Of a DNA stretch of 36,878 nucleotides, positions 1 through 36,878 are shown piece by piece. This DNA is from a virus, in the IMG/VR virus record IMGVR_UViG_3300032287_003495, positions 1 through 36,878 of that record; one strand, 5' to 3'. The translations under genes and the position numbers were made by a program. The notes below the pieces were generated by a model that did not search any database, was not told the DNA's origin, and saw only the letters and a program-made list of their open reading frames with translations. Numbering within the stretch: the first letter of the stretch is position 1; every line of letters starts with the position of its first letter.

Positions 1-18
1 CCTACCTTCCTCGATTAA
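1..18 (+). CDS. Possible 3' end of the small zinc-site protein that starts at 36759
   Basis: Read in frame from base 1, the sequence gives P-T-F-L-D and then TAA at 16-18. The open frame at the right end of the window finishes on a complete codon at 36878, so it would run straight into this segment if the molecule is circular, giving a protein of 45 residues. The next start codon (28) follows at normal operon spacing. The join itself is inference, because no read across the ends can be seen here. Confidence 0.5.
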   Translation, partial: PTFLD

Positions 19-27
19 GGCGACATC

Positions 28-927
28 ATGACACACGCCCTTGCTACTGGTAAGACCCTTGCTTCCAAATACCCTTCCCTCGGCGCTTCGGTGGTCACTG
101 GCCGCGTCCCTCTTGGGCGCATGCTCGGCCTGGTTGTTGGCGAAGCAGGCTCTGGCAAATCGTTCCTCCTTCAGTCCAATCCCAATGCCTTCATCATCAA
201 CCTCGACGAGACGCCTGCTGTTTGCTCGACGAGCGAGGCGGTGATGTGGCCCACCCCCGGCGTCGATGGCCGGGCGCAGGACGAGCGGGGTAACCCCATG
301 GTCCTGTCGTGGAAGTTGGTTGAGGAGAAGCACAAGCAGCTGATTGACCTTGCCGTCCGCAATCAGCCGCGACCTGAGACCGTGGTCATCGACACGCTTG
401 GTGCAGCCATCCGCCTGCTGCGTCCGCACATCGCCAGCCTGTACGGTCGCGAGAAGTTCACCGACGTCGACGGCCGACTGGGATGGGAGCGTCTGTTCGA
501 TACCCTGATCGAGTTCGGTGCATCACTGCGCCGTCACGGTTACGGTGTCTTCTACATCGCGCACCTGTCCCGCAAGCACATCCCGCTTTCCGAGAACCAG
601 CATGTCGAGGAGTACAAGATCCTCATCTCGGATGGCCTGTACGCACGCATGTTCCCCATGTTCGATCTGGTTGTCCCCATCACCACCACCTGGGATGTCA
701 TCGAGGAATCCCGCGAGGTCGAGGTGAAGGTCGGCGACCGCATCATCAAGAAGACCAACGTCAGCAGCAAGAAGGTGCGCCAGCACTTTGCAACGTTCTC
801 AAACCCAAAGCTCGAGGGCATCGCCAAGGTCCGCACCATGCAACCCATGGAAACCCTAAAGCTTCCGCCGGAAGCAGCATGGGCTGCACTTCAGTCTGCG
901 TATGACGCGGCGAACGCGCCCCGCTGA
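28..927 (+). CDS. Sak4-type RecA-like ATPase (single-strand annealing / recombination ATPase)
   Basis: Protein of 299 residues. A clear Walker A loop, GEAGSGKS, lies at residues 38-45 and a Walker B strand, TVVIDT, ends at about D122. The order of strands, the size and a single NTPase core fit the phage AAA_24/Sak4 family, RecA-like ATPases that assist annealing of single-stranded DNA during recombination-dependent replication or repair in the cytoplasm. No DNA-helicase or second ATPase domain is visible. The start at 28 is supported by AAGG six bases upstream. It sits directly before a protein that looks like an ssDNA-binding partner, which is the usual context of Sak4 in phages. Family membership is judged from motifs and context only. 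A generic phage nucleotide-binding protein is the main alternative. Confidence 0.8.
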   Translation: MTHALATGKTLASKYPSLGASVVTGRVPLGRMLGLVVGEAGSGKSFLLQSNPNAFIINLDETPAVCSTSEAVMWPTPGVDGRAQDERGNPMVLSWKLVEEKHKQLIDLAVRNQPRPETVVIDTLGAAIRLLRPHIASLYGREKFTDVDGRLGWERLFDTLIEFGASLRRHGYGVFYIAHLSRKHIPLSENQHVEEYKILISDGLYARMFPMFDLVVPITTTWDVIEESREVEVKVGDRIIKKTNVSSKKVRQHFATFSNPKLEGIAKVRTMQPMETLKLPPEAAWAALQSAYDAANAPR

Positions 928-940
928 CGCGGGGGGCGCG
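915..940 (+). other. GC-rich hairpin over the stop codon of the Sak4-like gene
   Basis: CGCGCCCC (915-922) is the exact reverse complement of GGGGCGCG (933-940), and the intervening bases can extend the stem. The loop region holds the stop codon of the upstream gene. A pyrimidine-rich stretch follows but no proper T-run, so this may be an attenuator or an mRNA 3'-end stabiliser rather than a strong terminator. Confidence 0.55.
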
Positions 941-998
941 TGTCGCCTCTCTCCTACTGTTTCTGTTTCTCTTCTCACCACTCTTATTGGAGTCCGTT

Positions 999-1526
999 AT
1001 GCCTATTGACAACAAGGTCAAGACCGTTTTCGCCGCCCTCAACAACAACTTCCAGGCCGTTCAGGCTGACTCGGGCCTCGGCTCGCTCGGCTGGTGGCCG
1101 GAAGAGGGCAACCACGATTGCCTCGTCACCGACGTGAACATGCAGGACAGCACCTTCAAGCAGAAGGACGGCCAGTCGTTCCCCGGTTATGAGATCCAGT
1201 TCTCATATCAGCTCATCAATGATCCGGGTCAGGACGAGCCGCGCCGCTGGGTGGGTGCCCCCATCCGCCTGCCGGCCGACATGAACGCCCTGACCGACCA
1301 GGGCGCCAAGACCCGTGCAGAGATCGAGCTGCGCCGCCTCAAGGGCCACCTCACCACCTGCCTGCGCCGTGAGCCGCAGGATATCGGAACCGCCCTTGCC
1401 GACCTGTCGCACCGCCTGGAAACTACCGACGCTGTGATTGCGGTTGTCGTCAAGTGCCAGTACGATACGGCCAAGGACGGACGGCAGTACCGCAAGGAGT
1501 TCCTGCAGAAGACGCTGTCTGCCTGA
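999..1526 (+). CDS. Putative ssDNA-binding / Sak4-partner protein (DUF669-like)
   Basis: Protein of 175 residues. I place the start at ATG 999, with TTGGAG at 988-992 acting as ribosome binding site. A TTG at 987 in the same frame would bury that site inside the gene. The middle (about residues 41-100) alternates short beta strands with polar turns, and the C-terminal third has a helix and then strands ending KDGRQYRKEFLQKTL, an arrangement seen in OB-fold phage proteins of the DUF669 kind that accompany Sak4-type ATPases. No catalytic motif is visible. Its place straight after the ATPase is the main argument that it coats ssDNA or loads the annealing protein. The family call is tentative, and an unrelated small replication accessory protein remains possible. 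Confidence 0.5.
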   Translation: MPIDNKVKTVFAALNNNFQAVQADSGLGSLGWWPEEGNHDCLVTDVNMQDSTFKQKDGQSFPGYEIQFSYQLINDPGQDEPRRWVGAPIRLPADMNALTDQGAKTRAEIELRRLKGHLTTCLRREPQDIGTALADLSHRLETTDAVIAVVVKCQYDTAKDGRQYRKEFLQKTLSA

Positions 1527-1537
1527 CCCCACCAAGC

Positions 1538-1593
1538 CCCACCAGCCGGGGAGGGGGAGTTCCCACAAGGAGCCCCCTCCCCTCATTGGTGGG
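1538..1593 (+). terminator. Nested two-stem hairpin downstream of the DUF669-like gene
   Basis: The inner stem is GGGGAGGGGG (1548-1557) paired with CCCCCTCCCC (1573-1582). It is enclosed by CCCACCA (1538-1544) paired with TGGTGGG (1587-1593). Both are exact complements, giving 17 base pairs in two steps. There is no T-run directly after it, but a second hairpin with a short T-run follows at once, so the pair probably ends or attenuates transcription together. The outer arms are copies of the word that is over-represented across the whole window. Confidence 0.6.
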
Positions 1594-1610
1594 TACGAAC
1601 CCCCGGATAG

Positions 1611-1645
1611 GGGCCCCGTGTCGATGAAAATCCACGGGGCCCTTT
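1611..1645 (+). terminator. Rho-independent terminator-like hairpin before the 160-aa gene
   Basis: GGGCCCCGTG (1611-1620) and CACGGGGCCC (1633-1642) form a perfect 10-bp stem around a 12-base loop, followed by TTTC. The T-run is short, so efficiency is uncertain. The next gene begins 28 bases later, which suggests partial termination (attenuation) between the recombination pair and the two downstream unknown genes, or a promoter hidden in the same gap. Confidence 0.6.
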
Positions 1646-1670
1646 CACTACTTACCTTTAGGATGAGGGT

Positions 1671-2153
1671 ATGCCTTACGAATCCACGATTGTCGTCTCG
1701 ATTCCTGACCAAGGTTCGTATCAGGACATCAAGGAACACATTTCAGCCACCACCAGCCTGCATGGCCTCGAGCCAGACCGCTGGTCTATCTGCGTCACGA
1801 GCGAAGACAACTCATCGTGGGGCTTTATTTACTACACGCATCCCTCGCCTGCCGTACTTGACCGCATGAACTTCAGCTGGAATCAGCGGTTCCCAGAGTG
1901 CGCTATCGAGCGGGTCCACCGGATCACACAGCCCAAGTTCTTTGAAGACATGGTCAACAAGACCCAGTCCGGCATGATTGGGATTGGCATGGTCCAGCAC
2001 CTGATCGACCTAAGCAGCAAGGGCGTCACCACTGCCGGCATGATCGACTGGATGCAGGACGTCCGCAGAGATAGCCTGATGATCCTCGGTACCCTTCAGA
2101 AGGTGCGGGAGGCACCCTATGAACCAGGAAAGAACGCAGAGGCTTACCCTTGA
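1671..2153 (+). CDS. Hypothetical protein, 160 aa
   Basis: I do not recognise this protein. The first 80 residues look alpha/beta with short strands (STIVVSIP, RWSICVTS, WGFIYYTHP). The C-terminal half is mainly helical, with a Gly/Met-rich stretch (SGMIGIGMVQHLIDL). No signal peptide or membrane segment is evident. ATG 1671 follows AGGATGAGGGT, a usable ribosome binding site. It lies behind two hairpins that separate it from the recombination genes, and its last 35 bases overlap the next gene. Its place in the early-type arm suggests a role in takeover or replication, but nothing in the sequence shows which. Confidence 0.7.
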   Translation: MPYESTIVVSIPDQGSYQDIKEHISATTSLHGLEPDRWSICVTSEDNSSWGFIYYTHPSPAVLDRMNFSWNQRFPECAIERVHRITQPKFFEDMVNKTQSGMIGIGMVQHLIDLSSKGVTTAGMIDWMQDVRRDSLMILGTLQKVREAPYEPGKNAEAYP

Positions 2154-2616
2154 AACGGGCTGGGCTGCCTCCAGGGGCGGCCGGATGGAGACACCCCGTC
2201 TCTACCTCAACACCACGATCCCCCGCCTCTGGATGCCATCCCGCCACCGCAAACGGGGAACCTCCTACCTACTGACCTGTGAGTTCCCCACCCATCCCCG
2301 CCGCTGGTGGGCCCTTTGCCGGTACACCCTCGCCTCCGACCGACCCCCACCCGATGAGCTGGTGGGGCCACACGAGACAGATCCCTTCGTTGTTCGCCAC
2401 GCAGCTAACACCTATACCCGCACTTGGGCTACCGGGGAAGACATACACATGTCCACCACCCTCAACCGCCGGACCGTCTCCCAGATCGCCGCGGCGTGCC
2501 CCGGCCTGAACCCCCTCTGGGTCGGATCGAGGTTCGTGGACCGGGCAATCCTGGGTGCGGTGCGTTGGCATAATGTCCCTGGGGTTGTCGAGTTCTGGAT
2601 ACCACTCAGCGCTTAG
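2119..2616 (+). CDS. Hypothetical basic protein, 165 aa, last gene of the rightward arm
   Basis: The start at 2119 lies inside the preceding gene and has a good ribosome binding site (GGGAGG about seven bases upstream), which argues that the frame is real despite the 35-base overlap. The protein is rich in Arg, Pro, Trp and Thr and has no motif I recognise. The N-terminal half (many Arg and Pro) looks disordered. The C-terminal part is more globular (NRRTVSQIAAACPGLNPLWV, VPGVVEFWIPLSA). It ends 11 bases past the end of the giant leftward gene, so the two arms overlap tail to tail. Because part of its composition could come from GC-rich non-coding sequence, I keep moderate confidence. Confidence 0.55.
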   Translation: MNQERTQRLTLETGWAASRGGRMETPRLYLNTTIPRLWMPSRHRKRGTSYLLTCEFPTHPRRWWALCRYTLASDRPPPDELVGPHETDPFVVRHAANTYTRTWATGEDIHMSTTLNRRTVSQIAAACPGLNPLWVGSRFVDRAILGAVRWHNVPGVVEFWIPLSA

Positions 2617-5600
2617 GTAGGTTGGACCAGACGTACATGGCACCCTGCTCCAGGGGCATCTGTGCGTTGAGCATGGCCTGAGGAACGGATCCCTGCAGCA
2701 CATCCTGATACTGCTGCTGGAGATCCTTGTCCATGGACTTAAGGGTGCGAGCCGCAACGCTTTCCTCGCGCACGCGAGCAGCCTCTCGCATCTGCTGCTG
2801 CGTCACCGTGAGGGGCATCCCGAACTGGCGTTCGTAGTTGGCCTTGATCTTCTGTGCCTGGCTCATGTTGTTGCCAAGCACCGAAGCAATCCACTCGCGA
2901 CGCTGATCGCGCATCTGATCGCGGTTCTTCAGGAGGAACTGGGTCACTTCGCCTTGGTTCTGGAACCGACCCATGTCAGTGCCCATTGCACGCAGCACAA
3001 TATCTGACCCCGAGTACATGCCCAGCATGCGGCCGTTGTTGTCAAACACCGGCACATTGCCTTCGGCATCCTGTTGATCCCACCCCGCGTACCGCTTCTG
3101 CAACCCAAGGGTCTGAAGCGTCTCACTCTTGGGAAGTCCACCAAGAGCACGGCTGATCGACACGCCACCGGGAATAATCATCGGCACCACGTCGCTCAGG
3201 ATTTCCTTGTCCCCACCAGCCATGAAGGAGCGGACGCCCGAGTACATGGCATCGGCAAACGGCGGGACAGGAACCATCAGCTCCTTGTCCTTCTCGACAT
3301 CAACATCCGGCACAAACCCAACCGCAAGTCCGCGGCTCAAGTCTGCGCCCAGCATGTTCTTGCCGACCTCATAGGCAATTGCGGACACGCCAAGCATGCG
3401 CATGGTGTCAATGCCCTTGGTTCCGATCCAGCCCTTGCGAGTCACTTCCTTCCCAAGAACAGTGCGCGAGCCACCAACGATGTCGGGCATCGTCAGGATG
3501 TTGACTCCCGAACGCACCGGGAACTGCATGAACTGCCTGATGGCAGGATTGGACAGGAACCCCTTGTAGAACATGATCGGTCGGTTTAGCGGACTGCTGC
3601 CGAACTGCATGGCCTCGACCGCCGAACGCGCTTCCTGCTGCGCACGGAACGGGTCGTAGATGTTCTGGCGACCACCCATCTTCCAGCCTTCTTCTGCAGC
3701 GTTAAGCACCGCGTTTCCGGTAGCAAGACGGTTCACCATTTCCGTCAGCTGAAATGGCTTCATCACCGCCTCAAACACACCGCCCCTGCTGGTTGCCAAC
3801 TGCGCACCAAAGCCAGGCTTCTCCACCGCATCCCACGCACTGCCAATGTCAGCGATCTCGCGCATCCTGACGTTGACCCCACCAGCAAGCTTGCGGGACA
3901 TGGTTGCGTCCATCGCCGCTTCAATCTGTTCGGGGCTTGCACCACGACCCAGGCGCGCACGCTCCTGACCATACTTGTACATCTGCTCAATGGTCTGGGC
4001 GTAGGCCTTGGCCGTGTTCTTGAAGCCCAACTGGTGCAGGTTGTGCAGGGGCTGCAGCAGGTTGGTCAGCGCGGTGTTGAGGTTCAGGCCAATGGTCGAA
4101 CCGTAGAACATCGAAGCCACGCTGCTGCCAAGGTCAGTCGAACTGCCGGGTGCGGAAGTTCCAAACCGACGCATTCCGCGGACAAACCGCTCGGCCACAC
4201 CGCCGTTGGATTCAACCGCCTTGAAGAAATCGCTGTTGGCCAGGGAAAGCGTGTGGCCCTTGAGCCACATTGACATTCCGCGCGCCGCGCCATCCTCGAC
4301 CGGCCGATACCCAAACACCGCCGGCAAGACGTGCTGCCGCAAGGAACTGGGCAGGTACGCATCCGCACCCATCTGATCCTCGAGCGACTTCATCTGCGTC
4401 TCGACAATGTCATGCAGCGAGAACCCGCCAGCAGGACGCTCCTCCTGACCAGCAGCCCAGATGCGACGCCATGCACCCGCACCCTTCTCCTCGCCGGTGG
4501 GGGCCGGGTACCGCACATTCGTGCGACCAATGCTGAAATCCTTCAGTGCCGCAATGATGTTCTGGTTTGCAAGCGGGTCATCCGCAAACATCACCGCATC
4601 GCGCGCGCTTGAGACAATGTACTTCTGCAGCGCAATGTCCGGTGCAATTCGGTGCACCTTGTAGTTGCCGCGCACGTCCATCCTCGACTGGCGGATCACG
4701 CTTGCATTTGAGAAGCTGATGGCATCATTCAGTTCAGGAGTCTGTCCGTACCGATCAGCCATGAACTCTAGATCGTGGGGGTCAATGGGGATGAGATTGC
4801 GGGTACGGAACTTCGTGCGGCTGGACGGCTCAATCTTTCGGCCAAGGCCCTCAACAAAGGAGCCAGGCCGCGAGAACGGGCTGGGCTCAACCTCAACACG
4901 GGAAGTGCCCGTGTCGTTGAAGACGGCCGCGGTGTTTCTCGGAAGGTAGTACGGGTCGTTGAGCATGATCTCATGCGTCTCGACCAGCAGACTCTCAAGG
5001 TCCTTGGCAGTCATGCCACGGCCTGGGTTCTTCTTGCCGTACTGCACGATCATCCCGGCAATGTCGTTGCCAAGGATCTCGTTGACTACGTTTGCCTCGT
5101 CGTAGTTGAGGCGTCCGTCCTTGCCAATGAGTCCCTGCTTCTCTGCATCGCTGATGACACCGCGGGCAATCCGAAGGATCTTGTTGTCATCCTTGATGAA
5201 CTCGCCCGTCCTGCCGTAGTGCTCTTCATTGCCATACACCTTGACCTTGATCTTGGTGCGCATCTTCTGCGCGCCGTCAATCAGATCCTGCAGACCGAAC
5301 TCCTGGATATCCCGGTTCAACTGCGCGATGTCCCCCACCATCTGGCCGCGGGTGTGCGAGGCAATCTCGACGTCGATGCCGGAATGGAGTGCTGAGTCCC
5401 CGCGCACGCGGGTGGTGGGGTCAACAAGCTGGAAGCTGCGGAACGTGCCGTCACGCTGCGCTTCCATGCTCTGCGATTCGACCGTCGACCGAGTCATGAA
5501 ATCGCCGGACCAGCCAAGTTCACCGTTGTCTTCAACGGTCATCTTAATGTTGTTCATGTCGCTGGCGTGAGCCTTCTCGAACTTTTCGAACTGCTCCTTG

Positions 5601-6322
5601 CCAACGCTGATCCATTCCTTGTGCTCCTTGCCAGCCGAATCTTTCCACCTGGTCAGGACTTCGTGCCGCATAGGAACAACGCCAGCAACTTCCTTGTACT
5701 CAACAGACTTGTCAAATCCAGTAAGGCGCGCATTCAGCGCCGTACGGATGATCTTCAAATCTTCCGCAGCCGCAGCACTTGGCGCCATATCCGGGTCAAG
5801 ACTTGTGATCTTGGTGCCGTGCTTCTCGCTCAGGATGTTGAGAACCTTACGAACACCACCGCTGACTTCCTTGCCAAAGTCGTTGTGGTACTGCTTCATC
5901 TGCCCGGGGATTCCCTCGAGCAGCGCATTGAGCGGCGTACCGTGAAGCTCCTGTGCCGCGCTGAGCGCACGGATGCTCCGCAGGAACGGCCACTTGCCGC
6001 GCGCCCACTGGCCGTACCCACCAGCCTCAATGCCGCCAAGGAAGAACCGCCCGCTCTTGGCAAAGTTCTTGGAGGCCATGGCCCCACCAGCCACAAAGGC
6101 TAGCCAGGTCAGCGGGTTGCCAAGCACATCAAGAGCCGTGTCGACAATGGGATTGCCGCCAGTCGACTTCTTCAGTTCCGAGGTGTACGTCTCTCGCTCA
6201 CGAGGCGACAGCGCCGCAGGGTCAAACATAGCCCTGCGGACGCTGTCGGTTGTCGCAATCCCGTTCCCAAGTTGGGTCAGGATGACGGCCGGCTTGTCGT
6301 AGATCCGAATTGGATCAAACAT
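2606..6322 (-). CDS. Giant virion-associated protein, 1238 aa (probable internal/ejected protein)
   Basis: This is the largest gene and the last of the leftward arm. The protein is mostly helical, with Ala/Gly-rich hydrophobic stretches near the N terminus (around residues 58-82, VDTALDVLGNPLTWLAFVAGG) and in the second half (SVASMFYGSTIGLNLNTALTNLLQP). A charged coiled-coil-like tail rich in Gln, Met and Arg follows. Length, composition and position at the end of a tail/internal-protein block resemble the very large ejection or 'polyvalent' virion proteins of podoviruses such as T7 gp16-like proteins, though I see no lysozyme or transglycosylase signature. It probably enters the cell envelope with the DNA or forms a core in the capsid. 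Start ATG 6322 follows GGGAGGTAACGG. The exact function is inference. Confidence 0.7.
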   Translation of the reverse strand: MFDPIRIYDKPAVILTQLGNGIATTDSVRRAMFDPAALSPRERETYTSELKKSTGGNPIVDTALDVLGNPLTWLAFVAGGAMASKNFAKSGRFFLGGIEAGGYGQWARGKWPFLRSIRALSAAQELHGTPLNALLEGIPGQMKQYHNDFGKEVSGGVRKVLNILSEKHGTKITSLDPDMAPSAAAAEDLKIIRTALNARLTGFDKSVEYKEVAGVVPMRHEVLTRWKDSAGKEHKEWISVGKEQFEKFEKAHASDMNNIKMTVEDNGELGWSGDFMTRSTVESQSMEAQRDGTFRSFQLVDPTTRVRGDSALHSGIDVEIASHTRGQMVGDIAQLNRDIQEFGLQDLIDGAQKMRTKIKVKVYGNEEHYGRTGEFIKDDNKILRIARGVISDAEKQGLIGKDGRLNYDEANVVNEILGNDIAGMIVQYGKKNPGRGMTAKDLESLLVETHEIMLNDPYYLPRNTAAVFNDTGTSRVEVEPSPFSRPGSFVEGLGRKIEPSSRTKFRTRNLIPIDPHDLEFMADRYGQTPELNDAISFSNASVIRQSRMDVRGNYKVHRIAPDIALQKYIVSSARDAVMFADDPLANQNIIAALKDFSIGRTNVRYPAPTGEEKGAGAWRRIWAAGQEERPAGGFSLHDIVETQMKSLEDQMGADAYLPSSLRQHVLPAVFGYRPVEDGAARGMSMWLKGHTLSLANSDFFKAVESNGGVAERFVRGMRRFGTSAPGSSTDLGSSVASMFYGSTIGLNLNTALTNLLQPLHNLHQLGFKNTAKAYAQTIEQMYKYGQERARLGRGASPEQIEAAMDATMSRKLAGGVNVRMREIADIGSAWDAVEKPGFGAQLATSRGGVFEAVMKPFQLTEMVNRLATGNAVLNAAEEGWKMGGRQNIYDPFRAQQEARSAVEAMQFGSSPLNRPIMFYKGFLSNPAIRQFMQFPVRSGVNILTMPDIVGGSRTVLGKEVTRKGWIGTKGIDTMRMLGVSAIAYEVGKNMLGADLSRGLAVGFVPDVDVEKDKELMVPVPPFADAMYSGVRSFMAGGDKEILSDVVPMIIPGGVSISRALGGLPKSETLQTLGLQKRYAGWDQQDAEGNVPVFDNNGRMLGMYSGSDIVLRAMGTDMGRFQNQGEVTQFLLKNRDQMRDQRREWIASVLGNNMSQAQKIKANYERQFGMPLTVTQQQMREAARVREESVAARTLKSMDKDLQQQYQDVLQGSVPQAMLNAQMPLEQGAMYVWSNLPKR

Positions 6323-6336
6323 CCGTTACCTCCCGA

Positions 6337-6804
6337 TTACGCGGGACGGTAGCGGAGGTAAACGCCAACAACGGCAGCCGTGCTGGTAGAAGTAGTGGTT
6401 ACGTTGATGCCAATGACCGAACCAGGCGGAACAACAGGAGGAAGAAGAGTGTCGACAGAACCGTAAGTCGTGGCCGTGTCAATCGGAAGACTATTGTTGG
6501 CAGACGCAGCGAGAGTAGAAGCAGCTGCGGTCAGAGCAGCACCAAGAGTGGTCGTCAGATCAGAGGTAACAGCAATGCTCTGCGCTCCATACGCAGCGCG
6601 AATCGTGCAACCCGTAACTGCACCAGCGCCTGTCACCACAACCATCTCAAGGACGCGCACGGGCTCCTGGAAGCAGGCAACCTTGATGTGGCCGGCGGAA
6701 AGAGTGCCAGAGCCACCAATCAGAGTTCCGGCCAGAAGTGAGCTGAGGGGAATGTACTGGTAGATGTCGGTGGGACGGAATTCGGTCGAAGAAACAGTTG
6801 CCAT
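6337..6804 (-). CDS. Small beta-rich virion-like protein, 155 aa
   Basis: The sequence is dominated by Thr, Ser, Ala, Val and Gly, with no Lys and almost no charged stretches. Alternating short strands (VLEMVVVTGAG, AAVVGVYLRYRPA) suggest a beta-sandwich such as a capsid decoration, tail or fibre-tip protein. It ends in an Arg/Tyr-rich strand, like its upstream neighbour (6846-7298), which has the same size and style. The two may be old duplicates or partners. It lies between that neighbour and the 1238-aa gene, with only 14 bases before the latter. No family is recognised. Confidence 0.65.
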   Translation of the reverse strand: MATVSSTEFRPTDIYQYIPLSSLLAGTLIGGSGTLSAGHIKVACFQEPVRVLEMVVVTGAGAVTGCTIRAAYGAQSIAVTSDLTTTLGAALTAAASTLAASANNSLPIDTATTYGSVDTLLPPVVPPGSVIGINVTTTSTSTAAVVGVYLRYRPA

Positions 6805-6845
6805 GTGAGTGTCCTATGTGTGAGTGCGAGGGGAAGACGAGTAGA

Positions 6846-7298
6846 TTACTTGGGGCGGCTGCGGAACCGGATCTGGACATTGCCAACAATCGCCGCAGTG
6901 GTTCCGCTGGGAATAAACAGAAGCCAGTTGCCAGCGTCAAGCTTGTTGAGCGTGTTGCCAAGATAAGTAGTTGACGTTTCGGTCGTAAGAACAACCGTAC
7001 CAGCGGTGCTGATATCAAACGTTCCGGCACCCATAATGGTGGTCTTGGTGCCAGCAGGAGATGCGGCAGTCACGGTGACTCCATCGCGTGAACCGCCAGT
7101 AGTCTTCTGAATCGTGCCAGTCTGGCTAGCAGTGCTAGACGGAATCAGAAAACCGATAGTAACGGAATCAATGACAATGTCACGATCCGCATAGAGCAAC
7201 GGAAATCCCGTTGTAGCAATTGCTGCGGGAAGAGTGATTTCAGCAATGGAGAAATCGTCGGGGTAGTGCTGAACGGGAAGAAAGTTTTCGCCTGCCAT
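6846..7298 (-). CDS. Small beta-rich virion-like protein, 150 aa
   Basis: Composition is Thr/Ser/Gly/Ile-rich with strand-forming repeats (DIVIDSVTIGFLIPSS, AGTVVLTTETS, IVGNVQIRFRSRP). Like the next gene it looks like a beta-sandwich and ends in a short basic strand. Such proteins in late phage operons are commonly head-decoration or tail-surface proteins. The start at 7298 is preceded by AGGAGACAC. No enzyme motif or signal peptide is present. I cannot assign a family, and the virion role is inferred from position and composition only. Confidence 0.65.
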   Translation of the reverse strand: MAGENFLPVQHYPDDFSIAEITLPAAIATTGFPLLYADRDIVIDSVTIGFLIPSSTASQTGTIQKTTGGSRDGVTVTAASPAGTKTTIMGAGTFDISTAGTVVLTTETSTTYLGNTLNKLDAGNWLLFIPSGTTAAIVGNVQIRFRSRPK

Positions 7299-7323
7299 GT
7301 GTGTCTCCTAATGGGTGTTTATA

Positions 7324-8526
7324 TTACTGGTTAAAGTCGCCGTTGGACATAGACATTCCGAGCTGCTGCAACAAATCTTGGCGGGGCACCCCACCAATCA
7401 CAACCGCGCCCTGGGGCAGCAAACGCCCAGCGGCTACCCGCATGTACACGTCAGGGGCCTCCATTTGCAACTGGGAGAGGTTGCTGTCAATGGCACGCTG
7501 CATGCTCATCTTGACGTCCCGCTGGGCCATCAGGCCAAGGGCGTCTCGACGGGCCATCTTGGTAAGTTCGTCGTCGCTTCGCTCCTGTGCGTCGCGTCGT
7601 TCGCCCGACATCCTCATCAAGCCGCCAATCAATGCACCAGCAGCAACCGCACCAAGGCCCTTGCCAAAGTTCTTGGTACCCGTCATGAACGGGGTTTCGG
7701 ACTGACCGGGCATTAGACGACGGCTGTACTTGAAAGCTTTGAGCGGATTCCGCAGGTTGGCCAGACTTTGAGCCCGATTGGCCTTGCGGCCTGCAGCCAA
7801 CCTCTTTTCCTTCTTGGGACGAGCGAGCTCTTCCTGTTGTAATTTGCGGAATCGCTTGCGCGCCGCGTAGTCCTCAGGCAACTCAACGTACTTGCGCTCG
7901 CCGGTCTCCTTGTTGACGCCAATGCTGACAAGTCTGCCTTCTCGCCCGCGTTCGCGGCGAACAGAACTTGGAGTTCCCTGGCCAAATTTTTCAGGCAACT
8001 CATTAACTGGAAGACCAGTATCCGGATCAAGCTTTAGCGGAGGAACATCTATTGGGCCGCCGGTATCTGGATCAATACCCATCAGCTCAAGATTGCCGCG
8101 ACCGCGCAAATCAAATTGAGGACCGGCTGCAGTGCCACGTTGTGGAACACCGCTATCAAAATCAACGCGACTTGAACGACGAGCAGAACGGCTTTCTTCA
8201 AGCGCGCGCAAAATCCTTGCGCGAACTTCAGGAGATCCCCTTGGATTTTCCGCAACAGCAGGCTCACTTGCTGGTGCAGTTGATGCAGCAGCGGCAGGTT
8301 TGGACTTAACTAGTTCACCGAATTCAGCAGGGGCCGGTGCCTCTGTTCCGAAATTTGGATTGAATTCTTCCTGAAGCCTATCTATGGCGCTTTTTCGGAA
8401 AAGGACTTGATCCCCATCCTGAAGCTGCTGAATACCATTGGACTTAATTAGTTCCCAGAATTTTGCTGGGTTGCCACCAGTCAGCTCTATGGCTTCTGCG
8501 ACTGAGTAAAAAAGTTTCCTAGCCAT
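7324..8526 (-). CDS. Virion-associated protein with N-terminal excisionase/MerR-like helix-turn-helix, 400 aa
   Basis: The start is set at ATG 8526 (MARKLFYSVAEA), which overlaps the previous stop by 8 bases. A further 26 codons upstream in frame look like shadow sequence. Residues 5-55 (YSVAEAIELTGG, KFWELIKSNGIQ, DGDQVLFRKSAIDRL) match the shape of an excisionase/MerR-like (HTH_17-type) winged helix: a helical pair, then a DG turn, a strand with FR, and a final helix. A Pro/Ala-rich linker and a strongly basic middle (about 185-270) follow, then a hydrophobic Gly/Ala segment at 289-304 (GKGLGAVAAGALIGGL) and a helical tail. It sits in the block of probable ejected proteins, so it may bind the phage DNA in the capsid or during entry. 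The domain call is by eye, and the function is inference. Confidence 0.65.
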   Translation of the reverse strand: MARKLFYSVAEAIELTGGNPAKFWELIKSNGIQQLQDGDQVLFRKSAIDRLQEEFNPNFGTEAPAPAEFGELVKSKPAAAASTAPASEPAVAENPRGSPEVRARILRALEESRSARRSSRVDFDSGVPQRGTAAGPQFDLRGRGNLELMGIDPDTGGPIDVPPLKLDPDTGLPVNELPEKFGQGTPSSVRRERGREGRLVSIGVNKETGERKYVELPEDYAARKRFRKLQQEELARPKKEKRLAAGRKANRAQSLANLRNPLKAFKYSRRLMPGQSETPFMTGTKNFGKGLGAVAAGALIGGLMRMSGERRDAQERSDDELTKMARRDALGLMAQRDVKMSMQRAIDSNLSQLQMEAPDVYMRVAAGRLLPQGAVVIGGVPRQDLLQQLGMSMSNGDFNQ

Positions 8527-9124
8527 TGAGGATGCTTTCCAGTTCGCCCGGCGTAAGTTGACGGCGCGATCCAATTCCGCTGATGCGGTCTGCGTCGGCT
8601 GCAATCAAGCCTTCCAGTTCGGCGGAACGGCGATTGCGAAGCACGTTGCGCTCGACATTGTTGCCAAGCAAACCCATCTGAAGTGCATCCTGGCTGTCCT
8701 TGAGACCGCGCTGCATCTCATACATGGTGGGTTCTTCAGCAGCCGCATAACCGCCCATTGCGCCCCCACCAACAGGAGCGCCCTGAGCACCCATCTGTTC
8801 CATCTCAATTTTCTGCTGGATCTCCATCTGATCGCGCATCTGCTGTTCGCGGTTCCCGTAAATCAACCGTTCCATAACGGGATATGCCAGCGTACCAACG
8901 ATAAGACCGGGAAGCCCAAGACTGCCAAGGGCTCCTCGAATCAGACCCTTCTTTGCAACCTCGCCAGCAGCACCGGCAGCAACACTCTGCGCAACCTTCT
9001 TTGCGCCCTTCTTGGCAGCCTTCTTTGCGGCCCCACCAGCAGAAGCCTTGCGCACCTTGCGCATCGCTTCGGCGGTCGAGTCGTAGGTCGACGTCATGTC
9101 GGGATATGGGTTCAGTTCGGCCAT
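8519..9124 (-). CDS. Virion-associated protein with histone-H1-like Ala/Lys tract and membrane segment, 201 aa
   Basis: Residues 22-60 are an Ala/Lys-rich tract with KKAAKKGAKKV repeats, similar in composition to the C-terminal tails of H1 histones and some bacterial HU-like proteins. A hydrophobic stretch follows at 61-88 (GALGSLGLPGLIVGTLAYPV), long enough to cross a membrane. The rest is helical and rich in Gln, Met and Glu. This combination (DNA-binding tail plus membrane-active segment) suits a small internal virion protein ejected ahead of DNA. The start at 9124 overlaps the preceding stop by one base (TAATG). The gene ends inside the start of the helix-turn-helix gene, so the two are probably translated together. 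Confidence 0.65.
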   Translation of the reverse strand: MAELNPYPDMTSTYDSTAEAMRKVRKASAGGAAKKAAKKGAKKVAQSVAAGAAGEVAKKGLIRGALGSLGLPGLIVGTLAYPVMERLIYGNREQQMRDQMEIQQKIEMEQMGAQGAPVGGGAMGGYAAAEEPTMYEMQRGLKDSQDALQMGLLGNNVERNVLRNRRSAELEGLIAADADRISGIGSRRQLTPGELESILNG

Positions 9125-9471
9125 TAGTGGAACTCCACGGTGTCAGATGGGTTCAGGATAGACGACATTTCAGAAGGCACAAGTACCCCAACCGTGCAGT
9201 TCCAGGTGTTTCCGTCTTTCACAATCATGAATGCCGGATCACGCTTGGCCCACACCGGATCATGCCTCAATCCCCACAGCCAGCCACGGACGGCTTTCTG
9301 AGGGGGATCCGTGGCAACCCACCGGCGGGTGGGGGTGCCACAGTCGTAAAACAGGACGCCCTCTTGCGAGCCCCACTCCAGAACGTCCTCGGCCTGTGGC
9401 GTCACAATCGCCAGACCAGCAATCTGGACGCTGTCAAACGCAACACGGACTGCTTCTTTCCAGAGGTTCAT
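9124..9471 (-). CDS. Hypothetical protein, 115 aa, within the internal-protein block
   Basis: This is a small, well-balanced globular protein with several Trp residues (WKEAV, LEWGS, RGWLWGLRHDPVWAK, NTWNC) and two Cys. It has alternating strands and no membrane segment. It does not resemble its low-complexity neighbours and I recognise no family. The start at 9471 has only a weak ribosome binding site. The stop overlaps the next start by one base (TAATG), so it is translationally linked to the H1-like protein. It could be a chaperone or a minor structural protein. Confidence 0.65.
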   Translation of the reverse strand: MNLWKEAVRVAFDSVQIAGLAIVTPQAEDVLEWGSQEGVLFYDCGTPTRRWVATDPPQKAVRGWLWGLRHDPVWAKRDPAFMIVKDGNTWNCTVGVLVPSEMSSILNPSDTVEFH

Positions 9472-9483
9472 TGCGGCACATTA

Positions 9484-11289
9484 CTACCTGAGAACAGACC
9501 AGCCCGGGCTGGGCGTCCAGGCTTGCGGCCAAGGCGCGGGCGAGCCACCATTAGCAAATCCGGGATTCGTGTTTCGGTCGAAGCTTCGGTAGGGATCCTG
9601 GCGCCGGTTAGGCGCACCACGCTCAGTACGCGCACGAAGGATGTCAAGCAGGTTATCAAAGGTGCCCTGCGACTCGACATCATCAAGCTCGTTTTCAGTA
9701 AGCATCCGATTCTCCACATCCAGCTTTTCGCGCTGAAGCGGAGTAATCAAATCGGCAAGCTTCCTGAAAGCGTCAGGTCCAAACTGGCTGAGATCAGTCA
9801 AGCGCCTGTCTCGCAGCGCAACACGCAACTGGTCATCCAGCTCGCTGCCGCCCGGGAGATTTCCAATATTGACGTCGGGGATGGTTCCCTCAAGCACATT
9901 GGGGTCATAGGCCTGAACACCGTTTGCGACCTTGTCCAGATAAGTCAGCGTGCTCTGGAGGCCATCAATGTCAAGCCCATCAATGTGGGTGCCAATGGTT
10001 CTGGCTTCTTCCTGAATCCGCTCAAGCGCCTTGATTGTTGCCTGCGTTGCCATGTAACGGGGAGAATCGGAAGGAACACCTTGAAGAGACTTCAGGAGAG
10101 CCTGCTTGTTGGTTTCAAATTCCTTGTTCTGCCCAGACACGTTGTAGGCAACTTCCATGAAAGCAGACTTTGCAACATCCGGCGGAACACCAAGTGCAGT
10201 CAATCTCTGCATGGCGTTCATTGGATCGTTTGGACCCTGCGGACCAACAAGATCCTTGTTTGGATCCATGGCGCCAGGAGTCTTGATGAATCCCTCAAGA
10301 GCCTGGCGCAGATCATCAACAGCAATCTTGCCGCCAGTTGCCTGAGCAATTCCCTCGGCAACTATCTTTGCAAGTCTGCCCTGCGCATACTGGTTGATCT
10401 TGGCATCATCAATCTTCATCAGCCGATCAGCACCCATGTCTCCGCCAATAAGCTGAACAGCATGGCGGGCAAACAAAGTTGCAGAGTCAAAAGCATCTCC
10501 AATTACTGAGTCACCTGCTCCGCTTTGAGACCTAAGCGCACCTTCGCCAATATCGCTTGGGCTGAGAAAGTTGTATCCCAAATCACCTTCAAATACGGCA
10601 ACGTCATAGAAGTTTCTGCCAAAGATGTTTGAGAAGTTGTCGCGCTCCGTCTTGTTTGCAGAAACCATGTCTTCAACAAGCGCACGACTAGCAATACCAG
10701 CGGCCGTCTTGCCAAGGTCTGCGGCAGCCTGCTTCTGCTTCTGAAGAGCCAGATGGGTATCAGAAACGCGCTTGCGGACTTCAAGAATGCCTTCACGACC
10801 GGCGCGGGAGTATGCGTCGTACGCGCCCATCTTGCCAACAACAGCGTCACGCTGCTGACGAAGCATGGCAACACGAGCAGCCTTTGCCTCACGGTCGGCA
10901 CCGTGCGCCTTAGCCATCTCAATTTCTTGAGAACGAAGTTCCTGCTCGATCTTTATGCGATCATTGGTCATCTTCTCCTGAGTCCTGACCTTGAGAGCCT
11001 CCATGCTCTTTTCGTGGTCTTCAGCCTGTTTCTGCGACGCGGTCAAGCGAGCAAGCTTGTCTCGCTCAAACTGCAAACCTTCGCGCTGCATCTGCTGCGA
11101 CTGCTGGAACTGGTTGCCCTGCTGCTGCATCTGCTGCTGGTCAATCTGCTGACCCTGACGGGCAAGTTGACCCTGCTGCTGCAACTGTGCAAACCCAAGA
11201 CCATTGCTAGGCTGAGCGCCGCCAAACTGAGCCGAGAGGGCTGCGCCCTGCTGCGTGACTGCGCCTACTGGTTCGTATCCGTTTGCCAT
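9484..11289 (-). CDS. Gln-rich coiled-coil virion protein, 601 aa (probable internal protein)
   Basis: The first 60 or so residues are low-complexity and rich in Gln and Gly (GQQIDQQQMQQQGNQ). They are followed by a long predicted coiled coil (about 65-190; Glu/Lys/Arg/Gln heptads such as EKSMEALKVRTQEKMTNDRI) and then a mostly helical remainder. The C-terminal tail is Pro/Asn-rich. Proteins of this composition and size after the tail nozzle gene are typically internal core or ejection proteins in podoviruses. Start ATG 11289 has AAGGA six bases upstream, and the gap from the preceding gene is nine bases. No enzymatic motif is visible. Confidence 0.7.
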   Translation of the reverse strand: MANGYEPVGAVTQQGAALSAQFGGAQPSNGLGFAQLQQQGQLARQGQQIDQQQMQQQGNQFQQSQQMQREGLQFERDKLARLTASQKQAEDHEKSMEALKVRTQEKMTNDRIKIEQELRSQEIEMAKAHGADREAKAARVAMLRQQRDAVVGKMGAYDAYSRAGREGILEVRKRVSDTHLALQKQKQAAADLGKTAAGIASRALVEDMVSANKTERDNFSNIFGRNFYDVAVFEGDLGYNFLSPSDIGEGALRSQSGAGDSVIGDAFDSATLFARHAVQLIGGDMGADRLMKIDDAKINQYAQGRLAKIVAEGIAQATGGKIAVDDLRQALEGFIKTPGAMDPNKDLVGPQGPNDPMNAMQRLTALGVPPDVAKSAFMEVAYNVSGQNKEFETNKQALLKSLQGVPSDSPRYMATQATIKALERIQEEARTIGTHIDGLDIDGLQSTLTYLDKVANGVQAYDPNVLEGTIPDVNIGNLPGGSELDDQLRVALRDRRLTDLSQFGPDAFRKLADLITPLQREKLDVENRMLTENELDDVESQGTFDNLLDILRARTERGAPNRRQDPYRSFDRNTNPGFANGGSPAPWPQAWTPSPGWSVLR

Positions 11290-11298
11290 GGTTGTTCC

Positions 11299-12708
11299 TT
11301 ATCCGAATGCGGGACCGCGGAAAGCACTGCCGAAACCGCCACTCAAACTACCACCCATTGCTCGACGGCCAGTCATTCCCTGCCTTGAAGCAACTCGACG
11401 CTCGTCTTCAAATCCACGGAAGTTGTTTGTGCCCATGATGTCGCCCTTGCGTCCGGCAAACTCACCAGTTACGCGGTCGCCAGGCTTCATGCCCTGTGCA
11501 AGCACAGAACCGATGATGCTCTCAACAAGGTTGGGCGCACCAAGCGGGCGCATCTCAGCCAACTGCGCGCCGGCCATGTTGCCCTTAAGCCGGGCATCCA
11601 TCGCCTGCGCAATTGAACCCTGAATCAGACTGTTGGCGTACTGGCTCTGGGCTGCAGCCAACTGATATCCAGCCTGCAACGCCTGCTGGTTCATGCCCGC
11701 TGCCTGCATACCAGCGCTTGATGACAGCCCGGCGCCCTGCATACCAAGCCCACCAAGCGTGGAACCCATGTTCAACTGCATTCCGCTCAGCGCATTCTTG
11801 GCCTGCAGCAACGATTCAGCGGCCTGCGAATCCGCCTGCGACGCATACGCCGACGTCTGCTGGCGCATCGTGTTGTCAAGGTTGCGAAGCTCAGCCTGCT
11901 TGTCCTCGGGGCTCAGATTGGGGTTGGAATTGATCTGCTCTCGGGCGGTCTGGAACTGGCTCTGAATTGCATTGACCCCACCAGAGACGGTGTCCTTGCG
12001 GAAGAAGTCGTGGTCATTGATGGCGCCCTGCATGGTGTCAATGCCCTTTTGCATCTCACCCTTGGCAAGATCCATAGACCGGGCAACGTCACCGCGGGTC
12101 TGCTGGTGGACCTTGTTGGCCTCCTTGCCCTGGTTGACAAGCGCATCAAGTCCCTGCTGGCCCATTTGGTTTGCCTGCTGAGCGCCCATCTGGGCCTGCG
12201 CCATGCCCATTGCACCCAGCGTGTCCATGCCACGAAGGCCCTGCATGTAGCCCTCCATGGTCTGTCGCTGTTCCTCGCGGGCGCGAGCAAGGTTCTCGTA
12301 GTCGCGCATATGCGCTTCCGAAACCAAGTCAGCAGCAGTAATGCCGCCTTCGGGAGCCCGACCCTGTCCAAACGTGGACGATGGACGGCCCATTGGGTTG
12401 CGGGGCTGCATAGCACCCTGCTGTCCAGACTGATTGCCATACTGCTGATCGCCGGCGCGGAATCCCTGCCCGAAGTTCTGCGACATCGGAGCATTGCCAC
12501 CAAGACGAGCCATAGCCTGCTCGTACTGATTCATCGGGCGACCGGGTAGGCCCATCTGTCCAGTGCGGGAATACATCGAAGAAGGAGACATCGGGTTCGG
12601 CATCCGATTGGTGGTGTCCGGACGGAACCAGCTAGGGTTAGATCCCTTGCCAAATTTTGCATCAAATCCGCGGGGGTTGGTAGGGCGGCCAGAACGGGGG
12701 TCAGGCAT
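11299..12708 (-). CDS. Met/Gln/Gly-rich virion protein, 469 aa (probable internal protein)
   Basis: The start is taken as ATG 12708 (MPDPRSGRP), which overlaps the nozzle gene stop by 8 bases and has AGGAG 11 bases upstream. Nine further in-frame codons upstream are less likely to be used. The protein is unusually rich in Met, Gln, Gly and Ala, with an N-terminal disordered Pro/Gly/Asn region (1-110), central amphipathic helices and a Gly/Met-rich helical zone (about 310-400). The tail contains G-[FS] repeats (GGSLSGGFGSAFRGPAFG). Composition and location between nozzle and coiled-coil gene fit an internal/ejected virion protein. No family is recognised. Confidence 0.7.
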   Translation of the reverse strand: MPDPRSGRPTNPRGFDAKFGKGSNPSWFRPDTTNRMPNPMSPSSMYSRTGQMGLPGRPMNQYEQAMARLGGNAPMSQNFGQGFRAGDQQYGNQSGQQGAMQPRNPMGRPSSTFGQGRAPEGGITAADLVSEAHMRDYENLARAREEQRQTMEGYMQGLRGMDTLGAMGMAQAQMGAQQANQMGQQGLDALVNQGKEANKVHQQTRGDVARSMDLAKGEMQKGIDTMQGAINDHDFFRKDTVSGGVNAIQSQFQTAREQINSNPNLSPEDKQAELRNLDNTMRQQTSAYASQADSQAAESLLQAKNALSGMQLNMGSTLGGLGMQGAGLSSSAGMQAAGMNQQALQAGYQLAAAQSQYANSLIQGSIAQAMDARLKGNMAGAQLAEMRPLGAPNLVESIIGSVLAQGMKPGDRVTGEFAGRKGDIMGTNNFRGFEDERRVASRQGMTGRRAMGGSLSGGFGSAFRGPAFG

Positions 12709-15415
12709 AAGAATTCTTGCTCCTCTCGCTGTCAAGGATACGGCCCTTCACGTTCAAAGCAAGGAGCCTGAACGTCTGACCGACCACAAACGCTACAAAT
12801 TCAACGCTCCACTGCGGGCCTATTGCCATCGACGACGCGGTTCCAGTCGTCTTCGTCTGGTTCCACGACGCGTGGACCGGCGTCTGCCCGTCAACGATGG
12901 TCTTGTACGTGTCATTGGTCGACGGGTTGTACGCGTACCCCTTCAGGTACGCCGTGTCACCCTCCCCCTTGTACAGGTTTGCGAACCACCTTGAGAACTG
13001 GTTGTACCCCGTAGCCGAATCCACGGCGTTGGAGTACTCGTACCCGCTGAACATGGCGCCCATGGACGACACCTGGCGGGACAGCATGAACCCGGTCGCA
13101 TCCTGCCCACCAGGAAGGATAGCCGTCTGGACCTTCATAACCACCGGATTGATGGCCACAAGCACATCAATTGGAGTCGGGAATAGCTCGCTCCCAGAAT
13201 CTATGTCTGGAGTCACCTCATCGGCAGCCAAGACAGCAACAACTCTTACCTTGCCACCAGAAGCAGTTGCCAAGGAAATGATCTTGAACGTGTACTGGTA
13301 GTACAGGGCATCTGCGTAGGAAGTTGACCGGGAGACCGTATCACCAACAATCTTCAGATACGCGCCAATAATTGTCCAGTCGGGGGTCCAGCCGTACGTA
13401 CGTGCATTCCATGAAACAACTACGGACTTTGGAATTGATCCCGTGTTGTCAGTAAGCGTGGCCGAAACACACCGGTCGCAGTTCCCATCAATGAGTCCGT
13501 AGTGGACACCCTCAAACAGGTTGCTTCCGCTGGGCGTACGGACTCGGTCGAGGCCGGTCTTGGCTGGCAGCATCAGGCGTGCGCGGAAGCCAGTAGTACT
13601 GGCACTGTGCTCAATGTCCGTGGGCGACAGGAGAAACAGGGCTGTGTCCTCAAGGGCCCCACCAACCGAGCGGGGATAAAGCGCACGAGCGCACTTGGTG
13701 AACGGCATCTGGTGCAGCTCGCTGACGGTGCCGCTGGCAAACCACAGGCACGCCGCCTTGCCCTTTACGGGGTTCAGGAAGTACAGGGCCGTGGTGCGCG
13801 GGTCAAACGCCAGAGACATCCGTTCAAGGTCATCCGCCCAGTCCTGGGAGATCAGCCAGTCCATTGCGCCGACCTCATCCAGCCGCCCGTCCGGATACAG
13901 AACGCGCACTCCCTGGTGGGTCACGTAGTAGATCATCGGACCAATGCTCGACGCCGCATACGGACCAACCACACCGTACCCCGAGTGAGCCGTCATCACG
14001 CGCACGAATGCGCCATCACGCATGATGAAGTAGACCTGGTTTCCAGAGAACCCAGCCAGCAACTGGCCGGCCATCTGGAACGCAATCGGAGTGTCGCCAA
14101 ACAGATCAGGCGTCCACCGACCCTTCGGTGCAAACAACTCGTACGAACCATCGGACGCGCTCGACCAACGGATCTCACCCACCGACTTCATCTGGTCATC
14201 GGTGCCAGCAGCCTGCCCCTGGATGTTCGACACATACAGCTGGCTCTGGAACGCAGCAGCTGCGCCACCAAACGGAACACTGTCAAGGAACGCAGGCTTG
14301 TCCTGGAACGTGTCCTGCATCACCAACTGACGGTCATCCTTCTGAACCGCATACGCCCACTTCTTTACCGTAGCTGCAAGTCCACCACTTCCACTCCAAG
14401 TTGGATTAGTCGGAGTAATTGCATACGCAGATGCAAGGAACGTAGCCTCGAGCTGCAGGATGCCGGTCGTAAAGATTCCAGCCGCATTCGTCGTACGAAC
14501 GCTGCGCCAGATCTTGACCGTGTCGTACTTGGCTGTGTCAACGATGCCAACAACCGTGAACGTGCGGTTTACACCAGTAAACGTCACGGCCACATTGTCG
14601 CTCAACTGCGAACGGCGACCCGTATTCGAGTCCTCAAACTGCACGGCAAACGAGTAATCGCCCGCCTTCTGAGACGTTGCCGTTACCCACCTAGCAGATG
14701 TGTCACACCAAGAATCCGAGTTATACGGATTAGTAGTGCTGCCGTACACAATAAACGACCCAACTGTTCCTCCGCTTGGATTCGGAAGAAGAGTTTCGCT
14801 TGGCGTATACGCACTAGTTTGATCTGTAGAAAGCCAAGAACCAAGCGGCTTGGAGCCTGGGCCCGCGGACACGATGTTCAGCGCAGTGACGCTGTCGGTC
14901 CAGCTGATTGCTTTGGGCGCCATGCCGCGAATGAAGACGTACACAACACGCGAAGTTGGCACCACGTTGATTGCGTAGTCGCCAGTTGAAACACCAAGCA
15001 ACGCGCTGTTCTCAACGAGTACGCGCTGGAAGTACGCAGACGTATCCGTGCGGTAGCCCTCGATGATGAGGTCGCGCGTCGTTGAGTTGGGCCGCTGAGC
15101 CAAGTACACCACGCCGTAGCAGTACTTGCTCGAGCCAATGCGCGCCGTGAACGTCCAGAAGTCCAGCACGATTGCCTGATGCGGATTCGTGGCATACGGG
15201 TTGGTGTTGCTGTTGTTGGGGAAGTCGGAGCCAGAAAGGTTCTCGTAACGGAACACCCACGCCTCACGGAACCCTGGATACGGAACCGATGCGCCCTGGT
15301 TCGTGCCGTCGACCCCCACCAACTCCCAGATGGGGCTGGTGACAGCGCCGCCCTTCCAGACGTCTTTGCTCTGGGAGGCAGCACTGAGGGGGAGGGGCCA
15401 GGTGATGTCCTGCAT
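12701..15415 (-). CDS. Tail nozzle / tail tubular protein B-like protein, 904 aa
   Basis: This is a long, beta-rich protein with no signal peptide. The central part (about 340-580) has repeated blade-like strands, e.g. GEIRWSSASDG, QLLAGFSGNQVYFIMRDG, GVRVLYPDGRLDEVG and ALYFLNPVKG, typical of the beta-propeller found in the nozzle of short-tailed phages (T7 gp12-like, P22 gp10-like). It would form the distal tube through which DNA leaves, contacting the adaptor above and fibres around it. The length is within the family's usual range of about 650-1000. The gene follows the zinc-ribbon protein after ten bases, and its own ribosome binding site is weak. Its last 8 bases overlap the next gene. 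Assignment is by fold-like pattern and operon position. Confidence 0.65.
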   Translation of the reverse strand: MQDITWPLPLSAASQSKDVWKGGAVTSPIWELVGVDGTNQGASVPYPGFREAWVFRYENLSGSDFPNNSNTNPYATNPHQAIVLDFWTFTARIGSSKYCYGVVYLAQRPNSTTRDLIIEGYRTDTSAYFQRVLVENSALLGVSTGDYAINVVPTSRVVYVFIRGMAPKAISWTDSVTALNIVSAGPGSKPLGSWLSTDQTSAYTPSETLLPNPSGGTVGSFIVYGSTTNPYNSDSWCDTSARWVTATSQKAGDYSFAVQFEDSNTGRRSQLSDNVAVTFTGVNRTFTVVGIVDTAKYDTVKIWRSVRTTNAAGIFTTGILQLEATFLASAYAITPTNPTWSGSGGLAATVKKWAYAVQKDDRQLVMQDTFQDKPAFLDSVPFGGAAAAFQSQLYVSNIQGQAAGTDDQMKSVGEIRWSSASDGSYELFAPKGRWTPDLFGDTPIAFQMAGQLLAGFSGNQVYFIMRDGAFVRVMTAHSGYGVVGPYAASSIGPMIYYVTHQGVRVLYPDGRLDEVGAMDWLISQDWADDLERMSLAFDPRTTALYFLNPVKGKAACLWFASGTVSELHQMPFTKCARALYPRSVGGALEDTALFLLSPTDIEHSASTTGFRARLMLPAKTGLDRVRTPSGSNLFEGVHYGLIDGNCDRCVSATLTDNTGSIPKSVVVSWNARTYGWTPDWTIIGAYLKIVGDTVSRSTSYADALYYQYTFKIISLATASGGKVRVVAVLAADEVTPDIDSGSELFPTPIDVLVAINPVVMKVQTAILPGGQDATGFMLSRQVSSMGAMFSGYEYSNAVDSATGYNQFSRWFANLYKGEGDTAYLKGYAYNPSTNDTYKTIVDGQTPVHASWNQTKTTGTASSMAIGPQWSVEFVAFVVGQTFRLLALNVKGRILDSERSKNSYA

Positions 15416-15425
15416 CGGTCACATT

Positions 15426-15830
15426 CTACGGTACAACCGGCCATTTCCCCTTCGGACAAGTGGCAGCCGGCATCTTTCCTTTGATTGTCAGTTCTGCCCT
15501 GGCGCTCTCCCCGCACCCACACGCCTTGCAGAACCCCACCTGCGGATCCTCTCGGGGATTCAGGAACTCGCACGCCCGGCAGGTTGCCAGCCGCGCCTCG
15601 TACTGCCCCTCGGCCAGCTCCTGCGTGTACCGGCTAACCTCGGCCTTGACCCACGACGCCGCCTTTTGCAGCATCTTGGCAGGTGGGGCCTTCGTCCGCT
15701 CGACCCGCAGGGGGCACGTTCCGCAGCCAGCCACGTCCAGACCCTTGTGGCAAAACGGCTGGTCGACATCCAGGGACCACGACTGGCAGTCCACGCTCTC
15801 AATAATCTTGCCGTTGATGCTGATTCTCAT
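15426..15830 (-). CDS. Zinc-ribbon protein, 134 aa (DUF6171-like C-terminal half)
   Basis: The start is placed at ATG 15830, which shares an ATGA overlap with the upstream stop. There are ten Cys residues, with CxxC pairs at 36-39, 84-87 and 101-104 and further Cys at 106 and 125. The C-terminal half has the pattern R-x-x-x-C-x-x-C ... C-x-x-C-G-C ... C-P-x-G-K-W, which I associate with the phage zinc-ribbon family DUF6171, while CxxC 36-39 may form a second site with C15 and C27. A helical stretch (50-80) links them. The gene lies between the Cys-rich protein and the nozzle. It could be an assembly factor for tail proteins, but nothing proves it. Confidence 0.65.
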   Translation of the reverse strand: MRISINGKIIESVDCQSWSLDVDQPFCHKGLDVAGCGTCPLRVERTKAPPAKMLQKAASWVKAEVSRYTQELAEGQYEARLATCRACEFLNPREDPQVGFCKACGCGESARAELTIKGKMPAATCPKGKWPVVP

Positions 15831-17236
15831 GACATGGTGGGTGCTGGGCAGCAAGCAGGATTAGAAGACCCTAGAGCATCAATCATGCTGAATGAATTTC
15901 CAGACAACGAAACACCGTACTCAATTGCAGGGCCAGACACGTCAAAGAAATTGGTTGACATGTACGCACCACTAGTGCTTCCAAAAGTGCTTCCTTGGCA
16001 ACGGCAACCATTAACCGGGTCATTAAAACTATAGTTGGCAGAAACAAGACTTGAAAGAAATGTGTAGGTGTACTGCGGTGCTGCATACCAAGTAGCAATT
16101 GTTCCGCCGCTTGAGTAATACGGACCATCCCACAAGTACGGACCATCAATGCAATTACTGCAAGTGGTTGGTGGGATAGTTGGACACGCAGATCCTATCC
16201 ACGTGTTATTTCCGTTGGCAGCAAATGTGGTTGATCCAGTTTGTGACGCTTGGCCAAGAACACTATTGATCTTGTTAGCAAGAGTTGACGACTTGCATCC
16301 TGGACCTTCAAGCCTAAAGATACAGCCATCAATTTGAATACGGTCGCCACCGTTCCACGCGTTTCCAAATCCATCTCCAACCCAACCAGTTCCGTCACCA
16401 ACCGAATACGGGCAGCTGCGAGTAATTGAAAACGCAAACGAGTATGTTCGATACTCTGGAGCAATCTGTTGAATGCTGCAAGAAAAATTGCCACGAACAA
16501 TACATGACGGATTGCCGCCACATGGATCTGTTGGGAAAAGAAGATTGCAGTTATTTGGCGCAGCAATCTGGTTGCTGTAATTCATGCTCGTTGGAGCACT
16601 AACAGGGTTAAATGTAACGCAATCAGTACATGGCGCCTGATCTGGAGTGCACTGAGTTGGAACACCATAAAACAAACCCGGGAACTCACCAAGGTTCCAT
16701 TGCGTAGTAATCGTTCCAATCTTCTTTACGCACGGATCTGGAAATGCAGGATTGCAAGGATCATCAATTCCTCCCTTGCAATACGCGTCAGTCCAGACAT
16801 AAGTAAGAGTGATGTCAGTGCCACAGCCAATACCACCAGTCCACGTATCTGGTCCAAAGTAGTAACCGAGACCCTGAATGTCAGGGCACAACGTGTTGCA
16901 ACCAAGACCTACCGGCTTGTCATAGATCCCGTAAAGGGTGCCAATGTTTCGAGTAGATGTCGGCGTGGGATCGCATGAAGACACAAAGGTGAAATCGTTC
17001 ACCACATACAAGCAACCACCAAGCACCATGATGTAGCACTTTGTTGGATCTAGCGCTTCTGGCAAACCAATTGTCTCTCGGTACGAATCACAGAACGTGA
17101 TTGTTGGAATGCAGGTTGCAACTGCACCCGCACACGTAAATACACAAGAACCAGAAGGTGTACAGACAGAAGCAGTCCACTGCTTTACTTTCCCACCGGC
17201 GCAACAGCATTTCCTCCGGACAAGCAGGTTCATCAT
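15827..17236 (-). CDS. Cysteine-rich protein, 469 aa, probable tail-surface protein
   Basis: The protein holds 34 Cys (about 7%), including CCC at residues 10-12 and many C-x2-5-C pairs, together with Gly, Thr, Asn, Pro, Tyr and aromatic residues. It has very few charged residues. There is no cleavable signal peptide and no zinc-finger periodicity; the spacing looks more like disulfide-bonded or metal-clustered extracellular proteins. The gene is noticeably richer in A+T (roughly 45% GC by hand count of several lines) than its neighbours, suggesting separate origin. It starts four bases inside the fibre gene's end (ATGA overlap) and ends with another ATGA overlap, so expression is coupled to fibre and zinc-ribbon proteins. 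I suspect a receptor-binding or fibre-associated protein. No family is recognised. Confidence 0.65.
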   Translation of the reverse strand: MMNLLVRRKCCCAGGKVKQWTASVCTPSGSCVFTCAGAVATCIPTITFCDSYRETIGLPEALDPTKCYIMVLGGCLYVVNDFTFVSSCDPTPTSTRNIGTLYGIYDKPVGLGCNTLCPDIQGLGYYFGPDTWTGGIGCGTDITLTYVWTDAYCKGGIDDPCNPAFPDPCVKKIGTITTQWNLGEFPGLFYGVPTQCTPDQAPCTDCVTFNPVSAPTSMNYSNQIAAPNNCNLLFPTDPCGGNPSCIVRGNFSCSIQQIAPEYRTYSFAFSITRSCPYSVGDGTGWVGDGFGNAWNGGDRIQIDGCIFRLEGPGCKSSTLANKINSVLGQASQTGSTTFAANGNNTWIGSACPTIPPTTCSNCIDGPYLWDGPYYSSGGTIATWYAAPQYTYTFLSSLVSANYSFNDPVNGCRCQGSTFGSTSGAYMSTNFFDVSGPAIEYGVSLSGNSFSMIDALGSSNPACCPAPTMS

Positions 17237-18258
17237 GGGCAGGCGCCGTCAATCTTGTTGGGTGCCGAGAAGAAATACCTGCTGCCCCACTTCCACAACT
17301 CCACCATCATGTTATTGGGGACCGGGTACATCTTGTAGTCCTCCTGACTGGTCAGCTCAACGGGAGCAGCCGTGCCAACAGCCGGTAGACCATAAGCCAA
17401 AGACGATGTGTTTGCTGTTTCCAGCAGGTTGTACGCAGTAAGCGAAGTTGATCCACTCTGGAAGAACGGCCATGTTCCACCAAGAGATGTCTGCTCGAGC
17501 ACGGTGTATTCCCAGTGCCCCGGACTCACAAAACTCGAACCAGTGATTTTGTAGATCCCGTGCAGCTGCCTAGTAAACGAAGTGACGCGCCCAAAGTTGT
17601 CGGTTGTAATTGCGGTCACGGCACCGGCATCCGACGGCGCAGTCACCGTAATCGTCTTCAGTTGCAGCGTGGTTCCGGCAGACAACTGGAACGAATCCGT
17701 GCTGTCATAAAGCAAGCCAACGCTCTGGTTGGACGCCATGTTTCCGCCGCCGTTCAATGGCGCATTGGCGGTCAGCGTTCCAACAGAACCGCCAGACGGA
17801 GACTGCACGGTGACCGTGCCGTTGCCATTGTCAAAGACATACGTATTCGGAAAGTCAAAGTAGATCTCATCGCACGGATCAACGGTGACATCGCCACTGC
17901 TGGTGAAGTACCTCACGGCTACCGCGCCACCAGAACCGTTGGTGCCGTTGGAACCATTGCTCCCGCTCATTCCGTTTTCGCCAAAGCCACCACCAAAGTT
18001 GATGACCGATATGTTGGTGGGGCTCCAACCCATCTGCGGACCTGGGACCCACGGCAGCAATGGGTTCGTTGCTGGAACTATCGGGTTTTCAAAGTTAAAA
18101 GAGAACGGAGATGCTCCGCTCTCGTTTGACCAACCCACGTTCTGCGTGCCAAAGATGTTTCGCAGCAGGAACTTGTTGGGATTTGGGAACTGGTCCGACC
18201 GATTCATCGCATCGGGATACGGACCGCCTTCCTGGTTGTTTTCTCCAGGAAGACCCAT
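17233..18258 (-). CDS. Tail fibre-like protein with short collagen-like stretch, 341 aa
   Basis: The N-terminal part (1-90) is Pro/Asn-rich and probably mounts on the adaptor or nozzle. Residues 93-110 hold six Gly-X-X triplets (GSNGSNGTNGSG type), a collagen-like stretch found in many trimeric phage fibres. The following region carries beta-rich repeats common in fibre shafts (LTANAPLNGGGNMASNQSVG, GTTLQLKTITVTAP). The C-terminal 120 residues look like a compact tip. Its start at 18258 overlaps the adaptor stop by one base (TAATG). The protein likely contacts the host surface, with the Cys-rich product of the next gene as a possible partner. Confidence 0.65.
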   Translation of the reverse strand: MGLPGENNQEGGPYPDAMNRSDQFPNPNKFLLRNIFGTQNVGWSNESGASPFSFNFENPIVPATNPLLPWVPGPQMGWSPTNISVINFGGGFGENGMSGSNGSNGTNGSGGAVAVRYFTSSGDVTVDPCDEIYFDFPNTYVFDNGNGTVTVQSPSGGSVGTLTANAPLNGGGNMASNQSVGLLYDSTDSFQLSAGTTLQLKTITVTAPSDAGAVTAITTDNFGRVTSFTRQLHGIYKITGSSFVSPGHWEYTVLEQTSLGGTWPFFQSGSTSLTAYNLLETANTSSLAYGLPAVGTAAPVELTSQEDYKMYPVPNNMMVELWKWGSRYFFSAPNKIDGACP

Positions 18259-19415
18259 TAGATGTTCCGCCAGTCGTTGAGCTTGTTGTCCGCAGTGTTG
18301 CGCTCGAAGTACTTGCCCGTGCGCATCTGCTGGCTGCTGAAGTGATCCATGCAGGTCTTCATTGCATCTTTGTACTGCATCTGCAGCATCTGGAACTGCG
18401 ACCCGGTGATCTTCTTGTACGTCCCGAGCTTGATGGCCCCACCAACAGCAACAGCCTCATAGAGCGATTCAAGACCAAACGGCGCGTACTCAACGGTCAC
18501 GGAGCCAGCCGCGGCGTAAGTAAACGGCAAGCGCACCTTCGTCTGGAAGAGCGTGCTGTTCTTCGTCCACTTGGAGATGATCCGCTCTTCAATGATGCCG
18601 GTGCTAGTCAAGATACGAACCATGCTTCCCAGATACGCGTTGTCCCGGCGATCAATCACGCCAACCTCAGGCGTGTTGGTCATTGAAAACACCAGGGTGT
18701 CCGCAGCAACCGTGTACGTCAAGCCAGCAGGAGTTCCTACCGTAGTCGTGATTGCGGTGCCGCCCTCGGTCCCAGACAACGTAAACGTCGTCGTGCCGTT
18801 GGTTGCAATGATGTAGTACGTCTTGCCACTGGTGTAACCGGAAATGGATCCGCTACCGCTATACGTTCCAGTAATGGTGATAGCCTGCCCAACAAACAGA
18901 GCGGTTGTTGTGGTGCAGGAAAACTGGCCAGCAGTACCTGTAATACCAGTCACGGTCGGAGCACCAACCAAAGTAGCATTGGTTCGGAACGGCATGATTT
19001 CGCCGCTGTGCATGAACTGGAGCTGGATGTCCGGGTAGTCCATGTCTGGCTTCGGGCTAAACACAATCATGTTGCCCTCTACCTTCCAATTGGGGCCACG
19101 GTAGTGCCACTCGGTGCGCGGCATCGCCTCTCGGCTGACGTAGTTGTCGTCGTTGCGGATTGCCAAACGCCACACTTCGCCAACGCAAGGAGGCAGGGCG
19201 TAGTACTCCGTGCTCTCCGTGAGCGGAAAGGGAATCCAAACGCTGATCGGGTTGCTTGTTGAGTTGTTGATGCGAGACGCAATAGACGCAAACATCGGGC
19301 TGATGACGTTCTTCACAAGGAAGTTGTCGTCGTACTTCGCATCGAGCGAGGGGTCGTCCAGGTACGCGCGCGTACGGTCGATGACGGTCTGGATGAATCC
19401 ACCTGTTGCGTCCAT
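18258..19415 (-). CDS. Head-tail adaptor (tail tubular protein A-like) with inserted Ig-like domain, 385 aa
   Basis: Residues 1-145 and 240-385 together form a helical/beta adaptor-like protein: N-terminal helix (IQTVIDRTRAYLDD), central strands (VWIPFPL, VWRLAIRN, NMIVFSPKPD) and a C-terminal helical part with LESLYEAVAVGGAIKLGTYK. This matches the general build of podovirus gatekeeper/adaptor proteins (T7 gp11-like) that dock on the portal ring. Residues about 147-237 are a separate Thr/Gly-rich beta domain with the pattern GTYSGSGSISGYTSGKTYYI, a sequence style common as a mobile Ig-like insert in aquatic phage proteins. It lies between the head genes and the fibre/nozzle genes. Family assignment is by pattern and place. 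Confidence 0.6.
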   Translation of the reverse strand: MDATGGFIQTVIDRTRAYLDDPSLDAKYDDNFLVKNVISPMFASIASRINNSTSNPISVWIPFPLTESTEYYALPPCVGEVWRLAIRNDDNYVSREAMPRTEWHYRGPNWKVEGNMIVFSPKPDMDYPDIQLQFMHSGEIMPFRTNATLVGAPTVTGITGTAGQFSCTTTTALFVGQAITITGTYSGSGSISGYTSGKTYYIIATNGTTTFTLSGTEGGTAITTTVGTPAGLTYTVAADTLVFSMTNTPEVGVIDRRDNAYLGSMVRILTSTGIIEERIISKWTKNSTLFQTKVRLPFTYAAAGSVTVEYAPFGLESLYEAVAVGGAIKLGTYKKITGSQFQMLQMQYKDAMKTCMDHFSSQQMRTGKYFERNTADNKLNDWRNI

Positions 19416-19416
19416 G

Positions 19417-19947
19417 TCAGGTCACCTTTGCAATGTTCTTGAGCATCTCGCAGGTCTTGCGATACGACTCGCCACCCTTGGCCTCACCAACCCACGGCTG
19501 CGCGCCGGTCTCAATGCCGTGCGCTGCGCGGTCGTGGCCGCGATTCTTCAAACGCTTGACGGTAGCGCGCTTCTCGTGCGCGTGGTCATCCATCATGGTC
19601 TTGCGTTCGGATGATGCCTGGCGCATCTTGTCCTTCATTGCGCGCACGGTGTCATCCACCGGTTTGCACCGGGCCTTCAACTCATCGGCAGACATCCAGC
19701 CGCCACGGTCGGGAGCAATAGGAAACGACTCCAACTCGAGGCACACGTCCGGCTTGAACAGCCACTTGGCCAGCACGAAGTTCTCCGTGCGGCGGTGGAA
19801 ATACACAAACAGCTCAGGGATGCCGGTGACGCGGCGCGCAAAACGGATCCAATCGCCATCCGGCATGATTTCGTGGTCGCCATACATGGCAAGACCAGCG
19901 CACGCGGCTTCGTACTTCGGGTCGAAAGTGATCTCGATCTGTGTCAT
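19417..19947 (-). CDS. Hypothetical protein, 176 aa
   Basis: The N-terminal half has strands and aromatic residues (WIRFARRVTGIPELFVYFHR, FVLAKWLFKPDVCLELESF). The C-terminal half is a charged, probably coiled helix (DTVRAMKDKMRQASSERKTMM) followed by a basic tail. Only one base separates its stop from the adaptor start. Similar small proteins before the adaptor in podoviruses can be head-completion or connector proteins, but I cannot recognise a family. No membrane or signal segment is present. Confidence 0.7.
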   Translation of the reverse strand: MTQIEITFDPKYEAACAGLAMYGDHEIMPDGDWIRFARRVTGIPELFVYFHRRTENFVLAKWLFKPDVCLELESFPIAPDRGGWMSADELKARCKPVDDTVRAMKDKMRQASSERKTMMDDHAHEKRATVKRLKNRGHDRAAHGIETGAQPWVGEAKGGESYRKTCEMLKNIAKVT

Positions 19948-19950
19948 CGT

Positions 19951-20190
19951 TTAGTACTTTGGAAGATTGTCTACCGGAGATTCACCACGAGCTGCACGAA
20001 GTCTATTAATCAACTTCAATGTATCTCTCAAGGTCATTTTCCCTTTAAAATCACGAAGCTTAGATTTGAGTTTTTCAGAACCAATTGATTCTCCTGCAAA
20101 CGGATCTTCTTTTGGAATACCGCGTTTTGGAAACATGGCTTTTTCAATTTCCGCCATGCTTGGAACTTGAAAAGGCTGTTTTCTTGGCAT
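19951..20190 (-). CDS. Small basic protein, 79 aa, AT-rich gene
   Basis: The product is Lys/Arg/Pro-rich (MPRKQPFQVPS, KAMFPKRGIPKEDP, KLKSKLRDFKGKMTLRDT), with a helical C-terminal half (LRDTLKLINRLRAARGE). The gene is clearly AT-richer than its surroundings (about 38% GC by hand count of two lines). It starts one base after the preceding stop and is part of the run of tiny basic proteins behind the capsid gene. It may bind DNA or the capsid interior. No family is recognised. Confidence 0.65.
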   Translation of the reverse strand: MPRKQPFQVPSMAEIEKAMFPKRGIPKEDPFAGESIGSEKLKSKLRDFKGKMTLRDTLKLINRLRAARGESPVDNLPKY

Positions 20191-20191
20191 A

Positions 20192-20326
20192 TCAGTAGCC
20201 CTTCTTGCCGAACAGGCCGCTCATCTTCTTGCCGCAGTTGCAACCAGCCTTGCCGCACGAACACTTCTTTCCCATGGGCGGCTTGGTTGCACCCTGAATC
20301 TTCTTGACCATTTTGGACATCTTCAT
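20192..20326 (-). CDS. Tiny Cys/Lys-rich protein, 44 aa
   Basis: The frame reads MKMSKMVKKIQGATKPPMGK, then KCSCGKAGCNCGKK, then MSGLFGKKGY and stop. The start shares an ATGA overlap with the upstream stop, and the stop lies one base before the next start, so it fits the operon exactly. Four Cys occur as C-S-C and C-N-C pairs within ten residues, enough to hold a metal ion, surrounded by Lys. No family is recognised. Its neighbours are other very small basic proteins, so a DNA-binding or capsid-interior role is a reasonable guess only. Confidence 0.7.
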   Translation of the reverse strand: MKMSKMVKKIQGATKPPMGKKCSCGKAGCNCGKKMSGLFGKKGY

Positions 20327-20694
20327 TTGACCAGCTTCCTTACTCGCCTCAGTGGCGAAACCTTCTTGCCGAACGCGCCGTGCATACCAACACGGCTCTT
20401 CTCCGACTTCTTCCTTGCAAGTTCACCGCCGCTCATTTCGCCCTTTGTCTTGGGCGTCTTGCTGCTGACGCGGCGGGTGGGGCGGCAATACTCGGTGGAC
20501 CCACCCGCGCCGCACGCCTTGCCGCTCTTGGTGTCCTGCCACTTCTCTGCGCCCCAGCGCTTGAGATTAGCGCCCGCCTGCGTCTTCCGCACATTGCCAC
20601 TGGCCTTCCGGCACTTGGCCGTGGCCTGCGCTGCACGCGCCGACCACTTGCCGTACGAAGCCATTGCCTTGCGATAGCACGCGTCTTTTGCCAT
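20323..20694 (-). CDS. Basic Cys-containing protein, 123 aa (DUF5872-like)
   Basis: The protein is very rich in Lys, Arg, Ala and Ser. The N-terminal half is helical (KWSARAAQATAKCRKASGNV), followed by LKRWGAEKWQDTKSGKACG and YCRPTRRVSSKTPKTKGEM. That combination (W-x-x-E-K-W, K-x-C-G, then C-R-P-x-x-R-V-S-S-K-T-P-x-T) recalls the DUF5872 proteins of phages and other aquatic viruses, whose role is unknown. Four Cys (6, 28, 61, 70) could bind a metal. Start and stop overlap the neighbouring genes by one and four bases. The family name is from memory of the pattern and should be tested. Confidence 0.6.
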   Translation of the reverse strand: MAKDACYRKAMASYGKWSARAAQATAKCRKASGNVRKTQAGANLKRWGAEKWQDTKSGKACGAGGSTEYCRPTRRVSSKTPKTKGEMSGGELARKKSEKSRVGMHGAFGKKVSPLRRVRKLVK

Positions 20695-20876
20695 TATTGA
20701 ATTCCGTGTGAGAATCCAGGCGGCAATCCAAGAGGCTTATGCATCGGCGACGGCCTGCGTGGCTTCTTGGTTTTTACGCCAGCACGAACAATTGATCCGG
20801 CGGGTTGGACATTCCTTGCACCCATTGGGGAGGCCATCGGGCCAGGCGAAATGTTGTTGAGCGGGTTTCTCCACAT
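20694..20876 (-). CDS. Small Pro-rich basic protein, 60 aa
   Basis: This short protein is rich in Pro, Met, Gly and Arg (NNISPGPMASPMGARN, KTKKPRRPSPMHKPLGLPPG), probably unfolded on its own. Its start lies one base after the preceding stop and its stop overlaps the next start by one base (TAATG), which is the main evidence that it is a real gene. No family is recognised. Context suggests a capsid-lumen or DNA-associated peptide. Confidence 0.55.
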   Translation of the reverse strand: MWRNPLNNISPGPMASPMGARNVQPAGSIVRAGVKTKKPRRPSPMHKPLGLPPGFSHGIQ

Positions 20877-20877
20877 G

Positions 20878-21126
20878 TCAGCACTTCCAGGCCCGAAGGC
20901 TCTTATTGATGCGAGAGTTTGGGTCGTTTGCGGTCTTGCTGCTGGTCAGCTTCTTCTTCATCCCGCGCATGCGCGCGCAGAACGAGTTCCTGCGCGAACC
21001 GCCTTCGGGCTGCGGACGCTTGAGGTTTCCGCCAGTAGCGCGATTGTAAGCCTTGCGGCCCAATTCACTCAAGCCGCCAAGCGGGTTTTTGTGCTTTGCC
21101 TTGAATTGAAACTTCTTCTTGGCCAT
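20878..21126 (-). CDS. Small basic conserved phage protein, 82 aa (DUF6321-like)
   Basis: The sequence has the ordered blocks NPLGGLSELGRKAYNRATGG, then NLKRPQPEGGSRRNSFCARM and RMRGMKKKLT, then a C-terminal RINKSLRAWKC. I recognise this as the pattern of DUF6321-type proteins, which are common in aquatic phage genomes near structural genes and have no known function. It is strongly basic and could bind DNA. It starts one base after the Dps-like gene's stop and is followed one base later by the next gene. Confidence 0.7.
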   Translation of the reverse strand: MAKKKFQFKAKHKNPLGGLSELGRKAYNRATGGNLKRPQPEGGSRRNSFCARMRGMKKKLTSSKTANDPNSRINKSLRAWKC

Positions 21127-21127
21127 G

Positions 21128-21571
21128 TCAGCTCTGGGTCAGGAGGTACTTGGTCCGCTGGACAAGAGCCAGGATCTCATCGCGGATGTTGAGCAGCGCG
21201 GTTTCCTTCTCGCCAACGTCCTTCGGAACATCGTTGCGCAGCACATTCTCGAGATCCGCAAGGATCTTCTGGACATCCCCACCAACAGAGAGCGAGGAGA
21301 TGCCCGAGAGGACATCGCGGCTCTTAGCACCGATCAGCGTCTCCACAAACGTGTCGATGAGATCGTCCAGGCCCTCGTAGGCCTTGCCGATTGCCTTGTG
21401 CTCAGCGTGCGACTTGGTCATCCAATGCTGGAGACGAAGCGACTGCTGGGCGCTCATCATCTTCTCGATGCAACCACACTTGCGCCCACCTGCTGATGGC
21501 GGCATCTGGGGTGCTGGCTTGGCACCTTCAGTCTTGGGGGCCATGAACAACGGGTTTTCCTTGTCTGCCAT
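21128..21571 (-). CDS. Dps-like (DUF5856-like) helical protein, 147 aa
   Basis: After a Pro/Ala-rich lead with CxC at residues 32-34, residues 41-147 are helical. The first helix pair reads RLQHWMTKSHAEHKAIG followed by KAYEGLDDLIDTFVETLIG. H49, H58, D73 and E77 repeat the Dps ferroxidase pattern of a HW helix, then His, 14 residues, Asp, three residues, Glu. The H-to-H spacing is nine here, against twelve in typical Dps. The set matches proteins I know as DUF5856, which are phage-borne and ferritin-like in build. It may bind iron, DNA or the capsid interior. It is the first gene after the capsid terminator, followed at once by a series of basic small proteins. Enzymatic activity is inference. 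Confidence 0.65.
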   Translation of the reverse strand: MADKENPLFMAPKTEGAKPAPQMPPSAGGRKCGCIEKMMSAQQSLRLQHWMTKSHAEHKAIGKAYEGLDDLIDTFVETLIGAKSRDVLSGISSLSVGGDVQKILADLENVLRNDVPKDVGEKETALLNIRDEILALVQRTKYLLTQS

Positions 21572-21603
21572 GCCTACATGATACGGACATCTCCAAAATA
21601 CAC

Positions 21604-21633
21604 ATCCCCCTGCACCCGAAGATGCAGGGGGAT
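21604..21633 (-). terminator. Rho-independent terminator after the major capsid gene
   Basis: Read on the minus strand, ATCCCCCTGCA and TGCAGGGGGAT form a perfect 11-bp stem that can extend by a G-U pair and a C-G pair closing a UUCG tetraloop. The sequence after it is GTGTATTTTGG. The C(UUCG)G loop exists only on the minus strand, so the direction is that of the late operon. It ends or thins transcription 40 bases downstream of the capsid gene stop, giving the capsid gene its own 3' end. Downstream genes must be reached by read-through. Confidence 0.85.
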
Positions 21634-21673
21634 GGCGTGGTTCCCGTCCGTAGACGGGGCCTCAGGGAGGACT

Positions 21674-23299
21674 TCACTCGCCGTACTGGCGATCGGTGGT
21701 AACACCAGTGAGCTTCATGCCGGACGGCTGATCCGGGACGAGCTGCATACGCAGCATGCCCGGCATCTGCATGCCTTCCGTCACCAGCGTGCTGTTGCCA
21801 GACACGCGCTGGATCGGCACCTTGACGTCCGCGTAGCCCAGGGCCGGGCCGACGAACTCGAACGGGATGAAGCCTTCCGCCTTGTCGAACTTCTGGGTCC
21901 CCTTAGGGGACGGCGGGACGTACTTCTTCCAGTTGGAGCCACCCTTGCGGACGCCGTACACGGTGCCGTCCTCGATGTAGTTCGAGGTGTAGCCCGTGTA
22001 GGTGCGGCCGTCGAAGGTGAACTTGAAGCCCTCCTGCGAACCTTCGTTGGTGAGGCTCGACAGGCGGTTGGTGCGGTCCAGCTGGTACTGGCCGATCTTC
22101 TGGGCTTCGTAGTTCAGCCACACACCGTCGCTCGCAATGAGGCAGTCGATGTACTGGCCGTACTTCTCCTTCGCACGGTGGTAGCCGCGCAGGTACTGAC
22201 GCATCTTGTGCTCGGTCAGCGTGCCAACGCTGGTCTTGAAGAACGACTTGAACTCCGGGTGCGTGTCAACGTTGATGGCGTTAGCCGAATCGTAGTCGCC
22301 GCCAAGGAGGTTGCCGGTGCTCTTCAGCCAGCTGTTGATGCCTGCAAAACCGTAGCCGTTGGAGCCAGTGGTCGTGCCGCTGGCAGCGCCGGTCTTGCGG
22401 GCGTTGGCGAAGTACACGTAGTAGGTCGCCGTGCTCGTGCTAAAGCCAAGCGAGCTGAGCGCCTGGCCAAACGCGATGGTGACCTTGTTGGTGACTTCAT
22501 CAACAGCAGCAACCCAAGCCGAGATGCGCGTCGTCGTGTTCTGACCAGCAGCAGTGCTAGCAGAATCGTTGATGCGGATCTGGTTGGACGAGCCTTCAAA
22601 GATGTCAACGCGCATGCCGACGGCATAACGGTCGATGTTCTTCTCGGGCACCTGGAACCGGACCGCAGTAACAGCGGTGCTGGTAGCAGCAGCGGCGAAC
22701 GTAGCCGGGGTAGTCGTCAGGAAGTTGGTGGAGTACTCGGCCAGAGCAGTGCTGTAGGTCAGCGTGCTCAGCTGGTAGTTCGCGTTCTCGGCGAGATACC
22801 AGTAGTTGCACAGGGTGTGCGCCATCAGGCGCGCGTGACCCTCGAGCTTCGGGCCGATCACTTCGCCGATAAAGGCCGGGGTGGCTTCAGCCGTCATCTC
22901 GCCGAGCGACATGTACAGGTTGGAGACCATGGCCTTCATGCCGACGCCGAGACGGTACGGCTTGGCCATCACGCCATCGGTGGCGTCCGGCCAAGTGTTG
23001 GTGTTGGACTGCTGCTGCAGCTTCGCACCAATGTCCGTGACGGTCTTGTCGCCGTACAGCACGAAGTTGTTGGTGTTGTCACCCATGTCGAGCACACCGG
23101 CCATCGAGCCCATGAAGATCTTGAGGATCTTGAGGTCACGACCGATGAGAGACGCGGGACCAACGCCCTGGCTGGTCACGAACGTGTCGCGCCATGCCGG
23201 GTCGAGTGCCGGGAGGAAGAGCTCAATGTTCTTATTGAGGACTTCCTGGATCCGGTCACTCTGCTTGTCAAACAGAGAACCAGTAGTTGCAAAAGCCAT
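21674..23299 (-). CDS. Major capsid protein (HK97 fold) with an inserted beta domain, 541 aa
   Basis: Position after portal and scaffold, size, and sequence style identify the major capsid protein. The N-terminal arm (1-60) includes LFLPALDPAWRDTFVTSQG. A beta/helix part with MKAMVSNLYMSLGEMTAEAT and KLEGHARLMAHTLCNYWYLA follows. Residues about 195-305 form a Thr/Ser/Ala-rich beta domain (FQVPEKNIDRYAVGMRVDIF, VDEVTNKVTIAFG, TATYYVYFANARK) that interrupts the core like the insertion (I-) domains of other large capsid proteins. Then comes the P-domain-like region with FKSFFKTSVGTLTEHKMRQY and YIDCLIASDGVWLNYEAQKI. It has the strongest ribosome binding site seen in the window and its own terminator, as expected for the most abundant product. 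Confidence 0.85.
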   Translation of the reverse strand: MAFATTGSLFDKQSDRIQEVLNKNIELFLPALDPAWRDTFVTSQGVGPASLIGRDLKILKIFMGSMAGVLDMGDNTNNFVLYGDKTVTDIGAKLQQQSNTNTWPDATDGVMAKPYRLGVGMKAMVSNLYMSLGEMTAEATPAFIGEVIGPKLEGHARLMAHTLCNYWYLAENANYQLSTLTYSTALAEYSTNFLTTTPATFAAAATSTAVTAVRFQVPEKNIDRYAVGMRVDIFEGSSNQIRINDSASTAAGQNTTTRISAWVAAVDEVTNKVTIAFGQALSSLGFSTSTATYYVYFANARKTGAASGTTTGSNGYGFAGINSWLKSTGNLLGGDYDSANAINVDTHPEFKSFFKTSVGTLTEHKMRQYLRGYHRAKEKYGQYIDCLIASDGVWLNYEAQKIGQYQLDRTNRLSSLTNEGSQEGFKFTFDGRTYTGYTSNYIEDGTVYGVRKGGSNWKKYVPPSPKGTQKFDKAEGFIPFEFVGPALGYADVKVPIQRVSGNSTLVTEGMQMPGMLRMQLVPDQPSGMKLTGVTTDRQYGE

Positions 23300-23305
23300 T
23301 TGAAT

Positions 23306-23320
23306 CCGCCTCCTTGGCGG
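23306..23320 (-). promoter_or_regulatory. Strong ribosome binding site of the capsid gene, in a small hairpin loop
   Basis: On the minus strand AAGGAGG (23315-23309) lies nine bases before ATG 23299. The flanking CCGCC and GGCGG are exact complements, so AAGGA is displayed in the loop of a 5-bp stem. This is the only near-perfect anti-16S match I noticed on the leftward arm, and it marks the capsid gene for high translation. Confidence 0.7.
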
Positions 23321-23336
23321 GTTGGGTCAGAGTTCG

Positions 23337-24239
23337 TCAGGCCTTGGTGTCCCCACCTGCGGAGACATCAAGGGCAAGACGCGTAAGAGTGTCCGTGTTG
23401 AATTCACGAACAGCCGTATCAATCGAGCCACGGTCCATGCCCTTCTTAAATTCGGGGGCGGGAACCGGCGGCTTCGAGGTAATCGTGTCCATCTCGCTCA
23501 CTGTTTCCGGCGTCCGACCCAAAGAGTCAAGATCACCGATGACCGTCGCGTACGAACGCGCCACCTCTGCGGCAGCCTTTGCTGCCTCTTCCTGGATCCA
23601 GTCTTCGCTGAAGTTTCCACCAGTCTTGTCCCGCCTGTCGTACAGACGGTCGAGGGTGGCCTTGCGAACCTGGTCCTGGATGGCCTGGTAGGCGCCCGTG
23701 GCGTGTTCACGCCCGCGGGACTTATCCAGACCCATCAACATCTTGGCGATTTCCCCGTTATCGTCAATAGCGGAAATGACGCCTTTCTTCATTTCTTCTT
23801 GCATCATGCGCAGGCGCATCTGCTTGGTTTCACGCTCCAGCCGCTCGTAACGGGGGTCATTCTGCTGAGTCATTTCGGGTTCCTCCTGAGTGTCTTCCTC
23901 GGCTTCTTCAGCCGTTTCCTCGCCATCATCCTGAGTTTCGTTCTGCAACCGGGTCCAATCCCGGACGTACTCCTTGATTTCCTGATCGGTGTAACCAACG
24001 CCAGCAAGCATCTTTGAGGCCGCATCCGCAACCTCATGCTGCTCACCTTCGCGGCGGATGAACCGGTTGGTTGCATCCTGGAACGCACGGAGTTCGTCAA
24101 TTTCGCTGACAACATTGCCAGCCTTGCGGATGGTGTCAACCAGTTCGGCAACGGTAAACCGCTCGCCGTCAATGTCAATCACCGCATTCATGTTGCGAAT
24201 CACCGAATCCGCAGATCCTTCTTCAATTTCGTCAGCCAT
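23337..24239 (-). CDS. Capsid scaffolding protein, 300 aa
   Basis: The protein is highly charged and helical throughout. There is a very acidic region at about residues 103-122 (DDGEETAEEAEEDTQEEPE), a coiled-coil stretch after it (RYERLERETKQMRLRMMQEE), and helical, Ala-rich parts with no globular core. Such composition and its place between portal and major capsid protein are characteristic of podovirus scaffolds (T7 gp9-like, P22 gp8-like), which guide procapsid assembly and leave before or during packaging. The C-terminal basic-to-polar segment would contact the capsid. It overlaps the portal stop by 8 bases. The gap to the capsid gene is 37 bases and holds that gene's strong ribosome binding site. 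Confidence 0.75.
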   Translation of the reverse strand: MADEIEEGSADSVIRNMNAVIDIDGERFTVAELVDTIRKAGNVVSEIDELRAFQDATNRFIRREGEQHEVADAASKMLAGVGYTDQEIKEYVRDWTRLQNETQDDGEETAEEAEEDTQEEPEMTQQNDPRYERLERETKQMRLRMMQEEMKKGVISAIDDNGEIAKMLMGLDKSRGREHATGAYQAIQDQVRKATLDRLYDRRDKTGGNFSEDWIQEEAAKAAAEVARSYATVIGDLDSLGRTPETVSEMDTITSKPPVPAPEFKKGMDRGSIDTAVREFNTDTLTRLALDVSAGGDTKA

Positions 24240-26229
24240 TTGCCATCATTCCCTGAGGTTGCGCCTGCTCCTGTTGTCCAGGCTGACCAGCCACATTGGC
24301 CATGTCATCCGGGTTTGGGACCATAGCAGGCAAGGTCTGTCCCATGAATCCGATCAACGCTTCACGATACGCCTTGAAAGCGTCCTGAACCGTCGGGCTT
24401 GCCACGGCCATGATCGGGTTTGCCATGAATGCACTCAGCACGCGGAGCTGGATGTCCGGCCTCGTCGTGTGCGGAGTAAGAACAATCTGCTGGGTCTGCT
24501 GTCCGTCTCCAAACAGCAGGAGGATGTTGCGCACGATGCTCTCGTACGCGCTCTTCTCCTCTTCCATCCAGAGGGCCATGTCAAGGCCTTCCTTCATGGC
24601 AAAGAGCTTGACGCCATCTGGATCCGTCAGGCCAGCCTGCAGCATCCCCATGACTTCCTGCTTGCGAACAACCTCGCTCTTCGGAGAAGTGTCGCGCACC
24701 GTAAACGCAATCTGCGAGAAGTTGGGCAGCGGGTTCTGCTCAAACGAAACGGTTCCGTTGTCAGGATTGATGACCGCGCCAGCAAGTTCAGTCGTCAGCT
24801 TGTTCACCGGCAGAGACCGGCGGCTCACAAGCATCTGGCCGGCAGCCTTTGCAACGACCGCACGATACATCGTGCCAAACGCCACCTGCACACCACTGGT
24901 GGGGTTGGTCATCGCCTTGCTGATCTGTTCGTCAAGGAACTGCAGACCGCTTGCGCTGTCCACGCGACCCTTCTCCGCAATCAAATCCTGCACCGGCGAC
25001 AGGCCATCAATCACCGATTTTGCAAACTGCGCAACCTTGCCCGGCACATCACCCGCATTGAACGGCTGGATGACTAGCGGCTTGAAGTCATCGCCCATGA
25101 GCGAGTCCTTCGAGTACGACAGGTAACGCAAACCCTGGCCAACCTCACGCATGGACGCGCGCTCGTTGATCGTGCCCTGCGGAATCAGCACCACGCCATA
25201 ACGGTCCATAGTGCGGATGTTGTTGAAGAGCGACTTCATCAGTCGCTCCATCTCGCGCACGATGCCAAACATCAGGTCAAACAGACCCGCTCCGTGGAAC
25301 GTGCCGTTCTCCATGAACCGCGCAAACCCGATGGGGCAGTACGCCTCGACCTTCGACAGATCCTGGTCGTCAATTACCACGTCACCGCTGGACACAATGT
25401 ATCGGCTGACAGTTCCGCGGGGGCCATGAATCCACGTCTCGCGGATTTTGGCAACCTGCTGCGTGTCGTCATCTTCGACATTTCCGCGCACGCCACCTTG
25501 CGCCAGAGTCGAAACAAAGTATCCGGTACCGTTCCACGGCGCATCCTGCGACTCTTCCATCTGGTGACCGTACTGCCAACGCCAGACATTCATCTCTTCG
25601 ATGTTCTGGTCAATCTTACGGTTGCCGTACTTGTCCTTCAGGAAGTTCAGCGGCACAAGGCGCTGGCGGATCATGCCGCGGACCTTAGTGTGATCGTGTC
25701 CAAGGCTTGGAAACGGAATCAGTTCTTTGGGGTGGATGACTTCGAGGTCGGCGGTGAGTCCAACCGTCGGGCTATCAACCATGTGACCAGTGATGCCGCA
25801 AGAGCCAAGCAGGGCGAAGAGATAGTTGAAGTCACGCTGGACCCCCACCAGCTGCTGGTCAGAGACCACAGCGTCTGCAACCAACTGGGCAACTGAGCGT
25901 TCACGAAGTCCTGCAAGACTGAATCCCTGCCTCAACGCACGAGGGCGAAGGTCCATAGTGTTCAGGCGGGCAGTTGTCTTGTCAACGATGGAGAGCAGCT
26001 CCGTCGACTGGAACTCGAAGTTTCCTTCTTCGTCCAGATAGTGCGGCGTGATGCGTCCCGTACGCGGGTCAAAGATGTCGAACCGGCGGAAGCCGTTCAG
26101 GTAATACCACGCCAGCAGCCAGAGGGTGCGGCGGTACGTCAACTTCAGCATCTCACGCGACACGTGCGCGTCGATGATGCGGCCAAGCTGAACGGAGTTC
26201 TTTGGAAGGTTTACGCCATCACTTGCCAT
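24232..26229 (-). CDS. Portal protein, 665 aa
   Basis: This protein forms the dodecameric ring at the packaging vertex and later the head side of the tail. It shows the mixed helix/strand pattern of large podovirus portals: a helical N terminus (REMLKLTYRRTLWLLAWYYL), a wing-like middle with VEAYCPIGFARFMENGTFHG, a long stem-like helical segment (GLFDLMFGIVREMERLMKS), a crown-like C-terminal helix (SPTVQDAFKAYREALIGFM) and a Gln/Pro-rich disordered tail. Length is typical of large T7/N4-type portals. The gene follows the large terminase and an 87-aa gene and precedes the scaffold, the standard head-gene order. Evidence is order plus general sequence style rather than an exact motif. Confidence 0.8.
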   Translation of the reverse strand: MASDGVNLPKNSVQLGRIIDAHVSREMLKLTYRRTLWLLAWYYLNGFRRFDIFDPRTGRITPHYLDEEGNFEFQSTELLSIVDKTTARLNTMDLRPRALRQGFSLAGLRERSVAQLVADAVVSDQQLVGVQRDFNYLFALLGSCGITGHMVDSPTVGLTADLEVIHPKELIPFPSLGHDHTKVRGMIRQRLVPLNFLKDKYGNRKIDQNIEEMNVWRWQYGHQMEESQDAPWNGTGYFVSTLAQGGVRGNVEDDDTQQVAKIRETWIHGPRGTVSRYIVSSGDVVIDDQDLSKVEAYCPIGFARFMENGTFHGAGLFDLMFGIVREMERLMKSLFNNIRTMDRYGVVLIPQGTINERASMREVGQGLRYLSYSKDSLMGDDFKPLVIQPFNAGDVPGKVAQFAKSVIDGLSPVQDLIAEKGRVDSASGLQFLDEQISKAMTNPTSGVQVAFGTMYRAVVAKAAGQMLVSRRSLPVNKLTTELAGAVINPDNGTVSFEQNPLPNFSQIAFTVRDTSPKSEVVRKQEVMGMLQAGLTDPDGVKLFAMKEGLDMALWMEEEKSAYESIVRNILLLFGDGQQTQQIVLTPHTTRPDIQLRVLSAFMANPIMAVASPTVQDAFKAYREALIGFMGQTLPAMVPNPDDMANVAGQPGQQEQAQPQGMMANG

Positions 26230-26482
26230 TGGTGTCCGCCTTCTTCTTCACACGGGCCCAACCGGGAGGCATATCTTCCAAGAGGTCGATTCCGTTGAAA
26301 TTGCTGTTGATGAATTGTTCGTCGGTCTGCGGTCGCTCGAGTGGCTGTTGGACAACCTGCTGCGGCTCGCGCCGTCCCGTGTAGTACGACTCAACAAGCA
26401 TGTTGAAGTACGACAGGGGAATCGTGACGGTCAACTGGCCGGGAGTCGGGCGGGGTGCTTCGTACTGGATATGGTCAGACAC
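26219..26482 (-). CDS. Hypothetical protein, 87 aa, between terminase and portal
   Basis: This is a short protein with a strand-forming start (GQLTVTIPLSYFNMLVESYY), a Gln/Pro-rich middle and a basic end (PGWARVKKKADTNGK). It overlaps the terminase stop by 8 bases and the portal start by 11, so all three are made from one message with coupled translation. Small genes in this position are often packaging or portal accessories. No family is recognised. Confidence 0.7.
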   Translation of the reverse strand: MSDHIQYEAPRPTPGQLTVTIPLSYFNMLVESYYTGRREPQQVVQQPLERPQTDEQFINSNFNGIDLLEDMPPGWARVKKKADTNGK

Positions 26483-28442
26483 GCGATCCTCCGCTCTTGG
26501 TGGGTGGTTCCTTCATGATACGAAGGGCATCCTCAACCGAGATGTTATTGAAATTCATGGCGTCCGCAATGTTCAACCCGTACTTCTTGTCGACATAGTT
26601 GCCCTCCGCAATCTCTTCAAGAGGGTTCTCAATGACCAGGCGGCTGTCGTCGTCGGCCACCGCCACGGCCCGTTCCATGCGTCCCCGGACCACGAACATG
26701 CTCATGGCCACCGTGTCGATGAAATCGTCGTGGGCCAGACCGCCGTTTTCGGCGTCCGGGTTGAACTGCTCGATCTGCTCAAACAGCATCCGCCAGGGGT
26801 TCAGACCCCGACGCCAGGTGGGGAGCTTGATGAGGCCGTGCTCAAACCGGTAGTTCAGGGCGCTGATCTTGGAGGTTTTGTCCATGACACCGGGGTTCAG
26901 CTTCATGACCTTGGGCGGCGTCATGCCCGTGATCTGGTCTGCCCGCTGCCTGACCATGGATTCCATGGCCGCGTACAGGCTGAACGACTGCCGGACCACC
27001 TCCACGTGGATGGCCGGCACGTGCCACTTCATGGCCAGCCGGAAGGCGTGCTCAATCAGAACCGGCTCCCGAACCTGCCCGCCCCACGTGTCCAGCACAA
27101 ACAGGACCGCGTCCACCGGGTCGTAGGCCATGACCGTACAGACCTTGAAGTCCGAATCAGTGGTCGAGGTGTACGACGTGTCAACCGTCGCAAACAACTT
27201 GACCCGGCCTGACAGGAACTCTGGCAACGGCATCCGTTCGGTGTCGCCCGTCTTGTTCTTCCAGCAGAAGGTTGACTTCGAGAGATGCGGATCGGTGTCA
27301 CTTTCTGAATCCGGGTTCTCAAGCCACCAGCCGTGGCGCTCCTGGGTGATGTTGCCGAAGTAGACCTCTTCCGACTCACCGGGCTGCGCCAGGTACTCGG
27401 CGTTGTAATTGTGGGTGCCGATCATCTCCTTGATGTCTTCAAGGGTGATGAGGCCCTTCAGGCTCTCCTTGGCATCCCGAACCTTCCGGTTGATGGGCCA
27501 CATTGCGGGCCACGCACTTTGTTGCGTGCCGTCTTCGTCCGTGTACTCAGACCGCAGGATCAACCGGGCCCACTGGTCAAAGCGGGGATCCTTCGCCACT
27601 TTGCTCCCATCCGCCAGCAACTCAGTCATCATCGCGTGCCACGCGTAGTGCCGCCGACTCACGAACGTAGCCAGCCACCGGACACTGGTATCACGCCGTG
27701 TCACCATTGGCATCACGACCTTGAACAGCAAACGCTCCATGTACGACCGCAGGATCGACATGCTGGTCGACGCCTTGGGGTCATACTCCGGGTCATCGAG
27801 CGCGTACACGCGCGGGCGACCGCCACGCTGGCGGCTCTCGGCGCTCATCGCTCGGAACCACGAACCGTTGTTCAGGTACATGAGTTCGACGCCGAAGGAT
27901 GCCTCGCCGCGCTTGGGCGTGATGCGTCCATCGGGGAACTCGGGCGCAATGTCGTCGAAGATCCGCTTGTTGCCGATGAACTGCGTCTTCAGGATCTGGC
28001 TCGTCTGCTCCGCATTGTCAACGCTGCTCGTAGCGTAGATAAAGGAGAAAGCCGGACGCGTGAGCATCTGGAGGAGTGCAGTCTTTCGGAAGCAATTGCT
28101 CTTGGCGTATCCACGCGGTGCAATGGCAATGGATCGGGGGGACATGGCCCACATCCGATAGATAGCAAAGTGTCCTGCTGGCGGATCAACTGGATCATCG
28201 TCATAGAAGTACGGGTTGAAGTCCTCTTCCCAGTCGGGATGGAGATACCACTGGTCAAAGAAATTGACGCTGCCCGCAAACCGCGTTGCCTTCACCCGCA
28301 AGTCGTTGGTGGGGACAAGCCACTGCGAGCACGCGTTGACGCGAGCAAGCCGCTGGCCCTCAGGCGTAAGCGTGAGGTAGTCGGCAGGCAACGGCCACAT
28401 GGCGTTGCCCTCTTCCGGCATTGGGATGCCAACCGGGTTCAC
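26475..28442 (-). CDS. Terminase large subunit (DNA-packaging ATPase and nuclease), 655 aa
   Basis: This is the motor that pumps and cuts phage DNA at the portal. Counting from GTG 28442, the ATPase domain has a Walker A-like loop APRGYAKS at 108-115 and a Walker B strand VYALDD at 212-217, with a possible coupling motif around 255-262 (RWLATFVS). The C-terminal RNase-H-like nuclease shows ATVD (D421), D431, E481 in IHVEVVRQS and D572/D573 with D576 in LAHDDFIDTVAM. I chose GTG 28442 because it shares a GTGA overlap with the upstream stop. An in-frame ATG at 28511 would lie well inside the upstream gene. The length is a little above the usual 500-600. Confidence 0.9.
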   Translation of the reverse strand: MNPVGIPMPEEGNAMWPLPADYLTLTPEGQRLARVNACSQWLVPTNDLRVKATRFAGSVNFFDQWYLHPDWEEDFNPYFYDDDPVDPPAGHFAIYRMWAMSPRSIAIAPRGYAKSNCFRKTALLQMLTRPAFSFIYATSSVDNAEQTSQILKTQFIGNKRIFDDIAPEFPDGRITPKRGEASFGVELMYLNNGSWFRAMSAESRQRGGRPRVYALDDPEYDPKASTSMSILRSYMERLLFKVVMPMVTRRDTSVRWLATFVSRRHYAWHAMMTELLADGSKVAKDPRFDQWARLILRSEYTDEDGTQQSAWPAMWPINRKVRDAKESLKGLITLEDIKEMIGTHNYNAEYLAQPGESEEVYFGNITQERHGWWLENPDSESDTDPHLSKSTFCWKNKTGDTERMPLPEFLSGRVKLFATVDTSYTSTTDSDFKVCTVMAYDPVDAVLFVLDTWGGQVREPVLIEHAFRLAMKWHVPAIHVEVVRQSFSLYAAMESMVRQRADQITGMTPPKVMKLNPGVMDKTSKISALNYRFEHGLIKLPTWRRGLNPWRMLFEQIEQFNPDAENGGLAHDDFIDTVAMSMFVVRGRMERAVAVADDDSRLVIENPLEEIAEGNYVDKKYGLNIADAMNFNNISVEDALRIMKEPPTKSGGSRV

Positions 28443-28831
28443 AGACCCACCATCTTGCGCTGCATCCCCTTGATCGCGACCAGCTCGACAGCGGCCATGC
28501 GAAGGATGCAAGCAGCAAGAAACGCAGGCTCGTCGGCAGCCGGTGCAACCGCAACAATCTCGGTAGCTGCGTCAACCCAGCGCTGATGGAAGACGTGGTT
28601 GTTCGCCTTGATGCGCTCGATGATTGCGTTGCCAAGTTCCGAGAGTTCGCCCCACCAGGTAGCGGGGTCATTGATGCCCATTGAGAACAGAATGGGTGCG
28701 CCGCCACGTGCGGCCTGCAATCCATCCATTGCTGCAATGCGGGCAAACGCCTTACCGATCTGCGGTTCCATGTCCGCGAGATGGCAGGTAGACGGCGGCG
28801 ATAGTTCCGGTTGTGTCTTCTGAGATTGCAC
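28439..28831 (-). CDS. Hypothetical helical protein upstream of the large terminase, 130 aa
   Basis: I set the start at GTG 28831, where AGGAGG lies seven bases upstream. ATGs at 28891 and 28771 in the same frame lack a comparable site. The protein is Ala-rich and helical (IGKAFARIAAMDGLQAARG, WWGELSELGNAIIERIKANN, EPAFLAACILRMAAVELVAI). Its stop overlaps the terminase start (GTGA). Position directly before the large subunit is where the small terminase subunit usually lies, but I see no helix-turn-helix. Its 5' end overlaps the preceding gene by 80 bases. Function is unassigned; a packaging accessory is the likeliest idea. Confidence 0.6.
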   Translation of the reverse strand: MQSQKTQPELSPPSTCHLADMEPQIGKAFARIAAMDGLQAARGGAPILFSMGINDPATWWGELSELGNAIIERIKANNHVFHQRWVDAATEIVAVAPAADEPAFLAACILRMAAVELVAIKGMQRKMVGL

Positions 28832-29120
28832 TTGGGGCCCTCCTGAGGCTTGAGACGAGTCTACTCGCTGATTGGGTAATTGTCTTGCCATCGTTCTGTT
28901 GTTCCGTAATTGTTTGTGTTGCCGTTGCCGTGGTGATCATCCCGTTGAGTTCAGCCACCTCGCGCACGATCTCGCGAATCCGCTTCATGGCGTCGATGGA
29001 CGTCTTGCCGCTGCCCGTCCGGGCAATGTCAACCAGCCGCTCCATCTCCTCCGAGACGTCCCACTCGGTTGCCCGAATGGCTGTCCCCACCCGCGATGGG
29101 CAGAAGAAGGACATGATCAT
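28752..29120 (-). CDS. Hypothetical protein, 122 aa, candidate small terminase or packaging accessory
   Basis: The start is taken as ATG 29120 with AGGAG five bases upstream. A TTG at 29171 that shares TTGA with the preceding stop and has AAGGA eight bases upstream is a serious alternative (139 aa). Residues 10-60 look like a charged amphipathic helical pair (SEEMERLVDIARTGSGKTSI, KRIREIVREVAELNGMI). GSGKTS here is not in a proper Walker A setting, because no hydrophobic strand comes before it. The C-terminal 45 residues overlap the next gene and look disordered. It could be the small terminase subunit by place and size, but no diagnostic DNA-binding motif is visible. Confidence 0.55.
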   Translation of the reverse strand: MIMSFFCPSRVGTAIRATEWDVSEEMERLVDIARTGSGKTSIDAMKRIREIVREVAELNGMITTATATQTITEQQNDGKTITQSASRLVSSLRRAPSAISEDTTGTIAAVYLPSRGHGTADR

Positions 29121-29167
29121 CTCATCTCCTGGGTCTGCCTGCTTGGTCTCCTTGAGGCTCCGGGGGG

Positions 29168-32158
29168 TCAACGGGGAAGTCCTTCAAGCAGGCGCTGGAC
29201 CGCATCAGGTGCACCCCTCAGGGTTGCAATGTCGCTGGAGCGGGTGCCGTACTGCTTTGGGGGGAACTTTCTGTTTCGAGCTGCACGCTTGCGTTCAGCA
29301 GACTTGCGACGGCCCTTGGGCGGGATGACGTTGTTAACCGGCTTCTGGCCGGGAACAATCTCGCGCTCATCGTTAATTGGATCAAACCGCCGCGGAACAT
29401 ATGCGGTAGACATCGGAGCTGCGCCAGGCTTGATGGGGCCAGACTTCTTCTTGGGCGGGTTCTTGAACCCGCCTTCCTCCACACGGATACTGCTCAGAGT
29501 CTTTTCGATTTGAGCGCGTTCCTTAGGAGCAAGGTTAGGGTCATCAAGACGCCTCTTCAGGCGGTCAATGTCCATCAAGCGTGGCGACATTTCACCACGC
29601 TCGCCCTCACGAAGCGCAGCGCCGGTGACGCGCGGCTTCAGCTTGCCGGTGCTGTACGCCTTCTCAAGCACCTTCTCGTATTCGGTCACGCTGCCTCGGA
29701 GGACCTTGATGCGCCCCTGAAGTGCATCCATGTACATCCCAAAACTTTCAGGAACGCTAGTCGAGTAACCCTCGCCAGATTCAGCACCGCTGCCAGGTCC
29801 AAACAGAAGCGGCCTACGGGCTTCGCCGCCTTCTCCAGTCTGCTTGAAACTGCTCTTGAAGTCAGAAGTAATCCGGCGGACTTCATCAAGCTTCTTGCTG
29901 TTCAAGGCAATTTCTGCCTTCAGCTTGTTAAGTTCAGCTTCCGCGCGCGATAGTTCGCGTGCGTTGCTGATCTGGCGCGGCACTCGATTCGGCTTGTTCT
30001 TCCGCATCTCCTTAACGTAATCACGGGTTAGGCGATCAATCCGGGTCATCTGAAGATTGGACCTGGTACCGCCTTCACCGTAATTGACGTCTGCGGTATC
30101 AAGACTCTTCTTGAACTCAAGCACCGCGTCATGCAGCGTTGCCGCCTTAGGAAGATCCTTGAACTGCTGCGGAGCAGGTGCTTCGGGTTCCTTCGGTTCA
30201 TTTGACCTGTCAAAAGCGCGAATCCTTTCCGCTTCGGTACGCAGGGAAACACCACGTGCGCGTGCGGGAGTTCCAGTCGGAGCGCGACGGCCACGGGTGG
30301 TGGGTTCCCCAAGAACAGCACCGCTTGAAACCGACTCGCGCATGGCGTTTCCTTCGACGCCGCCAGTACGAACTGGTTCGACGCCAAGAGGAATCTTTGC
30401 TGGGCCAACACCCTTGCGACGCTCGCCGGTAGTCACGTCCTCAAAGGGACGCATGGCAATGGTGCTTGCGCCTCCGCGGATGCGCGTGCCGACATCGCCA
30501 ACAATTGCACCCACCTGCGGTGCCGAGCCAACAGCGTTGGCAATCTGCTGCTCAGGCAACTGGCCGCGCTCGACAATGATTGCCATTTGCTCGCGAAGGC
30601 TTGCAAGTTCGTACGGGTTTCCTGCGGCAGCAGAATTAATTGCCCTTGTAACAATCTTCTTTGTGTTTGATTCGGACCTTGCACGCCGCTGCTTGTTTCC
30701 AGTGGTGTCCTTCAGCGAGTCAACAATTGCGCGGATATCAGATCCGGTTTCCCTTAGCGTTTCGTACCTGTTGAGTCCAGAGTAAGAACGCTTTCCAGAA
30801 ATGATGTCGTCAATCAATTTCATGGAAGAGCGAACGCTTGCAGCCTGCTCGTTGGCAATCGCATTTTCTACTGGACCACGAACAACATTCCTTCCGCCCG
30901 CCTTTGCAATCTGGTTGCTTTTGTCAAGTGCTTCAATTCCAAGGCTCTTGGCAAACTTGGCAAGGATCTCACCACGGCGCATCTGCTCAATGGGCGAGTA
31001 GTCGCGGCCGGGGATTTCGTTTCCATCTTTGTCGGTGCGCTGGACGCCTGCAAACTTGGACCAGGCCTTCTCAATTGCCTCTACGTCAGCGTCGTTGAAT
31101 TTCTCAAGGTACTTGTTATAGAGCTTCGGATCAGATGCAATGACAGCAAAACCGCGGTCTGAAGTTTCCGATGGCTCGGTTGCAATGGTGCCAGGGATGT
31201 TCTTCAAGCCCTCGTTTTCAGAACCCTTGTCTGCGGTATCAATTCGCGTTTCGCTGTAACGCTTGCCCTTTGCACCGCGAATGCGCTCTTCGGCATTCTC
31301 GCCAGTCTTGTTGGTGGCAGTACGCTCGGTTGCTGCCGGGGAGTATTCGCCAGACTGGATGCCCTCTTCAGCCATGCGCGACTCAAAGTCGGTGACCAAA
31401 GTCATCCGCTTCTGCTTCAGTTCCTCCGCAAGCTGGATGTCGCCAAGTTCAATGGCGCGCTCGGCTTCCGCCTCAAGCCTGTTCATCTCGGCAATGTTCT
31501 TACGCATCGCAACAGGGCCAACACCCTCCTCTGCAATGCGGGCGGGACGCCTCTCTTGGGCAATGAACGCTGCCCTCCTGCGTTCGCCCGCTTGCGTAGG
31601 AGTTTCGACAACTTGGTTTCCAAGCAGGCCCTTGCGAACCTGTTCCGGTTCAACCTTCTGGATTCCCTTGACAAGATTCCCGCTTGCCTGGTAGTTGAAC
31701 CCGGTGTCTGCGAGGTCGCGCAAGACGGAACGCATCTGCGGTTCAGGATGGTTGTCAGCCCTGCTGCGAGCCATCTCGTGAGCAAGCGCGGTGACATCAG
31801 CATCATCGGGGACGTATCTCTTGTCTCCACCAACTCGAGTGGTCTCGCTTGCAATCAGGTTCTTGCGTGCAAGCTTTTTGAACTTCTCAACGAAGTTGCC
31901 GCCAAAACCAGCCTTGGTCACAGCACGAGCAAGAATCTGCGCATTAGACGCACTGCCGGGATCGCCAATACGTCCACGTTCAGCAGCAGCATTCAAGCCG
32001 GTTTCGGCTGCGCGTGCTGCGTTGATCTTTCCGACACGCGATTCAACAGCCGGGCTATAGGCCTTGGGAGGTTCAGGAAGGTTCGGCCTCTCCGTGACCA
32101 CCTTGCCCCGGCCCAAATTCAGAATCTTGCCTGCTCCACGAACGCGTTCGATTGCCAT
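29168..32158 (-). CDS. Large basic, mostly helical protein, 996 aa (probable virion/ejected protein)
   Basis: The protein is rich in Arg, Ala, Glu, Gly and Lys, and helical with many charged coiled-coil-like stretches (EMNRLEAEAERAIELGD, RAEAELNKLKAEIALNSKKL). It has disordered, Pro/Arg-rich linkers and a very basic C terminus (KGRRKSAERKRAARNRKF). No enzymatic motif, membrane segment or signal peptide is visible. Start ATG 32158 has AGAGGA eight bases upstream, even though it lies 86 bases inside the preceding gene. Size and composition fit large internal/ejection proteins, but its place ahead of the terminase genes is unusual for those, so a packaging- or capsid-interior DNA-associated role is another option. 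No family is recognised. Confidence 0.65.
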   Translation of the reverse strand: MAIERVRGAGKILNLGRGKVVTERPNLPEPPKAYSPAVESRVGKINAARAAETGLNAAAERGRIGDPGSASNAQILARAVTKAGFGGNFVEKFKKLARKNLIASETTRVGGDKRYVPDDADVTALAHEMARSRADNHPEPQMRSVLRDLADTGFNYQASGNLVKGIQKVEPEQVRKGLLGNQVVETPTQAGERRRAAFIAQERRPARIAEEGVGPVAMRKNIAEMNRLEAEAERAIELGDIQLAEELKQKRMTLVTDFESRMAEEGIQSGEYSPAATERTATNKTGENAEERIRGAKGKRYSETRIDTADKGSENEGLKNIPGTIATEPSETSDRGFAVIASDPKLYNKYLEKFNDADVEAIEKAWSKFAGVQRTDKDGNEIPGRDYSPIEQMRRGEILAKFAKSLGIEALDKSNQIAKAGGRNVVRGPVENAIANEQAASVRSSMKLIDDIISGKRSYSGLNRYETLRETGSDIRAIVDSLKDTTGNKQRRARSESNTKKIVTRAINSAAAGNPYELASLREQMAIIVERGQLPEQQIANAVGSAPQVGAIVGDVGTRIRGGASTIAMRPFEDVTTGERRKGVGPAKIPLGVEPVRTGGVEGNAMRESVSSGAVLGEPTTRGRRAPTGTPARARGVSLRTEAERIRAFDRSNEPKEPEAPAPQQFKDLPKAATLHDAVLEFKKSLDTADVNYGEGGTRSNLQMTRIDRLTRDYVKEMRKNKPNRVPRQISNARELSRAEAELNKLKAEIALNSKKLDEVRRITSDFKSSFKQTGEGGEARRPLLFGPGSGAESGEGYSTSVPESFGMYMDALQGRIKVLRGSVTEYEKVLEKAYSTGKLKPRVTGAALREGERGEMSPRLMDIDRLKRRLDDPNLAPKERAQIEKTLSSIRVEEGGFKNPPKKKSGPIKPGAAPMSTAYVPRRFDPINDEREIVPGQKPVNNVIPPKGRRKSAERKRAARNRKFPPKQYGTRSSDIATLRGAPDAVQRLLEGLPR

Positions 32159-32675
32159 TGTCTGGATCCTCTGGAAGTCTTGCTGGCTGTATTGCTTGAG
32201 AGTACCCCTCTTCCGTCAACCTTGGAAGCGTGGAATACGAGAGTTCCGCCATACGGGTCGTCAAGTCCAGCATTGCGCGCTTTACCTGCATCGGGGTACC
32301 GATCTTGGCGAGCCGCTTGCCGGCGCACAATTCCCCCACCAGCCAGCGCCAGTGGGTGCGGAGTTCCTCTGGTGGGATCGACGCCCTGGCGTGCGGGTAG
32401 TTGGTGCGCTTGCCGTTCTTGTTCTTGGCGCCCGGCATGAGGAAGTCACGCCCGCCCGCGCGGGTGATAGCTTTCATGCAGATCTGGAACGTCACGGGAT
32501 CCACATAGACCTTGCCGCCATCAGCCAGGATCAACGGGCATTGGATGGCGCGGCACAACCCGCGGAACCCACGGCGGGTACGGATGAAACCCTTCAGGTT
32601 CTCGAGGTAGTAGTCCTCGTCAAGCAGACGAAGGCCACCACCGAGCGAGATGTAGGACGGACGCGGGCGCTTCAT
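32073..32675 (-). CDS. Hypothetical protein, 200 aa
   Basis: Residues 1-155 look globular, with strands and helices (YISLGGGLRLLDEDYYLENL, CPLILADGGKVYVDPVTFQI, HWRWLVGELCAGKRLAKIG, MQVKRAMLDLTTRMAELSYS). The last 45 residues are polar and disordered-looking and coincide with the 86-base overlap with the next gene. The start overlaps the preceding stop by one base (TGATG). No family is recognised. As second gene of the leftward arm it may act early in particle assembly or in host takeover. Confidence 0.65.
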   Translation of the reverse strand: MKRPRPSYISLGGGLRLLDEDYYLENLKGFIRTRRGFRGLCRAIQCPLILADGGKVYVDPVTFQICMKAITRAGGRDFLMPGAKNKNGKRTNYPHARASIPPEELRTHWRWLVGELCAGKRLAKIGTPMQVKRAMLDLTTRMAELSYSTLPRLTEEGYSQAIQPARLPEDPDNGNRTRSWSRQDSEFGPGQGGHGEAEPS

Positions 32676-33889
32676 CAGTATGGACGTCCAGGCATGAGCG
32701 GCCCACCAACAAACGGAAGAACCTTTCCGGCAGCCAGCGCAGTCTTGCGAGCAATGTAATCAGTAAACGTGCCGGGTGCGCCAGCAAGAGCATCACCAAG
32801 TCTTCCATAAATCTGCGGGTTGAGCGGATCCATGGAAGGTTCGTTGTTCGGGTTGTACCGATCTGCTTCTTCCTGCGCAGCACTGCCACGCCGGTTTGCA
32901 AGTCTTGTTGCCGCAACTCTCGCCTTCTCTTCCAACTCGGCAATCTTTTCTGCGTCAGATGAAATTCGCTTCTTATTCTTCTCGCGCATCTCTTCGGGAG
33001 TCAGGTCAAAATCGGGACCGTACTTCTCACGAAGCGCTGCCTTGCGAACAGCAGCTTCTTCGTCTTCTCTGGCGTAACGCGCAGCAATTTCAGGATCCTT
33101 CTCCACGTAGCCATCCGGGAGGGCGTATCCGGCGCTGGTGGATTCCTGGCGCGGAGATGCCATTGCTGCACCAAGGATTGCTGATGCTCCGGGGACAGAC
33201 TTGCCTGCAAGAGTACTTGGGGCAACGCTGGGTCGTGCTGCCGGCGCGGCCGGGGGCTGCCTGATTCCGTCCATCTGGTATGCAAGGCTTACCGTGCTAG
33301 GCGCGGAGTTCTGTGCTGCCGGTGCAGGACGAGAAGCAAGAGTTGCCGATGGCACCGCAATGGTGGGAGGCGTTGCACTTGCAAACGGACTCGGGATTGG
33401 ATTGCCCTTGGCATCAACGGCGCCAGATCCGGACGGGTTGTCCTTGTCGTACTGAGCCTTCAGGGCGTTGTACTGGTCTTCCGTAATGAGCAATCCCGTA
33501 TAGGGATTCATCTTCATTTTCTGAATACCAGGAATTGGAGGCGGGTTACCCATCGCTCTGGTTCCTGCGTCATACGCATTGCCAGCAGCAGTCTTGCGCT
33601 TTCCGGCTGGATACTTTGCTGGCGAACCAGGCATGGCCGAATCGCCATGTTGGGCCATCCAAGCCGACTTCTGTTCGGGAGACATTGAAGATGGCTTTGC
33701 CGGATTCCCCATGCCACCGAATCTCTTGCTTGACTTGAAGTTGTCAACTTCATCGCCGCGAGCCGCACGTCGCTTGGCATTCATGCCGGCGTTGCCCTTG
33801 AAGGTCATGGAGCTGACGGGCGTGGGGATAAAACGTTCCAGGCCTGCGTCGCGGATTCCCTGATTTGGGTCGTTTGAGAAGATTGCCAT
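32675..33889 (-). CDS. Ala/Pro-rich protein with charged coiled coil, 404 aa, first gene of the leftward arm
   Basis: The start is taken as ATG 33889 (MAIFSNDPNQG) with AGGAG a few bases upstream. Ten more in-frame codons before it are probably leader. The first 220 residues are low-complexity (Ala, Pro, Ser, Gly, Met) and likely unfolded. Residues around 265-340 are a strongly charged helix (EIAARYAREDEEAAVRKAAL, DAEKIAELEEKARVAATRL). The end is Gly/Pro-rich. This resembles internal-protein or scaffold-like composition rather than an enzyme. It lies 78 bases from the divergent helicase gene and would be the first leftward product. Confidence 0.65.
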   Translation of the reverse strand: MAIFSNDPNQGIRDAGLERFIPTPVSSMTFKGNAGMNAKRRAARGDEVDNFKSSKRFGGMGNPAKPSSMSPEQKSAWMAQHGDSAMPGSPAKYPAGKRKTAAGNAYDAGTRAMGNPPPIPGIQKMKMNPYTGLLITEDQYNALKAQYDKDNPSGSGAVDAKGNPIPSPFASATPPTIAVPSATLASRPAPAAQNSAPSTVSLAYQMDGIRQPPAAPAARPSVAPSTLAGKSVPGASAILGAAMASPRQESTSAGYALPDGYVEKDPEIAARYAREDEEAAVRKAALREKYGPDFDLTPEEMREKNKKRISSDAEKIAELEEKARVAATRLANRRGSAAQEEADRYNPNNEPSMDPLNPQIYGRLGDALAGAPGTFTDYIARKTALAAGKVLPFVGGPLMPGRPY

Positions 33890-33898
33890 GTGCTCTCC

Positions 33899-33927
33899 TT
33901 GTGGGGTGTCATGGATCATGGTACAAT
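33899..33927 (+). promoter_or_regulatory. Candidate sigma-70-type promoter of the rightward arm
   Basis: TTGTGG (33899-33904) and TACAAT (33922-33927) are separated by 17 bases. The -10 box matches five of six consensus positions, while the -35 matches three. Transcription would start near 33934, leaving a 5' leader of about 34 bases before the helicase gene, whose ribosome binding site AGAGGAG is at 33956-33962. The 78-base divergent gap must also serve the leftward arm, for which I see only weak boxes. A direct repeat CATGG-AT-CATGG inside the spacer could be an operator. Confidence 0.55.
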
Positions 33928-33967
33928 GTGGGGCTGGGCTTCAAGCTCATTTCTCAGAGGAGACAAC

Positions 33968-35368
33968 ATGGATTGGAGACAAGACCCGCTCAACTCGGTT
34001 GAGCCGACGAAGGTTGCACGTCGCGTGATGCAAGAGAAGTTCCGGGATTCTGGGGTGTACCGTTGGCGGAACGATTGGTGGGTCTGGAAGGACCATCGGT
34101 GGGCGGTGCTCGATGACGAGCGCCTGAAGGACCTGATCTGGGTCTGCCTGGAGGATGCCGTCTGGGAGAAGCCCACCAGAAATGGGGTGGCCCTGGAGCG
34201 GTATAGCCCGGACAAACAGAAGATTGACGGGGTTGCTCGGGCGTTAGAGGCGCTTGTCCGCATTGACGCGGAGGTCGTGCCGTGCTGGATTGGGAAGCCG
34301 CTGGGCGACTTCTCGCCGCACACCACGATTGCGTTTGCGGACATGCTGTTCAACGCGGAGACCGGGAAGACCATGCAGCGCCCCAAGAACTGGTTCGATC
34401 CAGCGGTGCTGCCAGTCAACTTCTCGGAGGAGTTTGCGTGCCCCCGCTGGGAGCAGGCCGTCAAGGAGTGGGGTGACGGGGATCCTGTGTGGGCAGAACT
34501 GTTGTCGCGGTGGATGGGGTACTGCCTGTTGGGGACCCGCCGGTACGCCCGGTGGATGCTCATGTACGGCAAGATTCGCGGCGGCAAGGGAACGATCACC
34601 ACGATTATGCGGAAGCTGATCGGGCGGGCGGCGTTCATGAGCAGCAGCCTCGAGGATCTGAGCGGCGAGTTCGGCATGGATGGCCTAGAGCGCAGCAAGG
34701 TGCTGGCCATCAACGAGGTCAATGAGGTGGATTCCAAGGCGGGTGAGCGAGTCTGCCGGGTGCTCAAGAACATTGTGGGTCAGGATCCGCTGACCGTGAA
34801 TGTGAAGCACCAGCGTCAGCAGCGGAACGTCATTGTGAATGCGGCCCCGATGCTGCAGAGCAACGAGATCCCGGTGCTGCCCAATAAGGGCAGGGGTCTG
34901 AGCGGCAAGATGCTGGTGCTGCCCTTTGAGGTCAGCTTCGAGGGCAAGGAGGACCTGTACCTCGAGGACAAGCTGGAGGCAGAGATGCAGGGGATCGCCA
35001 TGTGGGCTGCGCGGGGTGCGCAGCGGCTGCTGGGGTCAGAGATCAACGAGCGGTGGCCTATCCCGGCTGCGGCTCAAGATGCGGTCCGGCTGTACCACCT
35101 GCAAAACAACCCCTTTGACTCGTTCCTCCATGCGCGGTTTGTGCAGAGGAAGGATGGGTTCGTGGCCAATGAAGTTCTGAGGGAGCAGTGGGACGACTGG
35201 CTGGAATCGAATAGAATCAGGCTGCACGTACCGGCCAACATGCTGTTCGTGAGAATCTGCCAGGAGTCCAGTTGGGGACTGAGGCAGACCCGGCTTCCTG
35301 AGAGTCAGGGCCACGAACGGGGAATTGTCGGGCTGAGTCTGAGCAGGACGCAGAACGACGAACACTGA
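33968..35368 (+). CDS. D5/P4-type SF3 helicase (helicase part of a primase-helicase), 466 aa
   Basis: I chose ATG 33968 (MDWRQDPLNS) with AGAGGAG just upstream. An in-frame earlier ATG at 33890 would read through the promoter region. The N-terminal part (1-165) is D5_N-like (Trp-rich YRWRNDWWVWKDHRWAVLDD and a helical bundle). The SF3 ATPase core has Walker A GKIRGGKGT at 201-209, Walker B VLAINE at 245-250, and downstream NVIVNAAPMLQSNEIPVLPN and GKMLVLPFEVSF, as in phage/plasmid P4-type helicases. A C-terminal helical, winged-helix-like region follows. No primase (AEP or TOPRIM) domain is visible at the N terminus. It should unwind DNA at the origin, with priming done by another protein, perhaps the host's. 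Confidence 0.85.
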   Translation: MDWRQDPLNSVEPTKVARRVMQEKFRDSGVYRWRNDWWVWKDHRWAVLDDERLKDLIWVCLEDAVWEKPTRNGVALERYSPDKQKIDGVARALEALVRIDAEVVPCWIGKPLGDFSPHTTIAFADMLFNAETGKTMQRPKNWFDPAVLPVNFSEEFACPRWEQAVKEWGDGDPVWAELLSRWMGYCLLGTRRYARWMLMYGKIRGGKGTITTIMRKLIGRAAFMSSSLEDLSGEFGMDGLERSKVLAINEVNEVDSKAGERVCRVLKNIVGQDPLTVNVKHQRQQRNVIVNAAPMLQSNEIPVLPNKGRGLSGKMLVLPFEVSFEGKEDLYLEDKLEAEMQGIAMWAARGAQRLLGSEINERWPIPAAAQDAVRLYHLQNNPFDSFLHARFVQRKDGFVANEVLREQWDDWLESNRIRLHVPANMLFVRICQESSWGLRQTRLPESQGHERGIVGLSLSRTQNDEH

Positions 35369-35380
35369 GCTCCAATCCTG

Positions 35381-35416
35381 CCCCCCTGGGTGTCCGAAAG
35401 ACCCCAGGGGGGTTGT
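35381..35416 (+). terminator. Rho-independent terminator after the helicase gene
   Basis: CCCCCCTGGG (35381-35390) pairs with CCCAGGGGGG (35403-35412), a perfect 10-bp GC-rich stem, with an inner GTC/GAC extension around a CGAAA loop. TTGTT follows. It starts 12 bases after the helicase stop codon and separates helicase transcription from the downstream OB-fold-like and Sak4 group. Confidence 0.85.
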
Positions 35417-35461
35417 TCGTCCTAGGAACGGGTGCCGTACCAAGGATACCAACCTTTCTCT

Positions 35462-35475
35462 TCTCTACGTAGAGA
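35462..35475. repeat. 14-base perfect palindrome beside an AT-rich run
   Basis: TCTCTACGTAGAGA is its own reverse complement, and it is followed within five bases by a run of alternating A and T (35479-35488). Symmetry and neighbourhood suggest a protein-binding site (operator or origin element) more than a transcript hairpin, because there is no loop. Confidence 0.6.
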
Positions 35476-35682
35476 GAAATATATATAAGAAAAGAGAAAT
35501 GGCCGGAAGACCCGGTAGGGCAAAAGGAAAATTTGAGAGGGGGAGCATCTTTCCCCTGCTTTATCAACCCCCTGACAGGGGGCCTACCGGGGGTAGGGTC
35601 CGTTGGACTTGTGCGCGACGGGGAATGCGCGACGTTATCAGTCACGCAGTAGCGAGAAGTCTCTCGCCTGTGATTGGGATCA

Positions 35683-35720
35683 CTCACTTACGTCTATGTA
35701 AGTGAGCATCTCCCGCTCAC
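35683..35720 (+). promoter_or_regulatory. Two overlapping, mutually exclusive hairpins
   Basis: CTCACTTAC (35683-35691) pairs with GTAAGTGAG (35698-35706) around a six-base loop. GTGAGC (35702-35707) can instead pair with GCTCAC (35715-35720). The two stems share GTGAG, so only one can form at a time, as in attenuators and RNA switches. No T-run follows either stem. They could also be tandem half-sites for a dimeric protein. Confidence 0.5.
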
Positions 35721-35771
35721 ACGCACGAGGCGAGACTTGCCACGTCCTGCCTCGATGCTGTGTACGACATC

Positions 35772-35791
35772 TAGCGCGTGCTAGTGCGTGC
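35772..35791 (+). repeat. Tandem imperfect 10-base direct repeat (iteron-like)
   Basis: TAGCGCGTGC is followed directly by TAGTGCGTGC, with one mismatch. The first unit and its neighbours also form the inverted repeat CTAGC/GCTAG (35771-35784). The pair lies 50 bases before the OB-fold-like gene. Short tandem repeats of this kind are used as initiator or repressor sites, but only two copies are seen. Confidence 0.45.
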
Positions 35792-35840
35792 ACATCACAG
35801 TGGCAACAACGCCCGTACTGGGCAGAAAGGTTGGTCCACA

Positions 35841-36194
35841 ATGGCCAACAGCAACAACTCCGTCAGCCTCAACTCGCTCCTCTCCTCCAAGAAGGGTGGC
35901 GTGAAGACGAACACCGCTGGGTTTGACATGCCCACTGGGACGTTCGAGGCCACGCTCACGGGACTGACGCAGGACGTGTACCTCGCCAATGGCGTGAAGC
36001 ACGAGTACCTGCGCGTCCACTTCAAGGTTGAGGACAAGTCGTACGACTGCTCGTTCAAGCGTCTGTACTTCACGGTTGCAGTCCGCAACGCGGTGACCAA
36101 GGCCCTCCAGGCCGGCAAGTCGGTCACCTGCACCATGAAGTTCATCGAGATCGAGCGCTACGGCCGCCGCGACTGGGGCTACGACTGCGCGTGA
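35841..36194 (+). CDS. Small OB-fold-like protein, 117 aa (putative ssDNA-binding)
   Basis: The start is set at ATG 35841 (MANSNNSVSLNS). The 21 in-frame codons upstream lie in the structured non-coding stretch. The protein begins with a Ser/Asn-rich disordered lead, then a sequence of five to six beta strands (GTFEATLTGLTQDVYL, HEYLRVHFKVEDKSYDCSF, LYFTVAVRNAV, SVTCTMKFIEIERYGRRDWG), with one short helix (AVTKALQAGK) between strands 4 and 5. That order and size suit an OB fold such as a phage single-strand DNA-binding protein. An acidic C-terminal tail, usual in bacterial SSB, is absent. GGGCAGAAAGG upstream serves as a weak ribosome binding site; a near copy (GGGCAGAAGG) precedes the next gene. 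Confidence 0.6.
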   Translation: MANSNNSVSLNSLLSSKKGGVKTNTAGFDMPTGTFEATLTGLTQDVYLANGVKHEYLRVHFKVEDKSYDCSFKRLYFTVAVRNAVTKALQAGKSVTCTMKFIEIERYGRRDWGYDCA

Positions 36195-36206
36195 GCGCGG
36201 ATCACT

Positions 36207-36226
36207 CCTCCCCTTCACCGGGGAGG
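36207..36226 (+). terminator. Hairpin after the OB-fold-like gene
   Basis: CCTCCCC (36207-36213) and GGGGAGG (36220-36226) form a 7-bp stem with a TTCACC loop, 12 bases past the stop codon. Only ATTCC follows, so termination would be weak; transcript-end protection or attenuation is as likely. It resembles the G-rich stem after the DUF669-like gene (1548-1582), which also uses GGGGAGGGGG. Confidence 0.45.
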
Positions 36227-36290
36227 GGGATTCCGTTCCCACTCGTCGTGAGAACGACCAACCACGCCCACCAGGGCAGAAGGACACTAC

Positions 36291-36665
36291 ATGACCAAGA
36301 GAACGAAGGAATTCCGCTGCTTGTACCTGCACATCGAGGCCACCAAGGTCGTCTCCGACTGCACAGTCGAAGATCAGATCGCATCAATGGCAATCGGTGG
36401 ACACATCAACGCCAAGGAACTCCTGGAATTACAGAGCTACTACAACAAGGCGTCACTCGCCCTGACCGAACTCAAGGCCATCGCACGCAGGATGGCTGAC
36501 TTCGACAAGGCAGGCAACCCCGTCGACGACGAGCCGCACGGCTCCCGCGACACCTTCGTCCCCAAGCCCAAGGGTCCGATGACCCAAGACGAATGGCTCG
36601 AGAGCATGAAGGAAAAGGAAGAAATCGCAAACGCCTTCGAGGACTACAACGCCATGCAGGACTGA
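36291..36665 (+). CDS. Hypothetical helical protein, 124 aa
   Basis: ATG 36291 follows AGAAGGA at good spacing. The first 35 residues form strands with two Cys (EFRCLYLHIEATKVVSDCTV). The middle is a helical hairpin (NAKELLELQSYYNKASLALT, ELKAIARRMADFDKAG), and the end is acidic (EWLESMKEKEEIANAFEDYN). The acidic tail is reminiscent of proteins that contact basic surfaces of replication factors, but I recognise no family. It is flanked by two hairpins and lies in the rightward replication arm. Confidence 0.65.
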   Translation: MTKRTKEFRCLYLHIEATKVVSDCTVEDQIASMAIGGHINAKELLELQSYYNKASLALTELKAIARRMADFDKAGNPVDDEPHGSRDTFVPKPKGPMTQDEWLESMKEKEEIANAFEDYNAMQD

Positions 36666-36678
36666 GTCGTCGAGTCAC

Positions 36679-36701
36679 CCCACCAGATGCGACCTGGTGG
36701 G
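36679..36701 (+). other. Perfect hairpin made from the over-represented word
   Basis: CCCACCAG (36679-36686) and CTGGTGGG (36694-36701) are exact reverse complements around a seven-base loop. The hairpin lies in the 93-base gap between the 124-aa gene and the small zinc-site gene. There is no T-run, so it is not a standard terminator. Both arms are copies of the word discussed in the findings. Confidence 0.6.
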
Positions 36702-36758
36702 CACTCTCGTCCACTCAGGACAAGCGCAGCCGGTCGCACCACCGGCAAGGAGACAACC

Positions 36759-36878
36759 ATGTCAGCAAACGGCCACTGCAAGCACTGCAACGGCGACATG
36801 ATCGGTGATGGATTCACCATGCCAATGCAATGCGAGGACTTCCGCGAACACCCCGACCTGTGCCCAGAGGCCGACTCA
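36759..36878 (+). CDS. Small Cys/His protein, runs off the right end (likely finishes at base 18)
   Basis: Forty codons are visible from ATG 36759, with AAGGAGA six bases upstream. The frame starts MSANGHCKHCNGDMIGDGF and continues with further Cys before the edge. C7, C10, C25 and C35 with nearby His residues (6, 9 and 31) can make a small zinc site of the C-x-x-C ... C type. No stop codon occurs before the edge. If the window is circular, the protein ends five residues later at TAA 16-18 (45 aa), directly before the Sak4-like gene. Small zinc-site proteins of this kind are common in phage replication operons, with unknown roles. Confidence 0.7.
   Translation, partial: MSANGHCKHCNGDMIGDGFTMPMQCEDFREHPDLCPEADS

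Follow-up and report, generated by a model that had tools for sequence, protein, structure and literature searches.

Genes and features of the locus

The window, meaning the whole stretch of 36,878 nucleotides analysed here, corresponds to positions 1 to 36,878 of the IMG/VR virus record IMGVR_UViG_3300032287_003495. Its terminase gene, its probable capsid gene and a sub-threshold match to the SU10 adaptor family together mark it as the structural cassette of a tailed phage, and this phage is probably podovirus-like. Table 1 lists the features of the locus.

Table 1. Coordinates of the genes and sequence features of the locus within the window
Feature	Position	Strand	Remarks
Large downstream virion-type gene P0005	12701..15415	-	904 aa
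Long-form zinc-ribbon protein P0003, proposed companion of P0001	15426..15830	-	134 aa, start codon ATG at 15830; phrog_13558, weak DUF6171
Predicted zinc-ribbon core C84xxC87...C101xxC104GC106...K117...C125...W130	15441..15581	-	Six invariant cysteines
Long-form helical segment, residues 50-86 of P0003, conserved A63 and S66	15573..15683	-	Precedes and enters the ribbon core; confidently modelled
ATGA shared by the stop of P0001 and the start of P0003	15827..15830	-	Read from the sequence
Cys-rich protein gene P0001	15827..17236	-	Product of 469 aa with 34 Cys; proposed as a distal-tail or receptor-binding protein stabilised by disulfides
CCC triplet codons, residues 10-12 of P0001	17201..17209	-	Invariant in the 7-member family
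Upstream fibre-like gene P0002	17233..18258	-	341 aa; conserved -CP end; ATGA overlap with P0001
Head-tail adaptor candidate P0004	18258..19415	-	20.7 bits with Pfam SU10_adaptor (cut-off 27 bits)
Probable major capsid protein	21674..23299	-	By position and size only
Large terminase subunit	26475..28511	-	phrog_38

The earlier note had described P0001 as a 469-residue product with 34 cysteines, encoded by a gene with a GC content below that of its neighbours and with four-base overlaps on both sides, and each of these points was confirmed. Cysteine accounts for 7.2% of the protein, and histidine is absent from it. The GC content of the gene is 0.475, against 0.55-0.63 in the adjoining genes. 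Its own amino acids and the codon usage of 13 other window genes predict a GC3 of 0.674; the observed value is 0.416, lower than in any other of the 14 genes compared. An ATGA is shared with the fibre-like gene on one side and with the ribbon gene on the other. P0002 is otherwise poor in cysteine, yet its C-terminal -CP is kept in relatives and may be a partner for an intermolecular disulfide.

The adjoining P0003 does contain the ten cysteines ascribed to it, and their pattern points to zinc binding. It is matched by the phrog_13558 profile (E = 6.8e-9), as are all 14 of the aligned ribbon members, and the match covers the ribbon core with its conserved cysteine pairs and its CPKGKW end. With Pfam DUF6171, P0003 scores below the gathering threshold (23.5 against 27 bits), and 12 of the 14 aligned members match this family, at best with E = 5e-11. 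The structural model of P0003 is good from residue 50 on and consists of two helices followed by the ribbon. A search with it returned nothing significant in the PDB, and the matches in BFVD were confined to uncharacterised proteins of uncultured phages. Short ribbon proteins of the phrog_13558/DUF6171 type share the core CxxC...CxxCGC...TCPKGKW with P0003 but lack its N-terminal helical segment. The N terminus of ribbon proteins varies greatly in length and sequence, and the part specific to the long form is small. Several of them (among others those of loci L058 and L070) carry an additional N-terminal Cys-rich motif of the type GGCC...C..C, possibly a second metal site.

Three further genes of the window deserve mention. 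The virion operon includes a gene for a 426-residue protein (7324-8604, minus strand) whose N-terminal helix-turn-helix or excisionase-like domain (HTH_17, E = 0.00096; phrog_66, E = 0.015) is odd for a structural cassette. A 123-residue protein with a DUF5872 match (E = 1.5e-10) is encoded in the structural region (20323-20694, minus strand). Finally, an AAA_24/Sak4-like ssDNA-annealing protein is encoded at the window edge (28-927, plus strand), on the strand opposite to the structural cassette.

Conservation and evolutionary rate of P0001

P0001 has no match in Pfam, PHROG or the cultured phages of INPHARED; for P0001 and those other Cys-rich partners (described below) that were scanned, Pfam gave no match and PHROG a single weak one, of unknown function. 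A profile match to PDB entry 9ce9 (E = 0.0035, 42 residues of a double-psi beta-barrel) is regarded as unreliable, and the AlphaFold model, built from 7 sequences, is poor (pLDDT 43). By contrast with these searches, IMG/VR contains five direct homologues, with identities of 88, 61, 50, 38 and 37%, and a sixth relative (L050, 30% identity) was added in the partner clustering.

Conservation of the cysteines in homologues, on which the earlier note had made its interpretation depend, was observed: they are better kept than the other residues. All 34 cysteines of P0001 are present in L002, whose other residues are 59% identical; the corresponding values are 33 of 34 and 51% for L006, and 27 of 34 and 35% for L007. 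Across the seven family members, 25 of the 34 are invariant, and cysteine is the most prominent residue among the conserved positions.

Of the genes compared between the window and L002, none evolves faster than P0001, which has 62% identity against 79-97% in its neighbours. The divergence is unevenly distributed: the first 100 residues are 86-90% identical, residues 101-350 fall to 31-67%, with the lowest values in the middle, and the last 20 residues are conserved again (74%). At the level of sequence, and apart from the conserved last 20 residues, this is how a tail protein anchored by one end and facing the host with the rest would diverge. The low GC3 is likewise found in the orthologues of L001, L002, L006 and L007 (0.26-0.48, each below its neighbours). 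The deficit is common to all orthologues checked, which makes it a long-standing property of this gene rather than evidence that the gene was imported recently.

A two-gene module in uncultivated phages

To find other loci, viral contigs were queried with the ribbon alignment alone, and the ORF directly upstream was then read. This yielded 57 long-form ribbon loci with a scorable upstream ORF, all from uncultivated phages, and in each of them this ORF is Cys-rich (3.7-13.5% Cys, 54 of them at 4% or more). The same level is reached by only 21 of 253 other ORFs of these loci and by none of the 21 ORFs upstream of short-form ribbons. Fisher tests gave 4e-16 against the short form and 4e-39 against the other ORFs, values that ignore relatedness among loci; because some loci are near-duplicates, the independent unit is the cluster. 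Gene starts were set mechanically and the background ORFs are partly spurious, which raises the background cysteine content and makes the contrast conservative. Among individual loci, the upstream ORF of L078 is doubtful, its frame being ambiguous in GC-rich DNA, L046 and L094 have upstream ORFs cut off by the contig end, and the ribbon of L100 is nearer to the short form and was grouped with the long forms for its helix-like stretch.

Whereas the ribbon proteins form one blastp cluster at 1e-5, the Cys-rich partners fall into 20 clusters at E < 1e-3, with no mutual similarity. Complete partners range from about 200 to 1297 residues and contain 17-74 cysteines. A CCC triplet occurs within the first 40 residues of 27 of 33 representative partners, when 0.48 would be expected by shuffling, and cysteine stands above the other residues in conservation in every partner pair tested, including pairs outside the family of the window. 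A start codon that overlaps the stop of the partner gene is common in the other module loci, which makes translational coupling the rule, and 14 whole records searched each contain one ribbon gene. The link between the ribbon and P0001 is thus far stronger than observation of a single window could show. P0001 and P0003 constitute a conserved two-gene module, and this suggests that P0003 is a dedicated helper for thiol-rich virion parts. Searches of open-access literature for Cys-rich phage tail proteins with zinc-ribbon partners turned up no account of such a pairing.

The module is found, as judged from gene context, in tail cassettes of both siphovirus-like and podovirus-like phages. The former are exemplified by loci with a tape-measure gene (L009 and L070) or with an Mtd_N fibre upstream (L063), the latter by the adaptor upstream in the window and by large virion-type proteins downstream, which in L056 include a CBM96 domain. 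The GC content of module loci extends from 0.30 to 0.66, which suggests diverse hosts. In one record, G009 (L086 5439-6668 / G009:C1:25750-26244), a gene for a tyrosine integrase follows the module at a short distance; at least one carrier, then, may be temperate, and prophage carriers may exist; none was found in the other twelve module records, which may be fragments. The partner of L096 (2705-4894) shows, at residues ~640-724, a weak C-terminal match to a region annotated as major tail protein in phages of Micrococcus and Arthrobacter (E = 0.03-0.04).

At the sensitivity used, no counterpart of the module was found in cultured phages or in bacterial and archaeal genomes. Pattern searches of genome contigs from 84,980 species gave 4 and 79 matches, none of them confirmed, although with patterns so strict absence is not implied. 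Against cultured phages, P0003 gave weak matches only, mostly in cyanophages: no Cys-rich partner is annotated in four of the five regions opened, and the fifth is without annotation. Queries with one Cys-rich partner and with two divergent ribbons of the long form returned no match there, and a second partner only a weak C-terminal one.

Proposed function, precedents and alternatives

The reading that we favour, at somewhat better than even, is that the module is a tail pair made up of a disulfide-locked distal-tail virion protein, probably receptor-binding, and a dedicated zinc-ribbon companion. P0001 would then act in receptor binding or adsorption, with its CCC-headed, conserved N-terminal part fixed to the tail and its variable middle turned toward the host. 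It would be synthesised reduced in the cytoplasm, and on lysis the oxidising surroundings would allow disulfides to lock its shape, perhaps covalently onto the tail. P0003, translationally coupled to P0001, would bind the thiol-rich protein, with the long-form helix and the CCC end as plausible contact sites, keep it soluble and reduced, and aid its assembly. One fixed companion whose many unrelated partners have nothing in common but a CCC start and a wealth of cysteine is what one would expect of a dedicated chaperone or adaptor. A point against the reading is that the ribbon core occurs, with all its conserved cysteines, in phages lacking a Cys-rich neighbour as well, so that the core has another role. 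Short forms keep this core yet have no such neighbour, which would leave the helical part of the long form as the leading candidate for contact with the partner.

Of the precedents found for disulfides in phage particles after release, Agrobacterium phage Milano is the best. In the excerpts of the two reports on its structure (PMC10491603, PMC10811340), virion-stabilising disulfides run through sheath, tube, baseplate and receptor-binding proteins, the last being joined covalently to the baseplate through cysteines. Milano thus resembles the module in its Cys-enriched virion proteins, but it is a myovirus with about 2% cysteine spread over many structural proteins, whereas the module concentrates 4-13% in one protein that is always followed by a zinc-ribbon protein; in those excerpts, no dedicated companion is described for Milano. 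Cysteine counts of the partners show no clear preference for even numbers, whether or not the CCC is included, and so give no indication of full intramolecular pairing. A thioredoxin-family gene was looked for in 13 module-bearing records and not found, so that oxidation would have to occur spontaneously or be driven by the host. A search for viral sulfhydryl oxidases (PF04777) was uninformative, its controls also being silent.

For the arrangement of the two genes, a parallel is offered by receptor-binding proteins with a dedicated assembly helper, of which Stf and Tfa of phage lambda are an example. In such pairs, too, a small, conserved helper gene comes after that of a variable fibre whose N terminus is conserved, but the helpers are not known to be zinc ribbons, nor the fibres to be rich in cysteine. 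The parts of the module resemble known kinds, namely disulfide-stabilised virions and a fibre with its helper, and it is their pairing that would be new.

Several other explanations have to be weighed against a departing chaperone for a disulfide-locked tail protein. The ribbon could instead be a structural adaptor that stays in the tail tip and holds the CCC end by means of mixed disulfides or a zinc site common to both proteins. An adaptor with a fixed docking motif would fit a single ribbon family serving some 20 unrelated partner clusters with only CCC and cysteine richness in common; the six invariant ribbon cysteines include two beyond the need of one zinc, and the excerpts on Milano describe receptor-binding proteins that are disulfide-joined to the baseplate. 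Set against this are the high variability of the ribbon N terminus and the small size of its long-form part, and we consider the adaptor a credible but rather unlikely alternative. The cysteines of P0001 could also bind metal, as iron-sulfur or zinc clusters, with the ribbon as a metallochaperone, and a metal-cluster-bearing tail part had been among the proposals of the earlier note. Iron-sulfur clusters are established in tail tips, in gpL of lambda and in the hub of roseophage R4C, which like the proposed role of P0001 involve structural cysteines in a distal tail protein, and the neighbouring gene encodes a zinc-ribbon-type protein. However, the R4C hub has four cysteines for one cluster, whereas the partners have 17-74 cysteines, spread along the chain. 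Their CxxC spacing, counted with the N-terminal CCC removed, is only 1.16 times the shuffled expectation, histidine amounts to 1.2% in the partners and is lacking in P0001, and no sequence relation to the hub or to iron-sulfur families was found, P0001 itself having no family match to the gpL type of tail-tip protein. Metal binding is accordingly disfavoured, and we regard it as improbable.

Two further explanations concern where P0001 acts and where its gene came from. Were it a host-acting effector, secreted or intracellular, the ribbon would be its antidote or regulator, and small coupled partner genes are indeed typical of effector/immunity pairs. But the module occupies tail cassettes in siphovirus-like and podovirus-like phages, an ATGA couples P0001 to the fibre-like gene of the window, the combination of a conserved N terminus with a variable middle suits a tail protein, and inspection by eye revealed no signal peptide at the N termini, which leaves an effector very improbable. 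The idea that the gene is a recent foreign acquisition, as cargo or moron, draws on its GC3 of 0.42 where 0.67 is expected, and the earlier note had spoken of an acquired receptor-binding protein. The receptor-binding half of that proposal accords with the fast evolution, the conserved N terminus and the tail cassettes. The acquisition half does not hold for any recent event: orthologues down to 38% identity occupy the same place with conserved cysteines and the same GC3 deficit, which largely refutes recent import, and the module recurs with identical gene order in many phages. We therefore attach scarcely any probability to it.

The tail pair with a dedicated companion can be extended to a bolder proposal, which is possible but speculative. 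Many uncultivated tailed phages would have a thiol-handling system of their own, in which a single family of ribbon chaperones or adaptors reads the N-terminal CCC as a tag. Unrelated and extremely Cys-rich adsorption proteins, built in the reducing cytoplasm and redox-locked outside the cell, would share this helper in a form portable across siphoviruses and podoviruses. If the tail-pair reading is true, the module shows a route to disulfide-rich phage surface proteins despite the reducing bacterial cytoplasm, and it may provide a helper for making Cys-rich proteins in bacteria. The combination of a CCC protein with a long-form ribbon would then mark the probable receptor-binding protein in a large number of dark phage genomes.
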